From: an uncultured Eubacteriales bacterium | Lineage (GTDB): Bacteria; Bacillota; Clostridia; Christensenellales; Aristaeellaceae | Reading direction: 5' to 3' | Assembly: GCA_902764875.1 (NCBI GenBank) | Contig: CACWXP010000008.1 | Location: 1 to 64,000, forward strand | Length of the DNA: 64,000 nt | In this document: piece after piece, positions 1 through 64,000 of the stretch | Layout: each line of letters starts with the position of its first letter | Position numbering within the stretch: position 1 is the first letter of the stretch | Made by a program: the position numbers and the translations under genes | The notes under the pieces: model-generated | The model's input: the letters and a program-made list of their open reading frames with translations, nothing else | Told to the model about the DNA's origin: nothing | The model's database searches: none

Positions 1-556
1 TGGAAATATCTGTCCAGTTCGTTCCGTCCAGGCTGTACTTCATCCCAGCAGTTACGCCAGAGAGCGTTCCGGCATCTGCTCCAGTCGCTGTAAAAGTTGT
101 AGTGGGCGTAGTTTCCTTGGTCTTTGCATCCGCAGTCTCAATCGTAAAGACTATCTTTAACACTCCTCCCATATCATAAATGCCACCACCATACAATACG
201 CTGGATGATGCATCACCTGTCCAAGTCTTTTTGCTTAAATCGCCCGACCAGCCTGTGCCGGAGATGCTAACATAGTCGGCAGTTACTTCGATCTTGGTGA
301 ATTTCCCTGATGCAATCGTAAATGTTCCGCCTCTATCGAAATATTTACGCTCGAAATCTGCTAGTCCGGGAGCAAAAGTAATATCGTCTTTGGTGAAAGA
401 TTCAGCCCTCGGATCTTCGGGATTTATATCACTCGCATTCCATGTTACAGTAGTTGACGCCGCATACGCCGTCAAACTCATCCCAGGCATCAGCCCGACG
501 ACCATCGCCAGCGTGAGCAAAAAACTCAGCAGCTTCCTTCCTGTTTTCTGTTTCAT
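1..556 (-). CDS. Exported surface protein, 3' end outside window
   Basis: The reading frame starts with ATG at 556 behind AGGAGG and runs off the left edge, giving 185 visible codons. The N-terminus is a classic long Sec signal peptide (MKQKTGRKLLSFLLTLAMVV, ending in a LTAYAA-type cleavage region). The exported part is rich in Thr, Ser, Asp and Gly and contains the segment ATGADAGTLSGVTAGMKYS, of a kind common in clostridial cell-surface and carbohydrate-binding proteins. That similarity is from memory of such proteins; no enzyme domain is visible before the edge. A pentanucleotide tandem repeat lies 161 bases upstream of the start codon, which could affect its expression. The gene sits inside the element bounded by tRNA-Trp and is probably accessory. 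Confidence 0.75.
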   Translation of the reverse strand, partial: MKQKTGRKLLSFLLTLAMVVGLMPGMSLTAYAASTTVTWNASDINPEDPRAESFTKDDITFAPGLADFERKYFDRGGTFTIASGKFTKIEVTADYVSISGTGWSGDLSKKTWTGDASSSVLYGGGIYDMGGVLKIVFTIETADAKTKETTPTTTFTATGADAGTLSGVTAGMKYSLDGTNWTDIS

Positions 557-596
557 TCAAATTGCCTCCTTGTGATTTATTTTTATATGATAATAA

Positions 597-866
<270 letters not shown>

Positions 867-950
867 TAACCCCTGCACGTGAGCATAAAGATACGCTTAT
901 ATTATAGCAAAACCCGGGACTGATTTCAGCGGATTTTTCAGAAATTTACC

Positions 951-1000
951 TGAATTTTCCTGAATTTTTCTGAATTTTCCTGAATTTTCCTGAATTTTCA
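951..1000. repeat. Decamer tandem repeat TGAATTTTCC x5
   Basis: Five adjacent 10-bp units (TGAATTTTCC with one-base variants), plus degenerate flanking copies at about 941 and 1001. It lies in the 813-1168 stretch between the pentanucleotide tract and the next gene; I see no supported gene there. The minus-strand ORF across it, reading an ENSGKF-type repeat, is most simply a by-product of the repeat. Confidence 0.85.
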
Positions 1001-1168
1001 TGAACGAGAAACAGGCGAAAACCACCGCCTCGCCTGACGGTAGTTTAGCACAGGCGTAGATATAGCAGATTTGGCGCGTGTGGTCATGAAGCCAGGGCAG
1101 GCACAAACGCAAAAAAGCGGGCAGCCACACCACCATTTCCACAGTGATATGCTGCCCTGTGTTCCCGC

Positions 1169-1657
1169 TCACACTTCGACCTCCACGGTCACGCCCGCCC
1201 TGAATGCCACCTCGTAGCCGTCATCCTTCACGACCACCCTGTCCAGATAGCGGATGACCAGGTCGTTATCGAAGGCTTCCATCCGCCCGTTTTCGTCCAG
1301 CACCCCCTCCGGCACCGTGTACTTCGTGCGGTTGAAGAAGTCATCATAGTCACGGCAGGCTCCGGTCTGTTCCACTTCCGGCTGGGCTTCTCTTGCCATC
1401 CACTCCGGCAGGCTGTTCTTGACCATCTCGTCTACCAGCTCCAGCAAGAGCCTGATCTGTACTTCACGATTCGCCTGCTCCGCCCGCTCGGCGTAAAGGC
1501 CATCCTTCCGGCGTCTTATTTCCACGATCTGGCTTCGCAGAAATCGGTGCCTTCCACAAGCACATGTATCGAACATGTGGGAACCTTCTCCGTTCCAACA
1601 TCGCATTGTGACTGAATGATAAAAACAGGACCGGTTTCCCAGCCCCGTCCGATTCAT
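1169..1657 (-). CDS. Serine-recombinase C-terminal-like protein or remnant
   Basis: 162 residues. The C-terminal third (after GACRDYDDFFNRTKY, with DNDLVIRYLDRVVVKDDGYE and then a hydrophobic valine-rich end) resembles the last segment of large serine recombinases of clostridial mobile elements. The N-terminal catalytic resolvase domain is absent, so this is either a decayed recombinase or a small derivative. The N-terminal 40 residues look unlike any family I know. Its ATG overlaps the stop of the upstream gene by four bases (ATGA at 1654-1657), which argues that translation is coupled and that the frame is, or recently was, used. The family call is from memory and moderate. Confidence 0.5.
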   Translation of the reverse strand: MNRTGLGNRSCFYHSVTMRCWNGEGSHMFDTCACGRHRFLRSQIVEIRRRKDGLYAERAEQANREVQIRLLLELVDEMVKNSLPEWMAREAQPEVEQTGACRDYDDFFNRTKYTVPEGVLDENGRMEAFDNDLVIRYLDRVVVKDDGYEVAFRAGVTVEVEV

Positions 1658-1947
1658 TTCCGTTCCCGCTTTTTCTTCATTTCTTCTGCCCCAGCCTTTA
1701 TCTTAGCCCAGGTCTCCGGTTCTTCCCGTTGAATCTGCCTGATCTTGTCAAGGATCGCTTGTCCCAGCTTCCTGCCATTGTATTCTTCCCTGGCAACCTC
1801 TTCATCGTAATTCACTTCCTCCCAGTGGTCGATCGGTTCTGAAAGCTGATTTCCTTGAAAATCCAGTGAAACTTCCCGCAAACAGCGGTAATACTTGCCG
1901 TTTTCTCCCTGATAGAAGAAGTGCCCCGGTACCCTTGTGAGCTTCAT
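1654..1947 (-). CDS. Hypothetical protein, 97 aa
   Basis: Starts with ATG at 1947 behind GGAGGACACACC. It is a soluble, charged protein: the N-terminal half has aromatic residues (MKLTRVPGHFFYQGENGKYY) and the C-terminal 40 residues are a Lys/Glu-rich predicted helix ending KKKRERK. No family recognised. It is linked by 4-bp ATGA overlaps to a small ORF upstream (1944-1947) and to the recombinase-like ORF downstream (1654-1657), so the three were probably translated as one cassette of the mobile element. Confidence 0.55.
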   Translation of the reverse strand: MKLTRVPGHFFYQGENGKYYRCLREVSLDFQGNQLSEPIDHWEEVNYDEEVAREEYNGRKLGQAILDKIRQIQREEPETWAKIKAGAEEMKKKRERK

Positions 1948-2066
1948 GGTGTGTCCTCCTTTTCGTCCAGCTTATCCGCCGGTTCTTCGCCTGTCATTAT
2001 AAACCGGCAGTAGGCAGACCGGTTTTCTTCGATCCAGATCACGGTCTTATAGTATCCCAGCTCCAT
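1944..2066 (-). CDS. Small ORF coupled to the next gene
   Basis: A 40-residue frame starting at ATG 2066 (MELGYYKTVIWIEENRSAY and onward); a TTG at 2105 would make it 53 residues. It ends in CCATGA, sharing the ATG of the downstream gene. The amino-acid composition looks coding, and the overlap fits the other two joints of this cassette. No clear ribosome site is visible and no family is recognised; it may be the tail of a longer decayed gene. Confidence 0.35.
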   Translation of the reverse strand: MELGYYKTVIWIEENRSAYCRFIMTGEEPADKLDEKEDTP

Positions 2067-2105
2067 CGCTATCCGCTGAACAACCGGAATTCGTGATTTC
2101 GTCAA

Positions 2106-2357
2106 CCGCCTGCGGCGCCTGAAAACTCTCCCATTTGTGGCGGTTTACATTCCCGCCTGCGGCGGTCTGGTTATCCCCTGACGAGCGGTCTACATCCTAA
2201 TGACAATCGGTGTAAACAGAGTATGAGTAACCATTGCCGTCCATCTTGTCCTGGAGGTTGACAGCACGCTGCATCCATACCGCCCTTTTTCGCGCCAAAC
2301 GGCCAAAAAGAAAAGAGCGCTGAAGCGAATAGACGCCCCGCGCAGTGTATTCCTCTC
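2106..2357. other. Intergenic stretch without supported gene
   Basis: About 250 bases with scattered GCGGTTTACAT / GCGGTCTACAT-like direct repeats at about 2138-2200. Frames here have no ribosome site and no family resemblance. It separates the recombinase-like cassette from the nuclease remnant. Confidence 0.4.
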
Positions 2358-2510
2358 CTATTCTTCCGCACCGGCAGGAAGATTGACAAATTCCTGCAAT
2401 TTCTTACGCAGCACATCTTTATCAGGTAAATGAAGCTGGTATTCTGCTACCATCATGGGTGAAAGCGTTCGGCTCATCCGGCCGCAGAAAATTATAGGTA
2501 AAGATGCTAA
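2358..2510 (-). pseudogene. C-terminal remnant of a DUF1016 (YhcG)-like nuclease
   Basis: An open frame of 51 codons with no credible start begins directly after an in-frame stop. It reads MSRTLSPMMVAEYQLHLPDK followed by VLRKKLQEF. The LSP-MVAEY-L-DK-L--KL-E pattern matches, from memory, the extreme C-terminus of DUF1016/YhcG proteins (PD-(D/E)XK superfamily nucleases often found near restriction-modification genes). The catalytic part is missing. The fragment abuts the stop codon of the methylase-HNH gene, so a deletion that fused the two loci is likely. Confidence 0.45.
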
Positions 2511-3632
2511 TTATTTATTTCCTTTTGCCCGATTATGTGTTTTACAAAGCATCTGGCAGTTAGACATCTCCGTAGCTCCGCCATGTGACCAGGCTGTCAC
2601 ATGATCGGCGTCCATTTCGCTGAGTTTGTAAATCCTCTGCTTGTTCGCATCATGACCGATCGCACACAGGGGACAGTTTGATTCATCCATAAAAGTAATA
2701 GGTACACCCATCAATCCATCATAATCACATGGAATGCATTCAGTAAAAGGAACTTCTATGGCATCGTAATTATCATAATGTGGATACTCAATAATACCAA
2801 AATCTTTTTCCAGTTTTTTTCTTAAACTCTTGTTGAATTTTAGATTATGGGCCATTGTGTCAAGCTGCAACGGCTCATGCCGTCCACCATGATCTATATT
2901 TGTAAACCAGCGAACACCTTTCACACGAATAAACTTTCTTCCATCTTCATCAATACCACAGCCAGCAGCCATCAATGGATAGTCATCAGGCACATTAAAC
3001 TTCCGATCGCCAGAATGAATGGAATACCCTAACCATACGAGGTTATCCATCATTAACGTAAAAACTTCTTTATATGTGATAGCGTTTTGGTTTCCAATTA
3101 TGGCGAACTGTTTCTTGCCCTCCATGATCCAATTCAAAAAAGGTCGGAACAGGGAAAAGGGCGGATTAGTCACAATAATATCTGCTTCATCCCTTAATTT
3201 GCATACTTCGGCAGACCGGAAATCCCCGTCTCCGTTCAGATATCCGTCAAACTCAATATCGTCTGTATCAATGTTGCCGGAACCGTCCTTGTCCCGGATG
3301 ATAGTAAACACCTTCCCATGGGTATCATGCTTCTCCATATCAAACAGCGGCGATGATTCTTCGAACATCGTCAGTTGCTGACTGCCTGAACTCTTTGCAT
3401 ACGAAGTAGAAATCAACTTCTTAAGTCCAAATCGTTCAAAGTTCGACGCAAAATACCTTGTGAAGTTGCTCCATTCCGGATCATCACACGGTAATAAGAT
3501 CGTCTTATCGCGGAACACATCCGGATTGTACTCCACATATGCGTTCATTTCCGCTTCTATATCGCTATACTGCGTATAAAACTCATCATTCTTTGCATTT
3601 TTAGCAGCGCCGAGGCTTGTGTTATCCGCCAT
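2511..3632 (-). CDS. EcoRI-type adenine DNA methyltransferase fused to HNH nuclease
   Basis: 373 residues from the ATG at 3632, whose A is shared with the TAA of the upstream RHH gene; an in-frame upstream start at 3671 would lie inside that gene and is unlikely. Residues about 10-320 resemble the EcoRI-family adenine-specific methylase (KNDEFYTQYSDIEAEM near the N-terminus; NPPF catalytic motif IV at 156-159, typical of N6-adenine methylases). Residues about 330-373 form an HNH module: a CPLC knuckle, DADHVTAWSHGG, then CQMLCKTHNRAKGNK. One polypeptide therefore carries DNA methylation and a potential nuclease. Whether HNH cuts the same site, acts on modified DNA, or only binds DNA cannot be told. 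No separate restriction gene is seen; a DUF1016-like remnant follows. Confidence 0.85.
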   Translation of the reverse strand: MADNTSLGAAKNAKNDEFYTQYSDIEAEMNAYVEYNPDVFRDKTILLPCDDPEWSNFTRYFASNFERFGLKKLISTSYAKSSGSQQLTMFEESSPLFDMEKHDTHGKVFTIIRDKDGSGNIDTDDIEFDGYLNGDGDFRSAEVCKLRDEADIIVTNPPFSLFRPFLNWIMEGKKQFAIIGNQNAITYKEVFTLMMDNLVWLGYSIHSGDRKFNVPDDYPLMAAGCGIDEDGRKFIRVKGVRWFTNIDHGGRHEPLQLDTMAHNLKFNKSLRKKLEKDFGIIEYPHYDNYDAIEVPFTECIPCDYDGLMGVPITFMDESNCPLCAIGHDANKQRIYKLSEMDADHVTAWSHGGATEMSNCQMLCKTHNRAKGNK

Positions 3633-3784
3633 TATTCTCGACCCTCCTTCTTCAACTTGTCCGCCAGCCATTGGCGGATTAATGACGAGACGGTCGTATC
3701 CTGATCCAAAGCCATCTGCTTTAATGCTTTTCGTTCTTCCTTCGTCATCGTAACGGTCAGATTGATCATGTTCCGTTCAGCCAT
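3632..3784 (-). CDS. Ribbon-helix-helix (CopG/Arc-like) small protein
   Basis: 50 residues: MAERNMINLTVTMTKEERKA, then LKQMALDQDTTVSSLIRQWL and a basic tail. The strand (NLTVTMT) followed by two helices (KEERKALKQMALDQ; TVSSLIRQWLADKL) is the ribbon-helix-helix fold used by CopG/Arc repressors and antitoxins. Start at ATG 3784 behind AAGGAG. Its stop overlaps the methylase start (TAATG), so the two are translationally coupled. It may be the controller of the methylase-HNH gene, comparable in role to C proteins of restriction-modification systems; this is inference. Confidence 0.75.
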   Translation of the reverse strand: MAERNMINLTVTMTKEERKALKQMALDQDTTVSSLIRQWLADKLKKEGRE

Positions 3785-3798
3785 CGTATGTACTCCTT

Positions 3799-3848
3799 AC
3801 ACTCAGTGTATCTGTGTAATAGTGTACCACAAAACGCGAAAAATTCAA
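3799..3848 (-). promoter_or_regulatory. Promoter and candidate operator of the RHH-methylase operon
   Basis: On the minus strand TTGAAT (3843-3848) and TACACT (3821-3826) are 16 bases apart. Downstream, between start site and ribosome site, lies the palindrome ACACTCAGTGT (3799-3809), with further TACACT-like copies, a plausible autoregulatory site for the RHH protein. Confidence 0.4.
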
Positions 3849-3977
3849 ACACATATATCTTTATACTGTCACCATATCTTGCTCCATTATAAAGAGCGCC
3901 CGGCCACAGTTAAAGCCTACGGCTGACCACACTGCATTCGAGAAAATACCGCACTCTAATTCTATTCCTGATCTCCA

Positions 3978-5171
3978 TCAGAATCTCTTCTCCTTAATCG
4001 CCCGGAACATGACACCATCCTCCGCATACTCCATGAATTTTTCACGGCAATACTTTTCAAAGGCGGATTCTTCCAGACCGGAAAGCCTTTCCAGTTCTTC
4101 CAGGATTGCGCTGAAACGTTCGTTCTCCCTTCTCATGGCTTCCAGATCGAAGTCCTTTTTCATCGACGTCAGAACATAATTCGCATTGTAAGAGACGGAA
4201 TAGAAAGTCATGACGGACAGGCAGAGTGTTTCATGCTGGACATCCCGGATTAGCGGGCTTTTTTCCGCCCCGTTTCTTTCCATCAACTGCAGCCGCCGGA
4301 CAATATCCTCCAGAAAATCAAGCGCTTCCTGCAGGTTCTCCCGGCTCACCGCTCCGTGGACACGACTGTACAGCTGCGACACAAGCATATAATAGTCGCT
4401 GAAGTTCCGGCCGTAAACCATTTCCACCACACCATGGGCCCGGTTCAAGGCCTTCCATTCTTCTTCCGTCAGATCCGTGGCGTTTTCTTTATAAAGATCA
4501 TGAATCGTTGCAATGATTGTGTCTGTGCACTTGAAGATCAGATCCTTCCGGGCTTCGATCTGTTCCGCACCCTCCAGGGTATCCGGCAGGATCATTTCAC
4601 GGCAGTGATTCATCTCCGGTGCGCTTTCCATCAATTCTTTTGTGCGTTCCTTATTATTCAGTTTCGCGTGATAATCAGCCAGAATGGAAGTGTAGGTTTC
4701 GGTCGTATGTGGATCACAATCGTTATCAAGGATATCCTCGATCAGGGAAATCTGTTCGCGGATCACCGCCGGATCTTCATTTGGCCCTTCTATGATGCTC
4801 TTCGCCGAAAGAATACCTACCAGGATTTTTTTCAGACTGTTATCCTGCGGAAAGCGGCGGATACCGTCCCGAAGTATTTCTATCCTCTCGTCGTTAGCGG
4901 AAGCGCTGTTTTCCAGAATGCCCACATCCAGCATTTTGTGGATCACGCCCGTAATCTGTTTTTCTGTTTCCTTCACGTTCACTTCCAGCAGCGTATCCGT
5001 CGACACACGGAACACATTCGCGAGAGGCACAAGCTGGCTGATATCCGGCATGGCGGAATTATTCTCCCAGCGGGAGATCGCCTGGGGCGTCACATTCAGC
5101 AGATTGGCAAGCTGGTCCTGGGTAAAGCCTTTTTCTTTCCGAAGCCGTTTTATCGTTTCACCGAAAGACAT
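3978..5171 (-). CDS. XRE-family regulator with long helical C-terminal domain
   Basis: 397 residues. Residues 1-60 are a clear XRE helix-turn-helix (KRLRKEKGFTQDQLANLLNV, then TPQAISRWENNSAMPDISQL). The remaining about 330 residues are all-helical and TPR-like, the architecture of large Firmicutes XRE regulators that sense a ligand or peptide through the repeat domain. Start ATG 5171 has GGAGG upstream. The upstream region carries a CTCAGTATACCGG element also found twice in front of the ImmA/IrrE gene, suggesting common control. Target genes unknown. Confidence 0.85.
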   Translation of the reverse strand: MSFGETIKRLRKEKGFTQDQLANLLNVTPQAISRWENNSAMPDISQLVPLANVFRVSTDTLLEVNVKETEKQITGVIHKMLDVGILENSASANDERIEILRDGIRRFPQDNSLKKILVGILSAKSIIEGPNEDPAVIREQISLIEDILDNDCDPHTTETYTSILADYHAKLNNKERTKELMESAPEMNHCREMILPDTLEGAEQIEARKDLIFKCTDTIIATIHDLYKENATDLTEEEWKALNRAHGVVEMVYGRNFSDYYMLVSQLYSRVHGAVSRENLQEALDFLEDIVRRLQLMERNGAEKSPLIRDVQHETLCLSVMTFYSVSYNANYVLTSMKKDFDLEAMRRENERFSAILEELERLSGLEESAFEKYCREKFMEYAEDGVMFRAIKEKRF

Positions 5172-5224
5172 AATCGAAATCCTCCATCTTTTTTCGGATG
5201 CAGCGCGCTCTGTTTCCGTTCATG

Positions 5225-5237
5225 CTCAGTATACCGG
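5225..5237 (-). promoter_or_regulatory. CTCAGTATACCGG element upstream of XRE gene
   Basis: Read on the minus strand it is CCGGTATACTGAG, containing a TATACT -10-like hexamer. The same sequence recurs at 5941 and 5981 upstream of the divergently placed ImmA/IrrE gene. No convincing -35 is seen, so a shared activator or repressor site over the -10 is possible. Confidence 0.4.
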
Positions 5238-5313
5238 TTCCTCTGCCGTTTGTCCTGGCCTTTGATCGGAAGCCGGACTCAACCGGGAGTTGAGTTGGGC
5301 ATGACCCCCTTCG

Positions 5314-5847
5314 TTATCCGTTCCACCCTGAAGATTTCAGGAACGTGGAATCCAGATCTCCCGGCATGCGCATGCTGTGGCCCCGATTCACCATGCTGAA
5401 GAGCTTAAACTGGAAGAACGGCGCGGGAATCAGCAGGTTCTTCGCCACATCCAGGAAATTTCCGTCGCTGGTTTGTATCTGGTCCAGCACGGCTTCGTCG
5501 TCGATCAGAAAATCCGCCGCGAAGAAATTCGCCTGCCGCTCCAGGCGGCTCGTCACGTTGTAAACCCCGAAATCCCGCATGGCCCCGGCCTTCAGCTGGT
5601 CCATATGCAGGATCAGGTGCGCCGCCTCATGGGCGGCCACCACCCGCTGTTCCTCCTCCGGCTGTTTTCCGTTGATCACCACATAGCGGATCCGGTTCAT
5701 CAAGGCGCAGAATCCCCGGAGGCCGTCGCGGGGATACATCTCGCTGAACTTCAGGATCACGCCCATACCGTCCAGCAGTTCGAACGGATCCGAAGTATGA
5801 AAGCGCTTCCGGTACCGCACGGCCTCATTGAAAATCACATCGGTCAT
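5314..5847 (-). CDS. ImmA/IrrE family metallo-endopeptidase
   Basis: 177 residues from ATG 5847 (GGAGG seven bases upstream); an in-frame upstream extension to 5919 lacks a ribosome site. The zinc-binding HEAAH motif is at residues 73-77 and a downstream acidic helix (RQANFFAADFLI) supplies the third ligand, as in the ImmA protease family. ImmA-type enzymes cleave XRE repressors of integrative elements and prophages to trigger excision or stress genes. Here truncated and intact XRE regulators lie on both sides, so it probably de-represses this element. The C-terminus (MRMPGDLDSTFLKSSGWNG) is short and unremarkable. Confidence 0.9.
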   Translation of the reverse strand: MTDVIFNEAVRYRKRFHTSDPFELLDGMGVILKFSEMYPRDGLRGFCALMNRIRYVVINGKQPEEEQRVVAAHEAAHLILHMDQLKAGAMRDFGVYNVTSRLERQANFFAADFLIDDEAVLDQIQTSDGNFLDVAKNLLIPAPFFQFKLFSMVNRGHSMRMPGDLDSTFLKSSGWNG

Positions 5848-5940
5848 AAGAAAGCCTCCTTCCCGGGTGAAAAATTCCCCTGTTCCCTTCCCCGGCATCT
5901 TCAGTCTACCAAAAAGCATGGCAGTTTTTTTTTCACATAC

Positions 5941-6020
5941 TCAGTATACCGGATCGGATGTCAGTTTTTTCTGACACACCCAGTATACCGGATCAGATGA
6001 TGCATTTTTGCGTCATCTTT
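5941..6020 (-). promoter_or_regulatory. Two tandem operator-like units upstream of ImmA/IrrE
   Basis: CAGTATACCGGATC followed by GGATG or AGATG occurs at about 5942 and 5982, 40 bases apart. Each copy is followed by a short stem with a T-rich loop (GTCAG-T6-CTGAC at about 5959-5976; GATGATGC-ATTTTT-GCGTCATC at about 5996-6019). The minus strand holds TATACT hexamers in both units. Likely regulator binding sites controlling the peptidase gene. Confidence 0.4.
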
Positions 6021-6047
6021 ATGCCGGAGGCAGGAAAGCAGGGAAAA

Positions 6048-6415
6048 TCATTCCCCGTCGTTTTCCCGGCGGTACCGGATGGGAGTGAACTTCTTCGCCC
6101 TCTGCTTGGAATCGAGGAAGAGCTGCTGCATCTCGGTCAGGAAGGCAATCTGATCCTCCTCGGACAGCTCGCCGCCGGCAAAGAGCTGACGGGCTTCCTC
6201 CAGGATGGCGGTAGCCTGCCGCTGGCCGCGGGAACCGAACTGCTGTCCCACGTCCTCAAGGAACTCCTCATCCTCCGTGCGCAGATAATTGACGTCCACA
6301 CCCAGGGCGGCGGCCAGGGCTTCATAGACCTCCTTATGCCGGGGATAGGACGTTCCGGCCTCATAAGAGGCCACGCTCCGGGCGCTGACGCCGATCTTCG
6401 CCGGCAGCAGCGGGC
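6048..6415 (-). pseudogene. XRE regulator lacking its N-terminal helices
   Basis: The C-terminal 115-120 codons are typical of element-borne XRE regulators: AKIGVSARSVASYEAGTSYP (recognition helix onward), then EVYEALAAALGVDVNYLRTE and a helical tail ending in RYRRENDGE. The first one or two HTH helices expected before AKIGVS are not present in any frame. Upstream codons are instead antisense to the plus-strand sigma-like gene. I infer a deletion or rearrangement joint near 6395-6420 that removed the start of this gene. Without the N-terminal helices DNA binding is doubtful. Confidence 0.6.
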
Positions 6416-6452
6416 GGACATCGCCGCGGAGCTGGAAGCGATAGGATGCGAA

Positions 6453-6833
6453 GTGACGCGGGACGCGATCGACTGCCGGCTGGACGGGATCTGGGGCAAC
6501 CGGTACAACATTCACATTGACGCGATCAATTGTGACACGGAAGAAGAGAGCGCCCTGGGGAAATTGCTTTGCTTCGCGGACGATGATGCCGAAAAGGCTT
6601 TCCGCCGGGCGGAATTCGACGAGATCGAGCTGCTGGAGAAGATCGTGGCGGGCTTTACGCCCCGGCAGAAGGAAGTTTTTGACCTGATGCTGGACGAAAT
6701 GCGCGGGACGGAGAACTGCGTCGGGCGCTGCATGGAACTGAGCACGAAGTACGGGATTTCGCCGGCGGCGATTACGAAGAGCAAGAAGGCGATCCGGGAG
6801 AAGATCCGGAAGGCTTTTGAAGGGATGATGTGA
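6453..6833 (+). CDS. Sigma-70 region 4-like protein, 5' end uncertain
   Basis: The frame is open far to the left but coding character begins near 6400; a GTG at 6453 with weak AGGA upstream is the first possible start (126 residues). The C-terminal 75 residues (FTPRQKEVFDLMLDEM, then CMELSTKYGISPAAITKSKK) form a helix-turn-helix like sigma factor region 4 or the ArpU/phage late-regulator class. No region 2 is present. It is probably a phage-type transcription activator of the element. The 5' end abuts the joint that truncated the opposing XRE gene, so it may itself be 5'-truncated. Confidence 0.5.
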   Translation: MTRDAIDCRLDGIWGNRYNIHIDAINCDTEEESALGKLLCFADDDAEKAFRRAEFDEIELLEKIVAGFTPRQKEVFDLMLDEMRGTENCVGRCMELSTKYGISPAAITKSKKAIREKIRKAFEGMM

Positions 6834-6861
6834 TTTATCGACGGAAATCCGTTTGTTCCCC

Positions 6862-6943
6862 TTGATTGACAAGGCTTCCTGTGATATATTCTGTGTGTGG
6901 ATTTTATTACATTTATATTCCTTCTACGGAATATCACAGGAGG
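6862..6943 (+). promoter_or_regulatory. Promoter and operator/hairpin before the HTH gene at 6951
   Basis: TTGATT (6862-6867) and TATATT (6885-6890) are 17 bases apart. CCTGTGATAT (6878-6887, over the -10) is the exact reverse complement of ATATCACAGG (6931-6940), which runs into the AGGAGG ribosome site at 6938-6943. This could be a pair of operators or an mRNA hairpin that hides the ribosome site. Confidence 0.5.
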
Positions 6944-6950
6944 TACTGCA

Positions 6951-7523
6951 ATGGACATGGAAGAGCGGGCAAAGAGATTTGAACTGGCGCGGACCGGGCT
7001 GAATCAGCACGGAAAGCAAACGAAGAACCTTGTATACGAGCAGACGGGCGTACCCTCCAGCGCGCTTTGCGACTACGAGAATCCGAAGAGCAAGCGGCCG
7101 CTGAGCGTGGACTATGTGATCCGGCTGGCCGGGCATTACGGCGTAGCCATTGACTGGCTGCTGGGCGTTTCGGACAGCTGGAGCACAAAGACCGACATCC
7201 GGCAGGCATGCGACGTGACCGGGCTTTCCCCGGAGGCGGTGAGGGCGCTGCAGGAGCTGACGAAGGACGAAGGCAGGAAGGCTTTCATCAACGCTTTCCT
7301 GTCCTCCCCGGAGTTTGGCCGGATGGTTCACGCCATGCAGGGCATGAAGGTGGAGCATGTTTCGGACTCCGGCGCGGGCGTCGACTATTTCAGCCTGATG
7401 AGCCGGGCCAACGATGCGGAGGACGTTTCCTTCTGCGAAAGTGACTATGAAGATCTAAAGATTTGGAAAGCCAGCAGGGCGCTTGAGGCGGCACTGCGGA
7501 AATACGGGAAGATGGACGACTGA
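6951..7523 (+). CDS. XRE-family transcriptional regulator
   Basis: 190 residues from ATG 6951 behind CACAGGAGG. Residues about 5-75 form an HTH: KRFELARTGLNQHGKQTKNL, VYEQTGVPSSALCDYENP and then a segment ending IDWLLGVSD, the last motif being a hallmark of XRE proteins in clostridial elements. The C-terminal half is helical and acidic, without known domain. It is first in the plus-strand block leading to the excisionase-like gene and integrase and probably acts as the element's repressor. Its promoter carries an inverted repeat that may be its own operator. Confidence 0.8.
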   Translation: MDMEERAKRFELARTGLNQHGKQTKNLVYEQTGVPSSALCDYENPKSKRPLSVDYVIRLAGHYGVAIDWLLGVSDSWSTKTDIRQACDVTGLSPEAVRALQELTKDEGRKAFINAFLSSPEFGRMVHAMQGMKVEHVSDSGAGVDYFSLMSRANDAEDVSFCESDYEDLKIWKASRALEAALRKYGKMDD

Positions 7524-7578
7524 TGATCCTTTCCTCGCCTTCCGCAGGCCGGGCGCAGCTGCGGAAAGAGAGGAATAT

Positions 7579-7803
7579 ATGGATAAAATCGACACTTCCA
7601 CTTCCGGGTATACGTTGATCTCTCCTCACCAGCTTTACGAGAGAATCAACCGGGAACTGGACGAGCCCCTGGGGCTGAACACGATTTACAAGCTGGTCAA
7701 GGAGAAGGACTTCCCTTCCGTCAAGATCGGCGGGCGGTTCTATATTATTGAAGAAAAGGTTGCCGGTTGGCTGGACGGGCTGGCCGGGAAGCGGAAACGG
7801 TAG
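7579..7803 (+). CDS. Excisionase-like helix-turn-helix protein
   Basis: 74 residues from ATG 7579 (GAGAGGAATAT upstream). The pattern SPHQLYERINRELDEPLGLN, TIYKLVKEKDFPSVKIGGRF and a C-terminal WLDG is the MerR-like winged HTH of excisionases and recombination directionality factors. It lies 18 bases upstream of the integrase gene in the same direction, the usual xis-int arrangement. Expected role: bending att DNA and biasing the integrase toward excision. Confidence 0.8.
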   Translation: MDKIDTSTSGYTLISPHQLYERINRELDEPLGLNTIYKLVKEKDFPSVKIGGRFYIIEEKVAGWLDGLAGKRKR

Positions 7804-7821
7804 AAAGGAGCAGAAGGCAAA

Positions 7822-9027
7822 ATGGGCAGAAGAGTCAGGGGCGAAGGGACGATATACTATGACAAAAATCGTCAGGAATATGTCGGCTGTATTAAAGGCG
7901 GTCTGAGAGCCGACGGGAAGCCAAACAGGATCATGTTTTATTCCGGCAAAGGCGGAACGCAGACCGATGTCCTCAAGAAAATGCAGGACTGGCGGTTGCG
8001 CAACGATCCGGAATACTCGAAGTCAAATAAAATTCGCCTTGAGGACGGAATCAAGGCTTGGCTTGAGACCTGCAAGAAGTCGGAGCTGAAGCCGTCCTCC
8101 TATGACCGGCTTGAATCGACGATCAAATGCCAGGTGAATCCCCGGATCGGCGACCGCTATATTGACGAACTGACAGACTCCATGATCCAGAAGGAACTGA
8201 TTTCAGCAATCATTGATGACGAAGGACTGGCCGTCTCATCGGGTAAGAAAGCGTATGATGCGTTGAACTCTTATCTGAAATACGCAGCACAGAAGAAAAT
8301 GATTCCATTCAACCCTATGGGAACGATGAAGGCACCCAGGCCGAGCTCTACCATTGAAATCACGCCGGAGATGTACATCATGGACGACAGCGAGAAAGCG
8401 CTTTCAAAGGAAGAGACCGAGAAGCTCCGTGGCATCCTTTATTATCGGTGGAAGCGGAAGCCGCACAATCGCCGGTATCCGAACGGTGGAGCGATGGACC
8501 TGATCCTGAACACGGGCCTTCGGATGGGCGAAGCCCTCGCCCTTCAGTGGAGCGATATCAACTTCGAGAAGAAAACGCTCAGCGTGACGAAGAATCTGAT
8601 CCGGATCAAGAACCGGGACGGAAAAGGTAACAAATACAAGCTGATTATCCAGGATCAGCCGAAGACAACGAAAAGCCGGCGTGTGATTCCGCTGAACGCA
8701 GCCGCAATTGCGGCACTGGAAGACCTCAAGACGACGCCGGGATACAAGCCCAGGGGATTCATCATCCACACGGACAACGGATCGGCGATGGAGCCGAGGA
8801 ATTTCGAGGCGACACTGGGGCTCATGTGCAAGGCCGCTGGAATCCGCCAGGTCGGAGTTCACGCCCTCCGGCACACATACGCCACGCGGTTGTTTGAGAA
8901 GGGTGTGGACATCAAGATCATTTCAGAGCTTCTGGGGCACAGCTCCACGGAGATCACCTACCGGATCTACGTACACGTGATCGAATCGCTGAAGGCTTCG
9001 GCGGTCGAGGGGTTGGATTTGTATTGA
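7822..9027 (+). CDS. int: Tyrosine recombinase / integrase
   Basis: 401 residues, start ATG 7822 with AAAGGAG upstream. The N-terminal 60 residues are an AP2-like arm-binding domain (GEGTIYYDKNRQEYVG), then a SAM-like core-binding domain (about 75-185), then the catalytic domain. Catalytic residues visible are Arg in NTGLRMGEALALQW, HALRHTYATRLF (H-x-x-R), LGHSSTEITYRIYVH (His and nucleophilic Tyr). It ends 285 bases from the 3' end of tRNA-Trp, which is the probable attachment site. Full length and apparently intact. Confidence 0.93.
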   Translation: MGRRVRGEGTIYYDKNRQEYVGCIKGGLRADGKPNRIMFYSGKGGTQTDVLKKMQDWRLRNDPEYSKSNKIRLEDGIKAWLETCKKSELKPSSYDRLESTIKCQVNPRIGDRYIDELTDSMIQKELISAIIDDEGLAVSSGKKAYDALNSYLKYAAQKKMIPFNPMGTMKAPRPSSTIEITPEMYIMDDSEKALSKEETEKLRGILYYRWKRKPHNRRYPNGGAMDLILNTGLRMGEALALQWSDINFEKKTLSVTKNLIRIKNRDGKGNKYKLIIQDQPKTTKSRRVIPLNAAAIAALEDLKTTPGYKPRGFIIHTDNGSAMEPRNFEATLGLMCKAAGIRQVGVHALRHTYATRLFEKGVDIKIISELLGHSSTEITYRIYVHVIESLKASAVEGLDLY

Positions 9028-9045
9028 GAGCGGGTTTATTGGAAC

Positions 9046-9080
9046 AGCCGGTTGCGACATGCAACCGGCTTTATTTTTTT
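9046..9080 (+). terminator. Rho-independent terminator after integrase
   Basis: AGCCGGTTGC and GCAACCGGCT form a perfect 10-bp stem with GACAT loop, followed by TTATTTTTTT. Confidence 0.9.
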
Positions 9081-9154
9081 GTGTCGCAAGTTAATATTAT
9101 TGAGCTTCTCCTTGCATATTTCATCCTTCAAAGGGTAATTACATGACAGCTTTT

Positions 9155-9219
9155 TGACGTCCTATGACGTCTTATCTTGAAAAAAAGACGAAAAAAGTGG
9201 GTGATTTTTGGTGATTTTC
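9155..9219. repeat. Short direct repeats near the attachment site
   Basis: TGACGTCCTA and TGACGTCTTA are adjacent at 9155-9174; GGTGATTTTT and GGTGATTTTC are adjacent at 9200-9219. Repeated decamers between an integrase gene and its tRNA target are the expected form of arm-type integrase or excisionase binding sites. Confidence 0.5.
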
Positions 9220-9270
9220 GGGGAAAGCCTGTCGGATCTGGTAAAACCCGAACATTCGCCAAAATGCTTG

Positions 9271-9304
9271 AAACCCCTTGAAACTCAACGGTTTCAAGGG
9301 GTTT
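9271..9304 (-). terminator. Perfect 14-bp inverted repeat after tRNA-Trp
   Basis: AAACCCCTTGAAAC and its exact complement are separated by six bases. It lies just 3' of tRNA-Trp on the minus strand. The U-run is weak (CATTTT), so it could be a terminator or part of the att region. Confidence 0.55.
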
Positions 9305-9312
9305 CTTACAAG

Positions 9313-9383
9313 CAGGGGCAGAAGGATTCGAACCCTCAACAAAGGTTTTGGAGACCCACGTGTTACCATTACACCATGCCCCT
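9313..9383 (-). tRNA. tRNA-Trp (anticodon CCA)
   Basis: The acceptor stem AGGGGCA/TGCCCCT, D-arm GTGT...ACAC, anticodon loop CTCCAAA and T-arm GAGGG-TTCGAAT-CCTTC can all be folded. Discriminator is G, as usual for tRNA-Trp; CCA is not encoded. The 3' end faces the integrase gene, so the tRNA is the probable attB. No second copy of its 3' end was noticed at lower coordinates, so the distal att should be outside the window. Confidence 0.92.
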
Positions 9384-9439
9384 AGGGTCGCAACAGATGG
9401 AATTATACGGGAAAGATGTAAAAATGTCAAGCATCTTTT

Positions 9440-9835
9440 TCAATCAATCCACCATTCCGGCGTCAGTTCGCCCAGTTTCATCACCCGGCCCGCGGCATAA
9501 TCAATCATGATATCATTGTCCTGATACTTCCCGGGCATCAGCTGCGTCATCAGTTCACGGCAGGCGCCGCACGGCGCGCCTTTTCCTTCGTTCGGCGGAA
9601 TGCACAGCACCCTGTCGATTTCATACTCTCCGTTGGTAATCATGTTGAAAATGGCGTTCCGCTCGGCACAGATGCCGAGCGTGGAGCAGGTATCGATACA
9701 TACTCCCGTATAAATCCTTCCTGATTTGGACCGGACCGCCGCCGCAACGCCGCCGGCCGTCACATAATCCGAAATGACTTTTTCGCCCATCACCGCTTTT
9801 GCGGCGTCATACATTTCAACCCAGATCTGATCCAT
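9440..9835 (-). CDS. Cytidine deaminase-like zinc enzyme
   Basis: 131 residues, start ATG 9835 whose A is shared with the stop TGA of the upstream synthetase. Zinc site motifs of the CDA fold are complete: CAERNA (first ligand Cys plus catalytic Glu) and PCGACRE (two Cys). Having Cys rather than His in the first motif, plus its length, fits the tetrameric cytidine or blasticidin-S deaminase group. The translational coupling to an adenylate-forming enzyme is unusual for pyrimidine salvage, so the substrate may be something else. Confidence 0.85.
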   Translation of the reverse strand: MDQIWVEMYDAAKAVMGEKVISDYVTAGGVAAAVRSKSGRIYTGVCIDTCSTLGICAERNAIFNMITNGEYEIDRVLCIPPNEGKGAPCGACRELMTQLMPGKYQDNDIMIDYAAGRVMKLGELTPEWWID

Positions 9836-11928
9836 CAAACCATCCCTCCGTTCTTTTTGTTCCCTCTCCCGTTTGTCCAGCCGAAGTTCATAAACCGGTT
9901 GTTCCAGGGGAACCAGCGTTCCACCATCCCGAACATATTGTTCATCGTCTGTTCGTGCATATACCGTATCAGTTCGAGATCCTCGGCAATTCTGTTCTCG
10001 TCCGCGAACGGTGTACCGTTCTTAATACTCTGAACCAGGTTCTCTCCCTGCGCCCTGTTTTTGAAATCGGTGGTAATGCTGTTGAGAACCTGTTCGACGA
10101 TGTCTCCCGGATCGCTTTCAACGAGCGTCAGCCCGAAGGCCTTCAGCCGTTCTTCCTCGTGGATCTGCTCCACCGTGAAAATCTCGCCTTCAACCTTGCC
10201 CTGGTTCAGCTGTGCCATGTCGATCTTGCCGTTGGCGTTCCTGGGGAATTCTTCCACCAGCTGTACCCGGCTGGGAATGCAGTCCTCCGGCAACGTCTTC
10301 TTCTCGATGAACACCCGGGACAGGGCCCTGAGAATGATTTCCTGTGGATCGCCGGCCCCCTCCAGGGTTTTGACGCAAAGCATGGGCAGGGTATCGTGGG
10401 TCACCTTGTGGTACACCGGCACAATGGCGCAGCCCTCGAGATCCTTCATCCGGGAAAACTCCGTCTCTACCCGGCCGCTCTCGTATTTTTTGCCTTCCTC
10501 GCGCATGAAGAAACGGTTGGCCCGGCCCAGGTAGGTAATCCGCCCGTCCGGATCCATGCGCACCAGGTCGTTTGTGCACACATAGGGTTTTCCCCCGATG
10601 GTCTCGACCTTGATGACTTCCTTCCCGTCCAGTTTCGGCGCGGCCATGGACCGGGCCGTCATGTACAGCACGCCCTCGCCGCCCTTTCCCCTGGGCGAGA
10701 AGCAACGGCCGGTTTCCTCGTCACGCAGCCGCACGGTGATGCCCGGCATCGCGTAGCCGATGGAATCGTCGTCCAGGTCCGGCGAGGACAGGCAGCACGC
10801 GCCGCCCAGTTCCGACAGGCCGTATCCGTTCAGGATCGTCACGTTTTTGCCGCCGTGGGCCTCCAGGAACGCGTGATACCGTTTCTTCTCCTCCGTCGAT
10901 ACCGCCGTGCCCCCCAGGGCCACGAACTTCAGGCTGGAAAAGTCGAAAGGCGTATCTTCAGGCAGTTTCAGCCACCGCTCGAACATGGAGTTGACGCTGA
11001 AAAAGAACGAAACGCGATAAGTCGAAATAATCCTGTAGAACCAGGGGTTCAGGAAGCCCAGCGGAACGGTCACCACCGTCGCCCCCATCGCGAAGGGCAG
11101 ATGCACCTGATCGATGATGCCGTAGGAATTGCTCAGGTCCACCATCGTCGAAGACACCAGATGGTCAAACGGCAGGGCCAGATCCTTCAACCGCATGAAC
11201 CGTTCCACCGCAGCGTTCAGTGCGATATCCGAAAGGGGCACGGGCTTCCCCGCCCCGCTGGTGGTGCCGGTGGTATGGATAATGAAGGCGGTATCGTCGG
11301 TTTCCTCCCGGGGATCATATACTTCTCCGCTGCCGAAGGACGCCAGCAGCGTCTCCATACAGATCGGCCGGTTGATCGCGCTCATGAACGCGTACTTGGT
11401 TTCCTGCGCCGCCGCCAGCATCGGGTTGGAAGCGGCGCCGCCTACGTGCACGTGCATCAGGATCACATGGCGAAGCCCCAGTTCTTTCCGGCGAAGCAGC
11501 AGCTCCCTCACCAGATCCTGCTGGGCCAGGTCGTCCGTCAGAATGAAATCCGTCAGCTTCTCGTCCAGAATGGTCTGCTTGATCCTCTCGGCATTAAAGG
11601 CCGACCAGCTCGCCACCAGTGAAACCTGCGCGCCAACCCTGTTCAGGCCGTAAAATGCAAAAATCACTTCCGCGCAGGTTGAGCCCAGAACGCCCACCCG
11701 GGCCTGCTGCTCCTCCGTCATATCCAGCGCAGTAAAGACCGCGGCATAGCGTTCCCATTCCCGGAACATGGCGTCATAGGTGAACTTTCTGTTCCCGTCG
11801 ATCACCGCCGCCCTGTCCATGTCGCTCTCGTTCAGGCTGCACAGCTCCCGAATGTATTTCCATGATTTCTGTTCGATCGAAATCTTTCGCTTGGCAGCTG
11901 TCGCCTCATAGATGCTGACTGATTCCAT
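9835..11928 (-). CDS. AMP-dependent synthetase/ligase (acyl-CoA synthetase-like)
   Basis: 697 residues from ATG 11928, chosen because GGGGGAAGG lies directly upstream; ATG 11973 and TTG 11985 lack ribosome sites. ANL-superfamily features: TTGTTSGAGKPVP (P-loop-like A3 motif), NGYGLSELGG (A5), a DPDGRITYLGRANRFF segment (A7/A8) and NANGKIDMAQL (catalytic Lys, A10). The C-terminal about 110 residues after the Lys motif are an extra helical extension with no known domain. The product activates a carboxylate as acyl-AMP. The downstream coupled deaminase suggests a small biosynthetic or modification pair rather than central fatty-acid metabolism. Confidence 0.85.
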   Translation of the reverse strand: MESVSIYEATAAKRKISIEQKSWKYIRELCSLNESDMDRAAVIDGNRKFTYDAMFREWERYAAVFTALDMTEEQQARVGVLGSTCAEVIFAFYGLNRVGAQVSLVASWSAFNAERIKQTILDEKLTDFILTDDLAQQDLVRELLLRRKELGLRHVILMHVHVGGAASNPMLAAAQETKYAFMSAINRPICMETLLASFGSGEVYDPREETDDTAFIIHTTGTTSGAGKPVPLSDIALNAAVERFMRLKDLALPFDHLVSSTMVDLSNSYGIIDQVHLPFAMGATVVTVPLGFLNPWFYRIISTYRVSFFFSVNSMFERWLKLPEDTPFDFSSLKFVALGGTAVSTEEKKRYHAFLEAHGGKNVTILNGYGLSELGGACCLSSPDLDDDSIGYAMPGITVRLRDEETGRCFSPRGKGGEGVLYMTARSMAAPKLDGKEVIKVETIGGKPYVCTNDLVRMDPDGRITYLGRANRFFMREEGKKYESGRVETEFSRMKDLEGCAIVPVYHKVTHDTLPMLCVKTLEGAGDPQEIILRALSRVFIEKKTLPEDCIPSRVQLVEEFPRNANGKIDMAQLNQGKVEGEIFTVEQIHEEERLKAFGLTLVESDPGDIVEQVLNSITTDFKNRAQGENLVQSIKNGTPFADENRIAEDLELIRYMHEQTMNNMFGMVERWFPWNNRFMNFGWTNGRGNKKNGGMV

Positions 11929-12083
11929 AGAACCTTCCCCCAAAAAAGAGTTTTCCAAAATAGCCCGGTTCATCTTTGCGTACAATATGTGATTTTATCA
12001 TAATCCCCGTCTCCGGCGCAATAGTGCCGCCACGGCTTTTCCCGTTTCCCGTTTGCTGTTCCCGTTTGAGTCTGTTCCTGCAG

Positions 12084-12692
12084 TCAGCGGTCTTTCACCA
12101 TCCAGTAACACGGCAGGGCCTGATAATCCAGGCTGAATCCGGGCCGTGTCTCCCGGATGCTGAATCCCTTCTGCCGGAAGAAAAGAATGGCTTCCATATT
12201 ATTCGACAGAACATACAGCTGATAGGGGCCTTTTTCAGCCTCCAGAAAAGTGTCCATCAGCAAACTGCCGATCTGGTTCCCCCGCTTCTCTTCCTGTACG
12301 CTGATCCGGATCACCGAAGCCGTATCCGGCGATGCTTCCGTAAACAGATTCAGGTATTCCATGGCAACCCGGTCAATGTACTGCGCCTTGCCGCCGCATT
12401 TTTCATAGATCTTTTTATCCCAGAACATCGGCCCCCGCATCCATACAAGGACGCCGACTACTTTCGTTCCTTCCAGCGCAACAAACAAGTTTTCCCTCCG
12501 GAACATCTGATCTCCCGCGCGGATCATCTTCGGTATGACGGTCTCCGCCTCCTGCCTGTTCTTAAACATGGCAGGATAAATAAACGGATCGGAATCGTAG
12601 ATCAGGCCGGCGATTGTTTTCATTTGTTCTTCAGACAAAGGCTTGTCGGCCCTTCGGCATTTTATATTTTTCAAGCCGTTCAATTCCGCCAT
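12084..12692 (-). CDS. GNAT family N-acetyltransferase
   Basis: 202 residues from ATG 12692; GTG 12701 is an alternative three codons up. The acetyl-CoA-binding motif A is SVQEEKRGNQIGSLLM (R-G-N-Q-I-G), followed by a motif B region YVLSNNMEAILFFRQKGFSI typical of GNAT folds. The N-terminal part is rich in aromatic residues and may form the substrate pocket. Monocistronic; substrate unknown. Confidence 0.85.
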   Translation of the reverse strand: MAELNGLKNIKCRRADKPLSEEQMKTIAGLIYDSDPFIYPAMFKNRQEAETVIPKMIRAGDQMFRRENLFVALEGTKVVGVLVWMRGPMFWDKKIYEKCGGKAQYIDRVAMEYLNLFTEASPDTASVIRISVQEEKRGNQIGSLLMDTFLEAEKGPYQLYVLSNNMEAILFFRQKGFSIRETRPGFSLDYQALPCYWMVKDR

Positions 12693-12899
12693 TCCGTTCA
12701 CCCTCTTCTGCAGGCCGGTTTATCCGCAAAGCCATCCGTTTTATCTATTATACCATATTTTTCCTGCAGTTGCCAGTGCTTTACTGCTCCCGAACACCGA
12801 ACACCGATTTCTCCCGGTGCGGAGGCTGTATTTATCTTTTTTATTCGTTTCGGCGCTCTTTTGCAGCATCAGTTCAGATGTTTCAGATGTTCCAGAAAC

Positions 12900-14756
12900 T
12901 CAGGCGTCCACCGTTCCCGGCGTGCCCCTCAGCGCGCCCATCATGGCTTCAGCGGCATGCCGGACATCGTCAGCGCGCGCCCTGATCACTTTCGGATTTT
13001 TGCCCCGAACCTCATCCAGCGCCTTTTCATAGTTCATGATGAATTCTTCAATGCTTTCCATCATCATGCTCAGAGCACAGCTGCCGTTGTCATCGGATAC
13101 GATCATGTTCTGCTTGGCCAGCTCGCTGAAATCGGAATGGCTCAGTTTATTCCGCACCATACCGAGCCGGGCATAGGCATACATCACATCTCTCACTGTT
13201 TCTGTGCTGTCGCAGGCGGTATAGCCCGTAATTTTTTCCGGATCCTGGTTCCCGATGGACTCAGCTCGCCTCGTCGCATACGCAAGCGCCCTGTCATCGG
13301 CGTTGCCGGCCCTGATGCCGGCCCGGTCATAGTTCTTGAGAAAATAATGGTCCAGATCATCCATCTTATAATACTCGTATGGCTTCAGTTCCAGCCGCTG
13401 CCGCGCAAACAGATTGACGACCTCAGGCATATGCTTTGCATCATCGCAGTAATAAAAGATACCGCTGCCGACCAGATGGCTCGGGGCATGGGCCTCGATC
13501 AGTGTCAGCGCCTGCTGGAAGAGCTGATGCCGATAAACCCATTTGATCAGCCTGATGAATGAAATGGTGCCGTCCTCTTCCAGCAGCTGACCGTAGTCCG
13601 CCGCTATACAGCCGGCAATCACGCCGAACAGGAGCCCGTATTTGCCTTCTTTCATCCACGAGTTTTTATCCGCGACCAGCGTGCGCACCTGGCGGATACC
13701 TGCCTGAACCTCCAGAAGATTGCACATGGAAATCCCCAGGTCCACATGCCGTGCAGCGTAAACCAGGTGGCTGATACACTCATTCTCTTCCCCGGAGTTT
13801 TCCCAGAAATCAATCAGCATATCTGTCTTGCCGTAATTCAGGAAAGCATGCGCCGCGGAGGCCAGATATGAGGAGCGGGAAACGGCGGTATGATCTTCAA
13901 TGAGCCCCGTCATGCTCACGGCAGACTCGTAAACCTTCCAGGATTTCAGGTGAATATTGTTTCCGGGCGCTTTGAACATGATGCTCAGAATACTCAGAAC
14001 AACATGTTCAGACACCGCCGGACTGTCGCCCAGCGCGACATAGAGATTGATCTCGTCCTCACCGTCGGGAACAGGCTTTTTGACGGCCAGCACTTCTCTC
14101 ATCCAATAATCCCTGTCCTCGAACGTTTCTGTCGGAACGAAGCGGATACGGCAATTCTCATTTTGCGGAAGAATTTCAAACCTGGCAGAAGGCTTCACGT
14201 GGGTATACAGATAGTTTTTCACCCACAGGATCGTAAGCAGGGCTTCCTTGCGGGTTTCCGGCACGGCGGTGAAAAGCTCCTTCATGAACTGCTCATAAGC
14301 CTTTGAATCGGATGCCAGATCGTCAAAAAGGCTGTTGAGTTCCTTCTGCTGCTGCTTCAGGTAATCCCCGATGAAATCAGTAACCCCGGCGCGCAGATCA
14401 TCGGACAGAAACGCGTCAACCTTCTTCTGTTCCAGGCTCAACCCATCCGCAAACTGGGCAATCCGGGAACGGTACAGACCGTAAGCGGAGAGCGTAAGCG
14501 GATCCGCCCCGTAAAGGGCGCCCGCGTCTTTGAGGCACACGGGTTCTTTGTTCTTCGCGGGGTCGAGGGGATCTTTCCCGTCCAGGACGATGATCTCGTC
14601 AATAGAAAAACGGGACAGAATAAACCGGGTACTCGCCTCCATGCTCTGCAGCGCTTCACAGTAGCTGCGGCCGGATTCAGTCTGTACGGAATAATACCGC
14701 AGAGGTCTTTCGATCCCCAGTACGTCCGGTGATGTCAGAAGAATATTACGGGTCAT
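12900..14756 (-). CDS. CARF-HEPN-like protein (Csm6/Csx1, TM1812-type), no CRISPR nearby
   Basis: 618 residues from ATG 14756 behind AAGGAGG. N-terminal half: a Rossmann-like start (RNILLTSPDVLG, then FSIDEIIVLDG), a later INLYVALGDSPAVSEHVVL where TM1812-family CARF proteins usually carry a Gly-Gly-Phe-Arg or DxTHG-type ligand loop, then a LIEDHTAV...AFLNYGKTDMLIDFW segment recalling the family's linker. C-terminal half is helical and holds RNKLSH at 535-540, the R-N-x3-H signature of HEPN ribonucleases. Csm6/Csx1 proteins are activated by cyclic oligoadenylate made by type III CRISPR effectors; no cas10, other cas gene or repeat array is visible here. The ligand loop is degenerate, so it may sense another nucleotide. 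Family assignment is from memory, moderately sure. Confidence 0.6.
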   Translation of the reverse strand: MTRNILLTSPDVLGIERPLRYYSVQTESGRSYCEALQSMEASTRFILSRFSIDEIIVLDGKDPLDPAKNKEPVCLKDAGALYGADPLTLSAYGLYRSRIAQFADGLSLEQKKVDAFLSDDLRAGVTDFIGDYLKQQQKELNSLFDDLASDSKAYEQFMKELFTAVPETRKEALLTILWVKNYLYTHVKPSARFEILPQNENCRIRFVPTETFEDRDYWMREVLAVKKPVPDGEDEINLYVALGDSPAVSEHVVLSILSIMFKAPGNNIHLKSWKVYESAVSMTGLIEDHTAVSRSSYLASAAHAFLNYGKTDMLIDFWENSGEENECISHLVYAARHVDLGISMCNLLEVQAGIRQVRTLVADKNSWMKEGKYGLLFGVIAGCIAADYGQLLEEDGTISFIRLIKWVYRHQLFQQALTLIEAHAPSHLVGSGIFYYCDDAKHMPEVVNLFARQRLELKPYEYYKMDDLDHYFLKNYDRAGIRAGNADDRALAYATRRAESIGNQDPEKITGYTACDSTETVRDVMYAYARLGMVRNKLSHSDFSELAKQNMIVSDDNGSCALSMMMESIEEFIMNYEKALDEVRGKNPKVIRARADDVRHAAEAMMGALRGTPGTVDA

Positions 14757-14826
14757 GGCTGTACCTCCTTGATTGATGATCAGTTTCACATTCTCAGTGT
14801 TCCCGCTTTTTCGCAGGTGTTCTGTT

Positions 14827-14896
14827 CCGGGCCATTTGGGTGCCTCTGTTATGATAAGTCCTTTTCAGACCTGATGTCAAATGGAATCTCTCGTCA
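14827..14896 (-). promoter_or_regulatory. Promoter module A, copy 1 (before CARF-HEPN gene)
   Basis: TTGACA (14875-14880) and TATCAT (14851-14856) are 18 bases apart on the minus strand. About 65 bases around them, including ACCCAAATG in the leader, are nearly identical to 24209-24283 in front of the amylase pseudogene. Confidence 0.65.
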
Positions 14897-15172
14897 CTCC
14901 ACACCCTTCAATCCCTCTGTTAATTCATTGATATGCGACTCATACACTGTGTCCTCCGTCCGGCGCAGCATGCTGACCTCCACCTTTGCTTCGTCCAGCA
15001 GCGCCAGATAATCCGCGTAAAGCGTCTCCAGGCTTTTTCCCGCGAAGGCTGCCGGTATCCGGTAGTATTTAGCTTCGGATTCGGGAGCATATTGCAGAGG
15101 ATATGAAATAGAAGGTTCATTTGTGCGGAGACTAAAACGCCGGACTGCATTGTTAAGGGTAAAAATGTATTA
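14894..15172 (-). pseudogene. C-terminal fragment of unknown protein
   Basis: An open frame with coding character but no start codon lies between a stop near 15170 and TGA at 14894. It reads RFSLRTNEPSISYPLQYAPE, then YYRIPAAFAGKSLETLYADY and a helical end, ELTEGLKGVE. The family is not recognised. It is probably the tail of a gene whose 5' part was replaced by the hairpin at 15172-15223. Confidence 0.4.
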
Positions 15173-15223
15173 AAAAAGGAGATTGTAAGAAACCGCATAA
15201 ACGAGGTTCACAATCTCTTTTTT
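15172..15223. terminator. Bidirectional terminator-like hairpin
   Basis: AAAAAAGGAGATTGT and ACAATCTCTTTTTT flank a 23-base loop. GAGATTGT/ACAATCTC pairs, with A/T runs on both sides. It would terminate the DUF1269-like gene on the minus strand. Confidence 0.7.
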
Positions 15224-15236
15224 CAGTGGGATGTTT

Positions 15237-15776
15237 TTACTTCTGGGCGGCGCGGAGTTTCTCACGTGCCTGACGGGCCAGTTCCGCCTGCATCTTTTCG
15301 GCCTCTTCCAGTTCTTTGGAGATAACCTCAGCATCATAGCGGATGATGACCGTGTTGTACTTCACCATGGCGTGGTCCAGGATACCCTCGTCTTCCTCTT
15401 CCACCAGGCCGATCAGGGCGATGTCACCCTCTTCCAGCTTCTGGGCTGCCTGCTCAATCAGCGCTGCGCTTTCATCCCTCTTGACGGCTTCCTTGGCGTC
15501 CCCAAGCATCGCACCGGCAGCGCCGCCCAGCAGCATGCCGACAGGGCCGCTCAGCAGGCCGATCAGGCCGCCAATCAGGCCGCCTTTCGCAGCATCGTCG
15601 GATTTGAGATATTCGGAAGAGAAATTGTCACACAGCCTGAGCACGCCTTCCTTGCGCTTCACCAGCGACATCTGATAGATGGTGGTGCCGTTGATCTTCG
15701 GGGTTTGGGACAGGGCGGCCAGCGCCTCACGGGCTTCGTTTTCTTCAGTGAACAGGGCTCCTACGATGTTGAACAT
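15237..15776 (-). CDS. DUF1269-like protein with glycine zipper
   Basis: 179 residues. The N-terminal alpha/beta part (MFNIVGALFTEENEAREALA) is followed by a glycine-rich membrane-inserting stretch at about 65-92 (GGLIGGLIGLLSGPVGMLLG), then a second alpha/beta half with a VKYNTVIIRYD strand and a charged C-terminal helix. This architecture fits the DUF1269 family of small membrane-associated stress proteins. Role unknown. It has its own promoter at 15842-15871 and a terminator-like hairpin after it. Confidence 0.7.
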   Translation of the reverse strand: MFNIVGALFTEENEAREALAALSQTPKINGTTIYQMSLVKRKEGVLRLCDNFSSEYLKSDDAAKGGLIGGLIGLLSGPVGMLLGGAAGAMLGDAKEAVKRDESAALIEQAAQKLEEGDIALIGLVEEEDEGILDHAMVKYNTVIIRYDAEVISKELEEAEKMQAELARQAREKLRAAQK

Positions 15777-15841
15777 GTGCTGAGCTTCCTTTCGTATTGA
15801 ATTTCGGCGGGAAAAAAGAGTACGTTCCCGACTTTACTTTT

Positions 15842-15871
15842 ATTATACATAAATAAATATCATTTAGTCAA
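15842..15871 (-). promoter_or_regulatory. Promoter of the DUF1269-like gene
   Basis: On the minus strand TTGACT and TATAAT are separated by 18 bases in AT-rich DNA, 66 bases upstream of the start codon. Confidence 0.7.
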
Positions 15872-15900
15872 CTTTGAATAAAACTCCTCTGTGTGCTATA

Positions 15901-15935
15901 AACCCCGGTCGCCTTGATTCATAAGGCTTCCGGGG
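15901..15935 (-). terminator. Hairpin after the Cys-rich small gene
   Basis: CCCCGG/CCGGGG and GCCTT/AAGGC pair with a 7-base loop; on the minus strand it is followed by TTTATA. Weak U-run. Confidence 0.5.
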
Positions 15936-15956
15936 CACTTTAGTCTCGTTTTGACT

Positions 15957-16124
15957 TTAATCCTCAGGCGGCCACGGCATATCATCACGTCCGCGGCAAT
16001 ATCTGCATTCTTTGGATGGCCGCCATCCGCCCGGATAGCCTTTTATGCACCTTCCGTTCGGCGAATCAGGGCACTCACCGCCTAATACCACTTCTTCCGT
16101 GTTTCTTTCTTCGTTGTCAGCCAT
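15957..16124 (-). CDS. Small Cys-rich hydrophilic protein, 55 aa
   Basis: Start ATG 16124 behind AGGAGGAAAACC. The sequence has an acidic N-terminus (MADNEERNTEEVVLGGEC), four cysteines (in ECPDSPNGRC and KECRYC) and Gly/Pro/Trp-rich spacers, suggesting a small zinc-binding fold or a secreted disulfide peptide without signal. No family recognised. It is 136 bases downstream of the large unknown gene of the RT cluster but has its own promoter (16192-16221). Confidence 0.6.
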   Translation of the reverse strand: MADNEERNTEEVVLGGECPDSPNGRCIKGYPGGWRPSKECRYCRGRDDMPWPPED

Positions 16125-16191
16125 GATGGTTTTCCTCCTGTTTTTCATTTTCGTCCATCTTTCGCAGTAAAGGAACCTGAAATCTGTTCAC

Positions 16192-16221
16192 AGTATACCA
16201 TACATCTTCCATTATTTACAA
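16192..16221 (-). promoter_or_regulatory. Promoter of the small Cys-rich gene
   Basis: On the minus strand TTGTAA and TATACT are 18 bases apart. Confidence 0.5.
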
Positions 16222-16259
16222 GATGCTTTTTTGAATGGCCCGGGGAGCATTGGGAACAT

Positions 16260-17816
16260 TCATACTCCCTGAATGGCGTGGATCACGCTCTCTTCCTGCC
16301 AGATCCACTTCCATTCCCGGTGCCCGCAGCACAGTTCTTCGAGCATCTCCGGCCTGAGATCTGCGCTGTTCAGCCTGTTCTTCTTCAGCATGCGGAGAAA
16401 GCCCTCTCTCAGCGGCTCTCCGTGCAGGCAGGTTCTGATCCTCGCGGGCAGGCCGCCGTCCGCCGAAAACGATGCGCAGAGGCTGTTCGCCGCTTCGCTC
16501 CCGTCTTCCCCGCCCGCGTGATCCGACGTCTGTCTTACAAAGCGGATCAGTCTTTCGACAGTTTCCCGGTCCGTTTCACCGATGTCCGCATAAAGCGCCG
16601 AAACGATGGGATAAGGCAGGCCTTCCATGGCATGGCGTATTTCAGCCCTCAGCTCGGGCAAAAAGCACACTTTCTCCCTGTCCAGGCTGAAGATTTCGCA
16701 CGCCGCCTCCCGGAACACAGCCATTTCCTGATCCGGCAGCATGATATAATCCGTCAGGGCATTCGGATAAAAACTGCGCTGGTTGTGTATGCCATTCTCC
16801 ACCATGGACAGCAAATGCGCGTCGTCCAGCACGTCCTGCTGGAAGCCGTTGGTCCAGATCAGGTTCCGATTCCGCCAGGTCCGGAAGAACATTCCCATCA
16901 GGATGGCCCCGATGATGTTCGGAATCAGTCCGTACGGCGGTTTCCGCATCGCCTCGAAAATCCCGGTGAAGGAAACTTTCTCCCCCTTTGCCAGCCGGTC
17001 TTCAAGATAAGCGTCAAAGGCCTTCTTCAGCATGACGATCTTTTCGCCGGCGTATCGGGGATCGTCCCAGGCACTGTCGTCGCCCCAGGCGAAGGCAAAA
17101 AGCCGGTCCGGCGTCCGATCGGGATCGGTGACACCGTCCCAGAGAGAGATCCTCTGCCCATAATATCCGTCACTGACGCGGAATCTGGCCGTGTGGATCC
17201 AGTAGAAAAACTGATCCAGATCCATCGTATCCGGCGAAACGGGATACGTTTCGCAGATGTCCCGCAGCACCCTGTCGAAAAAGTGTTGAAGCGTGTCGAA
17301 GGCAAAGCCCTCCGGGTGTCCCCCGTTATAAACCGTCACCGGATAGGAAATCAGCCTGTCCGTCCACGGCCGGAGTGCTTCGTACGCCCGGTCGAGATAT
17401 TCCCGGCCTTCCTGATTTTTTTTGCCGCCCGCCTGATTGAAGGCGGCCATGTGGAAGGCGTATTTTTCGTTGCATTCCTGTATCATCGGAGCGGCCGTCG
17501 CATCGATCACGGTGATCCCGCCCCGCGCCATGCTGAGCAGGGTTTCGTCGATGCCCGGTTTCTGACCGGGGTAGGCAAAAGCAAACACAAAGGGCTCAAA
17601 ATCTTTCTGGAACTTCAGCCTTTTCTCGATGCCGCGCTGCGCCCTGTCGATTTCCTTCTGCCTGACACCCGCGTAGAAGAAATTGTATCTTGCAACGATC
17701 CGCTCGTCGATGTGCATCAGCCTTGTAAACCGGAAATCGGTCCCGATGGAGGCGGCCGTCAGACCGGAAAGCTCCATCGCCGCCAGCCTCTGTAATTCCA
17801 GATTCTCTGTATCCAT
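16260..17816 (-). CDS. Large unknown protein of the RT/PP-loop cluster
   Basis: 518 residues, ATG 17816 behind GGGAGGAAAA. Soluble, rich in aromatic residues and helices; no P-loop, nuclease or membrane signature is evident. A stretch at about 285-330 (MRKPPYGLIPNIIGAILMGM) weakly recalls the PPYGL winged segment seen in C-terminal parts of large defence ATPases such as BREX BrxC/PglY; this is from memory and could be chance. It starts 18 bases after the PP-loop gene and is clearly in its operon, so it is probably a partner of that enzyme. Residues 60-90 (QRGIEKRLKFQKDFEPFVFA) may form an exposed helix. Confidence 0.7.
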   Translation of the reverse strand: MDTENLELQRLAAMELSGLTAASIGTDFRFTRLMHIDERIVARYNFFYAGVRQKEIDRAQRGIEKRLKFQKDFEPFVFAFAYPGQKPGIDETLLSMARGGITVIDATAAPMIQECNEKYAFHMAAFNQAGGKKNQEGREYLDRAYEALRPWTDRLISYPVTVYNGGHPEGFAFDTLQHFFDRVLRDICETYPVSPDTMDLDQFFYWIHTARFRVSDGYYGQRISLWDGVTDPDRTPDRLFAFAWGDDSAWDDPRYAGEKIVMLKKAFDAYLEDRLAKGEKVSFTGIFEAMRKPPYGLIPNIIGAILMGMFFRTWRNRNLIWTNGFQQDVLDDAHLLSMVENGIHNQRSFYPNALTDYIMLPDQEMAVFREAACEIFSLDREKVCFLPELRAEIRHAMEGLPYPIVSALYADIGETDRETVERLIRFVRQTSDHAGGEDGSEAANSLCASFSADGGLPARIRTCLHGEPLREGFLRMLKKNRLNSADLRPEMLEELCCGHREWKWIWQEESVIHAIQGV

Positions 17817-17834
17817 CCCGCTTTTCCTCCCTTT

Positions 17835-19403
17835 TTACAGCACCCGGTCCACGCTGTACCAGGAATCGAACGCAAAGCAGCTGCGGATATGGTTATGGCA
17901 CTCCGCACAGTGCAGGCAGCTGTCATCAATCACCGGCTGTCCGTTTTCAAAATGCAGGTGGCCGTGCGGGCAGCCCACCTCGCAGGCGCGGCAGGCGACG
18001 CAGGCCGCCGCTTTTCGGAACACCTTTTTGACCAGTCCCGTAAAGCTTTCTTCCCAGGTTTCCGGCAGGGATATATCCATCCGCCCACCGTCTTCCCGAA
18101 CGGTGAAGGCGTACTCCTTCCCGCCGCGTTCGAGCACATAACGGGTCGTTTCCGGGCCATCCTGCGTTCCTTCCGCGGATCGGAGCAAGCCCAGGGTCCT
18201 GAACCATTCTTTCCAGTTCGTGGCAGGATTCCCGATCTCCAGATGGAGGCTGCCGTCCCGCAGAACTTCCCTGTAATCCACGCTGTATTTCGTATGGTCC
18301 GAACCTTTCCGGAATCTCCACTCGCCCCCGTTGACATATCTTTCCAGCGCGTCCTCGCCGTCAAAGCTGCCGCGGTAGGCGGAGCGGATCACGTTGAAAT
18401 ACGGTTCCAGTTCTTCGCGCCTCAGCCCGTAGGAGCTGCCCAGACTGATCGTGCTCGCGAGGGGGCAGAGCTTGCACCCGATCCGCATCCAGCCCTCCCT
18501 GTAGGCCGGGTTGAATTCGATACCGTTCATCATCAGATACAGGAACACCTCGAGGCTGTTCCAGTTGATGATGCCGTTGATATGCACCTGGTCTTTTTGC
18601 TTGATGCCGATTTCAACCAGCGTGTTGTTCTTGCGGCGGTAGCCTTCATCCGCCCGGTTCCCGACGAAGAGCAGGTTTTTGGCGTCCGCTCTGCCCACGT
18701 ATTCCATCATCTGGAGGATCTGGGGCACGGATTTACGCACGGAGCAGCACCAGCGGTTATCAAAGGAGGGCGGCCCGATCCGCTCCCAGTCTTGAACGGG
18801 ATCGTGGGGCGACCGAATCACAAAAAACCGGATCCCTTCCGCCTCGCAGCGTGCGCGCTCTTTTTCAACCGTCTCGACGGACATCTGCAGCTCCATGCCC
18901 GTGTCGCCCCAGGTGACAAAAAAGCAGTCGTGCGGAATGATGCGCTTCACCAGGTCCAGCAGCACCATGCTGTCTTTGCCGCCGCTGTAGGCGACGTTAA
19001 TATAGTCCACCCGATCCTTCCATTCCGTATAGGCGCAGTAAATCCGGAGCAGCGTGTCCTGTACCAGCTGGTCCATCAGCAGCCGGTTCTTCCGGAACCA
19101 GAGATCCATGTCGATCGGCTCAAGATGACAGCCCAGGATGGTGTCGTCCAGAATCCGGACCGACGGAAGGGTGAGACAGCCGTTGTCGGCCAGCTCGGCG
19201 ATCAGCCGGCCCCGGTAGAAATAGCGATACCGAAAGGCCCAGAGCACCGGAGCGGTGCCACTTTCGTCAAAGGAGAAATACTTATCGAAGCCGAAATTCT
19301 TCAGCTCTTCCGGGAAAACCGGCCGGTACTCGTTATTCAGAAAGGCGTTTTCATTTTTCAGAATCAGCAGATTGTTCTCTGTATCCCAGTCGATCTTATA
19401 CAA
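17835..19403 (-). CDS. PAPS-reductase-like PP-loop protein with ferredoxin domain
   Basis: 522 residues starting at TTG 19403 with GGAGGG upstream. A roughly 130-residue N-terminal domain of unknown fold precedes the PP-loop motif YSGGKDSMVLLD (SGGKDS at 140-145), then WCCSVRKSVP, and GCKLCPLAS in the middle. The C-terminal 60 residues carry two cysteine clusters (CVACRACEVGCPHG and CLHCAECHNHIRSC) of the 4Fe-4S ferredoxin type. The family includes DndC of DNA phosphorothioation and various sulfur-transfer or thiolation enzymes; adenylation with ATP pyrophosphatase chemistry is expected. Its operon partners are RNA methyltransferase-like proteins, so an RNA substrate is possible. No dndB/D/E is present. 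Confidence 0.85.
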   Translation of the reverse strand: MYKIDWDTENNLLILKNENAFLNNEYRPVFPEELKNFGFDKYFSFDESGTAPVLWAFRYRYFYRGRLIAELADNGCLTLPSVRILDDTILGCHLEPIDMDLWFRKNRLLMDQLVQDTLLRIYCAYTEWKDRVDYINVAYSGGKDSMVLLDLVKRIIPHDCFFVTWGDTGMELQMSVETVEKERARCEAEGIRFFVIRSPHDPVQDWERIGPPSFDNRWCCSVRKSVPQILQMMEYVGRADAKNLLFVGNRADEGYRRKNNTLVEIGIKQKDQVHINGIINWNSLEVFLYLMMNGIEFNPAYREGWMRIGCKLCPLASTISLGSSYGLRREELEPYFNVIRSAYRGSFDGEDALERYVNGGEWRFRKGSDHTKYSVDYREVLRDGSLHLEIGNPATNWKEWFRTLGLLRSAEGTQDGPETTRYVLERGGKEYAFTVREDGGRMDISLPETWEESFTGLVKKVFRKAAACVACRACEVGCPHGHLHFENGQPVIDDSCLHCAECHNHIRSCFAFDSWYSVDRVL

Positions 19404-19420
19404 GGCGAACCCTCCATTTT

Positions 19421-20146
19421 TTATATGCGGAAACGATGGAGCAGAATTCCGGCCGCGACCGCAACGTTCAGCGAGTCATTGTTCTCCATCTCGATCCGGC
19501 AGTTCACGTCGGTCTCCTGCAGCACTTCCTCCGAAACCCCGAAGTGCTCGTTGCCAACCACAAAGACCATTTTGTCTCGGGCGGCGATCCCGGACATCGG
19601 CACAGCATCCCGCAGGCTTGTCCCCACGACGTACCAGCCCTCCGCCCGCAGCTCCCGCAGCTTTTCCGGCAGAACGGCCGGGAGCGCCGGCAGAAAGAGG
19701 GACGCGCCCTGCGATGTTTTCACGATCGACCGTGCGTGGTAGTTGGTGCCGTCCCCTTCGCTGTAATAGACCAGATCGACACCGAAGGAGAATGCCAGGT
19801 TCATGATCCGCCCGATGTTTGCCCGGTAAGTCACCTTGTCCAGCACCAGAATCCGGTGCAGCTCCCCGGAAGGGATCGGAATCTCAGCCTTTTTGCAGAT
19901 GGCGACCATGGAGTCTTCCTTTCCCCGGGAGATATACGCCATCACCTCGGGGGTCACCTTCGTTTTCTTCACGAAGGGGATCGGACAGTCATTTACGTAC
20001 AGCAGTTCCGTCACGATGCCGGCGTTCACCGCCTGGCGGATGATGTTCTCCCCGACCACGCTGAAAACGTCTTTTTCCTCCCATCCCTTGTATATAAAAG
20101 CCTGATGCAGTTTTCGTGCCCGTGAACTGTTGATGGATCGAAGCAT
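19421..20146 (-). CDS. SPOUT (TrmH-type) RNA methyltransferase
   Basis: 241 residues from ATG 20146 behind AAAGGAG. N-terminal about 85 residues form the substrate-binding domain (SSRARKLHQAFIYKGWEEKD). The SPOUT knot motifs are intact: LDKVTYRANIGRIMNLAFSF (motif 1, N-x-G-R), VFVVGNEHFGVSEEVL (motif 2) and NDSLNVAVAAGILLHR (motif 3). Predicted to transfer methyl from SAM to a 2'-hydroxyl of RNA. It lies two bases after the paralogue at 20149 and 17 bases before the PP-loop gene, so the pair may act together. Confidence 0.85.
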   Translation of the reverse strand: MLRSINSSRARKLHQAFIYKGWEEKDVFSVVGENIIRQAVNAGIVTELLYVNDCPIPFVKKTKVTPEVMAYISRGKEDSMVAICKKAEIPIPSGELHRILVLDKVTYRANIGRIMNLAFSFGVDLVYYSEGDGTNYHARSIVKTSQGASLFLPALPAVLPEKLRELRAEGWYVVGTSLRDAVPMSGIAARDKMVFVVGNEHFGVSEEVLQETDVNCRIEMENNDSLNVAVAAGILLHRFRI

Positions 20147-20148
20147 CG

Positions 20149-20883
20149 TTACTCTCCTTTCAGATTTCTGCAGGAGTACATGATAATCGCGGCTGCCTCC
20201 CCCATAACGGTCGGATCGCTGCAGTCCAGCCCCGGATCGCACACGATATCGCTGACCGCCAGCAGCGACGCGGCGGAAGCGTCCGATCCGGAGATCAGAA
20301 CGGCTATCCGCTCACCGGCGGGGATCTGCTCCACGGGGACGGTCTTTCTCTTTCCGACCGTCACAAACATCACCTGCTGTTCCCGCAGCATCCGGATCGC
20401 GTCCGGAAACGGCATGCTCAGGATGGGGAGCTCCAGCAGATTGTCCATGCCGCTTCTGGTCACCGGCCTGTCCCATGGGTCGGCCGAATCCCCGGTCAGC
20501 AGGATGCCGTCAAAGCCGAAACTGCGGGCGCTGCGAATGACGGTGCCGAGCGCGCCTGTTTCGTGATAATTGTCCAGCACCAGAATCCTCTCAAACTTTT
20601 CGAGCTTCAGCTTCGGCTTTTTCACGACAGCAAACCAGTATCCGCTGTCCATGCCGATTTCCGCGGCAACCTCTTCCGAAATCCAGGTCCTGTCCATATC
20701 TTCGAACAGCCCGTATTCGCGCACCTTCTCATGGATCACAAATTCCGTCAGAAGGTTGCGTTCGACTGCCCCGTTCAGCATGCGCAGACTGTTCGTAATG
20801 AAATATTCGCAATCCCTGTCGCCACCCGCATACAGTTCTTTCCATTTTTTTACTTTCGGATGGCGTGCCGAGCGAATGTTCAT
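20149..20883 (-). CDS. Degenerate SPOUT paralogue
   Basis: 244 residues, ATG 20883 behind CGGAGGAATCCCT. It aligns by eye with TrmH/SpoU methyltransferases: LDNYHETGALGTVIRSARSF (motif 1, with the usual Asn-Leu-Gly changed to Gly-Ala-Leu-Gly), VLISGSDAS in place of the Gly-Asn-Glu motif 2, and DPTVMGEAAAIIMYSC in place of Ser-Leu-Asn-Val motif 3. SAM-knot residues are thus altered and catalysis is doubtful. Directly followed by an intact SPOUT gene, it may be the non-catalytic half of a heterodimer, as in some two-subunit tRNA methyltransferases. A long structured leader precedes it. Confidence 0.75.
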   Translation of the reverse strand: MNIRSARHPKVKKWKELYAGGDRDCEYFITNSLRMLNGAVERNLLTEFVIHEKVREYGLFEDMDRTWISEEVAAEIGMDSGYWFAVVKKPKLKLEKFERILVLDNYHETGALGTVIRSARSFGFDGILLTGDSADPWDRPVTRSGMDNLLELPILSMPFPDAIRMLREQQVMFVTVGKRKTVPVEQIPAGERIAVLISGSDASAASLLAVSDIVCDPGLDCSDPTVMGEAAAIIMYSCRNLKGE

Positions 20884-20919
20884 AGGGATTCCTCCGTTTT
20901 TATTCCTGTTAATAAGCGA

Positions 20920-21088
20920 ATACCTTGTCTGAGCGGAAACCCCGACAAGGTATCATGCGTCGGGGGAAAGAGCTGAAAAGGACTACCTTCGAAAACAGTC
21001 CGCGGTTTCGGCTGCCCGTAAAGCCTTTTCAAGGAAACCGGGACGGTTTTTTTACGGACGCGCCGGTTTAAAAGGCGCACCCCCGACG
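20920..21088 (-). ncRNA. Candidate structured RNA or leader between RT and SPOUT genes
   Basis: Closing stem P1: CGTCGGGGG (20958-20966) pairs exactly with CCCCCGACG (21080-21088), 9 bp enclosing 113 nt. Inside: GCGCC/GGCGC (21060-21064/21074-21078); CCGTAAA/TTTACGG (21016-21022/21051-21057) containing CCTT-TTC-AAGG and AAACC-GGGAC-GGTTT hairpins; GGACT/AGTCC (20980-20984/20997-21001). 3' of P1 a perfect 10-bp hairpin ATACCTTGTC/GACAAGGTAT (20920-20929/20944-20953). A promoter at 21094-21122 would start transcription almost exactly at the first base of P1. No U-run follows, so it could be a leader of the SPOUT operon or be processed. I do not recognise a known riboswitch or T-box. Stems read by eye; covariation untested. 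Confidence 0.6.
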
Positions 21089-21093
21089 AAATG

Positions 21094-21122
21094 ATTATCC
21101 CATTTTTTGGGCATTCTTGCAA
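21094..21122 (-). promoter_or_regulatory. Promoter of the structured RNA / SPOUT operon
   Basis: On the minus strand TTGCAA (21117-21122) and GATAAT (21094-21099) are 17 bases apart. It lies 3' of the RT gene, giving the RNA and downstream genes their own start. Confidence 0.6.
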
Positions 21123-21161
21123 GCTCTTTTCTTTCTATTTGATCCGTCTTTATCCCGCGCG

Positions 21162-22394
21162 TCATATCACGCCGCCTCGCAGAACCTCTTTCCGTTTCTC
21201 CAGGCGGCTGTAATACGCGCGCACAAGCGGCACATATCCGGTTTCCCTGATTTCCGGATAGCGGCAGCGGTATTTGGCGTTGGTTCGTCTGCCGGTGGCG
21301 ACATACCGCAGGCATTCCTGGGACAGGTGATCCAGGCGCTTCAGGCGTTCCGTCGTGGTGATATAGGGGAAGAACCTGTCCGTCCAGCTCACCCAGTCTT
21401 CCTCCCCGGGGCCGTAAAAGTATTCGTGGATATGCATCGCCATCAGTTCCACTCCCTTTTCCCTGGTAATGCGGCCCTCCTTTACGCTGCGGCAGATTTT
21501 ATCGGCGCGGTGCTTCATCCTGCCGCATGCCTTTGCGTAGGTATTGTCGGCGATATCCATCGCGTTCGGCGTAAATCGGATCCCGAGCAGGTCAAACGCT
21601 TCGCCGGGCGAAACGATGCCGCTCTTCTCCTCGTTCAAGCTCAGCCCGAAGAGAGCAATCCGCTCCCTCAGCTCATTCATCAGCCGTTCGGCCGTCCCGG
21701 CATCCTCGCAGAGCATGAAGATGTCGTCGCAGTAGCGGCTGCAGATGCGTACGTTTTCCGCCATAAGCCGGTCGATATCCGTCAGAAAGATGTTTTCCAG
21801 GAAAGCAACGGTGGGATTGCCCGGAAGAACGGAGGTGAAGCCCTTTTCCAGCTTTCCTTTTCGCCGATAAACGTTCCTGGTCACCAGCCACATGATAAAG
21901 CGGCGGACTTCCGGCTCATCCGAAAGCCACTGCTCCAGCGTTCCTTCCAGGATTTCCGGATCGATGGATTCCCCGAATTTGTGGATGTCCGCCTTGATCA
22001 CATATTTCTCCCGATGCGGATCACTTCTGCGGACGGTACGGTACATCTGCCAGTACGGTTTGTTCTTCCGGGAGGAGTAGAGCGAGTCCGGAAGCTGTCC
22101 GTCATAGCGATTCAGCAGCATAAAAGCCAGATACTGGAGAATGATCCTGTTTTCGTCTGTAAAGCTGTACACTTTCCGCCTTTTCTGGCTCTTTCCCTTC
22201 CGAAGCAGGATCAGGTTCGGCGGTTCAAAAAACCAGTCGCCTTCGGTCAGCCGCTGAAGGTCCGCGTCAAAGCGGTCCGTCAGGATATAAGCCGCCATGG
22301 CTTCAACTTCCGCCGGGTCGCTGTTCACGGCTTCCCGGCACCGGCGCAGAAAGGCATCTTTCCGCTCCGGATGTTTCATTTCCTCGAATATCAT
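21162..22394 (-). CDS. Stand-alone reverse transcriptase
   Basis: 410 residues, ATG 22394 behind GAGAGGCACA. RT motifs in order: KADIHKFGESID (motif A, catalytic Asp 136), SVLPGNPTVAFLENIFLTDI (motif B, PGNP 191-194), RYCDDIFMLC (motif C, YCDD 221-224), then LSLNEEKSGI (motif D) and DLLGIRF. No maturase X-domain zinc or HNH endonuclease of group II introns follows, nor clear retron NAXXH/VTG motifs; the last about 130 residues are a basic helical domain. It therefore looks like one of the domesticated or unknown-group bacterial RTs, many of which are antiviral. Its operon (zinc-ribbon, RT, then structured RNA, SPOUT pair, PP-loop) is not one I know. Confidence 0.88.
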   Translation of the reverse strand: MIFEEMKHPERKDAFLRRCREAVNSDPAEVEAMAAYILTDRFDADLQRLTEGDWFFEPPNLILLRKGKSQKRRKVYSFTDENRIILQYLAFMLLNRYDGQLPDSLYSSRKNKPYWQMYRTVRRSDPHREKYVIKADIHKFGESIDPEILEGTLEQWLSDEPEVRRFIMWLVTRNVYRRKGKLEKGFTSVLPGNPTVAFLENIFLTDIDRLMAENVRICSRYCDDIFMLCEDAGTAERLMNELRERIALFGLSLNEEKSGIVSPGEAFDLLGIRFTPNAMDIADNTYAKACGRMKHRADKICRSVKEGRITREKGVELMAMHIHEYFYGPGEEDWVSWTDRFFPYITTTERLKRLDHLSQECLRYVATGRRTNAKYRCRYPEIRETGYVPLVRAYYSRLEKRKEVLRGGVI

Positions 22395-22415
22395 TGTGCC
22401 TCTCTCACGATCTTT

Positions 22416-22631
22416 TTAATCCTCGAACAGCGTACATCCGCTCTCTTTGAAATACTCGATCCTGTTCTCCAGGTCCTCCACGGTCACGCCGAACTCCTCG
22501 GCCATGCACTCCAGGCAGAGGAATTCCTCTGTTTCCAGACCGTTGAGTTTTTTGTTCAGCGCAATCTCGTCCCGGATCAGCCTGCCGCCGCACACTTCAC
22601 AGTTGATCATTTCCGTACCAATCATACACAT
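22416..22631 (-). CDS. Small zinc-ribbon protein
   Basis: 71 residues from ATG 22631 (GGGAGAAAA upstream). Two CxxC knuckles (NCEVCGG near the N-terminus; LCLECMAEEFGV) are separated by about 23 residues, with an acidic C-terminal helix ending GCTLFED. It resembles a widespread small clostridial zinc-ribbon family of unknown function. It is the first gene after the promoter at 22693-22723 and is 21 bases upstream of the RT gene. Confidence 0.75.
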   Translation of the reverse strand: MCMIGTEMINCEVCGGRLIRDEIALNKKLNGLETEEFLCLECMAEEFGVTVEDLENRIEYFKESGCTLFED

Positions 22632-22692
22632 TTTTCTCCCTTACCGAAAGCGTCACATTCCCGCATTCTGTCCGTTCTGTTCTGTACGACAT

Positions 22693-22723
22693 ATAATATT
22701 ACAGATCCTTTCACTCCTGTCAA
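22693..22723 (-). promoter_or_regulatory. Promoter of the zinc-ribbon/RT operon
   Basis: TTGACA (22718-22723) on the minus strand is followed by AATATT at 17 or TATTAT at 19 bases, in AT-rich DNA about 60 bases before the start codon. Confidence 0.6.
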
Positions 22724-22739
22724 TAAGGGTTTTCGGCCA

Positions 22740-22939
22740 GCGTCAGCGCGCGATGGATCGGGACGGCTTTATAGGCCGCAACATGAAGGGTTTTGCCTTG
22801 ACAAAAGAGCTGAATTTCCATATCACTAAATTTACCATATTTTTCTGTCTCCGAGAAGAGGGGTATCGGGATTGTCAAACTGCATTCAGGCCGCAGAAGG
22901 CAAAATCGACCTCCGCACAGGTGGAACGATCATGAGGAT
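22740..22939. other. Intergenic region without supported gene
   Basis: About 200 bases between the RT-operon promoter and the end of the SpsF-like gene. A plus-strand TTGACA with a TATCAC 17 bases on is present at about 22808-22836, but no gene follows it. Frames here lack ribosome sites. Confidence 0.4.
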
Positions 22940-23710
22940 TTATTCGGGTTGAACAAGGTGGTCTTCCCGGATGGATTTGGCCAGGCCCTCATTACGGGCG
23001 TATTTGCTGTTCAGGGCCATGATTTCCGGATTCTGATTCAGGAAGTCCAGAATGTCCCTGTAGCCGAAACTGTCGTTCTTTTCCCCGATTTCGAAATGTT
23101 CATAGACCTTTGTAACCAGTTCGAAATCTTCGGGTTCATCCACCGTCCAGCGGTGGTTGCCGAAGAAACCGATGGGAGATTCAAAGTTCTGGAGCCTGAA
23201 AATCTCCGGATGGCGCTTGATGTATTGGGTCACGTGCTCCCGTTCAAAGGAATGCACCGCTTCCTTCCAGGATTTTTCCAGGGCCGCATATTTCATGATC
23301 TCCAGGTCCAGCCCATCAGCGAAGGATTCAGTGATCATGCCCATATAGTCGGCATCCGGTTCCATCTGGCTCAAGGCCAGATCCAGCAGTTCCGCGTCGA
23401 AGCAGGGGCAGTCCGCCGTCAGGCGAATTACGTATTCCGGCTTCAGCAGCTTCGCCGTCTGGTAATAACGGTCCAGGACATCGTCCTCTGCCCCGACGCC
23501 GCAGCGCACGCCCAGGTCCGCGCAAAGGGCAAGGATCGGGAGGTTCTCCTTGTTGATCGAAGTAATCACCATCACCTCGTCGACAAGGCTGCTGCGCTGC
23601 ACACGCTCGATCATCCGCTGCAGGGCCGGTTTGCCGCAAAGGGGTTTCAGAACCTTGTTCGGAAGCCGCGTGGAACCGCAGCGGGCCTGAATCATCACAA
23701 CATATTTCAT
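22940..23710 (-). CDS. SpsF-like nucleotidyl/glycosyltransferase
   Basis: 256 residues from ATG 23710 behind AGGAGGAAAACCA. The N-terminus MKYVVMIQARCGSTRLPNKV with the R-x(2)STRLPxK signature, a VIRLTADCPCFDAELLDLAL segment and a YRDILDFLN C-terminal part match the SpsF / cytidylyltransferase-like family used in spore-coat polysaccharide and nonulosonate synthesis. The RWTVDEPEDFELV stretch is conserved in that family. The expected product is an activated sugar for surface glycans. Single gene; the 5' neighbour is a decayed amylase. Confidence 0.85.
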   Translation of the reverse strand: MKYVVMIQARCGSTRLPNKVLKPLCGKPALQRMIERVQRSSLVDEVMVITSINKENLPILALCADLGVRCGVGAEDDVLDRYYQTAKLLKPEYVIRLTADCPCFDAELLDLALSQMEPDADYMGMITESFADGLDLEIMKYAALEKSWKEAVHSFEREHVTQYIKRHPEIFRLQNFESPIGFFGNHRWTVDEPEDFELVTKVYEHFEIGEKNDSFGYRDILDFLNQNPEIMALNSKYARNEGLAKSIREDHLVQPE

Positions 23711-23770
23711 TGGTTTTCCTCCTCCATTTGAATTCCGTTTCACGATACACGGAAAAAGCGCTTCACATCC

Positions 23771-24198
23771 TTAAACAGATGCCTTTTTGCAGACAATTTC
23801 TTTTTCCGAATCTTCCACCTGCAGCCGGTTATTCGGATCATTGATGCGCGCCCGAATGGGTTCTGCTTCATCCCGCCGATGCGGTGGTTCAGCACAACAT
23901 CCGCCAGCGGCCGGATTCCCACCCGCTTCAGCGCGCTGACGCAGTCAATATATTCCTCGGCTGTTCCGTATTTGGTTCTTACCGTTCCCTTTTGGTTGAA
24001 TTCTCCCAGATCATACAGGTCATAGACAGCATAGCCGACTTCACGGTCTCCCAGTTCTCCCTTGTAAGCCGGCGGCAGCCAGACCGCAGTAAAGCCCCGG
24101 AAGGCCAGCCAGCGCGCCATCCGGGACAGTTTTTGCCAGTGTTTTCCATCCGCAGGCAGGTACCATTCGAATCCCTGCAGCATCGTTTCGTTGATCAT
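23771..24198 (-). pseudogene. Truncated, frameshifted GH13 alpha-amylase
   Basis: From ATG 24198 the frame reads MINETMLQGFEWYLPADG, then FRGFTAVWLPPAYKG, VGYAVYDLYDLGEFNQKGT and ADVVLNHRIGG, unmistakably the N-terminal region of cytoplasmic alpha-amylase (GH13 subfamily 5 type). At about 23868-23882 the homology jumps to another frame (DEAEPIRARINDPNNRLQVE) and then stops at 23771. About 110 of the usual 480 or more residues remain and the catalytic Asp/Glu are lost. The promoter (module A, copy 2) survives upstream. Confidence 0.85.
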
Positions 24199-24208
24199 CT
24201 TCACACAT

Positions 24209-24283
24209 CCATTCCGGGGCATTTGGGTTCCTGCGCTATGATAAATCCGTTTCAGACCCGATGTCAAACGAAATCTCCCGCCG
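24209..24283 (-). promoter_or_regulatory. Promoter module A, copy 2
   Basis: TTGACA (24262-24267) and TATCAT (24238-24243), 18 bp apart on the minus strand, within about 70 bases nearly identical to 14827-14896. Conserved leader ACCCAAATG. Confidence 0.65.
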
Positions 24284-24286
24284 GAT

Positions 24287-24328
24287 CCGGAAACCTGCTT
24301 GCATTGAACCCGCAAAATAGCGTAAAAT
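24287..24328 (+). promoter_or_regulatory. Promoter module B, copy 1 (before alarmone synthetase)
   Basis: CCGGAAACC..CTTGCATTGAACCCGCAAAA with TTGCAT (24299-24304) and TAAAAT (24323-24328) 18 bases apart. The same 30-base block recurs at 29851-29880. It is back to back with module A copy 2. Confidence 0.65.
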
Positions 24329-24361
24329 AAGAACTACAATCAATGACGGAGGTTTACATTT

Positions 24362-25063
24362 ATGAACAGCAATACTCAACCTGCTTTAAATCAGCCCATG
24401 CAGACGAACGATCCGGTGAACATCGATCAGTACCTTGAGCAGCTTCATGCTGATTTTGATCCTGTTTACAACATGCTGATGGATTATCAGTGCGCTATGA
24501 TGGAAGTGGAAACAAGATTCAATATTCTGAACAATCGCCTCTCCATCCAGGGAGAACACAACCCGATTGAATCCATCAAATCGAGAGTAAAAAGCCTCGA
24601 CAGTATCATTCGGAAGCTGGATAAGCTCCACTTGCCAATTGAGATCGAATCGGTTGAAGGAAATATAAAGGATATTGCCGGGGTGCGGGTCGTCTGTTCT
24701 TTTGCCGACGATATTTACAGAATCGAGGAAAACTTCCTTGCCCAGGAGGATATCACGCTGATTGAGCGCAAAGACTATATCAAGAATCCAAAGCCGAGCG
24801 GCTATCGGAGTCTTCATCTTATCATTAAAATACCGATCTATACGGAAAACGGGAAAAAAGATATGTTCGTTGAAGTGCAGATGCGTACGATCGCAATGGA
24901 TTTCTGGGCAAGTCTCGAGCACAAACTGCGGTATAAGAAAAACCTTAATCCGCAAACAATCGAAGAGCTGGCAAAGGAGCTGGAGGCCTGCGCGGAAGAA
25001 AGCGCAAAGCTGGACGAAAAAATGCTACGGATTCGGGAGCGTATTGCAGCGGATATGCAATAA
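24362..25063 (+). CDS. Small alarmone synthetase (RelQ/RelP-type)
   Basis: 233 residues. The nucleotidyltransferase core is complete: KDIAGVRVVCSF, RKDYIKNPKPSGYRSLHLII (G-loop and substrate binding) and EVQMRTIAMDFWASLEHKLR. It lacks hydrolase, TGS and ACT domains, so it is a stand-alone (p)ppGpp synthetase of the SAS family, acting in the cytosol on ATP plus GTP/GDP. An extra 30-residue Gln/Asn/Pro-rich N-terminus precedes the core. It is transcribed alone from promoter module B and ends before the hairpin at 25124-25155. Confidence 0.92.
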   Translation: MNSNTQPALNQPMQTNDPVNIDQYLEQLHADFDPVYNMLMDYQCAMMEVETRFNILNNRLSIQGEHNPIESIKSRVKSLDSIIRKLDKLHLPIEIESVEGNIKDIAGVRVVCSFADDIYRIEENFLAQEDITLIERKDYIKNPKPSGYRSLHLIIKIPIYTENGKKDMFVEVQMRTIAMDFWASLEHKLRYKKNLNPQTIEELAKELEACAEESAKLDEKMLRIRERIAADMQ

Positions 25064-25123
25064 GCAGCTGAATCCGGCAAAGGATACCAACGACGGGTTT
25101 TTGCAGCGTTCATTCCGAAGGCA

Positions 25124-25155
25124 GGGGAACAATATTTTTTTGTTCCCCTTTACTT
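25124..25155 (+). terminator. Terminator after the alarmone synthetase
   Basis: GGGGAACA and TGTTCCCC form an 8-bp stem with AT-rich loop, followed by TTTACTT. Confidence 0.75.
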
Positions 25156-25176
25156 TGTCCAATATTATGATACAAT
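25149..25176 (+). promoter_or_regulatory. Promoter of the RepA-like ATPase gene
   Basis: TTTACT (25149-25154) and TACAAT (25171-25176), 16 bases apart. Confidence 0.45.
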
Positions 25177-25240
25177 TACTCTCAGAATCCATGAATTCCG
25201 GTTTTCGCCGGAGTCATGCGCGAATACGGGAGGTAAATTC

Positions 25241-26284
25241 ATGATCGCCGGGAAATCCGCAGTGGGCATTGTCGGAAAACAGCCTGAATGGTTTTGGAAA
25301 CCGTTTATTCCCGCCGGAAGGGTGACTCTGATTCAGGGCAACACAGGCATCGGAAAGACCAGCCTGATGCTGAGAATCGTTGCCGACAGCACCAACGGGT
25401 TGAAACCGCCGACACAGTTTCACGGAGAACTGCTGGAGCAGGAGAAAGGCGAACCTATTACTGTTTTCTACATTACAACGGAAAACGGCATTGAGGATAC
25501 ACTGATCCCGATGTTTGACCTTTACGGCGGGAAACGGGAACACCTGTACTTTCAGGATGAAGACGAGGGGCATTTCGTTCTGAAAGAAGAGGATATCCGT
25601 GGCATTATTGAACGGTTTGACGCCAAACTGATCGTGATCGATCCCTGGCAGGAATTCCTGGACGATATTGCGTCCACATCCAACGAAAAACTGCGGTCCA
25701 TGCTGCTGCGCATTCAGAAAGTCGCCGAAGAAACCGGTACAACGATTGTGCTGTGCGGAAACTTTTCCAAATCCAGAAGCGGATCGGACCTGGCAAAGGG
25801 ACTTGGCGGATCGGAAATGATGATCACGCTGCGGAGTATCCTGACCGTAACGGAAGATCCCTACAAGAATCATCTGGTTCGAATGTTGAAAACATCGAAG
25901 ATGAGCTTCAGAGAAAAAGAATTTTTTCCGGTCGGACTGAAGCAGGAAGACGACTATACCCTATCCTACTTTGCATGGCGGGATTATACGGCTGAAAAAG
26001 AAAACGAAGCTCACACCGGAAACACAGGACATAATCCAGGCGACCAGAAAAAAGTAACCGACAGCAGCAACGACGGATATGCTGATATCAGGATCAAAAA
26101 AGCAGTTGATTTCCTGAGAAATGTACTTCAGGACAGTCCCATGGACAGTATTGCTCTATATGATTTGGCCAAAAGCAGAGGAATTTCACGGTCAACGCTG
26201 AACAGAGCGAAGTCTTTGGCGGGAGCGTACAGCAAAAGGCAAGGAAACAGATCAAGCCTTTGGAAACTGGGAATATGGGACTGA
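25241..26284 (+). CDS. RepA/RecA-like AAA ATPase (AAA_25 type)
   Basis: 347 residues, ATG 25241 behind GGGAGGT. Walker A GNTGIGKTSLML at about 33-44, Walker B KLIVIDPWQEF at about 130, then TTIVLCGNFSKSRSGSDL and LGGSEMMITLRSILTVTED, the pattern of hexameric RepA-type helicases carried by plasmids, phages and integrative elements. The C-terminal about 90 residues hold a winged-helix-like part (ALYDLAKSRGISRSTLNRAK), suggesting DNA binding. No primase or initiator follows; downstream DNA is decayed and repeat-rich, so this may be the remains of a replication module. Confidence 0.8.
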   Translation: MIAGKSAVGIVGKQPEWFWKPFIPAGRVTLIQGNTGIGKTSLMLRIVADSTNGLKPPTQFHGELLEQEKGEPITVFYITTENGIEDTLIPMFDLYGGKREHLYFQDEDEGHFVLKEEDIRGIIERFDAKLIVIDPWQEFLDDIASTSNEKLRSMLLRIQKVAEETGTTIVLCGNFSKSRSGSDLAKGLGGSEMMITLRSILTVTEDPYKNHLVRMLKTSKMSFREKEFFPVGLKQEDDYTLSYFAWRDYTAEKENEAHTGNTGHNPGDQKKVTDSSNDGYADIRIKKAVDFLRNVLQDSPMDSIALYDLAKSRGISRSTLNRAKSLAGAYSKRQGNRSSLWKLGIWD

Positions 26285-27162
26285 TCGACTCCGATTCCAT
26301 CGGGTGTGTGTGCCAAATCCCATGGGATTTCGGGATTTGGGATCTGGCTCATTTCAGATCGGTAGGTTCCCCTCGAATCCGGTTCCCCTAAAAAGCAGCT
26401 TGTAGCCTTATAAATCAATGGGTTCAGCAAATTCAATTCCCCTCAGCACGGACCATATGAAGCAGTTTTTTCAGCATGGATGATGAAATCTCACTTGAAA
26501 TCTCACTCGGAATTTTGAAATTTCGCTCCGAAATTTGAAATCTTACTCCGTTTTACAATGCATGAATCGAAGCGACCGTCCCTTTTACCGGGATTTGATC
26601 AGAAGTTTATAGTTTCCGACTTTGCCACTAAAACTCTTTGGCACAAAAAACCGCTATGAAGCCAACAATATCAGGGTGACCAGGGAATTCTTTGCCCCTA
26701 AAGCAAACGGATAATTCCCGGATCCTTATTCACAAGAGCCTCTCCCACTCTCCCACTCTACCACTCTACCACTCTACCACTCGTCAGGAGTATAACAAGG
26801 CGAACATCTGGCAGGCTGTTGTAAGCAAGGTGAATCAATGCTCACAGGGGATTTCTTCCGCCGAAATCCGGCATGTCCTAAAGCCGCGCGGAAAAGTTGC
26901 ACTCGAAAAAAGTTTCACTCAATATGTACGTACAACAGTTGGTGAATAACACTTTGCCCTCAAAACCTTTGCCCTCAAAGCAAAAAACGTTTATAAATCC
27001 TTATCTGCAGATCAAAATGACCTTTGCCCTCAAGGAATTCCTGAGGGCAAAGGTTAGCTTTCCCGGTGGTGCACTTAAGATCCTGTGCACTTAAAACGGC
27101 CTTGACGCCAGAAATCTTCATGCTTCCGGGGATTTTCGGTGCACTCAAAGTGTTTGGAATGA
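26285..27162. repeat. Repeat-rich AT-leaning region without supported gene
   Basis: Nearly 880 bases with many short repeats: degenerate TGAAATCTCACT copies at 26482-26552; an 8-bp tandem unit CTACCACT/CTCCCACT, five copies at 26742-26781; CTTTGCCCTCAA at 26952, 26968 and 27032, the last forming an inverted repeat with CTGAGGGCAAAGG (27031-27063); GTGCACTTAA at 27069 and 27084 and GTGCACTCAA at 27141. A possible fragment at 26692-26949 ends in KPRGKVALEKSFTQYVRTTV but has no start signal. Decayed coding DNA or iteron-like sites of a replication module. Confidence 0.6.
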
Positions 27163-27357
27163 TTACAGGAAGAACAGCGGAATACCGGCTTTTTCTGCCT
27201 TCGCCTTCACGAAAGCAAGCGCTTCTTTCTCCGAAGCTTCACAGCCGTGCGCCTTCATAAAAGCGCCCAGTTTGCCTGCCTGAATCGCTGCGATACCTTC
27301 TTCCTTCAGTTTCTCGTCCTTCTTGACCTCTTCGAACAGTTCCTCAATCGTTTTCAT
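27163..27357 (-). CDS. Nif11-like leader-type peptide
   Basis: 64 residues, ATG 27357 behind GGAGGGAAACAAA. MKTIEELFEEVKKDEKLKEE, then GKLGAFMKAHGCEASEKEAL, matches the pattern of Nif11-type proteins (helical domain, K-D-E-x-L, then GCEAS/T-E-E), which serve as RiPP leader peptides or as free small proteins. There is no cysteine/serine-rich core after the leader (ending AGIPLFFL) and no modification enzyme is adjacent, so it may be an orphan. Confidence 0.6.
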   Translation of the reverse strand: MKTIEELFEEVKKDEKLKEEGIAAIQAGKLGAFMKAHGCEASEKEALAFVKAKAEKAGIPLFFL

Positions 27358-27502
27358 TTTGTTTCCCTCCTTTTTTTGTTCTTTTTTCCAATGTGGTACC
27401 TGAATGTAAGATTACCATGTTTTTGCGTATTGCACAAGAGGGGCACAGTTATCCAAGCATCCGGATCTTCCCCGTCCAACCGGATGAGAGGCAAGTTTGC
27501 CC

Positions 27503-27671
27503 CTAATCCTTCTTCGCTATCGGGCTTTCCTTCCCGTCTCCTCTTCCGAACCAGAACGTCGCCGCGGCAATGACGGCCAGGAGCGCAATGCCACCGATCC
27601 ATCCGAGGTTGACAGGAAGCACGATTTTATCAGAAACGCCGGCAACCACCAGCACGGCGAGCAATCGGACG
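27503..27671 (-). pseudogene. Possible C-terminal membrane fragment
   Basis: An open frame without ATG reads RLLAVLVVAGVSDKIVLPVN, then IGGIALLAVIAAATFWF and ends GKESPIAKKD. The hydrophobic segment plus basic tail is typical of a membrane anchor. It begins at the stop of the LRR gene and has no ribosome site; a GTG start inside is possible. Low confidence. Confidence 0.3.
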
Positions 27672-28700
27672 TCATTTTACCAGAAATTCAATGCCATTCT
27701 TCTCGCAGTATGACTTCGCGCAGCTGTCCGGGCCGCAGAGGACCACCAGGTCTTTTGAGCAGGACTCGAAAGCGTATTCACCGATGGACTGCACGCTGTC
27801 CGGAATCCGGACCTTTTCCAGGCTGCTGCAAAAACTGAATGCGGAGTCCCCGATCTCCGTAACGCTTTCCGGGATATCTGCCTCGTACAGGCTTTCGCAT
27901 TCGTAGAACAGCATGGGGGGAATCCGTTTCAGGCCCGCCGGGAGTACCACTCTGCTAAGGTATTTGCAGGTATCAAAGGCGGTGTCCCCAATCTCCGTAA
28001 CGCTGTCCGGAATGATGAGGCTGTCCAGACTCCAGCAAAAGCCGAAAGCCTGGGAGCCGATAACCCGGAGGGAATCCGGAAGAAGAATTTCCGACAGGCA
28101 TTCCACGCCTCCGAAAGCGCCACCGCGGATGATCTCCGTTCCTGCCGGAACCTTATATGTCACAGGCTCATAATCATCTTCATCCCCGTCTTCATACGGA
28201 TCCGCCAGCAGGTTGGGGAAGCATACCAGGGAATGGTCATCCCGGCAGAACAGGACGCCGTCCTCCATATAAAACACGGGGTTTTCCTCGGCGACCGTAA
28301 TGGTTTTCAGCGACGTGCAGTAGCCGAACGGATTGTCTCCCATGCTGACCACGCCCGCCGGGATTACAATTTCCTCCAGGTCGGTCATGGAAAAGGCGTA
28401 GGAGCCGATATGCGTAACCGAGGCCGGAATGGTTAAATCTTCCATGCTGTATCTGTAATTATAGAAAGCTTCATTTCCAATCGATGCGACGGGGCAGCCG
28501 TCCAGCGTTTCCGGAAGCACCAGAGTAAGCTCTTTGCCGGTATATGCCAGAATCTCAGCCGTTCCGTCCTCCAGCAGGCGGTAGCGGAAACCTTCAGATT
28601 CCGGGGCGGGTTCTTCCGTGTTTCCCTCCGCTGACGCAAGGATCATCAGGCACAGTGTGAGACACAGCACTGCGGTCAGGAATAAAGCGATCTTTTTCAT
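27672..28700 (-). CDS. Exported BspA-type leucine-rich repeat protein
   Basis: 342 residues. Signal peptide MKKIALFLTAVLCLTLCLMI ending near ASA. From about 60 to 325 there are repeats of the LRR_5/BspA type, such as LTIPASVTHIGSYAF, LIIPDSVTEIGDTAF, ADIPESVTEIGDSAF and VRIPDSVQSIGEYAF, with an acidic insert (DPYEDGDEDDYEP) about residue 170. Such proteins are extracellular and bind host or dietary ligands or other cells. No LPxTG or dockerin is visible, so it is probably released or loosely attached. Confidence 0.9.
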   Translation of the reverse strand: MKKIALFLTAVLCLTLCLMILASAEGNTEEPAPESEGFRYRLLEDGTAEILAYTGKELTLVLPETLDGCPVASIGNEAFYNYRYSMEDLTIPASVTHIGSYAFSMTDLEEIVIPAGVVSMGDNPFGYCTSLKTITVAEENPVFYMEDGVLFCRDDHSLVCFPNLLADPYEDGDEDDYEPVTYKVPAGTEIIRGGAFGGVECLSEILLPDSLRVIGSQAFGFCWSLDSLIIPDSVTEIGDTAFDTCKYLSRVVLPAGLKRIPPMLFYECESLYEADIPESVTEIGDSAFSFCSSLEKVRIPDSVQSIGEYAFESCSKDLVVLCGPDSCAKSYCEKNGIEFLVK

Positions 28701-28782
28701 GTCAGGTTCCTCTTTGCTGCAGGTTCATGTTCTGTCTCATTCTTTCGTAAGTACGCCACATTTACGGGGTATTTTCGGGTCC

Positions 28783-29748
28783 TTACTTCAGATAACTGCC
28801 AAGTAACTTGTTCGTCTCTTCCCCGCAGACAAACGCCTGACAGTTGAAGTCGACTCCCATCATCATAGTGGTCATGCTGGTGACGGATAACAGGTACCAT
28901 CTGTCTCCGTAACGCGCAATCGTCGGGCAGCAGGCAAAAGTTTCCTTCCCGACATCCGCAATACCGATGATGTTGACAACCTCATCCGCGTTATAATAGG
29001 CGGTCTGTTTTCTGAAACTTTCCTGATTCCTTTCATTGGAAAAAAGATTTCCCGTCACTTCGTCCGGAGAGAGAAAGCGGATGTTGGTCATTTCGGTGAG
29101 TTTTTCCAGTCTTCCGTTATCAAATTTTGCGAGGAAAGACGGAATCGCTTCCGGGTCGTCTTTATCGAACGGGATCGTCATGCCGTGCGGCGCTTCCTCG
29201 CCCAGAATATAGTATTCAATCGCCGAATACAGATATCTGACCTGGTTGGCACGAAGCGACTCCACATTTGCCGAAGACATAAAACCATTGACGGAAGGCA
29301 TCCTGGGCATCACAGCAGGCGAATAAGCCGTCATCCTTTCAAAGTAGGTCTGAAGAGACATCCGCTCAATCTGGGTTTCCCACGCAAAGGCTCCGAGAAT
29401 CTGACTGAAATCCAGGTTTTTAAAGCCTTCCATATAAAAGCTCAGTGCTTCTTCCGGCGTTGCGAAGCCTTCGCCTTCATATTTTCCTGAAGATGAAACG
29501 GTCTGTTTCAGGCTGGCCCCACAGTTACCACAGAATGCAATCCCGCCATCAGGTGGAAACTTCGCTCCGCATTCCGGACAAAGGATCTCCTCAGGCTTTT
29601 TCGCGCCGCATTTGAGGCAGAAATTCATCGCGTTGGCTGCGCCGCAATCCGGACAGACCCATTCGTCCCCCTCGGCAGCCGCACAGGCACAGGCAAATGC
29701 CAGCACAAACGCCAGCATGACAGAAAGGCAATTCCTGACGGTTTTCAT
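28783..29748 (-). CDS. Exported double zinc-ribbon protein
   Basis: 321 residues from ATG 29748 behind AGGAGGAGAAACAG. A signal peptide (MKTVRNCLSVMLAFVLAFAC) is followed by two zinc ribbons, CPDCGAANAMNFCLKCG and CPECGAKF...CGNCGA, then a 230-residue alpha/beta domain (TPEEALSFYMEGFKNLDFSQ). Zinc ribbons just after a signal peptide occur in clostridial exported proteins of unknown role. The cysteines near the signal (CACAAAEGD) could include a lipobox variant, but it is not a good one. It has no obvious partner. Confidence 0.75.
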   Translation of the reverse strand: MKTVRNCLSVMLAFVLAFACACAAAEGDEWVCPDCGAANAMNFCLKCGAKKPEEILCPECGAKFPPDGGIAFCGNCGASLKQTVSSSGKYEGEGFATPEEALSFYMEGFKNLDFSQILGAFAWETQIERMSLQTYFERMTAYSPAVMPRMPSVNGFMSSANVESLRANQVRYLYSAIEYYILGEEAPHGMTIPFDKDDPEAIPSFLAKFDNGRLEKLTEMTNIRFLSPDEVTGNLFSNERNQESFRKQTAYYNADEVVNIIGIADVGKETFACCPTIARYGDRWYLLSVTSMTTMMMGVDFNCQAFVCGEETNKLLGSYLK

Positions 29749-29850
29749 CTGTTTCTCCTCCTGTAAAATCAAGCTCAGTTCTTCCGGATCGTTCCCGGCT
29801 CACCCTATATTTTACTGGCTTTTAGGTCTTTTGGCAATCATTCTGAAGTT

Positions 29851-29893
29851 CCCGGAAACCCACTTGCATTGAACCCGCAAAAAAGAATATAAT
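29851..29893 (+). promoter_or_regulatory. Promoter module B, copy 2 (before phosphatase)
   Basis: CCCGGAAACCCACTTGCATT, then GAACCCGCAAAA, with TTGCAT (29864-29869) and TATAAT (29888-29893) 18 bases apart; near-identical to 24287-24316. Confidence 0.7.
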
Positions 29894-29971
29894 AGAATAT
29901 ATGCTTTCTGAATACTGATCCATCGAATCCCTGATCTAATGAAAACACAGAAAGCAGGGGAGTGATAAAGG

Positions 29972-31054
29972 ATGAAGCGAATGGTTTGTCTGATCCTTGG
30001 GTTTTCACTGATTTGTCTGCTGGTTTCTTCTTCTGCCGGGACGATCGGGCTGACCTGTACGGTAGCGGAAATCAGGAACGAAAGCGAAGCGCAGCTGGAC
30101 ATCACGCTGAAGGATCTGGAGAATGCCGACTTCGAACTGGGAGATATCGTCACCGTGAAATTCGGTGACTTTGAAAAAGACATGCCCCTGTTGAACGGCT
30201 ATTATGTGGATCCCGGGGAATACCAGGTGATCGCCCATCCGATGCGTACCTATATAGAACTGTGCATAAACAACAAAAACTTTGCCGAAACAACTGGCAT
30301 CCGGGCCGGCGACACGGTTACGCTGACCATGAAAGAAAAAGGCGGGTCACGCAAGCTTCAGGAGCTTAACAATCTCGTGTATACCGACAACCGGGAAGAT
30401 TATGCTTCCGACGAAATCTTCGTCAATTTCCGTGCTGTGATTCCCGGAAAGCTGTATCGGTCCGCTTCACCGATTAACTATAGACTCAAAAGAACCGCGA
30501 TTGCGGACCGCCTGATGCAGGAAACCGGGATCAAAACCGTTCTGAACATGGCAGACAGCGAAGAAGAGGTAACCGGATATATTGCGGCCGAAAGCTTCGC
30601 TTCCCCGTATTACGGGGAACTGTATTCATCCGGCAGCGTGCTTGCAATAAGAATGCCCTTCTATTACGGATCCGACGAATTCGCGGAAGGAATTGTGAAA
30701 GGCTTTACTTTCCTTTCAGAGCATGAACCGCCCTACCTGATCCACTGCAACGAAGGCAAGGACCGAACCGGGTTCGCCGCAATGCTGCTGGAAATGATGA
30801 CCGGTTTTTCCCCGGAAGAGATCATCGCTGACTATATGCTCAGCTATATGAACTTCTACGGCACTGAAACCGGGACCGAACAGTATGACTATATTGCCGA
30901 AAAGAACATCATGCGCATGATCTGCACGGTCGCGGAAAAGGAGCGCGGAGACGACCTTTCAGACGTTGACTGGAAAGCCGCGGCGGGAAAATATCTGACC
31001 ATGCACGGCATGACCGCGGAGGCCATTGAAACGCTGAAAGCAAAACTGAAATAA
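29972..31054 (+). CDS. Exported tyrosine phosphatase-like protein
   Basis: 360 residues, ATG 29972 after GGGGAGTGATAAAGG. Signal peptide about 1-24 (LILGFSLICLLVSSSAG). An about 110-residue beta-rich domain precedes the phosphatase part: LYRSASPINYR, KTVLNMADSEEEV, and the P-loop HCNEGKDRTGFAAML with catalytic Cys 259 and Arg 265 (C-x5-R). This is the bacterial tyrosine-phosphatase / atypical dual-specificity fold; members can be phosphoinositide or inositol-polyphosphate phosphatases. Export points to an extracellular substrate. It shares its promoter block with the alarmone synthetase. Confidence 0.85.
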   Translation: MKRMVCLILGFSLICLLVSSSAGTIGLTCTVAEIRNESEAQLDITLKDLENADFELGDIVTVKFGDFEKDMPLLNGYYVDPGEYQVIAHPMRTYIELCINNKNFAETTGIRAGDTVTLTMKEKGGSRKLQELNNLVYTDNREDYASDEIFVNFRAVIPGKLYRSASPINYRLKRTAIADRLMQETGIKTVLNMADSEEEVTGYIAAESFASPYYGELYSSGSVLAIRMPFYYGSDEFAEGIVKGFTFLSEHEPPYLIHCNEGKDRTGFAAMLLEMMTGFSPEEIIADYMLSYMNFYGTETGTEQYDYIAEKNIMRMICTVAEKERGDDLSDVDWKAAAGKYLTMHGMTAEAIETLKAKLK

Positions 31055-31090
31055 ACACGATTTGATCATACGCTTGTGGAAAAATGCAGT

Positions 31091-31126
31091 AAAAAGAAAA
31101 ACCCTGTGAACGTTGCTTCACAAGGT
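31091..31126 (-). terminator. Terminator after tRNA-Arg
   Basis: AACCTTGTGAA/TTCACAGGGTT stem with GCAACG loop on the minus strand, followed by TTTCTTTTT. Confidence 0.8.
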
Positions 31127-31134
31127 TTTCAGGG

Positions 31135-31211
31135 TGGTATGCCCGGCAGGATTCGAACCTGTGACCTTCAGAGTCGGAGTCTGACACTCTATCCAGCTGA
31201 GCTACGGGCAC
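31135..31211 (-). tRNA. tRNA-Arg (anticodon CCG)
   Basis: Acceptor GTGCCCG/CGGGCAT, D-arm GCTC...GAGT, anticodon stem TCAGA/TCTGA with loop CTCCGAC, T-arm ACAGG-TTCGAAT-CCTGC... fold normally. Discriminator A and an encoded CCA are present. Confidence 0.93.
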
Positions 31212-31295
31212 TCAACGGAGGGTATAATACCACAGGCCGGAAAGAAAGTCAAACGGGAAATTCCTACTCCGCCGGGCGTTCCCTCTTTTTTCTTT

Positions 31296-31324
31296 TTTAC
31301 AAGCCTCGATAAAAATGTTATAAT
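31296..31324 (+). promoter_or_regulatory. Promoter of trkA
   Basis: TTTACA (31296-31301) and TATAAT (31319-31324), 17 bases apart, 30 bases before the start codon. Confidence 0.7.
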
Positions 31325-31353
31325 AATAGTTGATTTCTTTTTGGAGGGCGCTT

Positions 31354-32718
31354 ATGCGAATCATTGTGATCGGTGCCGGAAAGGTCGGATACACCCTGGC
31401 GGAACATCTGACCCAGGAAGAGCACGATGTCACCGTTATTGATAAATCCGATGAAGTTATCGAACACTGCTCCGGCTCGCTGGACGTCATCTGCCTCAAG
31501 GGTAACGGCGCCAACGCCAAGGTGCTGCTGGAAGCCGGGGTCGACAAGGCCAATATCGTCATCGCCTCTACCGAGTCCGATGAAAGCAACATGCTGGCCT
31601 GCCTGATCGCCAAGCGTCTCGGTGCACGGTATACCATCTGCCGCATCCGGGATCCGGAGTTCAACGAAAGCCAGACCTTTCTGCAGAACGAGCTCGGCAT
31701 CGACGTCGCCATCAACCCGGAGCGGGCCACCGCCCTGGAAATCAGCCGTCTGCTGCGCTATCCTTTCGCCGGAAGCATCGAGTCCTTCGCCCGGGGTCTG
31801 GTCGAAATGGTGGAATTCCGCGCTCTGGAGAAGGACCGCATCATCGGCATCCCCATGAAGGATCTTCATCAGAAGGTCCCCGGCCTGCCGCGGATCCTCT
31901 ATGCCATGGTCGAACGGAACGGCAGCGTCATCATCCCGGACGGTAACTTTGCCATTCTCCCAAACGACAAGGTCTTCGTTTCCGGCGATATGGTCACCAT
32001 CACCGAATTCTTCCGCTTCCTCGGCCGCAACAATCAGAAGGTCCGCAGCGTCATGGTCCTCGGCGGCGGCAGAATCTCCTATTATCTCTCCCGGATCGTC
32101 GTTCCCATGGGCATCCATGTCACGCTCTTTGAGCTGAACCCCGAAAAAGCCCGCCGTCTCAGCGAGCTGCTTCCGAAGGTGGACGTGGTCCTCGGCGACG
32201 GAACGGATCAGGAGCTGCTTCAGGAGCAGGGCGTATCCCAGGCGGACGCCTTCATTGCCCTCTCCAACCGCGACGAGGAAAACCTCCTGACCGCGCTGTA
32301 TGCCTCCCGCTCCGGCGTCCCGAAGACCATCGCGAAAAACAGCCGCATGACCTATATGGAGATTCTGAACGACCTGGGGCTCGATTCGGTGATCTCCCCG
32401 CCCTATATCACAACCTCGACCATTCTCCGCTATGTCCGCGCCCGCGAAAACGGCAGCGGCACCCATGTGGAGCGCCTCTACCGCCTGATCGACGGCAATG
32501 CCGAGGCTCTTGAGTTCATCGCCCGCAATGGGGATCCCTATATCGGTATTCCCCTGAAGGATCTGACCAGCCGCAAGGGTTCCCTGGTATCCGTCATCGT
32601 GCATCAGGGCAAAATTATCATCCCCTTCGGCAACGACCGTATTGAAGAGGGCGATCACGTCGTCGTCATTTCCAGCAATCCCGGTATTTCGGATCTGAAT
32701 GAGGTACTGTATCGATGA
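31354..32718 (+). CDS. trkA: Trk potassium uptake regulator TrkA
   Basis: 454 residues from ATG 31354 behind GGAGGGCGCTT. Two RCK units: MRIIVIGAGKVGYTLAEHL starts the first Rossmann NAD(H)-binding domain, a TrkA-C domain follows at about 140-220, and MVLGGGRISYYLSRIV starts the second Rossmann domain, with another TrkA-C at the end. It is the cytosolic gating subunit that binds nucleotide and controls TrkH potassium uptake. ATGA overlap with trkH (32715-32718) shows coupled translation. Confidence 0.95.
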   Translation: MRIIVIGAGKVGYTLAEHLTQEEHDVTVIDKSDEVIEHCSGSLDVICLKGNGANAKVLLEAGVDKANIVIASTESDESNMLACLIAKRLGARYTICRIRDPEFNESQTFLQNELGIDVAINPERATALEISRLLRYPFAGSIESFARGLVEMVEFRALEKDRIIGIPMKDLHQKVPGLPRILYAMVERNGSVIIPDGNFAILPNDKVFVSGDMVTITEFFRFLGRNNQKVRSVMVLGGGRISYYLSRIVVPMGIHVTLFELNPEKARRLSELLPKVDVVLGDGTDQELLQEQGVSQADAFIALSNRDEENLLTALYASRSGVPKTIAKNSRMTYMEILNDLGLDSVISPPYITTSTILRYVRARENGSGTHVERLYRLIDGNAEALEFIARNGDPYIGIPLKDLTSRKGSLVSVIVHQGKIIIPFGNDRIEEGDHVVVISSNPGISDLNEVLYR

Positions 32719-34211
32719 ACCGAAAGCTGATCGTCCGCGTTCTCGGCGCGCTCCTTGCCATTGAAGGGCTGGCCATGATGCCGGCGTTCCTGGTGTCGCT
32801 GTACTACCGCGACGGGGATACCTACGCCCTGGCCAACAGTCTCGTGGCAACGCTGATCGTCGGCAGCGCGATGTATTTCATCCCGAAAACGGAAAAGAAG
32901 AGTTATCTCCGTCTGAAGGAGGGTTTCCTGATCGTCGCCGTCGGCTGGCTGGTCATGTCCTGCTTCGGCGCGCTGCCTTTCATGCTGTCCGGTATGTTCA
33001 CACGCTTCGAGGACGCCTTTTTCGAGGCTGTCTCCGGTTTCACAACCACCGGCGCCTCCGTCTTCGAGGGCTTTGACAACTATATGCACGGCGTGGTCTT
33101 CTGGCGTGCGACGACCCATTGGGTCGGCGGCATGGGCGTGCTGGTGCTCACCCTGGCTCTCCTGCCGAAGCTCACCGGCCGCACCGCCCATCTGGTCAAG
33201 GCCGAAAGCCCCGGGCCCTCCCTGTCAAAGCTGGTGCCGAAAACCGGCACCACCGCCAAAATCCTCTACCGGATCTATATCCTCATCACCCTGCTGGAGT
33301 TCGGCGCCCTGCTTCTGTGCGGCATGGATGCCTATGACGCCGCGGTGCACTCCTTCGCGACGGCCGGCACCGGCGGCTTCAGCAATTACGGCACTTCCGT
33401 CGCTCATTTCGACAGCGTCGCGGTGGATGCCGTCATCACGGTCTTCATGTTCATGTTCGGCGTCAACTTCGCCCTGTATTACAAGTGTCTCATCGGCGAA
33501 CGGCTGAAGGCCTTCTGGCGCGACGAGGAGTTCCGCTGTTTTCTCTTTATCGCCCTCACCTTCATGCTCCTGATCACCTTCTTCAACATCGGTTTCTATC
33601 AGAATGAACTGGTCTCCGCCGGAAAGGACGGTTCCTTCGGTCCGGCGCTGCTGACGTCCCTGCGATACAGTTCCTTCCAGCTGTCGTCCATCATCTCCAC
33701 CACCGGCTTTGTCACCTTTGATTTCAGCCGGTGGCCCGCGGCGTCCCAGATGCTCCTGCTCCTGGCGATGTTCATCGGCTCCTGCGCCGGTTCCACCGCC
33801 GGCGGCATGAAGGTCATCCGCGTCAATATGCTCTTCAAAATGTCCCGGCGCAACATCCTGTCCACCAGCCGTCCCCGCAAAGTGGACGTCATCCGGGTCG
33901 ACCGCAGGGCCATCGACGAAACCATCGTCTCCCAGGTGGCCCAGTTCGCCGTCATGTATGTGGCCCTGGTCTTTATCGGCGCTTTTCTGGTGTCCCTGGA
34001 CGGGAAGTTTGACGTGCTCACCAATATCACCGCTTCCCTCACCTGCGTCAGCAACGTGGGTCCCGGTCTCGGCGCCGTGGGCCCGATCTACAACTTCGCC
34101 CAGTATGGGGTCTGGGGCAAGGTGGTCCTTTCCTTCCTGATGCTCTTCGGCCGCCTCGAGCTGCTGCCCATGTTCATTCTCTTCACGCGTTCCGCCTGGA
34201 AGAAGTATTGA
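32715..34211 (+). CDS. trkH: Trk potassium transporter membrane subunit TrkH
   Basis: 498 residues with about ten membrane segments and four selectivity-filter-like turns, such as SGFTTTGASVF, FATAGTGGFSNYG, STTGFVTFDF and LTCVSNVGPGLGAVG, the hallmark of the TrkH/KtrB superfamily. It forms the potassium-conducting pore in the plasma membrane and is gated by TrkA encoded directly upstream. Length is normal for the family. The C-terminus (LPMFILFTRSAWKKY) is standard. Confidence 0.95.
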   Translation: MNRKLIVRVLGALLAIEGLAMMPAFLVSLYYRDGDTYALANSLVATLIVGSAMYFIPKTEKKSYLRLKEGFLIVAVGWLVMSCFGALPFMLSGMFTRFEDAFFEAVSGFTTTGASVFEGFDNYMHGVVFWRATTHWVGGMGVLVLTLALLPKLTGRTAHLVKAESPGPSLSKLVPKTGTTAKILYRIYILITLLEFGALLLCGMDAYDAAVHSFATAGTGGFSNYGTSVAHFDSVAVDAVITVFMFMFGVNFALYYKCLIGERLKAFWRDEEFRCFLFIALTFMLLITFFNIGFYQNELVSAGKDGSFGPALLTSLRYSSFQLSSIISTTGFVTFDFSRWPAASQMLLLLAMFIGSCAGSTAGGMKVIRVNMLFKMSRRNILSTSRPRKVDVIRVDRRAIDETIVSQVAQFAVMYVALVFIGAFLVSLDGKFDVLTNITASLTCVSNVGPGLGAVGPIYNFAQYGVWGKVVLSFLMLFGRLELLPMFILFTRSAWKKY

Positions 34212-34224
34212 TAGAAAGGATGAT

Positions 34225-35799
34225 ATGATGGCCGGACAGGCTAAATCCGTCGCCAAAGGCATCTCAGTCCTCGGCATTTCAGGCATCATCTGCAAGGTCG
34301 TGGGCGTCCTGTTTTCCATCCCCCTGGCCCGTATTCTCGGGGACAAGGGGCTCGGCCTGTTCCAGACGGTCTTCCCGACCTACAACCTCCTCCTGACCCT
34401 GTCCAGCGCCGGTCTTCCGGTGGCGGTTTCCCGCATGGTGGCCCATTACCTGGCAAAGGAAGAGCCGCAGAACGCGTCCCGGGTCTTCCGCATCGCCCTG
34501 CAGATTCTGTTCGTCATCGGCCTCACCTTCTCCCTGATGATGTTCTTCTCCAATCACCTGCTAGTCTCCCTGGTCGGTGTGGAGGAGGCTTCCCTGGGTT
34601 TCCGGGTCATTGCCCCCTGCGTTTTCATCGTCTGCCTCCTGTCCGCCTTCCGCGGTTATATCCAGGGCCATCAGAATATGGTCCCCACCGCAATCTCCCA
34701 GCTCATCGAGCAGGTCGGCAAGGTGGCGATTTCCCTGCCCCTGGCGGCCCTGGGCATGCAGCGCAGCATGGCTGAAGGCGCCGCCGGCGCCCTGCTGGGC
34801 ATCACGATTGTGGAAATTCTGGCCCTCGTCTACATGATCGTCTATACCGCGCTGCAGCGCCGCAAGTCGGATCCGCAGGCCCTTGCCGCTCCCGCCACTG
34901 CCTCCTTTAAGGAGCTGACCCGGCGCCTGGTGGCCATTTCCGTTCCGATCACGATCAGCGCCTGTATCATCCCTCTGGCCCAGTTCATCGATTCCGCCCT
35001 CATGGTCAACCGGATGGTGAACGCCGGCCTCACCCGGGATACAGCCACCTCCCTCTACGGCATCTTCTCCGGCATGGTCATCCGCCTCATCAATATTCCC
35101 ACGGCCCTGGCCCTGGCCATCTCCATGAGTCTCGTGCCCGCCGTGTCCTACGCGAAATCTCTGGAGGACCACGCGGCCATCGTCCGCGAGTCGAACACCG
35201 GCCTCCGTTACGCCGCCCTCATCGGCTTCCCCTGCTCCATCGGCATGAGCGTCCTTGCCAAGCCAATCCTGGCGTTCTTCTATTCGGGCACCCTCACCGC
35301 CTCTCGCCTGCAGACCGCTTCCGAACTGCTCACGGTCTCGGCGCTCACGGTCTTCCTCTTCACCATGGTTCAGGCCACCACCAGCATTCTCCAGGGCCTG
35401 CATCACCAGAAGATTCCGATGTACACGATGATCGCCGGCGTTTCCCTGAAAGTGCTCCTGAACTACCTGCTCATCGGCACCCCCGGCATCGATATCCACG
35501 GCGGACCCATCGCTTCGATCGTCTGCTATTCCACCGCCATGATCCCGAACCTCTTCTTCTGCTGCAAATACGGAAAGATGAAGTTCAACTGGCTCGACTG
35601 GATTCTCCGTCCGGGCCTGGCTGCCGGCGCCATGGGCGCCGCCATCTGGGGGCTGAAGATGCTTCTGCCCGCCGGCCGGATCACGACGATTCTGCTGGTC
35701 GTCGCCGGCGTTCTCGTCTATGCCGCGGCCGCGGTGCTGCTGAAGGCCGTCTCGAAGGAGGATCTCTCCGCCCTGCTCAGGAGGAAAAAGAAAGCATGA
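34225..35799 (+). CDS. SpoVB/MurJ-like polysaccharide flippase (MATE-like)
   Basis: 524 residues, ATG 34225 or the adjacent ATG 34228 behind AAAGGA. Twelve to fourteen membrane helices. The N-terminus VAKGISVLGISGIICKVVGV, then LGLFQTVFPTYNLLLTLSS and SAFRGYIQGHQNMVPTAISQ, are typical of the SpoVB branch of the MOP flippases, which move lipid-linked cell-wall or cortex precursors across the membrane. It overlaps the YabN/MazG gene by four bases, as spoVT/spoVB-yabN-mazG clusters do in Bacillus-like genomes. Confidence 0.9.
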   Translation: MMAGQAKSVAKGISVLGISGIICKVVGVLFSIPLARILGDKGLGLFQTVFPTYNLLLTLSSAGLPVAVSRMVAHYLAKEEPQNASRVFRIALQILFVIGLTFSLMMFFSNHLLVSLVGVEEASLGFRVIAPCVFIVCLLSAFRGYIQGHQNMVPTAISQLIEQVGKVAISLPLAALGMQRSMAEGAAGALLGITIVEILALVYMIVYTALQRRKSDPQALAAPATASFKELTRRLVAISVPITISACIIPLAQFIDSALMVNRMVNAGLTRDTATSLYGIFSGMVIRLINIPTALALAISMSLVPAVSYAKSLEDHAAIVRESNTGLRYAALIGFPCSIGMSVLAKPILAFFYSGTLTASRLQTASELLTVSALTVFLFTMVQATTSILQGLHHQKIPMYTMIAGVSLKVLLNYLLIGTPGIDIHGGPIASIVCYSTAMIPNLFFCCKYGKMKFNWLDWILRPGLAAGAMGAAIWGLKMLLPAGRITTILLVVAGVLVYAAAAVLLKAVSKEDLSALLRRKKKA

Positions 35800-37190
35800 T
35801 CACCGTCGTTTCCATCGGTCCCGGCGACCCTTCCTTTCTGAATGTAATCACCGTCCGTACGCTGCGCGATGCGTCGCCGCTGGTGCTACGCACCGGCTGC
35901 CATCCCCTGTCCGTCTGGCTGGAGACGGAGGGAATGGCTTTCCGCACCCTCGACCATCTCTATGAAACCTCCGATGATTTCGACGCGCTCTCCCGCGCCG
36001 CCGCGGAGGAGCTGTGGTCCCTCTCCGGAACCAGCCCGTATCTTGTGTACGCAGTCTCCGACGTTCTGACCGACCGCACCGTGGACGCGCTGTTCTCGTC
36101 CAGGCCCGAAGGCGGCGAAGTCCGGCTCGTACCCGGCTTTTCCTTTGCGGATTATTATCTGCCCGCCTGCCGGCCCTTCTTTTCCACCGCCGATATCCGG
36201 ATCTGCCCCGCCGCTTCCTTTGACGGAACCGGTCTGCAGCCCTCCCGTCCCCTGCTGATCACTGAGCTGAACGATGAAATCACCGCCGGCGAAGTCAAAC
36301 AGGCGCTCGCCGCCTGGATCCGGGACGAGGAAACCGTGCTGTTCCTGCCCGGCGACGGCAAAGCCCTGCCGGTTCCCCTCTACGAGCTGGACCGTCAGCC
36401 CTTCTATGATCATCTCTCCGCCGTGGCCTGCGGACCCTTTTCCTATGAGCAGCGTTCCCGAAAAAACCTGGAGGATCTTATGGAGATCATCGACCGCCTC
36501 CGGGCCCCCGGCGGTTGTCCCTGGGACAGGAAGCAAACCCATCAGTCCCTGGAGCCCTATGTGGTGGAGGAAGCATGGGAAGTCGTCGGCGCCGCGGAGG
36601 AAAACGATCCCTTGCATCTGGCCGAGGAACTCGGCGATCTGCTTTTCCAGGTCGTCTTCCACACCTCCATCGGCAAATCCTTCGATGAATTCACCATGGA
36701 CGATGTGCTCTCCGCCATCTGCCAAAAAATGATCCGCCGCCATCCCCATGTCTTCGCGCCGGCTTCCGGTTCCGGAGCGACGGGCGCCGCGGTGGAGCTG
36801 CCGGAGGCAGGAACCCGGATCACTGCCGAACAGGTGACCGACAACTGGGATAAGATCAAGCAGGCGGAAACCGGCAGCAAAACACCGCTGGAGGCCCTGA
36901 AGGATGTTTCCCCCGCGCTGCCTGCCCTTCGCTATGCGGAGAAGGTGCTCCGGAAAATGAAGCACGTTCCCGCGCTTCCCGATCCCGCCCCGGCGGAAAT
37001 CACGGAAAGCATCCGATCCCTGGCCGAAGACCTGGATCCGGCCCTTCCCGTTTCCGAGCTGGAGAAGCGTTTTGCCGCCCTGCTCTTCGCCTGTTCACGC
37101 CTTTCCGCCGCCCTGGGGCTCGACAGCGAGATTCTCCTGCATGAATTCACCGCCCGACTCATCCGCGACTGCCAAGCCCTTGAAAAATAA
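35796..37190 (+). CDS. yabN: YabN: tetrapyrrole-methylase-like domain fused to MazG
   Basis: 464 residues. Residues about 1-220 are a SAM-dependent tetrapyrrole (corrin/porphyrin) methylase-like domain (MITVVSIGPGDPSFLN). From about 225 the MazG nucleotide pyrophosphohydrolase follows: LRAPGGCPWDRKQTHQSLEP, VVEEAWEVVGAAEENDPLHL, AEELGDLLFQVVFHTSI with metal-binding E-x-x-E...E-x-x-D. It hydrolyses NTPs to NMP and pyrophosphate, mainly non-canonical ones. Domain arrangement and place between spoVB and hup match Bacillus YabN. ATGA start overlaps the flippase gene. Confidence 0.92.
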   Translation: MITVVSIGPGDPSFLNVITVRTLRDASPLVLRTGCHPLSVWLETEGMAFRTLDHLYETSDDFDALSRAAAEELWSLSGTSPYLVYAVSDVLTDRTVDALFSSRPEGGEVRLVPGFSFADYYLPACRPFFSTADIRICPAASFDGTGLQPSRPLLITELNDEITAGEVKQALAAWIRDEETVLFLPGDGKALPVPLYELDRQPFYDHLSAVACGPFSYEQRSRKNLEDLMEIIDRLRAPGGCPWDRKQTHQSLEPYVVEEAWEVVGAAEENDPLHLAEELGDLLFQVVFHTSIGKSFDEFTMDDVLSAICQKMIRRHPHVFAPASGSGATGAAVELPEAGTRITAEQVTDNWDKIKQAETGSKTPLEALKDVSPALPALRYAEKVLRKMKHVPALPDPAPAEITESIRSLAEDLDPALPVSELEKRFAALLFACSRLSAALGLDSEILLHEFTARLIRDCQALEK

Positions 37191-37220
37191 GGAAAAATTG
37201 GCAGGAAACGCCGAAAACCA

Positions 37221-37248
37221 TTGACTTGCAAGGTTTTCCGTGTATAAT
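37221..37248 (+). promoter_or_regulatory. Strong promoter of hup
   Basis: TTGACT and consensus TATAAT separated by 16 bases, about 90 bases upstream of the HU start. Confidence 0.8.
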
Positions 37249-37338
37249 AGGGTTATGTTGAGGGCTGAATTGAATAATGAAGTTCTTGGCAGATTTATAT
37301 TATCATGCTTCACGCATGAAATAACAAGGAGGAACCCC

Positions 37339-37641
37339 ATGAACAAGACCGAACTGGTGGCCGCGCTGGCTGAAAAAACCAAATTGACCAAGAAAGAAGC
37401 TGAATCCGCTCTGAGCGCTTTCGTTGAAACCATCAGCGGTGCCCTCGTGAAGGGTGAAAAAGTTTCCCTGATCGGCTTCGGAACCTTTGATGTGAAAAAA
37501 CGCCCTGCCCGCACCGCCCGCAATCCGCGGACCGGCGAAGAAATCAAGATCGAAGCCTCCACGGCTCCTTCCTTCAAGCCCGGCCTGGCCCTGAAAGCCA
37601 AGGTCAACATCCCCGAAAAGAAATCCAAGGCCAAGAAATAA
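37339..37641 (+). CDS. hup: DNA-binding protein HU
   Basis: 100 residues from ATG 37339 behind AAGGAGG. MNKTELVAALAEKTKLTKKE, the beta-arm region GFGTFDVKKRPARTARNPRT and FKPGLALK are standard HU. The C-terminal KKSKAKK adds about ten basic residues to the usual 90. It compacts nucleoid DNA as a dimer. Single gene with own promoter and terminator. Confidence 0.96.
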   Translation: MNKTELVAALAEKTKLTKKEAESALSAFVETISGALVKGEKVSLIGFGTFDVKKRPARTARNPRTGEEIKIEASTAPSFKPGLALKAKVNIPEKKSKAKK

Positions 37642-37656
37642 TTTTCCTTGATATTT

Positions 37657-37688
37657 AAACCTGCGGGATTTTTATCCCGCAGGTTTTT
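37657..37688 (+). terminator. Terminator after hup
   Basis: AAACCTGCGGGAT and ATCCCGCAGGTTT pair with a T4 loop, followed by TTTTT-type run. Confidence 0.92.
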
Positions 37689-37705
37689 ACAACCGGAGGT
37701 TTCCG

Positions 37706-37984
37706 ATGCGAATTGACAAATATCTTAAAGTTTCCCGCCTCATCAAGCGCCGCACCGTCGCCAATGAGGCCTGTTCCGCCGGCCGGGTCACCGTCAACGG
37801 CAAGGTCGCCAAGCCCGGGACCGACGTGGCGCCCGGCGATCTCATCACCATCCGTTTCGGTGAGCATCTGGGCCAGTATGAAATTCTGAGCACAGCCGAA
37901 ACCGTCCGCAAGGATCAGGCAGCAGAGATGTACCGTGTCGTTCAGGAGGACGCATCCATGAATTCGGAGCGGAATCAGGCATGA
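37706..37984 (+). CDS. rqcP: S4-domain ribosome quality control factor RqcP
   Basis: 92 residues, ATG 37706 after GGAGGTTTCCG. MRIDKYLKVSRLIKRRTVAN and VTVNGKVAKPGTDVAPGDLI are the S4 RNA-binding fold of the Hsp15/RqcP family; its place after mazG/hup matches Bacillus yabO, renamed rqcP, which stabilises P-site tRNA on stalled 50S subunits during alanine tailing. A short acidic tail (YRVVQEDASMNSERNQA) follows. Four-base overlap with ispDF. Confidence 0.9.
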   Translation: MRIDKYLKVSRLIKRRTVANEACSAGRVTVNGKVAKPGTDVAPGDLITIRFGEHLGQYEILSTAETVRKDQAAEMYRVVQEDASMNSERNQA

Positions 37985-39156
37985 GCGGAAAAGTTCTTGT
38001 CGTACTGGCGGCCGGCGGGTCCGGAACGCGGATGAACGCCGGTGAAAACAAAATCTTCCTGAAGACAGCCGGCGTCAGCGTCCTGGTCCGCAGCCTCCGG
38101 CTTTTCGAAGGCCTTGCCGACCGCCTGGTACTGGTCTGCCGGCCGGAGGAAGAGGATCGGATTCGCGCCGAAGTCTCCTCCGCCGGCGTTTCCTGTGCCA
38201 TCTCCTTCGCCCACGGGGGCAACACCCGCCAGCGTTCTGTCCTGAACGGACTGCTGGCGCTCTCCGCGGATCCGGACGATACGGTGCTTGTCCACGACGC
38301 GGCCCGCTGTCTCACGCCCCGGGAGGTCATCCGGGCCTGCATCGCTTCCTGCCGGGAGACCGGCTCCGGCGTCGCCGCCGTTCCGGCCGTGAACACCATG
38401 AAATACGCGGACCGGGAAGGCCTGGTGCTCAAAACTGCCGACCGGACGGATCTCTACGAGATCCAGACCCCCCAGGGCTTCCGTTTCGGCTCTCTGCTCG
38501 AAGCGTATCAACAGGCGGAGCGGGACCGTTTCTCCGCTACCGACGATGCCTCCGTCATGGAGCATGCGGGTTTTCCCGTGCGGCTGGTACCCGGTTCAAA
38601 AACCAATATCAAAGTTACGCAGAAAGAGGATCTGGTCATGATGAACGCGCTGCTACAGCCTTCCCCCTCCGGTTTCCGGGTCGGTATGGGTTATGATGTG
38701 CACCGCCTGGTGGAAAACAGGAAGCTGATCCTCTGCGGCGTGGAAGTGCCGCACACCCTCGGCCTCCTGGGTCACAGCGATGCCGACGTCGCGCTCCACG
38801 CCCTCATGGACGCGCTGCTCGGCGCGGCAGGCCTCGGCGATATCGGCATTCATTTCCCGGATTCATCCGCCGCCTACAAGGATATCTCCTCCCTGCTACT
38901 CCTGCGGGACGTCATCGGCAAAGTCCGCGCCGCAGGCTATGAGCTGGTCAACGCAGACATAACAATAGCGGCGCAGAAGCCGAAGCTCGCGCCGCATATT
39001 CCGTCCATGGTCAAAAAAGTCTGTGAAACCCTTAAATGTGCACCCTCCCAAATCAATATCAAGGCCACCACCACCGAGCGTCTCGGTTTTGAAGGCCGGG
39101 AGGAAGGCATTTCCGCCCAGGCCGTCTGCCTGCTGAGCACGGTCGCCGTGCCTTAA
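37981..39156 (+). CDS. ispDF: Bifunctional IspD-IspF of the MEP isoprenoid pathway
   Basis: 391 residues. Residues 1-225 are IspD (VVLAAGGSGTRMNAGENKIF; VHDAARCLTP), making CDP-methylerythritol; 230-391 are IspF (GMGYDVHRLVENRKLILCGV with zinc ligands D-x-H; HSDADVALHALMDALLGAAG), making the cyclic diphosphate. IspE, the intermediate enzyme, is not in the window. dxs, the first step, is at 54.7-56.6 kb. The fusion is known in several bacteria. Overlaps rqcP by four bases. Confidence 0.95.
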   Translation: MSGKVLVVLAAGGSGTRMNAGENKIFLKTAGVSVLVRSLRLFEGLADRLVLVCRPEEEDRIRAEVSSAGVSCAISFAHGGNTRQRSVLNGLLALSADPDDTVLVHDAARCLTPREVIRACIASCRETGSGVAAVPAVNTMKYADREGLVLKTADRTDLYEIQTPQGFRFGSLLEAYQQAERDRFSATDDASVMEHAGFPVRLVPGSKTNIKVTQKEDLVMMNALLQPSPSGFRVGMGYDVHRLVENRKLILCGVEVPHTLGLLGHSDADVALHALMDALLGAAGLGDIGIHFPDSSAAYKDISSLLLLRDVIGKVRAAGYELVNADITIAAQKPKLAPHIPSMVKKVCETLKCAPSQINIKATTTERLGFEGREEGISAQAVCLLSTVAVP

Positions 39157-39200
39157 TTCAGCCGTAGCAGATCCACCGCATATTCCGCCGGAACCGCCCT

Positions 39201-40325
39201 TTAATACACCGTCTGCAGATCCCCCGCGTATTCCGCCGGAACCGCCTGCATCAGCACGGCCAGCAGTGGCAGCATCTTCACCGTAATCTCCGTGCTCAGT
39301 CCGCTGTCCGCAGTCAGGCTTTCCGTGTTTTCAAGCTGAATCGTTTTCAGTCCTTCCGTGTTCACGGTCGTTTCGGAAAGCTGCGCATTCAGTGTCATCG
39401 TCGCCTTGTCCCAGTCCCTGAAGCCGATGTTCATCTGCAGCATCGGCTTGTTTTCTTTGCCGAAGCTGCCGCTGATGTCTATCGGCGTCTTGCCGTTCCC
39501 GGGCAGCACTTCTCCCGTAAACCGGATTTCTTTCCGGTCTTCGCTCAGCCGCAGCTTCCAGTTTTCCGCAACCACCGGCCGGTTCCGCATCACACTACGG
39601 TATCCGGCTTTCCGCGGGTCGGCAAACAGCGAGGCCGTGATCGTCATTTCCTCCGTCGTCTGCACTCGAACTTCCAGCGCCCAATAGTAGTTGGTTCCGT
39701 TCTCCGCGTTGCCGATCAGGGCTTTCAGCCCTTTCGGATCGCTGAAATCAAAGGAGGCCGTGCCCACCGTGTTTTCGTCCTGAAGGAAGGTCAGCGTCAG
39801 GTAGTTTCCGTTGTCGTACATGGCATACCGGATCCGGATGCTTTCCGGGTCCGTTTGGCCGAAAAGCGCCGAAATGCCGTTCTGCAGAAAGCTGCCCGCC
39901 GCTTCGCCGCCAAGTTTTTCGGGAATGGCCAGCAGATCGTATATGCCGCATTCGCCTTTTGAAAGTGTATACGCCTCGTCAAAAAGGTCACCGGTAAAAA
40001 TGCCTTCGCTCGTTTCCGGATTCAGCACCTGAACAATCCCCGGCAGCACCGTGCCGATGCCCGGCAGATAGAACGGTCCGTAGGATGCGGCTTCATCCGC
40101 CGCCGCGGCCGCAGCGCCGTCGCAGGGCAGGCTCAACGCATAGCTAGGGAACAATCCGCTCAGCACCACAATCTCTTTCTCCCGCAGCAGCAGATCCGCC
40201 GTCACGGCCGTTTCGCTGTCCCCCTGATGAATCACAAACTGTATTTCCGCGTGCTGCTCCGCGGCAAACGCGCTCCCGGTCATCAGGAATAGCGCCGCCA
40301 GGAGGGGCAGGATTCTTCTGATCAC
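39201..40325 (-). CDS. Exported protein of unknown function (first of three)
   Basis: 374 residues with signal peptide MIRRILPLLAALFLMTGSAF ending AFAAEQ. The mature part is beta-rich, with alternating hydrophobic residues (YYWALEVRVQTTEEMTITAS; GKTPIDISGSFGKENKPMLQ), suggesting a beta-helix or lipocalin-like fold. No enzyme motif. It is the last gene of a minus-strand run dusB - 41987 - 40344 - 39201; the three exported proteins share length range, signal peptides and a RTAVFRNDE/GYRSVMRNRP-like theme and may be distant paralogues. Confidence 0.7.
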   Translation of the reverse strand: MIRRILPLLAALFLMTGSAFAAEQHAEIQFVIHQGDSETAVTADLLLREKEIVVLSGLFPSYALSLPCDGAAAAAADEAASYGPFYLPGIGTVLPGIVQVLNPETSEGIFTGDLFDEAYTLSKGECGIYDLLAIPEKLGGEAAGSFLQNGISALFGQTDPESIRIRYAMYDNGNYLTLTFLQDENTVGTASFDFSDPKGLKALIGNAENGTNYYWALEVRVQTTEEMTITASLFADPRKAGYRSVMRNRPVVAENWKLRLSEDRKEIRFTGEVLPGNGKTPIDISGSFGKENKPMLQMNIGFRDWDKATMTLNAQLSETTVNTEGLKTIQLENTESLTADSGLSTEITVKMLPLLAVLMQAVPAEYAGDLQTVY

Positions 40326-40343
40326 AGTTCTGTTGCTCCTTTG

Positions 40344-41966
40344 TTACCCGATTGGTTCATTTTCTTTCGTTTCTTCCGGTGAACCGGCCTCTTCGGCCGG
40401 TTCACCGTCTGCCAGCGGCTCGGCTTCCGCGTCGTCCTCCGTCTCCCGGATCTCCGGCGTGCCTTCGCCTTCCGCCGTTTCGGTTCCGCTCTCCGTTGCC
40501 TGCGTCTCCGCCGCTTCCGGATCTTCCGCGTCCTCCACCGTCGCTGTGCGGGTGAGCTTTTCATCCGCGGTTTTGACCCATTCGTCCTTCAGTGCCTGAA
40601 GGTTGTCCAGGGTTTTCAGGCTCTCCTGCGCGTTTTCAATACTGAAGGGAGAGAACACCCAGGGAGAGGAAGTTTTCAGCTGCCCCTCCAGGTCGAAATC
40701 ATATTTTCCCTGCTGCACCCTGCAGCGGATTTCAAGCGTGGTCGGGCTGGAAAGCTGCGTCTTGCTTGTATAGTGGATCTCAATCGAAGCGTCCACCGAC
40801 GCCATATCGGGAATCATTTCCTCCGTAACACCTTCCGGCAGATTTTCGGTGTCGCGCCTCATCGCCAGCGTCCAGGTTTCCCGTTCGTGAAGCCGGCCGT
40901 CCTCCGCGGCTTCCGTCTTCTCGCCCTTCTTGTTCAGAAGAATCTTCAACGCCACGTTTTGGACCGTCCCTTCGGTATTGTCGGTCAGCACGAAGCGGAT
41001 ATCCTGGTTTTCCAGGTTCTCCTCGTTCAGGTCAAACTCCGCCGGCAGCTCCAGGAACAGCGTGCCCCTCGGGCCCGTGAAGAAGATGCTCTTTTTCTCT
41101 TCGTCGTTCCGGAACACTGCCGTCCGGTATCCGGTTTTCTCCGGATCCAGCGGAAGCACCATGGAGTTTTCAATCAGCTCACCCAGGGTCGAAACCGTCC
41201 GGGAAAACTCGATGTCGCCCTCCAGATTCAGCTGCTTCATCGCGTCGATATAATAGTATCCCAAGTTCGGATTCAAATAAACGTCGGTCTGTTCCTGGTT
41301 CAGGAAGTTCTTGAACCAGCTCAGGGTATTTTCGTTGGAGCCGATGATCTTCACGATTTCCGCCGTGATCGCGTACATTTCCTCCACCGGGATTTTAAAC
41401 GTCTGAGTCAGCCGCGGGGCGCCGTCCTCCGTCACCACAGAGCTGTCCGTGCTGAACGCGTTGATCCATACTTCCAGCTGCCGCTCCAGTGCGTCGGTGG
41501 TCATACCCTCGTCCTCCGCGCCCTTCAGCATCATCCGCAGCAGGTCCGGAAAAACGGAAGGATTCTCCCCCGCTTCGGAATGGAACCAGGCGTTGATCAG
41601 GCTGTCCGCCGTCGGAAGCAGATACACGCCTTCCAGAAAATCGCTGCGCAGATAAGCTTTCCCGTCCGCCGTGCAGATTTCCGTCAGCGCGCTCATGGCT
41701 TCGTTTTCCCCTGCCTGATAGATGTAGTAATGGCTGTTGCCTTCGCTCTGAATCCCGCGGATTTCAAAGGCCGCGTTCTGGAGCGCATGCACGACGGGAC
41801 TCAGTTCCGCGTCCGCATTGGCCCGGATCACAAAGGAACCTTTCAGTCCGCTTCCGACCTGAAGCTGGCGTTCCATTTTTTCCGGCAGCGTATAGCCCGC
41901 CGCGGAGGCCGCAATGCAGGCGGTCGTCAGAACAAAAACCAGAAGGATGCTCAGAATCTTTTTCAT
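40344..41966 (-). CDS. Exported protein with acidic low-complexity tail (second of three)
   Basis: 540 residues, ATG 41966 behind AAAGGAGCCGAGAC. Signal peptide MKKILSILLVFVLTTACIAA. The middle contains beta-rich segments (GYYYIDAMKQLNLEGDIEFS; GYRTAVFRNDEEKKSIFFTG). The last about 60 residues are Glu/Ala/Thr-rich (EDPEAAETQATESGTETAEG), giving a highly acidic, probably disordered end. Function unknown. It sits 18 bases upstream of the 39201 gene and 20 bases after the third. Confidence 0.7.
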   Translation of the reverse strand: MKKILSILLVFVLTTACIAASAAGYTLPEKMERQLQVGSGLKGSFVIRANADAELSPVVHALQNAAFEIRGIQSEGNSHYYIYQAGENEAMSALTEICTADGKAYLRSDFLEGVYLLPTADSLINAWFHSEAGENPSVFPDLLRMMLKGAEDEGMTTDALERQLEVWINAFSTDSSVVTEDGAPRLTQTFKIPVEEMYAITAEIVKIIGSNENTLSWFKNFLNQEQTDVYLNPNLGYYYIDAMKQLNLEGDIEFSRTVSTLGELIENSMVLPLDPEKTGYRTAVFRNDEEKKSIFFTGPRGTLFLELPAEFDLNEENLENQDIRFVLTDNTEGTVQNVALKILLNKKGEKTEAAEDGRLHERETWTLAMRRDTENLPEGVTEEMIPDMASVDASIEIHYTSKTQLSSPTTLEIRCRVQQGKYDFDLEGQLKTSSPWVFSPFSIENAQESLKTLDNLQALKDEWVKTADEKLTRTATVEDAEDPEAAETQATESGTETAEGEGTPEIRETEDDAEAEPLADGEPAEEAGSPEETKENEPIG

Positions 41967-41986
41967 GTCTCGGCTCCTTTATGCTT

Positions 41987-43348
41987 TCAGTCGTTGGGAA
42001 GAAGGGTCCGCAGGGTTTCTTCCGGAATCCCCTCCGTCAGGAAAACCAGGTCTTCCGGATCCAGGCGCATCAGCCGCCCGACGATCTTCGAAATCAGCTC
42101 CTGCAGGTTTTCACCGGTGATCTCCCGTTCCGCCCCGGCGGTCTCGCCCTCGTCCTCCGTCACTGCCGCGGAAGCATCGCGGCGAAGGGAAATGTTCGCT
42201 TTCAGGCGTCCCGCTTCTATTTTATCTTTTTTGCTGATTATTTCAAGTGTTCCCGCAGTATTCGAAGCCGTTTTCCCGGACATTTCAAACCGGATTTCGC
42301 AGCCCTCCGCGTTCTGCCGTACGGTCCGTGTCGTAACGAAGCTCCCGGCCAGGATGCCGTTTTCCGCTTCCGCCGTGCATTCGCTGACGCCCCGTGTCCG
42401 GATGCCCTCCGAAACTTCGTCCGTCTCCGCCTTCCACTGGAAGGTTTCCTTCCCGTCCTCGCTCTTCCGGCGGGTATGGGCCAGAATCAGGTTGTTGCGG
42501 TGCGTCCCGGCACTGTCCGGCGTCTTCAGAGTCATTTCGTCCCGGTCCACGCTGTCGCTCCGAACCGTCTTCCAGTCCAGCCGTACCGTGCGCAGATCCT
42601 CCGCGTTCAGCCCCGCCTTCCCGCCGTAGCGGATCTTCAGGGCCTTTCCCTCTTCCGTCATCAGCATCTCAAAGTCCTGCCGGCCTTCAAAAACAATCCC
42701 GCCGAGGTCCGGAAGGCCGTCCCCCTCCGGAAGTTCCGCCCGGTGGTCCCGGACGCAGGCAGTCAGTTCCTCCGCGCTGATCTTCACGCTGACTTTTTTG
42801 ACGGCTGTGCCGTAGTCTTTATACTTTTCGTTCATCTTCGAGGAAGCGACGGCCTGGGGAAAGCGGTCCGGCAGTTTTTCAATGAACGCCGCGACAGCCC
42901 CCAGGCTGTCGTAGCCCTCCAGCTGCCGTGAAATCTCCCCGAAAACGTCCAGGAACTGCGTCACGCTGTCTCCTGCGTCCCCTTCCGTCTCCGGAAGGAG
43001 CCATCTGCGTTCCCCGTCCGGCGACAGCACAGTTCGCTTTTTCCCGCCGATGTCCGAAACCGCAACGGAAAACAGCGGATCCCCGTCCGCGTAAACCGTC
43101 AGGTCGGAGACTCCCGCCTCCAACTGTCCGCAAAACCGGATGTGCCGCAGCAGCCGGTTCAGCTGTTCGCATCTGTTTTCGTCAAACTGCGGCAGCTTTT
43201 CGAATGCAGCGGTGATTTCAAAGGAGACCGCTTCCCAGTTTTTCAGGAGACCGATCGTCTCCCGGATCCCCTCCGCACCGGCGCCCACCCAAAGAATCAG
43301 GCAGACCGTCCATGCCAGGAGGATTCCAAAGATTCTTTTCCAGTTCAT
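41987..43348 (-). CDS. Exported protein of unknown function (third of three)
   Basis: 453 residues. The N-terminus MNWKRIFGILLAWTVCLILW is a signal peptide or anchor ending GAGAEG. The rest is alpha/beta with repeated Leu-rich helices and beta segments (GGKKRTVLSPDGERRWLLPE). The C-terminus IVGRLMRLDPEDLVFLTEGI may be a short helix pair. No family recognised. Its start overlaps the dusB stop by four bases (43345-43348), so the trio is translated with dusB. Confidence 0.7.
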   Translation of the reverse strand: MNWKRIFGILLAWTVCLILWVGAGAEGIRETIGLLKNWEAVSFEITAAFEKLPQFDENRCEQLNRLLRHIRFCGQLEAGVSDLTVYADGDPLFSVAVSDIGGKKRTVLSPDGERRWLLPETEGDAGDSVTQFLDVFGEISRQLEGYDSLGAVAAFIEKLPDRFPQAVASSKMNEKYKDYGTAVKKVSVKISAEELTACVRDHRAELPEGDGLPDLGGIVFEGRQDFEMLMTEEGKALKIRYGGKAGLNAEDLRTVRLDWKTVRSDSVDRDEMTLKTPDSAGTHRNNLILAHTRRKSEDGKETFQWKAETDEVSEGIRTRGVSECTAEAENGILAGSFVTTRTVRQNAEGCEIRFEMSGKTASNTAGTLEIISKKDKIEAGRLKANISLRRDASAAVTEDEGETAGAEREITGENLQELISKIVGRLMRLDPEDLVFLTEGIPEETLRTLLPND

Positions 43349-44316
43349 TCACCTTCGACCTTTCCCTGCGCTTCCGCTTCTTCAAAAAAACGCTCCAGGA
43401 GCGCAAAAACTTCCCCGGCATCTCCGCAGCGGTTGATCTCGTTCCGGATTTTCGCCGATCCACGCATCCCGTGCAGGTACCACCCGATGTGCTTGCGCAT
43501 CTCCCGGATGGCGATATGTTCCGGCCGGGTTTCCAGCATCATCCCGTAGTGACGCCGGATCATGCCGTCCCGTTCCCGAAGTGTCACCTCCGGCACGGGC
43601 TCCCCGTTCAGCGTCGCCCGGATCTCCCGGAAAATCCATGGATTCCCCAGGGCGCCGCGGCCGATCATCACGCCGTCTACCCGGCTTTCCCGCATGCGGT
43701 GCATGGCAGTCTCTGCCGAAAAAATGTCTCCGTTTCCGATCACCGGAATCCCGACGGCCTCCTTCACCTGCGCGATCACGCCCCAGTCCGCCTCTCCGCT
43801 GTACTGTTGCTCCCGGGTTCTGCCGTGCACCGTGATTTCACGGATCCCGCTGTCCTCGGCGATCCTGGCGAATTCCACCGCGTTGATGTGATCCCGATCC
43901 CATCCGATCCGCATTTTCACCGAAACCGGCAGGCAGGAAGCCTTTACCGTTTCCCGCATCATCCGTCCCGCGAGGTTCGGATCCTTCATCAGTCCGCTGC
44001 CTTCACCGCTGCAGGCCACCTTCCGGGCGGGGCAGCCCATGTTCAGGTCAATCCCGTCGTAGATTCCGGTTCCGCTGATCCTGCGCGCCGCCTCGGCCAC
44101 CGTGGCCGGATCCTTCCCGAACAGCTGCAGAATCAGTTTCCCTTCCGCCTCCCCGCGGCGCATCAGTTCCTTCTGGGCACGCTGATCCGGGGCGCAAAGG
44201 TATCCCATGGCGCTGATCATTTCTGTATACGCGCTTTCACACCCCTGCTCAAAGCAAAGGGTCCGGTATACGTGATCGGTCACCCCGCAAAGCGGGGCCA
44301 GACGAATTCGCTCCAT
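43345..44316 (-). CDS. dusB: tRNA-dihydrouridine synthase (DusB family)
   Basis: 323 residues from ATG 44316 behind GAAAGGATC. FMN-binding TIM barrel: MERIRLAPLCGVTDHVYRTL, GIDLNMGCPARKVACSGEGS (catalytic Cys 98 region), VSVKMRIGWD, ITVHGRTREQQYSGEADW and GNGDIFSAETA, VMIGRGALGNPW, all as in Dus enzymes. Reduces specific uridines of tRNA with NADPH. In many Firmicutes dusB neighbours other housekeeping genes; here it heads three exported unknowns. Confidence 0.93.
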   Translation of the reverse strand: MERIRLAPLCGVTDHVYRTLCFEQGCESAYTEMISAMGYLCAPDQRAQKELMRRGEAEGKLILQLFGKDPATVAEAARRISGTGIYDGIDLNMGCPARKVACSGEGSGLMKDPNLAGRMMRETVKASCLPVSVKMRIGWDRDHINAVEFARIAEDSGIREITVHGRTREQQYSGEADWGVIAQVKEAVGIPVIGNGDIFSAETAMHRMRESRVDGVMIGRGALGNPWIFREIRATLNGEPVPEVTLRERDGMIRRHYGMMLETRPEHIAIREMRKHIGWYLHGMRGSAKIRNEINRCGDAGEVFALLERFFEEAEAQGKVEGE

Positions 44317-44349
44317 GTAAGATCCTTTCCGGCCGAAATGCTTTCTGAG

Positions 44350-44401
44350 AAAAAGCATCAGCCTGCAAAACCGAATCCGGTTCGGTCATTCAGGCTGATG
44401 C
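44350..44401 (-). terminator. Terminator after upp, with nested stem
   Basis: On the minus strand GCATCAGCCTG pairs with CAGGCTGATGC; an inner CCGAA-CCGGA-TTCGG hairpin lies in the loop; TTTTTCTC follows. Confidence 0.75.
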
Positions 44402-44525
44402 AAAATCATTTCTTCCAAAACTTGCGATCACTGTACCCAAAGCCGCGAAGCGGCTTTGACAGCTGCAGCGCGGAACGTGTTATCCAAATCAAAGCATTGG
44501 ACGCGTCCTCGCAAAAAATCTGAAA

Positions 44526-47432
<2,907 letters not shown>

Positions 47433-47442
<10 letters not shown>

Positions 47443-47930
47443 GACCTGAGCTTTTGGAACAGTACCGTCCGGCCCTGGACCGCGCCGTGGGCCTGCTGGC
47501 CATCCGGGCCCGCAGTCGGCGGGAGATCGAACAGCGCCTCCTCCGTGCCGGCTATGATGAAGAAGTCGTCTCCATGGTGCTGTACAAGCTGGAGCGGGAA
47601 AAGCTCCTTGACGACGAAGATTTTTCCGTCCAGTGGGTGGAGTCACGCAAGCGGAAATACGGTTCCACCCGCATCGCCATGGAGCTTCGGATGAAGGGCG
47701 TCGACCCGGAAACGGCAGAAGCCGCCCTCGCCTGCTGCAGCGAAGAGGACGAGCTGGAAACTGCTGCCGCCCTGGCCCGGCGAAAAATCAAATCCGACCG
47801 GGACTCCTGCGACCGCCGGAAGCTCTTCCAACGCGTCACCGCCTTTCTGGTCCGCCGCGGCTACTCTTGGGACATCGCAAAAAAAGCCTTTGAAGAAGCC
47901 CTCGAAGAACCCTCTGGCGACGACTGGTAA
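47433..47930 (+). CDS. recX: RecX family regulator
   Basis: 165 residues, ATG 47433 overlapping the hydrolase by ten bases. LAIRARSRREIEQRLLRAGY, DDEDFSVQWVESRKRKYGST and RIAMELRMKGVD are the three-helix repeats of RecX, which modulates RecA filaments. Last gene of the lgt operon, ends before a bidirectional terminator. recA is not in the window. Confidence 0.88.
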
Positions 47931-48006
47931 CCGACCGCAAGGGGCGCTGGTCCCGGTGGTGCCTGACCGAATAACTCTCGGCGCAAACACGTTTTTTCCT
48001 CATGTA

Positions 48007-48045
48007 AAGACCCGGCAGCAAACGCTGTCGGGTCTTGTTGTTCCC
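48007..48045. terminator. Terminator between recX and ppdK
   Basis: AAGACCCGGCAGC and GCTGTCGGGTCTT pair (one G-T) around AAAC; T-rich tract TGTTGTT follows on plus. It serves convergent recX and ppdK. Confidence 0.75.
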
Positions 48046-48055
48046 TTGATTAAAC

Positions 48056-50698
48056 TCAGGCTTTCTTGTCCGCGATGGCGGCCTGGGCGGCAGCCAACCG
48101 GGCGATCGGTACGCGGAACGGAGAGCAGCTCACATAGTCCAGGCCGATCTTGTCGCAGAACGCCACGGAACTCGGATCGCCGCCGTGCTCGCCGCAGATG
48201 CCGATGTGCAGGTTCGGATTCGCGGGACGACCCAGCTGGATGGCCATTTCCATCAGCTTGCCGACGCCGTTCTGGTCCAGCTTCGCGAAGGGATCGTTCT
48301 CGAACACTTTGGATTCATAGTACGCGGTCAGGAACTTGCCCGCGTCGTCGCGGCTGAAACCGAAGGTCATCTGGGTCAGGTCGTTGGTGCCGAAGCAGAA
48401 GAAATCGGCTTCCTTTGCGATTTCGTCGGCAGTCAGCGCAGCCCGCGGGATTTCAATCATCGTGCCGACTTCGTATTCCAGTTCGATGCCGGCGGCGGCG
48501 ATTTCGGCATTCGCGGTCTCCACGACCACGTTCTTCACGTACTTCAGTTCCTTCACTTCGCAGATCAGGGGAATCATGATCTCGGGCTTCACGTTCCAGT
48601 CCGGATGCGCCTTCTTCGTGGTGATGGCGGCGCGGATCACGGCCCGGGTCTGCATCTTCGCGATTTCGGGATAGGTCACGGCCAGACGGCATCCGCGGTG
48701 ACCCATCATCGGGTTGAATTCGTGCAGAGAAGCGATCAGGTTCTTGATCACCTCGATGGGCTTCTTCTGTGCCTTGGCCAGCAGTGCGATTTCCTCTTCC
48801 GTCGTGGGCACAAACTCATGCAGCGGCGGATCCAGGAACCGGATGCAAACCGGATAGCCTTCCAGCGCTTCATACAGCTTCTCAAAGTCGCTCTGCTGAT
48901 ACGGCAGAATCTTGTTCAGCGCGGCTTCGCGCTCTTCAACGGTATCTGAGCAGATCATCTCGCGGAAAGCGGCAATCCGCTCCGGCTCGAAGAACATATG
49001 CTCGGTTCTGCAAAGGCCGATGCCTTCCGCGCCAAGTTCGCGGGCCTTGCGGGCGTCTCTGGGAGTATCGGCGTTGGTACGAACCTTCAGCCGGCGATAC
49101 TTGTCGGCCCAGGCCATGATCCGGCTGAATTCGCCGGCGATCTTCGCGTCCACCGTGGGAATCAGTCCGTCATAGATGTTGCCGGTGGTGCCGTCGATGG
49201 AGATGCAGTCGCCTTCATGGAAGGTCTTGCCCGCCAGCGTGAATTTCTTGTTTTCTTCGTCCATAGCGATCTCGCCGCAGCCGGAAACGCAGCAGGTGCC
49301 CATGCCGCGGGCCACAACTGCGGCGTGGCTGGTCATGCCGCCGCGCACGGTCAGGATGCCCTGTGCGCTCTTCATGCCGGTGATGTCTTCCGGAGAAGTC
49401 TCCAGACGGACCAGCACGACCTTTTCACCGCGGGCAGCCCAGGCTTCCGCGTCTTCCGCCGTGAACACAATCTTGCCGCAGGCGGCTCCGGGAGAAGCGC
49501 CCAGGCCCTTACCGATGGGTGTCGCCGCTTTCAGCGCGGCGGTGTCGAACTGGGGATGCAGCAGGGTGTCCAGGTTTCTCGGCTCGATCATGGAAACGGC
49601 TTCCTCTTCGGTCCGCATGCCTTCGTCCACGAGATCGCAGGCGATCCGCAGGGCCGCCTGGGCAGTCCGCTTGCCACTGCGGCACTGCAGCATGTAGAGT
49701 TTGCCGTTTTCAACGGTGAATTCCATGTCCTGCATGTCGCGGTAGTGCTTTTCCAGGATGCCGCAGACATCGATGAACTGCGCGTAGGCTTCCGGGAACT
49801 GCTCGGCCATCTGGGCGATGGGCATCGGCGTACGCACGCCGGCCACCACGTCTTCGCCCTGGGCATTCACCAGGAATTCACCCATCAGCTTGTTCTCGCC
49901 GGTGGCGGGATCGCGGGTGAAGGCCACGCCGGTGCCGGAGTTGTTGTTCAGGTTGCCGAATACCATGGGCATCACGTTCACGGCCGTGCCCCAGCTGTAG
50001 GGGATGTCGTTGTCGCGGCGGTATACGTTGGCCCGAGGGTTGTCCCAGCTGCGGAAAACGGCCTTGATGGCGCCCATCAGCTGTTCCTTGGGATCGGAAG
50101 GGAAATCCGCACCGATCTTGCTCTTGTATTCGGCCTTGAACTGGGCAGCCAGTTCCTTCAGGTCTTCGGCGGTCAGATCCACGTCATAGGTGACGCCCTT
50201 CTTCGCCTTCATTTCGTCAATCAGCTGCTCGAAGTACTTCTTGCCGACTTCCATCACAACGTCGGAATACATCTGAATGAACCGGCGGTAGCTGTCGTAA
50301 ACAAAACGAGCGAACTTGGGATCGTCGTTCCCCGCGATCATGGCGGCCACCACTTCGTCGTTCAGACCCAGGTTCAGGATAGTGTCCATCATGCCGGGCA
50401 TGGAAGCGCGGGCGCCGGAACGCACGGAAACCAGCAGGGGATTCTTCATATCGCCGAACTTCTTGCCGTTGATCTCTTCCATCTTGGCGATATATTCCAT
50501 GATTTGCGCCTGGATTTCATCGTTGATCTGCCGGCCATCCTCGTAATACTGGGTGCACGCTTCCGTGGAGATCGTAAACCCCTGCGGCACAGGAAGACCG
50601 ATGTTCGTCATTTCCGCGAGATTGGCGCCTTTTCCGCCCAGCAGTTCACGCATGTTCGCGTTTCCTTCGCTGAAGAGGTAGAGATACTTCTTGGACAT
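48056..50698 (-). CDS. ppdK: Pyruvate, phosphate dikinase
   Basis: 880 residues from ATG 50698 behind GGGGAGGAAATT. ATP-grasp N-terminal domain (ELLGGKGANLAEMTNIGLPV), the phosphohistidine domain GGMTSHAAVVARGMGTCCVS with the catalytic His, and the PEP/pyruvate TIM barrel (VRTNADTPRDARKARELGAE; FFCFGTNDLTQMTFGFSRDD; GICGEHGGDPSSVAFCD). Interconverts pyruvate, ATP and Pi with PEP, AMP and PPi; in anaerobes it often replaces pyruvate kinase. Normal length; single gene. Confidence 0.97.
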   Translation of the reverse strand: MSKKYLYLFSEGNANMRELLGGKGANLAEMTNIGLPVPQGFTISTEACTQYYEDGRQINDEIQAQIMEYIAKMEEINGKKFGDMKNPLLVSVRSGARASMPGMMDTILNLGLNDEVVAAMIAGNDDPKFARFVYDSYRRFIQMYSDVVMEVGKKYFEQLIDEMKAKKGVTYDVDLTAEDLKELAAQFKAEYKSKIGADFPSDPKEQLMGAIKAVFRSWDNPRANVYRRDNDIPYSWGTAVNVMPMVFGNLNNNSGTGVAFTRDPATGENKLMGEFLVNAQGEDVVAGVRTPMPIAQMAEQFPEAYAQFIDVCGILEKHYRDMQDMEFTVENGKLYMLQCRSGKRTAQAALRIACDLVDEGMRTEEEAVSMIEPRNLDTLLHPQFDTAALKAATPIGKGLGASPGAACGKIVFTAEDAEAWAARGEKVVLVRLETSPEDITGMKSAQGILTVRGGMTSHAAVVARGMGTCCVSGCGEIAMDEENKKFTLAGKTFHEGDCISIDGTTGNIYDGLIPTVDAKIAGEFSRIMAWADKYRRLKVRTNADTPRDARKARELGAEGIGLCRTEHMFFEPERIAAFREMICSDTVEEREAALNKILPYQQSDFEKLYEALEGYPVCIRFLDPPLHEFVPTTEEEIALLAKAQKKPIEVIKNLIASLHEFNPMMGHRGCRLAVTYPEIAKMQTRAVIRAAITTKKAHPDWNVKPEIMIPLICEVKELKYVKNVVVETANAEIAAAGIELEYEVGTMIEIPRAALTADEIAKEADFFCFGTNDLTQMTFGFSRDDAGKFLTAYYESKVFENDPFAKLDQNGVGKLMEMAIQLGRPANPNLHIGICGEHGGDPSSVAFCDKIGLDYVSCSPFRVPIARLAAAQAAIADKKA

Positions 50699-50840
50699 AT
50701 AATTTCCTCCCCGTATATTTTCAGGCATGATTACATCGCGGAGCGATTCCGCAATATTCCATACAACTGATTTATTATATCTGTACGGACGAAAGTTGGC
50801 AAGCTTTTTTGTGCGGATCCCAATAAATAATCGGTAAAAA

Positions 50841-52553
50841 TCAGATTTCCCTTTTCCGGCGATCCGCAGCTTCGATCATCTGACCGGCATATTGTTTCGC
50901 GTCTTCTGTAATGCCTTCGGCGCCGCTGATCATCCGGGCCACCTCCCGGATCCGCTCCTCCCCGGTCAGTTCGTCCGTCTCTGTCATCGTTCTTCCGTCC
51001 CGCACACCCTTGTGCACCAGGATCTGATGATCCGCTGCCGCGGCGATCTGTGGCAGATGGCTGATGCAGATCACCTGCTGCCGCCGGGAAATCAGGATCA
51101 TCTTCTCCGCAACAGCCTGGGCCATCCGCCCGCTGATGCCCGTGTCGATCTCATCAAATATCATCGTCTGAGTGCCGCCCCGGCCAGCCTCAATGGTCTT
51201 CATCGCCAGCATCAGCCGGCTCAGTTCGCCGCCGGAGGCAATTTTCGCCATCGGCTTCAGCGGTTCGCCCGGGTTCGGGCTGATCATGAAGCACACCCGG
51301 TCGTCCCCGCCTGGGGTCGGCATCACCGGTTTTCCGTCCGTCTTTTCCTCAAAGGCGACCTCGATCACGGTGTGCTCCATCCCAAGGTCCTTCAGTTCCT
51401 TCATCATCTGCTGTGTGAAGGTTTCGGCAATCTGCTTCCGGCTGGCTGTCAGTTCCCGGGCGGCTTTCCGGTAGTTCGAGAGCAGCTTTCTGTGCTCCGC
51501 TCCGGTTTTTTCGAGTTTTTCGTCCAGTTCCAGCAGCGTCTGAAGCTCCGCTTCCATCTCTTCCTGGTTCTTCAGCACGTCCTCTTCGGAAGGCCCGTAT
51601 TTTCGGGTTGCCTTCCGTATAGACTCCAGTCTGTTTTCGGTTCTTTCCATCGCAATCGGGTCAAATTCATAGCGGTCGCTCAGCCCGTTGATGCTGTAGG
51701 CAATCTCTTCCAGCTCATAGGTCAGGCTTTCGCAGCGCTTCGCGGTTTCCGCAAATGCCGGATCCTCGCCTTCAAGGCTGCTCAGCTCCCGCGCCACTGT
51801 CTGAAGCTGATGCAGTGCGTCTCCGCCTTCCTCGCCGCCCGAGGTCAGTGCGCAGATCCGGTCCAGTTTTTCCCGGATTCTGGAGGCTTTGTGCAGGCGG
51901 CGGCTTTCCTCCGTCAGCCTTTCCTCCTCCCCGGGCGCGATGCCGGCCCGGTGAAGCTCGTCCAGCTCCCGCCGCAGGCTGTCGATCCGGCGTTCCCTGC
52001 CGTCATTCATCTTCACGAGTTTTGCGTAAGTCCGGTGGTTGGTGATGAATCTGGAATAGGCTTCCTTCGTTTCCTCCATGCGTCTGCGGTGTTCCGCGTC
52101 GCCCATCATGTCCAGATAGCTCAGGTGCTTTTCCTCGTCCGCCAGGAACTGATGCTCGCTCTGCCCGTGCAGGTTCAAAAGCGTCACGGCCGCCTCCTTC
52201 AGCACCGCCAGCGGCACCATCACGCCGTTGATCCGGCAGATGTTTCTCCCGCCCGCCGTCAGTTCCCGGTAAAAAGTCACGCTCTCACCGTCAAATTCGA
52301 TGCGTTCCCGGTCCAGGATGTCCCGCAGGCCTTCCGCGCTCCCGGCGGCAAATTCCGCCTCCACCGAAGCCCGCTCACATCCCGTCCGGATCAGGTCCCG
52401 GTCCGCCCGTCCGCCCAGGATCAGGGTCATTGCGTCCACGATAATACTCTTTCCGGCGCCGGTTTCGCCGGAAAGCACGGTCATCCCGTCGTACAGTTCA
52501 ACCCCGATGTGTTCAATCAGCGCAATGTTATGAATCGTTAGGGTGCGAATCAT
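50841..52553 (-). CDS. recN: DNA repair protein RecN
   Basis: 570 residues. Walker A GETGAGKSIIVDAMTLILGG, a central coiled coil (about 150-370), ABC signature KIASGGELSRLMLAMK and Walker B QTMIFDEIDTGISGR: an SMC-like RecN. Functions at double-strand breaks. Last gene of the dxs-tlyA-nadK-argR-recN cluster, the standard Firmicutes order. Start ATG 52553. Confidence 0.96.
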   Translation of the reverse strand: MIRTLTIHNIALIEHIGVELYDGMTVLSGETGAGKSIIVDAMTLILGGRADRDLIRTGCERASVEAEFAAGSAEGLRDILDRERIEFDGESVTFYRELTAGGRNICRINGVMVPLAVLKEAAVTLLNLHGQSEHQFLADEEKHLSYLDMMGDAEHRRRMEETKEAYSRFITNHRTYAKLVKMNDGRERRIDSLRRELDELHRAGIAPGEEERLTEESRRLHKASRIREKLDRICALTSGGEEGGDALHQLQTVARELSSLEGEDPAFAETAKRCESLTYELEEIAYSINGLSDRYEFDPIAMERTENRLESIRKATRKYGPSEEDVLKNQEEMEAELQTLLELDEKLEKTGAEHRKLLSNYRKAARELTASRKQIAETFTQQMMKELKDLGMEHTVIEVAFEEKTDGKPVMPTPGGDDRVCFMISPNPGEPLKPMAKIASGGELSRLMLAMKTIEAGRGGTQTMIFDEIDTGISGRMAQAVAEKMILISRRQQVICISHLPQIAAAADHQILVHKGVRDGRTMTETDELTGEERIREVARMISGAEGITEDAKQYAGQMIEAADRRKREI

Positions 52554-52576
52554 GATCCGTTCTCTCTTTTCTGCCG

Positions 52577-53032
52577 TTATTCCTTCCCGGCCAGTTTTCT
52601 GATTCTTCCGGCGATTTCCGCTGCATCGCCGCTGTTCCGCACCGCCAGGAAGATCGTATTGTCCCCGGCGATCGTGCCCAGCACCTCATACCAGTTCATG
52701 TTGTCAATCGCTTCCGCCGCCACGTTGGCGGACCCGCTCAGGGTTTTCACCACCACCATCTGCCCGGCATAGTCAATCTCCGTCACCGAGTCGCTCAGCA
52801 GCCGGATCATCCGGTCGTTCAGGGCGCCTTCGTGGCGTCCGGGGCGCGCGTACCGGTAGGCGCGGTGCCGTCCGGCGATCTTGATCAGCCGCAGTTCCTT
52901 GATGTCCCGGCTCACCGTCGCCTGGGTCACTTTGTGCCCCCGTGCCCGAAGGCACTCGGCCAGTTCCTCCTGGGTTTCGATTTCTTCCTCTTCGATGATC
53001 CGGAGGATTTCTTCCTGTCTGTTTGTTTTCAT
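52577..53032 (-). CDS. argR: Arginine repressor ArgR
   Basis: 151 residues. N-terminal winged helix (EILRIIEEEEIETQEELAEC; KVTQATVSRDIKELRLIKI) and C-terminal arginine-binding hexamerisation domain (VVKTLSGSANVAAEAIDNMN; GTIAGDNTIFLAVRN). Conserved neighbours nadK and recN. Represses arginine biosynthesis when arginine is bound. Start ATG 53032. Confidence 0.95.
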   Translation of the reverse strand: MKTNRQEEILRIIEEEEIETQEELAECLRARGHKVTQATVSRDIKELRLIKIAGRHRAYRYARPGRHEGALNDRMIRLLSDSVTEIDYAGQMVVVKTLSGSANVAAEAIDNMNWYEVLGTIAGDNTIFLAVRNSGDAAEIAGRIRKLAGKE

Positions 53033-53066
53033 CGGTGCCTCCGTCTGATCCTGTTCTTACCCATCG

Positions 53067-53882
53067 TTATTTGCTGCCCCATTCGGTCAGCTTGCCCTGC
53101 AGCCGCGTGAAGAAACGGTACGGATGAATCCGCAGCAGTTTCAGTTTCCGTTCCGATCCGGTTACGATCACTTCGTCACCAGCTTTCAGCAGACCCCGGT
53201 CTATTCCGTCGATCTGCAGCTCGGCGATCTGCTGCCGGTCCGGGTTCAGCCGGAAGCGGATCTCGCTTTTTCCGCCGACGATGCACGGACAGATCTGAAG
53301 CGTGTGCGCGCAAACGGGAGTGAGCACAATGCAGTCCATATCCGGCTGAACAATCGGTCCGCCTGCGCTCAGGGAGTATCCGGTGGATCCCGTGGAGGTG
53401 GCCGCAATGATACCGTCCGCCAGGATCCTGCTGTACAGTTCCCCGTTCACCGTGCATTCAACCTGGATCATCCTGGCAAACCCGCCCCGGGTGACCACGG
53501 CGTCATTCAGGGCAGTGAATGTTTCGCCGGATTGTAACCGAACCTCCAGCAGGGCCCGTTCCTCCATCCTGTATGCATGGTTCAGGATGGCCTGCAGGCA
53601 TTCTTCCAGCTGTTCGGGCTCCGCTTCCGTCAGAAACCCGACGGTCCCGACGTTGATGCCCATCACCGGAATGTCGTGGGCCATGGCGATCCGTGCGCCA
53701 GAAAGAAAAGTCCCGTCCCCGCCGAAGGTCAGGATCAGATCCGCCCCCGGTGCGTCTTCTCTGTCCCGCTCCGGGCACACTGTTCCGATGCCGTTTTCCG
53801 TGAAAAAAGACGCGGCAACCTCCGCCAGCCGGATCGCCTCCGTTTTGCTTTCATTCAGGATCAGCCCGATCTTGGCGAACAA
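53067..53882 (-). CDS. nadK: NAD kinase
   Basis: Motifs of the family are clear: LILTFGGDGTFLSGARIA (GGDG) and GIIAATSTGSTGYSLSAGG, with AKIGLILNESKTEAIRLAEV at the N-terminus. No in-frame ATG exists; TTG 53882 with GAGAGGGG upstream gives a normal-sized 271-residue protein, while TTG 53945 would add 21 residues starting directly after the tlyA stop. Start is therefore uncertain. Phosphorylates NAD to NADP. Confidence 0.9.
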   Translation of the reverse strand: MFAKIGLILNESKTEAIRLAEVAASFFTENGIGTVCPERDREDAPGADLILTFGGDGTFLSGARIAMAHDIPVMGINVGTVGFLTEAEPEQLEECLQAILNHAYRMEERALLEVRLQSGETFTALNDAVVTRGGFARMIQVECTVNGELYSRILADGIIAATSTGSTGYSLSAGGPIVQPDMDCIVLTPVCAHTLQICPCIVGGKSEIRFRLNPDRQQIAELQIDGIDRGLLKAGDEVIVTGSERKLKLLRIHPYRFFTRLQGKLTEWGSK

Positions 53883-53945
53883 GCAGGCATCGCCCCTCTC
53901 GTTGTTCTTACCGCAAATTGTATCATGAGATGCATATTTATGCAA

Positions 53946-54755
53946 TTATAAAAGCTTTTCATGCGCTTCCGTGACGATGGCGTGAATCGTTTCCCCGCTG
54001 ATCACCGGCTCTTCCCCGCTGCCTTTCGCAATCTCCGCAAGGAATTCGATGTTTCCCTCCGGCCCGGTGATCGGCGAATAATCCATCCGGAAAACATGCA
54101 GCCCGCTCTCTTCGGCAAACCGCACAATCCCGCCCAGCACTTCCTTGTGCACTTCCGGGTTCCGGACCACGCCGTTCTTGCCGATCTTGTCCCGTCCGGC
54201 CTCAAACTGCGGTTTGATCAGCGTATACATCCTTCCCGTATCGCCCATGATCGAAAACGCCGCCGGGATGATCAGCCGGATGGAAATAAAGCTCACGTCC
54301 ATCACCGCGATTTCCGGCCGCTCCGCGAACATCTCCGCCGTCAGATACCGGGCGTTGGTCCGCTCCATCACCGTCACCCGCGGATCGTTCCGCAGCTTCC
54401 AGTCCAGCTGCCCGTATCCCACGTCGATGGCGTAGACATGCTTTGCACCGTTGCGCAGGCAGACGTCCGTAAACCCACCCGTGCTGGCCCCGATATCCAT
54501 GATGATCCGGCCGTTCAGGTCGGCGCCGAAAACACGCACGGCTTTCTCCAGCTTGTGCGCGCCGCGGCTCACGTATTTGTCGGCGACCCCCCGCAGGGTG
54601 AAGTCCTCCTCCGGTTTCACGGTTTCCGATGCCTTGACGATCTTCCGCTCGCCGATGTAAACCTCCCCGGCCATGATCATGGCCTGGGCCTTTTCACGGC
54701 TGGCCGCCAGTCCCCGCCGAACCAGGGCGATGTCCGCACGCTCCTTTTCGCTCAA
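53946..54755 (-). CDS. TlyA family rRNA methyltransferase (YqxC-like)
   Basis: 269 residues from TTG 54755, which overlaps the dxs stop (TTGA) and has GGGAGGAAAG upstream. N-terminal S4 domain (ALVRRGLAASREKAQAMIMA), then a Rossmann methyltransferase with DIGASTGGFTDVCLRNGAKH, VIDVGYGQLDWKLR-like and LIKPQFEAGRDKIGK. TlyA proteins 2'-O-methylate rRNA; some Firmicutes members are annotated as hemolysin. Standard position after dxs. Confidence 0.93.
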   Translation of the reverse strand: MSEKERADIALVRRGLAASREKAQAMIMAGEVYIGERKIVKASETVKPEEDFTLRGVADKYVSRGAHKLEKAVRVFGADLNGRIIMDIGASTGGFTDVCLRNGAKHVYAIDVGYGQLDWKLRNDPRVTVMERTNARYLTAEMFAERPEIAVMDVSFISIRLIIPAAFSIMGDTGRMYTLIKPQFEAGRDKIGKNGVVRNPEVHKEVLGGIVRFAEESGLHVFRMDYSPITGPEGNIEFLAEIAKGSGEEPVISGETIHAIVTEAHEKLL

Positions 54756-56620
54756 CCGTCTTTCCTCCCGGCCAGTCCTCTGATTCTTTCCGCAATCCGC
54801 GCGGGGCTCAGTCCCGCCTCTTCCAGCAGCTGTCCGTGGCTTCCGTGGGGAATAAACCGATCCGGTACGCCGATGCACGCCGCCGGTCCCGGAATGCCGA
54901 GCTCCCGGCACCGTTCCGCCACATACGCGCCGAATCCGCCGCTGGTTCGGTGTTCTTCCATCGTCACAAACGGAACTGCAGGATCCATGTTTTGAAGGAA
55001 ATCCTCGTCCAGGGGCTTCACGCTCGGGCAGTTCACGACGCCTGCGCGGATCCCCGCCTCACGAAGAAGATCGCGCGCCTTCAGCGCGATCCGCACCATG
55101 CCGCCGGTAGCCAGCAGCGTAACGTCCTTTCCTTCCGAAAGGATTTTCCACCGGCCGGGCACAAATTCGTCTTCCCCGGTTTCGTCCATGCATTCCCCGT
55201 CTTTCCCGTAGCGGATGGCCACCGGCCCGTCCTGGGTGATCGTCCAGCGTAGCATGGCGCACAGCTCGTTCGCGTCGCAGGGGCTGAGCACCGTCATCCC
55301 CGGTACGGGGATCAGCGCAGCAAAGTCGAACACGCCGTGGTGGGTCTGTCCGTCCTCCCCGCCGATACCGCTGCGGTCCAGCAGGAACACAACCGGCAGC
55401 CGCTGCATACACACGTCGTGAATCATCTGATCGTAACACCGCTGGAAGAAGCTGGAATACACCGCGAAATAGGGCCGCATCCCGCCGGCAGCCATGCCTG
55501 CCGCCATGGTGGCCGCATGCTCTTCCGCGATGCCCACGTCTATCAGCCGGTCCGGGAATTTCTCCGCAAAGTGGTCCAGGCCCGTGCCCAGCGGCATCGC
55601 CGCCGTGATCGCGACGATCCGAGGATCTGCCCCGGCCATCTCGCTCAGCTGGTCTGCCATCCGGTGGCCTGCGGAGGGATCCTCCGGCTTTTTCAGCCGG
55701 TCCCCGCTTTCGATGTAGAAGGGCGGCGTCCCGTGGAAGGTCTCCGGACGCTTCTCCGCCTGTTCGTATCCGTATCCTTTTTTGGTCAGCACATGGATCA
55801 CACAGGGGCCGTTGCACAGTTTCGCCTGCCGCAGCGTCTCCTCCAGACTTCTCAGATCGTGACCGTCAATCGGTCCGAAATACTGGAATCCCAGCGCCTC
55901 AAAGAAGCCCACGTCGTTGTCCCGCATCATCATGGTTTTCAGCAGCCGTTTCGTGCTGTGAATCCGCTGGTAGGCCCATTTTCCGATCACGGGAACCCGT
56001 TTGAGTCCGCGCACGCGCTTTTTGGCACTCTGCCATCCTGCGCTGATCCGCAGATGGGTCAGATAGCCGCTCAGCGCGCCCACGTTCGGCGCGATGCTCA
56101 TTTCGTTGTCGTTCAGGATCACCGTCAGCTGCGTCCCGGCGTTCCCGGCGTCGTTCAGCGCCTCATAGCACATCCCGCCGGTCATAGCGCCGTCGCCGGT
56201 CAGCGCGATCACGTGATAGCTTTCCTTCCGGAAGTCCCGCGCCCGGGCCAGTCCCAGCGCCGCGGAAATCGACGTGCTGGCATGCCCGGTTTCAAAGCAA
56301 TCGTATTCGCTTTCCTCCCTTTTCGGAAACCCGGAGATCCCGCCGTATTTCCGGAGCGTTCCAAATTGATCATACCGGCCGGTAATCAGCTTGTGAACAT
56401 AGCTCTGGTGCCCTACGTCGAAAACGATTTTGTCCGCCGGCGTGTCGTAAACCCGGTGCAGCGCCACCGTCAGCTCCACCACGCCCAGGTTGGAGGCCAG
56501 GTGTCCACCGTTTTCGGAAACCGTCTGAATCAGCTCATGCCGGATTTCGGCGCAGAGTGTCTTCAGTTCGTCGTTGTTCAGTTGTTTCAGATCTGCAGAG
56601 GACTTGATTTTCTCCAGCAT
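54752..56620 (-). CDS. dxs: 1-deoxy-D-xylulose-5-phosphate synthase
   Basis: 622 residues, ATG 56620. Thiamine-diphosphate motif VIALTGDGAMTGGMCYEALN followed by NDNEMSIAPNVGALS, the C-terminal transketolase-like region DVGIAEEHAATMAAGMAAGG, and DRSGIGGEDGQTHHGVFDFA. Makes DXP from pyruvate and glyceraldehyde-3-phosphate for the MEP pathway completed partly by ispDF in this window. Overlaps tlyA. Confidence 0.97.
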   Translation of the reverse strand: MLEKIKSSADLKQLNNDELKTLCAEIRHELIQTVSENGGHLASNLGVVELTVALHRVYDTPADKIVFDVGHQSYVHKLITGRYDQFGTLRKYGGISGFPKREESEYDCFETGHASTSISAALGLARARDFRKESYHVIALTGDGAMTGGMCYEALNDAGNAGTQLTVILNDNEMSIAPNVGALSGYLTHLRISAGWQSAKKRVRGLKRVPVIGKWAYQRIHSTKRLLKTMMMRDNDVGFFEALGFQYFGPIDGHDLRSLEETLRQAKLCNGPCVIHVLTKKGYGYEQAEKRPETFHGTPPFYIESGDRLKKPEDPSAGHRMADQLSEMAGADPRIVAITAAMPLGTGLDHFAEKFPDRLIDVGIAEEHAATMAAGMAAGGMRPYFAVYSSFFQRCYDQMIHDVCMQRLPVVFLLDRSGIGGEDGQTHHGVFDFAALIPVPGMTVLSPCDANELCAMLRWTITQDGPVAIRYGKDGECMDETGEDEFVPGRWKILSEGKDVTLLATGGMVRIALKARDLLREAGIRAGVVNCPSVKPLDEDFLQNMDPAVPFVTMEEHRTSGGFGAYVAERCRELGIPGPAACIGVPDRFIPHGSHGQLLEEAGLSPARIAERIRGLAGRKDG

Positions 56621-56662
56621 GTTTTTTTCTCCCCCGCGTCTTTATTGCCCGTCCCGCGCCCG

Positions 56663-57904
56663 TTACGCCTTTGTCCCGGGAGCGCCCCTCGCACCCGGCG
56701 CGCCCTTGGCGCCTTTTGCACCCTTGGAGCCCTTTGCTCCGAGGGCCGCACCTTTCAGAATGTCGCTGGTGTAGGCAAAATTGGTCTTGTTCTTGTCGGC
56801 ATAGGCCTTTTCGGCATAGCCGATCATCCGGTCAATCAGCTCCCGGTACGACATCCCGGCGTTTTCCCAAAGATAGAAGGCCAGGCTTCCTGGAATGGTG
56901 TTGATTTCTGTGATAAAGAGTTTTTCGCTTTCTTTATCGAACATATAGTCGATCCTCACCACGCCCTTGCAGTCCATCATCCGGAAGATGCTCCGGCTCA
57001 TCTCCTGAATCTCGTCACGCAGGCTGTCCTCAATCGGCGCCGGCAGAACCCGGGACAGGCTGGCCATGCCCTTGCTGCCGCCGCCGCCCAGATACTTGTC
57101 CCGGAAGTCGAGGAATTCGGCATGGTTCAGCGGCATCTCGATCGGCGAAGCCGTCACCTCGTCGTCGTATCCCAGCACGCTGCAGTTCAGTTCAATCGGC
57201 TTGTCCAGCCCTTTTTCCACCAGCACCCGCCGGTCGTATTCAAAAGCCAGTTCCAGAGCGTCCTTCAGCTCCTCCTCGTCGTCCGCCCGACTCACGCCGA
57301 TGCTGCTGCCGAGGTTCGCCGGTTTCACGAAAACGGGGAAACCCAGCTTTTCCTTCACGGCCGCGACCACCTTCCCGCTGTCCGCCGCGTAGGCGCTCCG
57401 GGTGAACCATTCGCCATCCAGCACCGGCAGCCCGGCGCCCCGGAAGAAATGCTTCATGGCAATCTTGTCCATACCCACCGCGCTGCCCGTCACCCCCGTG
57501 GAGGTATAGGGAACGTTCGCCAGCTCCAGCAGCCCCTGCAGCGTGCCGTCCTCCCCGTTCATGCCGTGCATCACCACGATGTAGCAGTCAATCCGCGCCG
57601 CAATCTCGATCTTTTCCCGCGCCAGCAGCCCGCTGCCCCTGTTCACGTAAAGCAGCGCCCCGCTTCCGCTGGAAAGATCCGGAAAAACCTTCCGGATCCC
57701 TTTGGCGTCCGGTCGGAAAGGCTTGTAGCTCTGAATGTCCTTCAGGCATTCGCCGGTGTACCAGCTTCCCTGCTCGTCGATATACACCGGGATAATGTCG
57801 TATTTTTCGCAGTCCGCATAGCGCATCAGCTGCACCGCGCTGATGATGGCCACTTCCCGTTCGCAGCTTCTGCTCCCGAAAATCACGCCGATCTGCTTCT
57901 TCAT
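56663..57904 (-). CDS. ddl: D-alanine--D-alanine ligase with collagen-like tail
   Basis: 413 residues from ATG 57904 behind GAGGAGGACGG. ATP-grasp ligase motifs: QIGVIFGSRSCEREVAIISA, HGMNGEDGTLQGLLELANVP, KPANLGSSIGVSRADDEEEL and FITEINTIPGSLAFYLWENA. After the normal end (about residue 380) there is a tail of Gly-x-y triplets with Ala, Lys, Pro and Arg (GAALGAKGSKGAKGAKGAPG and more, about 28 residues). Such collagen-like tails are unusual on this enzyme. The first about 380 residues should form D-Ala-D-Ala for peptidoglycan. Next to murF, the enzyme using its product. Confidence 0.93.
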   Translation of the reverse strand: MKKQIGVIFGSRSCEREVAIISAVQLMRYADCEKYDIIPVYIDEQGSWYTGECLKDIQSYKPFRPDAKGIRKVFPDLSSGSGALLYVNRGSGLLAREKIEIAARIDCYIVVMHGMNGEDGTLQGLLELANVPYTSTGVTGSAVGMDKIAMKHFFRGAGLPVLDGEWFTRSAYAADSGKVVAAVKEKLGFPVFVKPANLGSSIGVSRADDEEELKDALELAFEYDRRVLVEKGLDKPIELNCSVLGYDDEVTASPIEMPLNHAEFLDFRDKYLGGGGSKGMASLSRVLPAPIEDSLRDEIQEMSRSIFRMMDCKGVVRIDYMFDKESEKLFITEINTIPGSLAFYLWENAGMSYRELIDRMIGYAEKAYADKNKTNFAYTSDILKGAALGAKGSKGAKGAKGAPGARGAPGTKA

Positions 57905-57995
57905 AAGCACCGTCCTCCTCGAACGCAAAACCCTTTAGACATAAACCTTAAACGCTAAACCCAAACCTATATCCTACATCCTATTGTCCTATATC

Positions 57996-59600
57996 TTAAT
58001 AATTGTCCGGCAAATCGTTCTCAAACAGCACCGTATCCCCAGGCTTCACCCGCCCACGCAATTCCGCCGTGGCCTCGTCCAGGCTGTTCACCACCAGGAT
58101 CTTCTCCGCCGGGAATCCGCCGTCCTTCAGGCCCGCAGCGATCGCCTCGCTCCGCTTTTCGCCGATCAGGATCGCCAGGTCGCAGCAGTCCGCTGCCGCC
58201 CTGCCGAAGGCCCGGTTCATTTCTTCCTCCCGGCTGCCCAGTTCCACCATACCCGGCGTCACCAAAATCCGCTGTCCCGGCATGTCCCGCAGCACGCGGA
58301 AGGCCTGCTCCGCACCCCGGATATTGCTGTTGAACGCGTCGTCGATCACCGTCATGCCGCCCGGGTTGGCCATCAGCTGCAGCCGGTGTTCAATCGGCTG
58401 AATCTTTCCGATCCCGCGAGCGATCTCCTCCGCAGTCATCCCCAGTTTCAGCCCCACGCAGGCGCACACCAGAATGTTCCGGATGTTCAGTTCGCCCAGC
58501 AGCGCCGTGCGGCAGGGAATCCGCTGCTCCCTTGTGCACAGGTCGAAGGTGCTCCCCTCGCCGCTCACCGCGATGTTTTCCGCCCACACGTCGTCCGCCG
58601 CCGCGTCCAGCCCGGAGAGCATTTTGTCCAGGGTGGTTTTCTGCCAAAGCCCCCGCACGATGTCCCCGTCGTCCGCAAAAACGGCCAGCCCGTCCTCCGG
58701 CAGTGCGTCGATCAGCTCATACTTGGTCTTCGCCACCCGCTCCACGGTTTTGAAGGTGTCCAGGTGCTGCGGCCCGACCGAGGTCAGAATTCCGATCATC
58801 GGGTGTACCAGCCGGCACATCTCTTTGATATCCCCTACGTGGCGGGCGCCCATTTCGGCCACGAACACCCGGTGTCCCGGTTCCAGCCGGCTCCGGATCA
58901 CCTTCGTCACCCCCATGGGGGTGTTGAAGCTGGCCGGCGTTACCAGCGTGTGATATTTCTCCTCCAGGATCGTCCCCAGGATGAATTTCACGCTGGTTTT
59001 TCCCCAGCTGCCGGTGATCCCGATCTTGATCAGGTCCTTCCGTTCTTTCAGAATCCGTTGGGCGTCCCGGAAATACAGCTCGCTGATGCCTTTCTCAATG
59101 GGCCATGCCAGCAGCCCCGCCAGCGCGATCCACAGTGGCAGGAAAACGGGAAAGGCCAGCACCAGAACCGATGCAATCTTTCCCCACAGGCTGTCCGTTC
59201 CGCTTTGCTCGGCCGACATCCCCAGCAGCAGCAGAATCCCGAAGAACAGCACGGCCCCCATGCAGTACAGCCGTTTGATCCGCGGCGTGAAAATCAATGC
59301 TTTCTTGGCCTTCTTCTCTGCGCACAATCTGCCGATGAAAAAGCCGCCGCACACCGCAACCACCGCCAGAATCGCGTAATGAACCCACGAAAAATCCCGT
59401 GCGATCACGCTCATCGCGAAGAAGGAGGCCGCAAACAGCAGCGCCGTCAGCAGTCCCGGCAGCAGCGCCTTGCGCAGGTTGCGTTTCAGCGTGCGGAGAT
59501 ACCCGGGAAACTGATAGCTTTCCAGCTGAAAATAATGAATCAGGAGCCTTCCGGCCAGCAGGCAGCCGGCGGCGAGTCCCGCGTAAAGAAGCACGGCCAT
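57996..59600 (-). CDS. murF: MurF-type ligase with N-terminal membrane domain
   Basis: 534 residues, ATG 59600, two bases after the hydrolase stop. The first about 180 residues hold four or five membrane helices (VLLYAGLAAGCLLAGRLLIH; LCMGA-like FFGILLLLG; VLVLAFPVFLPLWIALAGLL). A Mur ligase follows: KIGITGSWGKTSVKFILGTI (P-loop), MGARHVGDIKEMCRL, TSVGPQHLDTFKTVERVAKT and VIDDAFNSNIRGAEQAFRVL. Adds D-Ala-D-Ala to UDP-MurNAc-tripeptide. The membrane anchor would tether the final cytosolic step near MraY. Confidence 0.88.
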   Translation of the reverse strand: MAVLLYAGLAAGCLLAGRLLIHYFQLESYQFPGYLRTLKRNLRKALLPGLLTALLFAASFFAMSVIARDFSWVHYAILAVVAVCGGFFIGRLCAEKKAKKALIFTPRIKRLYCMGAVLFFGILLLLGMSAEQSGTDSLWGKIASVLVLAFPVFLPLWIALAGLLAWPIEKGISELYFRDAQRILKERKDLIKIGITGSWGKTSVKFILGTILEEKYHTLVTPASFNTPMGVTKVIRSRLEPGHRVFVAEMGARHVGDIKEMCRLVHPMIGILTSVGPQHLDTFKTVERVAKTKYELIDALPEDGLAVFADDGDIVRGLWQKTTLDKMLSGLDAAADDVWAENIAVSGEGSTFDLCTREQRIPCRTALLGELNIRNILVCACVGLKLGMTAEEIARGIGKIQPIEHRLQLMANPGGMTVIDDAFNSNIRGAEQAFRVLRDMPGQRILVTPGMVELGSREEEMNRAFGRAAADCCDLAILIGEKRSEAIAAGLKDGGFPAEKILVVNSLDEATAELRGRVKPGDTVLFENDLPDNY

Positions 59601-59602
59601 CC

Positions 59603-60385
59603 TTATGCGTCCTCCTTCAGAAACTGCCGGGCAATCGTGCAGAAGCGGTCAATCTGTTCCAGATAGGCAAAATGGCTTCCGCCCTCCAGTATCACCAGCC
59701 CAGCGTCCGGGATGAGCTTTTCCATTTCCTGCCCCATCCACAGCGGGGTCTCCGTGTCCTTCTCGCCCCAGATCAGCAGCGTGCTGGCTTTGAATTTTGC
59801 ATAGAGGTCCGTCAGGTCCTCGTTGACCACCTTCACAAAGGTCCTGCGCATCTCTTCATCCAGCGCGTTGTAGTCCCGGCTGCCGTATTTCTTTCGCAGC
59901 GCCTCCTCCGCTTTTTCGGCGACGGCGCCCATCAGCGGGATTTTCCCGACCGACTCGCAGATGTCCTTCAGTTTTTTGTACCGGGCAGTGCGCGCCTGCG
60001 CCTCCGGGGAAGCCTTCGGGCGGATCCCCGCTGCGCCGGTGAAAATCATTTTGCCGACCGTCTCCGGGTGCTCCGCCGCCAGCGTCGCCGCCATGCGGCA
60101 CCCGAAGCTGTGGGCAATGATGTGGCAGGGCGCGTATCCGGTCTCTGCCAGCAGCAGCCGCAGCCACTGCGTGTAATCCCCAACGTCCCAGGGTTCCGGC
60201 GGCCGTCCGCTCTTCCCGTGCCCCGGAAAGTCCGGTATCAGGATCCTGAAAAGGTCCTGCATCCGGTCCGCCACGGGCTGCATCAGGCTCCCGTCGCATC
60301 CCCATCCGTGCAGCAGCAGCAGGTTGGTTTTCCCGCTCCCGCATTCGGTCCATGCACATTCCGTGCCGCCCAGTGTTTTCGTCAT
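59603..60385 (-). CDS. Alpha/beta hydrolase
   Basis: 260 residues from ATG 60385 (GGGAAGGCAT upstream). The fold is clear: LLLLHGWGCDGSLMQPVADR (oxyanion strand), HIIAHSFGCRMAATLAAEHP (nucleophile Ser in G/H-x-S-x-G), LLIWGEKDTETPLWMGQEME (Asp) and GGSHFAYLEQIDRF (His). Substrate unknown. Overlaps the GNAT gene upstream by four bases and abuts murF. Confidence 0.88.
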   Translation of the reverse strand: MTKTLGGTECAWTECGSGKTNLLLLHGWGCDGSLMQPVADRMQDLFRILIPDFPGHGKSGRPPEPWDVGDYTQWLRLLLAETGYAPCHIIAHSFGCRMAATLAAEHPETVGKMIFTGAAGIRPKASPEAQARTARYKKLKDICESVGKIPLMGAVAEKAEEALRKKYGSRDYNALDEEMRRTFVKVVNEDLTDLYAKFKASTLLIWGEKDTETPLWMGQEMEKLIPDAGLVILEGGSHFAYLEQIDRFCTIARQFLKEDA

Positions 60386-60852
60386 ATGCCTTCCCGTTCT
60401 TCCGCGAGCAGCCAGATATACCGGCATTTTCTCGCGCTGATGTCATATTTCTTCTGCAGATCCTCCGGCACGTCCGTCTCGCCTTCAAACAGGCATCCCA
60501 GCCGGATGCAGGTCTGCCGGCTCGGTCCGTTGTCCGGATCGCAGGTGATCACCGCCGATTGCTTTCCGCCCAGTAGAATTTCGTCCCGCAGCAGCAGGCA
60601 GGCCCGCCGGGCATAGTGATGCCCCCGGTAGGGTTCGTCGATGTGATAGCCAATGTGCCCGAAATAATAGATGCAGCGGCTTTCCCCGTTGCGATAGCTG
60701 ATCTGCCCGATCTCGCCCCGGCTGTCGTGAAGGGTAATCCGCCAGATCTGCTCCCTTCCGAACCCCATGGCCGGATCCGGCGGTGTGAAGTGAACCGGCA
60801 CCAGGTCGATCACGCCGTCGGTGTATTCGGCCCTGTTTCTGTGAAAGATCAT
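60382..60852 (-). CDS. GNAT family N-acetyltransferase
   Basis: 156 residues. IGYHIDEPYRGHHYARRACL is GNAT motif A (acetyl-CoA pyrophosphate loop R-G-H-H-Y-A); SAVITCDPDNGPSRQTCIRL is motif B. Substrate unknown. Four-base overlap with the hydrolase suggests a two-gene unit ahead of murF-ddl-dxs. Confidence 0.85.
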   Translation of the reverse strand: MIFHRNRAEYTDGVIDLVPVHFTPPDPAMGFGREQIWRITLHDSRGEIGQISYRNGESRCIYYFGHIGYHIDEPYRGHHYARRACLLLRDEILLGGKQSAVITCDPDNGPSRQTCIRLGCLFEGETDVPEDLQKKYDISARKCRYIWLLAEEREGI

Positions 60853-60857
60853 ATCGC

Positions 60858-61781
60858 TTAAACTTCCTGCACCCGCACCATGTCCAGCAGCCGGTCAAAA
60901 TCGTCTTTCTGCAGCAGCTGGTTTCCTTCCGTCATTACACAGGCCGCCCCGGCGGCAATCCCGTAGCGGAAAGCTTTCGCCATGTCCTTTTCCTTGGCAT
61001 AGCCCAGCAGCATGCCGCCGATCATCGCGTCCCCCGCGCCGACCGTGCTCTTGATCTCCACCCGCAGCGCCGGTGAAAACAGCGTCTTGTCCGCGGAAAC
61101 ATACATTGCACCCATCTCGCCCATGGAAACCACCGCGTGTTCCACGCCCAGCCGCACAAACAGCAGCGCCGCGTCCCGGATGGTGCGCATCGTGCGCAGC
61201 TCGATCCCCAGCGTCGCTTCCATTTCTTTCAAATTCGGTTTGATCAGATACGGACAGGCGCCTTTGGTCGCCAGTTCCAGCTTCTTGCCCTCCGTGTCCA
61301 GAATGCACTTTTTCCCTTCCAGGATCAGCAGCAAATCCCGATAGGTGCTGTCCGGGCATCCCGGCGGCAGGCTGCCGGTCACCACGACCATCTCGCTATC
61401 CTTTGTCTTTTCCTTCGCCAGTTCGAAAAAGGCCTTCAGATCCTTTTCCTCCACGGTCGGGCCGGGCTCGTTCAGCTCCGTCACACCCTGGCCGCCGCTG
61501 ATGATCTTTGTGTTCGTCCGCACGTGCCCCGGAATCTGCAGAAACGTGTGCGGCAGGTCTTCCCGGTCGATCAGGGCCGTCAGCTCCTCGCTGCCGTCCC
61601 GGCCCATCAGGCCGATGCACTCCGCCTCCAGGCCCAGGCGCTTCGCGACGGCGGCCACGTTGATTCCGTTCCCGCCCAGGTCCACCCGGGCGTCTCCGAT
61701 CCGGTTCACCTGGCCGACCTTCAGCTCGTCAACCTTGACCGTCTTGTCAAAGCAGGGATTCAAACAGATGGTGGTAATCAT
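60858..61781 (-). CDS. 1-phosphofructokinase family sugar kinase
   Basis: 307 residues from ATG 61781 with GGAGG eight to ten bases upstream. PfkB family: MITTICLNPCFDKTVKVDEL, DLGGNGINVAAVAKRLGLEA, VTGSLPPGCPDSTYRDLLLI and STVGAGDAMIGGMLLGYAKE (anion hole and catalytic Asp). The N-terminal TTICLNPCFD resembles FruK and tagatose-6-phosphate kinases. Converts fructose-1-phosphate or a related sugar phosphate. No fru PTS gene is adjacent. Confidence 0.88.
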   Translation of the reverse strand: MITTICLNPCFDKTVKVDELKVGQVNRIGDARVDLGGNGINVAAVAKRLGLEAECIGLMGRDGSEELTALIDREDLPHTFLQIPGHVRTNTKIISGGQGVTELNEPGPTVEEKDLKAFFELAKEKTKDSEMVVVTGSLPPGCPDSTYRDLLLILEGKKCILDTEGKKLELATKGACPYLIKPNLKEMEATLGIELRTMRTIRDAALLFVRLGVEHAVVSMGEMGAMYVSADKTLFSPALRVEIKSTVGAGDAMIGGMLLGYAKEKDMAKAFRYGIAAGAACVMTEGNQLLQKDDFDRLLDMVRVQEV

Positions 61782-61852
61782 GCGTACAGCCTCCGTCCCG
61801 TTCATAACTGAACAATTATATCATTCATCGGTTCCATCCGCAACTGACCCTC

Positions 61853-62263
61853 TTATACCACAATCCCGTCGCAGTGGTCAATCAGGTGCTGTACAAGCTG
61901 GGCCTGAAACCCGTCCAGCAGTGCAACATGTTCCTTCATGTTTCCATCCTGCCAAAGGAGCCGGATGGTTTTGTAGCGCACCACTTTCGTTGCCTTCCCC
62001 AGCAGAGGACATTCCTCTTCCGTCTCATATTCCCCGCTTTTGCTCAGGATCTTCGGATTCAGCGCGGCGATGACCATCGATCCCTTCGCGATGGCAATGA
62101 TCCGTTTTCTTTCCCCGATCATCACGGCTGCCATGCCGGAAAACCGATCCAGATGGGCCTGCAGCGTGTCAATCAGATCCCTCGCGACGTCCACATCTTC
62201 TTCCGTTGCCCGAACGGATTTCGCGTTCAGCATCAGCGGATTCTGTACCAGTTCCCGAACCAT
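61853..62263 (-). CDS. Peptide-deformylase-like protein lacking the catalytic Glu
   Basis: 136 residues from ATG 62263 behind GGGAGGGAGACGCC. MVRELVQNPLMLNAKSVRAT, GMAAVMIGERKRII (motif 1, G-x-A), YETEEECPLLGKATKVVRYK (motif 2 region with Cys) and VQHLIDHCDGIVV. The deformylase motif HExDH is HLIDH here: both His ligands remain but the general acid-base Glu is Leu. Motif 2 is also altered (ECPLL instead of EGCLS). It resembles the short clostridial deformylase paralogues; enzymatic activity is doubtful and metal binding possible. Confidence 0.85.
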   Translation of the reverse strand: MVRELVQNPLMLNAKSVRATEEDVDVARDLIDTLQAHLDRFSGMAAVMIGERKRIIAIAKGSMVIAALNPKILSKSGEYETEEECPLLGKATKVVRYKTIRLLWQDGNMKEHVALLDGFQAQLVQHLIDHCDGIVV

Positions 62264-62371
62264 GGCGTCTCCCTCCCGGATGTCAGTTATGCCTCCTGCT
62301 ATTATAATGAAAGAAGGGATCGAATGCAAATGAAGTCGCCCGTCTCCGCCGCACGGGGTCCGTGAAAAAAA

Positions 62372-62400
62372 TTGTAAAATCTTCGCAATCTTCGTAAAAT
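62372..62400 (+). promoter_or_regulatory. Promoter of the LysM peptide gene
   Basis: TTGTAA (62372-62377) and TAAAAT (62395-62400), 17 bases apart; a second TTGACA lies at 62403 without a good -10. Confidence 0.5.
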
Positions 62401-62498
62401 AATTGACATTTACTGCCACATCGTTCATGATATACGTATACACTGATGACCGGCCCGAGCGGCCAGAAAAAAACAAGCCAACGAAGGAGGAACGAAAC

Positions 62499-62756
62499 AT
62501 GGATAATCAGGAACTGAATCTGGAACAGATGGAACAGGTTTCCGGCGGCAAGGCCATCGCCGGCGGTATGAAGAACAAACCCGCTCCGAAGGCCGGCTAC
62601 ACTGTGCACCAGATCACCGACTCGGATACCGTCTGGAGCCTGCATTGCAAGTACGGCGTCTCCATGGATGCCATCGTCGCGGCCAACCCGTCCATCGAGG
62701 ATCCGCGGCTCATCCGCACCGGCTACTGGCTCTACATCCCGAAGAAGCTGAAGTAA
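62499..62756 (+). CDS. LysM protein with double-glycine-type leader
   Basis: 85 residues from ATG 62499 behind GAAGGAGGAACG. Residues 1-17 (MDNQELNLEQMEQVSGG) match the double-glycine leader consensus of class II bacteriocins and some RiPPs (E-L-x-x-M-x-x-V-x-G-G). From about 33 to 83 is one LysM domain (YTVHQITDSDTVWSLHCKYG; IRTGYWLYIPKKLK) that binds peptidoglycan. No Sec signal or membrane helix is present, so export would need a peptidase-containing ABC transporter, not seen here. Single gene with its own promoter and terminator. Confidence 0.8.
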   Translation: MDNQELNLEQMEQVSGGKAIAGGMKNKPAPKAGYTVHQITDSDTVWSLHCKYGVSMDAIVAANPSIEDPRLIRTGYWLYIPKKLK

Positions 62757-62771
62757 TACCGAATCGCCTTA

Positions 62772-62796
62772 CCCCTGCGTTGGCAGGGGTTTTTTG
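62772..62796 (+). terminator. Terminator after the LysM gene
   Basis: CCCCTGC-GTTG-GCAGGGG followed by TTTTTTG. Confidence 0.92.
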
Positions 62797-62803
62797 TTTA
62801 CTC

Positions 62804-63880
62804 TCACCTGTAAACCACTCCGCTGAATTCGATCAGCCGGCCGCAGGCAATATAGCTGCAGCTTTCGATGCCCCCCTGTCCGAGCATCTCCCAGAACCGG
62901 TCCGCGTCCGTTTCCCATAAAATTTCTTTCGGGCAGAAAAGGGTAAACCGTCTTTCTCCGGCCGCGGCCGCGTCGGCCGTGGCCGCAGCGGCGTCCTCTG
63001 CCTTCGTCACCGTCCTGGGCTGCTGATCTGCCATCAGGTGCTTTTCGAATATCGCATTTTCGGCCACCGGTGTAAACAGCGTGTCCGGATCCCACCGGTA
63101 GGAAGCCGAAGCGTCCTCCGTCCCGATATTGAAAAAAAGATATTCCGGTTCTCCGCCGTGATCTCCCCATGTCACGTCGCACATCAGCCAGCAGTCCCCG
63201 GCCCAAACTGCGTTCCACAGGTGGGAGGTATCGTCGTCCGCTGCCCGCTGCCAGGCTTCTCCGTGAATATACCTGCAGGGAATCCCGCTCAGTCCGCAGC
63301 AGAGCATCATCGCGTCCGCGTACCCGTCGCAGTCTGCCCTTCCGTTCAGCAGCGCGCCGATGGCGCAGTCCTTCTCCTCTCCGGATTCTTCCCCGGTCTC
63401 ATACGTAATCCTTTCGCACAGTGCGTCGTAAATGTACCGTTCTTTTTCAAGGTCCGTTCCCTCAGCGCCGTCGCAAATCCGCAGCGCTTCGTTCAGCGTC
63501 TCCTTTTCCCGTTTGGAAAGCCTGTCCTCCTCTCCCCGCTCCCAGCGGTTTAGAATTGTCCATCCGGCATAGTATTCAATGTCGCTCAGTTTAATCTTAT
63601 CGTCGTAAACCGTGTAGGTGAAGGATCCGGTCATACCGGCCTGCGTCAGCACGTCCGCCAGTTTGATCCGCCCGTCGTACACGGAAGATTCTTTCTGAAG
63701 TTCTTCGATGACGTCCTTCCTTCCCGAAATCGAGAAGGTATTCTCCAGCAGCCGCGAATGCTTCAGCGCCCCGTGGTAAAAATCCAGGATGCTGTTGGAC
63801 CAGTCGTCCGCGCCGACCACGGGAATCATGAAAACCAAAAGAACTGCCGCCACAATCCAGCAGAGCACCTTTCTTGTCAT
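62804..63880 (-). CDS. Exported transglutaminase-like protein
   Basis: 358 residues from ATG 63880. Signal peptide MTRKVLCWIVAAVLLVFMIP ending VGADD. An about 130-residue helical domain precedes the papain-like core: GRADCDGYADAMMLCCGLSG (catalytic Cys), DDTSHLWNAVWAG (His) and CWLMCDVTWGDHGGEPEY (Asp), the C-H-D triad of microbial transglutaminase-like proteases. The last about 80 residues are Ala-rich, then beta. Extracellular; substrate unknown. Ends 8 bases from the LysM terminator. Confidence 0.87.
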   Translation of the reverse strand: MTRKVLCWIVAAVLLVFMIPVVGADDWSNSILDFYHGALKHSRLLENTFSISGRKDVIEELQKESSVYDGRIKLADVLTQAGMTGSFTYTVYDDKIKLSDIEYYAGWTILNRWERGEEDRLSKREKETLNEALRICDGAEGTDLEKERYIYDALCERITYETGEESGEEKDCAIGALLNGRADCDGYADAMMLCCGLSGIPCRYIHGEAWQRAADDDTSHLWNAVWAGDCWLMCDVTWGDHGGEPEYLFFNIGTEDASASYRWDPDTLFTPVAENAIFEKHLMADQQPRTVTKAEDAAAATADAAAAGERRFTLFCPKEILWETDADRFWEMLGQGGIESCSYIACGRLIEFSGVVYR

Positions 63881-64000
63881 GATTCTCACCGCCGGTTTCT
63901 TCCTTATGCAAAGTATTGTATCATGGATCCCGTCCGCTGTCACCTTCCGATTCTCGGTTTTTCTCTGCTTCCGCCTCTCCCTGTTCCCTTTGCGCGTTCT
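63881..64000. other. Right edge, no supported gene
   Basis: 120 bases with no start or terminator I can support; TTGTAT-like and ATACTTTGC sequences at about 63905-63925 may be the transglutaminase promoter on the minus strand. Confidence 0.3.

Follow-up and report, generated by a model that had tools for sequence, protein, structure and literature searches.

The window analysed here, 64,000 nucleotides of contig CACWXP010000008.1 from an uncultured Eubacteriales bacterium, carries a minus-strand cluster comprising a zinc ribbon gene (ZR), a reverse transcriptase (RT), a structured RNA, two SpoU-type genes (SPOUT1 and SPOUT2), a BrxP core gene, a gene that we term BrxC-middle and the small gene C63 (Table 1). 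The coordinates, strand and short gaps that an earlier sequence-only reading had given for these genes were correct. Promoter-like sites were identified as consensus matches only, with 13 found in the region against 3.4 expected by chance, and a promoter scan of the second species described below revealed no counterpart of the operon promoter candidate at the equivalent place.

Table 1. Features of the cluster, listed in the direction of transcription
Feature	Position or length	Strand	Remarks
Operon promoter candidate, sigma-70-like	22696..22723	-	TTGACA-16-TAATAT or -17-AATATT; consensus match only
ZR	22416..22610	-	ATG at 22610; second-species homology starts at 22610
ZR-RT gap	21 bases	-	
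Desulfurase scar	22395..22415	-	Last seven codons KIVREAQ plus stop, running into RT start
Reverse transcriptase	21162..22394	-	Class UG26; D136 and YCDD (221-224) intact
RT-SPOUT1 gap	278 bases		Contains the RNA element
RNA promoter-like site	21094..21122	-	TTGCAA-17-GATAAT, extended TG; consensus match only
RT-5-like RNA	20958..21088	-	131 nt; Rfam RF03026
RNA closing helix P1	21088-21080 with 20966-20958	-	
RNA hairpin	21078-21060	-	
RNA pseudoknot	21059-21051 with 21022-21014	-	
RNA P2	21044-21034 with 21009-20998	-	
RNA P3 hairpin	21025-21010	-	
Second conserved hairpin	20920..20953	-	10-base arms; between RNA and SPOUT1, both species
SPOUT1	20149..20883	-	Pfam SpoU_methylase 1.4e-9
SPOUT1-SPOUT2 gap	2 bases		
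SPOUT2	19421..20146	-	Pfam SpoU_methylase 4.4e-27
SPOUT2-BrxP gap	17 bases		
BrxP core	17835..19403	-	PP-loop/4Fe-4S protein; TTG start
BrxP to BrxC-middle gap	18 bases		
BrxC-middle	16260..17816	-	Previously a large unknown; hhalign to BREX-4 BrxC
C63 promoter-like site	16221-16192	-	Kept in the second species (L028)
C63	15957..16148	-	Small 4-Cys protein; own promoter-like site

Within the genus, a second species, represented by a goat ileum MAG, carries the cluster on contig JAFRBK010000047.1 (95,554 bp; contig 29 and locus L028 of genome G236, the window's own genome being G000). The block at 15899-22613 of the window matched this contig by blastn in three pieces, with nucleotide identities of 79, 86 and 88%. 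Outside the block, these contigs of 116 and 96 kb shared scattered short matches only, the longest being 659 bases. The dN/dS values between the two species ranged from 0.15 to 0.30 for six of the seven shared genes (ZR 0.15, RT 0.26, SPOUT1 0.22, SPOUT2 0.18, BrxP 0.23, BrxC-middle 0.30), the exception being C63 (0.55), the cluster member under the weakest constraint. These results confirm one conserved, co-oriented unit, kept in the second species between unrelated flanks and made up of genes under purifying selection. No clean empty site was recovered when the left-flank DNA was searched against six genomes of the genus and the match on contig 24 of G236 was compared.

The RT was best matched by the PADLOC model RT_UG26 (280 bits, E 5.9e-84), the next UG class being UG17 with 91 bits. 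In the RT alignment and tree, YxDD was present in all 30 aligned RTs, and the intact YCDD motif noticed earlier was confirmed in the protein. A group II maturase was rejected, as the NCBIfam maturase model, with its cut-off of 300, gave only 87.5 bits, and no group II intron RNA family reached its gathering score within the window. The grouping with group II maturases, which the sequence-only reading had named as evidence against its proposal, is not supported by these scores. The literature searched yielded no experimental paper on the UG26 class.

The 131-nt RNA was aligned over the full RF03026 model with 26 bits (E 0.0055), and its counterpart in the second species scored 26.3 bits (E 0.67 in a larger search), both below the gathering score of 45.7. 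Two pairs of P1 were changed on both sides between the two species, the pseudoknot covaried as well, and both elements are common, with changed letters, to RT-5 RNAs near UG26 RTs. In shuffle tests, 1 of 500 shuffles equalled the window P1 and 0 of 100 the pseudoknot; with a wider search space, 22 of 300 shuffles equalled P1. Most shuffles folded less well than the RNA core (z -2.97 and -2.23); the entire 278-nt gap gave a folding z of -1.45 only. The covarying P1 and pseudoknot, together with the folding scores of the core, demonstrate that the structured RNA proposed for this gap is real. In both species P1 starts 6 bases downstream of the RNA promoter-like site, which reads TTGAAA-17-GATAAT in the second species.

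Of 28 other UG26 RTs, 16 had an RT-5 RNA at or above the Rfam cut-off nearby, which indicates that RT and RNA belong together; on these loci, RT-5 RNA appears to be the class's usual partner. The cluster shares with these systems the RT class, the closing helix, P2/P3 and the covarying pseudoknot, whereas its RNA lies downstream of the RT (upstream in all 16 cases at or above the cut-off) and carries an extra GCGCC/GGCGC hairpin. DRT10 (UG17) and other class 2 DRTs likewise have a compact RT and a structured RNA of similar length, about 130 nt (137 nt in DRT10). In contrast to DRT10, no SLATT gene was seen in the cluster and additional modification genes are present; templated synthesis and antiphage activity would be predictions for the cluster.

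The two SPOUT proteins were compared with TrmH at five reference residues (Asn35, Arg41, Glu124, Ser150 and Asn152). SPOUT1 keeps one of them, the catalytic Arg (R117), whereas SPOUT2 keeps the other four (N110, E200, S225 and N227) and has N116 where the catalytic Arg would stand; the same split is found in the second species. The set is therefore complete in neither chain but complete in the pair. In the TrmH mechanism, as described in PMC5372735, one subunit provides the AdoMet site and the other provides Arg41. TrmH/SpoU 2'-O-methyltransferases belong to the same SpoU family and likewise place the AdoMet site and Arg on separate subunits of a dimer; however, they hold all five residues in one chain, where the cluster has complementary parts in two paralogues. 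This division of the active site predicts an obligate heterodimer, with SPOUT1 as the predicted RNA-binding subunit and SPOUT2 as the predicted AdoMet-binding subunit. The word "heterodimer" is absent from the SPOUT review PMC9508554. SPOUT2 is closest to RlmB/TrmH-type enzymes. Orthology to housekeeping rRNA or tRNA methyltransferases was rejected, as the scores of both proteins fell well short of the cut-offs for RlmB and TrmH. Three other SPOUT1 homologues in the phylum (L080-L082) retain ordinary SpoU motifs.

The PP-loop protein had been described as DndC-like. Its assignment to the PP-loop sulfur transferases holds, but the closer label is BREX-4 BrxP (PADLOC BrxP 457 bits, 2.2e-137, profile positions 1-512 of 779; SspD 26 bits). 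The alignment showed a PAPS-reductase-type PP-loop, with the CC/CxxC and ferredoxin-like cysteines kept as in BREX-4 BrxP, while the DUF4007 domain usually fused to that protein is missing. In a BrxP tree of 38 rows, which left out L056 (the L047 gene), exact duplicates and all rows not longer than 300 residues, the cluster pair stood alone on a long branch (2.2), with no settled placement. BrxC-middle corresponds to columns 592-1079 of the 1411-column BREX-4 BrxC profile (hhalign 99.6%, E 2.9e-24), without the AAA+ ATPase and the coiled-coil tail; its predicted structure had a pLDDT of 73.6 and a pTM of 0.59. ZR is 45-58% identical to ZR genes in the BREX-4 loci L043, L044, L045 and L047. The view of the sequence-only reading that the members of the cluster are nucleic-acid active is supported.

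The second species possesses an intact in-cluster SspA/DndA-like cysteine desulfurase (12274-13383 in L028; 431 bits to either model). In the window, the 21 bases before the RT match the 3' end of that gene (KIAGEAQ, stop) at 17 of 21 positions, a score reached by 0 of 10000 shuffles and by one of 1090 21-base windows of the gene, namely its end; blastn joined the two sequences at this point (12295 in L028, 22415 in the window). On this match, the cysteine desulfurase is lost in the window lineage, its last seven codons remaining. Further desulfurase-like genes occur elsewhere in both genomes.

BREX type 4 consists of BrxP, BrxC, PglZ, BrxL, a cysteine desulfurase and a zinc finger. The cluster has the BrxP core, in which the PP-loop and the Fe-S cysteines are kept, the middle of BrxC and ZR; the desulfurase and zinc finger are both present in the second species, and the window has ZR and the desulfurase scar only. 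Compared with BREX-4, the cluster is without PglZ, BrxL, DUF4007, the BrxC ATPase and the coiled coil, and the RT, the RNA and the SPOUT pair are additions. No ORF for PglZ or BrxL was seen in or beside the cluster when ORFs were inspected by eye. PglZ was not found in either whole genome in a search without a positive control of its own; the same query found PglZ in 11 loci by tblastn, including its own source. Among the matches listed, ten short viral-contig BrxP proteins (L118-L121, L123-L125, L127, L128 and L130) end in a ZR domain, and no BrxC, PglZ, BrxL, RT or SPOUT gene was detected beside them. These fusions resemble the cluster in a BrxP too short for DUF4007 and linked to ZR, but occupy a different branch of the BrxP tree. 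Their lack of BrxC, PglZ and BrxL suggests that a ZR-BrxP core is capable of standing alone.

The complete set was found in the two species only. BrxC-middle occurred in 2 of 45 genus genomes and SPOUT2 (E 1e-30) in 2 of 300 family genomes, the same two in each case; SPOUT1 occurred in 4 of 329 phylum genomes and BrxP in 11 of 396 order genomes, both counts including the window's own, and the other ten BrxP genomes had no adjacent RT or SPOUT. None of the 28 other UG26 loci had SPOUT, BrxP or BrxC partners, and none of 37 BrxP loci had an RT or SPOUT. The conserved co-occurrence in several unrelated genomes that the sequence-only reading had named as support was thus not found, and the pattern it had named as refuting, homologues lying mostly apart, is largely true of the UG26 and BrxP loci; we take the cluster to be a rare recombinant rather than a false one. 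Its claim that no described system has this set agrees with the portion of the literature covered by our search, where none was found. A scan of genome contigs with two short SPOUT2 peptide patterns hit the second species alone (otherwise a weak negative), and similarly weak scans of viral contigs with pairs of short patterns for SPOUT1, BrxC-middle, RT and BrxP gave none. Broader alignments to viral contigs recovered one UG26 RT locus (L117) and at least 188 BrxP/PP-loop relatives, the best 80 of which were kept. Plasmids yielded no BrxC-middle and seven SPOUT1 records, all below 35% identity and covering at most 75% of the query; phages yielded three distant RT records and nine BrxP records, four of which aligned over 80% or more of the query with identities of 24-34%.

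We tentatively favour, with somewhat less than even confidence, a transferable and probably defensive operon built around the UG26 RT and its RT-5-like RNA, in which the modification steps act jointly with the RT. Like class 2 UG/DRT enzymes, the RT would bind the RNA and copy a portion of it. The obligate SPOUT1-SPOUT2 heterodimer, with AdoMet held by SPOUT2 and the catalytic Arg supplied by SPOUT1 in one composite site, would 2'-O-methylate an RNA, most likely the RT-5-like RNA, and the methylated base could terminate the template or shield the RNA. Sulfur would reach BrxP, with the aid of ZR, from a cysteine desulfurase, which would be the in-cluster enzyme in the second species and a different copy in the genome of the window. 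Positioned by the ATPase-less BrxC-middle, BrxP would insert it into the nucleic-acid backbone of the particle, whether cDNA, hybrid or RNA; the absence of the AAA+ ATPase, DUF4007, PglZ and BrxL, with an RT-RNA particle in their stead, points to the particle and not the chromosome as target. The product would act against phages. The SPOUT substrate, the sulfur target and any antiphage effect are what we infer by analogy. Several observations count against this joint reading: it is known from two species only, the RNA scores under the Rfam gathering score and lies downstream of the RT, and C63 is weakly constrained. It is further weakened because the best-studied sulfur systems depend on a partner that carries an ATPase, and the cluster has none.

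The same island could instead hold two unrelated defence remnants, a complete UG26 RT/RT-5 pair and a decayed BREX-4 system, with no joint function. The partners' separate occurrence at the other UG26 and BrxP loci, the missing PglZ, BrxL, DUF4007 and BrxC ATPase, and the desulfurase lost from the window lineage fit such an origin. However, decay predicts neither BrxP and BrxC-middle genes that are intact and constrained in both species, nor cuts close to domain borders with gaps of 17-18 bases, nor an entire block common to both species between non-homologous flanks, and we consider remnants unlikely. Slightly more doubtful is a host operon for tRNA or rRNA thiolation and ribose methylation, with the RT and RNA as regulator or guide: PP-loop enzymes thiolate tRNA in other pathways and SPOUT2 is nearest to RlmB/TrmH-type enzymes, but BrxP falls into the DNA-sulfur branch and has ferredoxin cysteines of the BREX-4 type, both SPOUT proteins fall under the RlmB and TrmH cut-offs, and a distribution of 2 of 45 genus genomes is sporadic, unlike housekeeping.

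A genome-marking phosphorothioate system that relies on a host ATPase after losing its own and uses the RT-RNA as effector or infection backup appears to us about as improbable as the host operon. Its sulfur genes are related to a DNA-marking system, BrxC-middle retains a region proposed to bind DNA (PMC12839542, in its section 16), and DRT enzymes function in defence elsewhere (PMC12632851, in its section 6). Against it stand the missing DUF4007 and the PglZ not found in either whole genome (by the search without its own positive control), and the SPOUT pair would be left without explanation. A bolder form of the joint reading that we prefer, and the least probable of those considered, is an RT-RNA particle that adds both sulfur to the backbone and methyl to the ribose of its own RNA or cDNA, by means of a SPOUT heterodimer with a split site and a BrxP module that works without an ATPase under the direction of the RT-5-like RNA; if true, it would be a natural counterpart of medicinal 2'-O-methyl phosphorothioate oligonucleotides.

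The cluster joins two bacterial defence chemistries, RNA-templated DNA synthesis and backbone sulfur modification, which were not found together in the portion of the literature searched. It makes two points testable at once, namely the RT-5/UG26 partnership and a SPOUT heterodimer with one divided active site. If the joint reading is true, the RT product or its RNA may carry a chemical mark, and an RNA particle could take the place of an ATPase in targeting sulfur marks.

The cluster RT was placed in UG26 with 280 bits, while the next of the UG groups, among which the sequence-only reading proposed to place it, was UG17 with 91 bits. Phylogenetic analysis of 30 RTs grouped the RTs of the window cluster and of its copy in a second species of the genus (a goat-ileum Clostridia MAG) with L030, a locus of the same genus (97/87), on a branch of 2.13. 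The cluster RNA matched the full Rfam RT-5 model (RF03026) at 26 bits (E 0.0055), below the 45.7 cut-off. We scanned the flanks of UG26 RTs in two sets of 15 and 14 loci. The first contained five RT-5 RNAs above cut-off (L009, L010, L012, L013, L014) and two matches below it, in L005 (E 0.054) and in L003, the cluster copy of the second species (E 0.67); the second contained eleven above and one below (L074). Outside the cluster, RT-5 RNA at or above cut-off occurred in 16 of 28 UG26 loci, every one upstream and on the same strand as the RT, the distant case being L075 (~1.4 kb). Given this frequency, RT-5 seems to be the RNA that normally accompanies UG26, and the cluster RNA looks like a diverged relative that has moved downstream of the RT. 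RT-5 was reportedly named by Weinberg 2017 and the UG classes by Mestre 2022, and the UG26-RT-5 link may already be known from these works. In L005, from the same genus, the RT-5-like RNA (30.8 bits, below cut-off) and the UG26 RT lie on opposite strands. The second species carries another UG26 RT on its contig 20 without sulfur or SPOUT partners, and UG26 RTs in several family genomes (L029, L031-L033) adjoin two genes resembling C39-peptidase ABC exporters, named by eye.

In both species, a helix of nine perfect pairs, P1, closed the RNA core (CGTCGGGGG/CCCCCGACG; TGTCGAGGG/CCCTCGACA), and two of these pairs were altered on both sides between the species. Folding of the core against shuffles gave z -2.97 in the window (2/200 as good) and z -2.23 in the second species (7/200). 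A promoter-like site, conserved between the species, has its end six bases ahead of P1. Across 20 RNAs (19 Rfam hits and the window), an outer helix was sought at the same place. In 16 of the 20, no more than 25 of 500 shuffles matched this helix (window 1, second species 4), but not in L014, L065, L068 and L075, the last cut by the locus end; a previous run over a broader search space gave weaker values for the window (22/300) and the second species (23/300). For a pseudoknot joining the 5' strand to the loop of the inner hairpin P3, no more than 5 of 100 shuffles gave a match in 11/20 RNAs (window 0, second species 5); the same script did not find it in L074 and L075 and returned other pairings in L009, L014, L065 and L068. 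A directed search, run without a control, found the pseudoknot in all eight RNAs supplied. Its letters vary (GCCTGC/GCAGGC, GCCCGC/GCGGGC, ACCTGCA/TGCAGGT, GCTCGCA/TGCGAGC; window GTCCGTAA/TTACGGGC).

The ORF list and sequence bore out the minus-strand arrangement first described, with its coordinates and gaps of 21, 2, 17 and 18 bases; the RT-SPOUT1 gap spans 278 bases and contains the RNA. Among 300 family genomes, one close RT copy (81% protein identity) was detected, on contig 29 (JAFRBK010000047.1) of the second species, together with close copies of the remaining members. The cluster region aligned with this contig as three segments, whose nucleotide identities were 79, 86 and 88%. Elsewhere the contigs, 116 kb and 96 kb long, had only short scattered matches in common, the longest of 659 bases. 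A single window neighbour gene had its counterpart on a different contig of the second species (69-70%; one 197-base stretch 81%). Because the block sits at a different site in each host and its copies resemble each other more closely than those of that single neighbour gene do, the comparison suggests that the block was transferred as a unit. Six genes had a Nei-Gojobori dN/dS of 0.15-0.30 between the species; the value for C63, a small four-cysteine protein, was 0.55. A promoter-like 46-48 base repeat (87-98% identical) has in each species one copy <2 kb from the cluster. The window also carries a truncated alpha-amylase gene, matched over only the first ~110 profile positions, beside a cytidylyltransferase gene.

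Coordinates of cluster features and of features in comparison loci
Feature	Locus	Position	Detail
Region aligned with contig 29	window	15899-22613	
Promoter-like repeat	window	24286-24333; 29852-29897	
Promoter-like repeat	L028 (second species)	15211-15257	
Truncated alpha-amylase gene	window	23740-24315	
Cysteine desulfurase	L028	12274-13383	370 aa; between ZR and RT
RT-5-like RNA	L005	1274-1377	
ZR-like gene	L036	15790-15966	stand-alone
UG26 RT, contig 20	L042 (second species)	9403-10653	
UG26 RT with exporter-like genes	L029	4793-10602	
BrxP-ZR fusions	L118-L121, L123-L125, L127, L128, L130		IMG/VR contigs

The cluster of the second species contains a cysteine desulfurase whose PADLOC scores against SspA and DndA were 431 bits each; in NCBIfam, NifS (429 bits) and DndA (339 bits) both remained below cut-off. 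The 21 bases between the zinc-ribbon (ZR) gene and the RT in the window were identical at 17 positions to the 21 bases preceding the RT start in the second species, and translated to KIVREAQ-stop and KIAGEAQ-stop, respectively. This match was reached in 0/10000 shuffles and by no other 21-base window of the desulfurase gene. The stretch matches the end of that gene, and the window lineage has therefore lost its in-cluster desulfurase. Five further desulfurase-like genes were found in the window's genome and three more in the second species.

The PP-loop protein matched positions 1-512 of the 779 of the PADLOC BrxP profile (457 bits) and SspD weakly (26 bits). Alignment with five BREX-4 BrxP proteins showed that SGGKDS, C219, C220, C310, C313 and the ferredoxin cysteines 468, 471, 474, 478, 496, 499 and 502 were kept, and that the protein ends at about the start of their C-terminal part. 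The 518-aa 'large unknown' had no Pfam family and a partial BrxC match in PADLOC; in a profile-profile comparison against five BREX-4 BrxC proteins, the probability was 99.6% (E 2.9e-24, 460 columns, template 592-1079). According to a recent BREX survey, BrxC consists of an ATPase, a wHTH, an alpha+beta domain, a second wHTH and a coiled coil; the survey proposes the BrxC middle as an extended DNA-binding surface and lists BREX type 4 with a desulfurase and a small zinc finger (PMC12839542). The survey's main text contains zero occurrences of reverse transcriptase, SPOUT, TrmH or SpoU. Judged by position, the 'large unknown' corresponds to the BrxC middle. Compared with BREX-4, the cluster is without ATPase, DUF4007, PglZ and BrxL, whereas the sulfur chemistry genes stay, and it fails as a BREX-4 member. 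The true BREX-4 locus L043 carries PglZ and BrxL above the BREX_PglZ_4 and TIGR02688 cut-offs, respectively.

In Thermus thermophilus TrmH, Asn35, Arg41, Glu124, Ser150 and Asn152 are required, and in the proposed mechanism one subunit holds AdoMet and its partner provides Arg41 (PMC5372735). We read the SPOUT residues from alignments with three ordinary SpoU proteins and solved chains. In both species, SPOUT2 has N110, E200, S225 and N227 with N116 at the Arg position, and SPOUT1 has R117 with A111 for Asn, D201 for Glu, P224 for Ser and V226 for Asn. The residues retained by the two proteins are complementary, and on sequence grounds the pair is predicted to be an obligate heterodimer that has a single functional site.

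Counting the window's own genome, the BrxC-middle gene occurred in 2/45 genus genomes, SPOUT2 (E 1e-30) in 2/300 family genomes, and BrxP in 8/300 family genomes (second species included) and 11/396 order genomes. The co-occurrence of RT, SPOUT pair and PP-loop gene in several unrelated genomes, which the sequence-only reading proposed to check around RT homologues, did not emerge: tblastn detected SPOUT, BrxP, BrxC, desulfurase, PglZ and BrxL in 0/28 other UG26 loci. Conversely, none of the 37 loci matched by BrxP (18 on viral contigs, 5 from the family and 14 from the order; L056 and L047 are one gene) had RT or SPOUT. Flanks were 1.5 kb for the order loci, and both sets include several small contigs or genes near ends, so distant partners could be missed. 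A ZR-like gene (47% identical) lies ~5 kb from the RT in one of the 28 UG26 loci, L036, with no BrxP detected.

Among the matches listed, 10 of the 18 viral-contig loci, drawn from the best 80 of at least 188 relatives, carried a BrxP ending in a ZR domain, with frames of 574-591 residues (start cut in L130) vs ~780-800 in BREX-4. This fusion links ZR to BrxP function. A short BrxP without ZR, as second or sole copy, was present in 6/18 of these listed loci (L120, L121, L123, L124, L125, L129); in L120 and L121 it sits directly behind the fused one. Eleven distinct short rows formed one clade in the BrxP tree (100/99), separate from the cluster. BrxC, PglZ and BrxL were not detected beside the short forms, on contigs of which only some extend far on both sides. 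The fusion suggests that the BrxP core can be maintained without the other BREX-4 components; short viral BrxP possibly serves DNA-sulfur self-marking by phages. Near the second short copies lie SNF2-like helicase and lysozyme-like genes, named by eye.

In the literature, the only relevant match found for UG26 RTs, PMC10504277, merely mentions the class, in viruses, in the text available. Neither RT-5 RNA as a term nor a system joining reverse transcriptase, phosphorothioation and BREX was found among the matches listed. Because the BREX-4 ATPase, DUF4007, PglZ and BrxL are gone, the chemistry is kept, and an RT with its own RNA stands in the operon instead, the best reading is a modified particle formed by the RT and the RT-5-like RNA. 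The RT would carry out templated synthesis, by analogy with DRT10/UG17 (PMC12632851). The SPOUT heterodimer would ribose-methylate the particle RNA, and BrxP would give backbone sulfur to this RNA or to cDNA, both targets being putative. The cluster, probably antiphage in role, is read as a UG26/RT-5-like system that carries a new accessory module.
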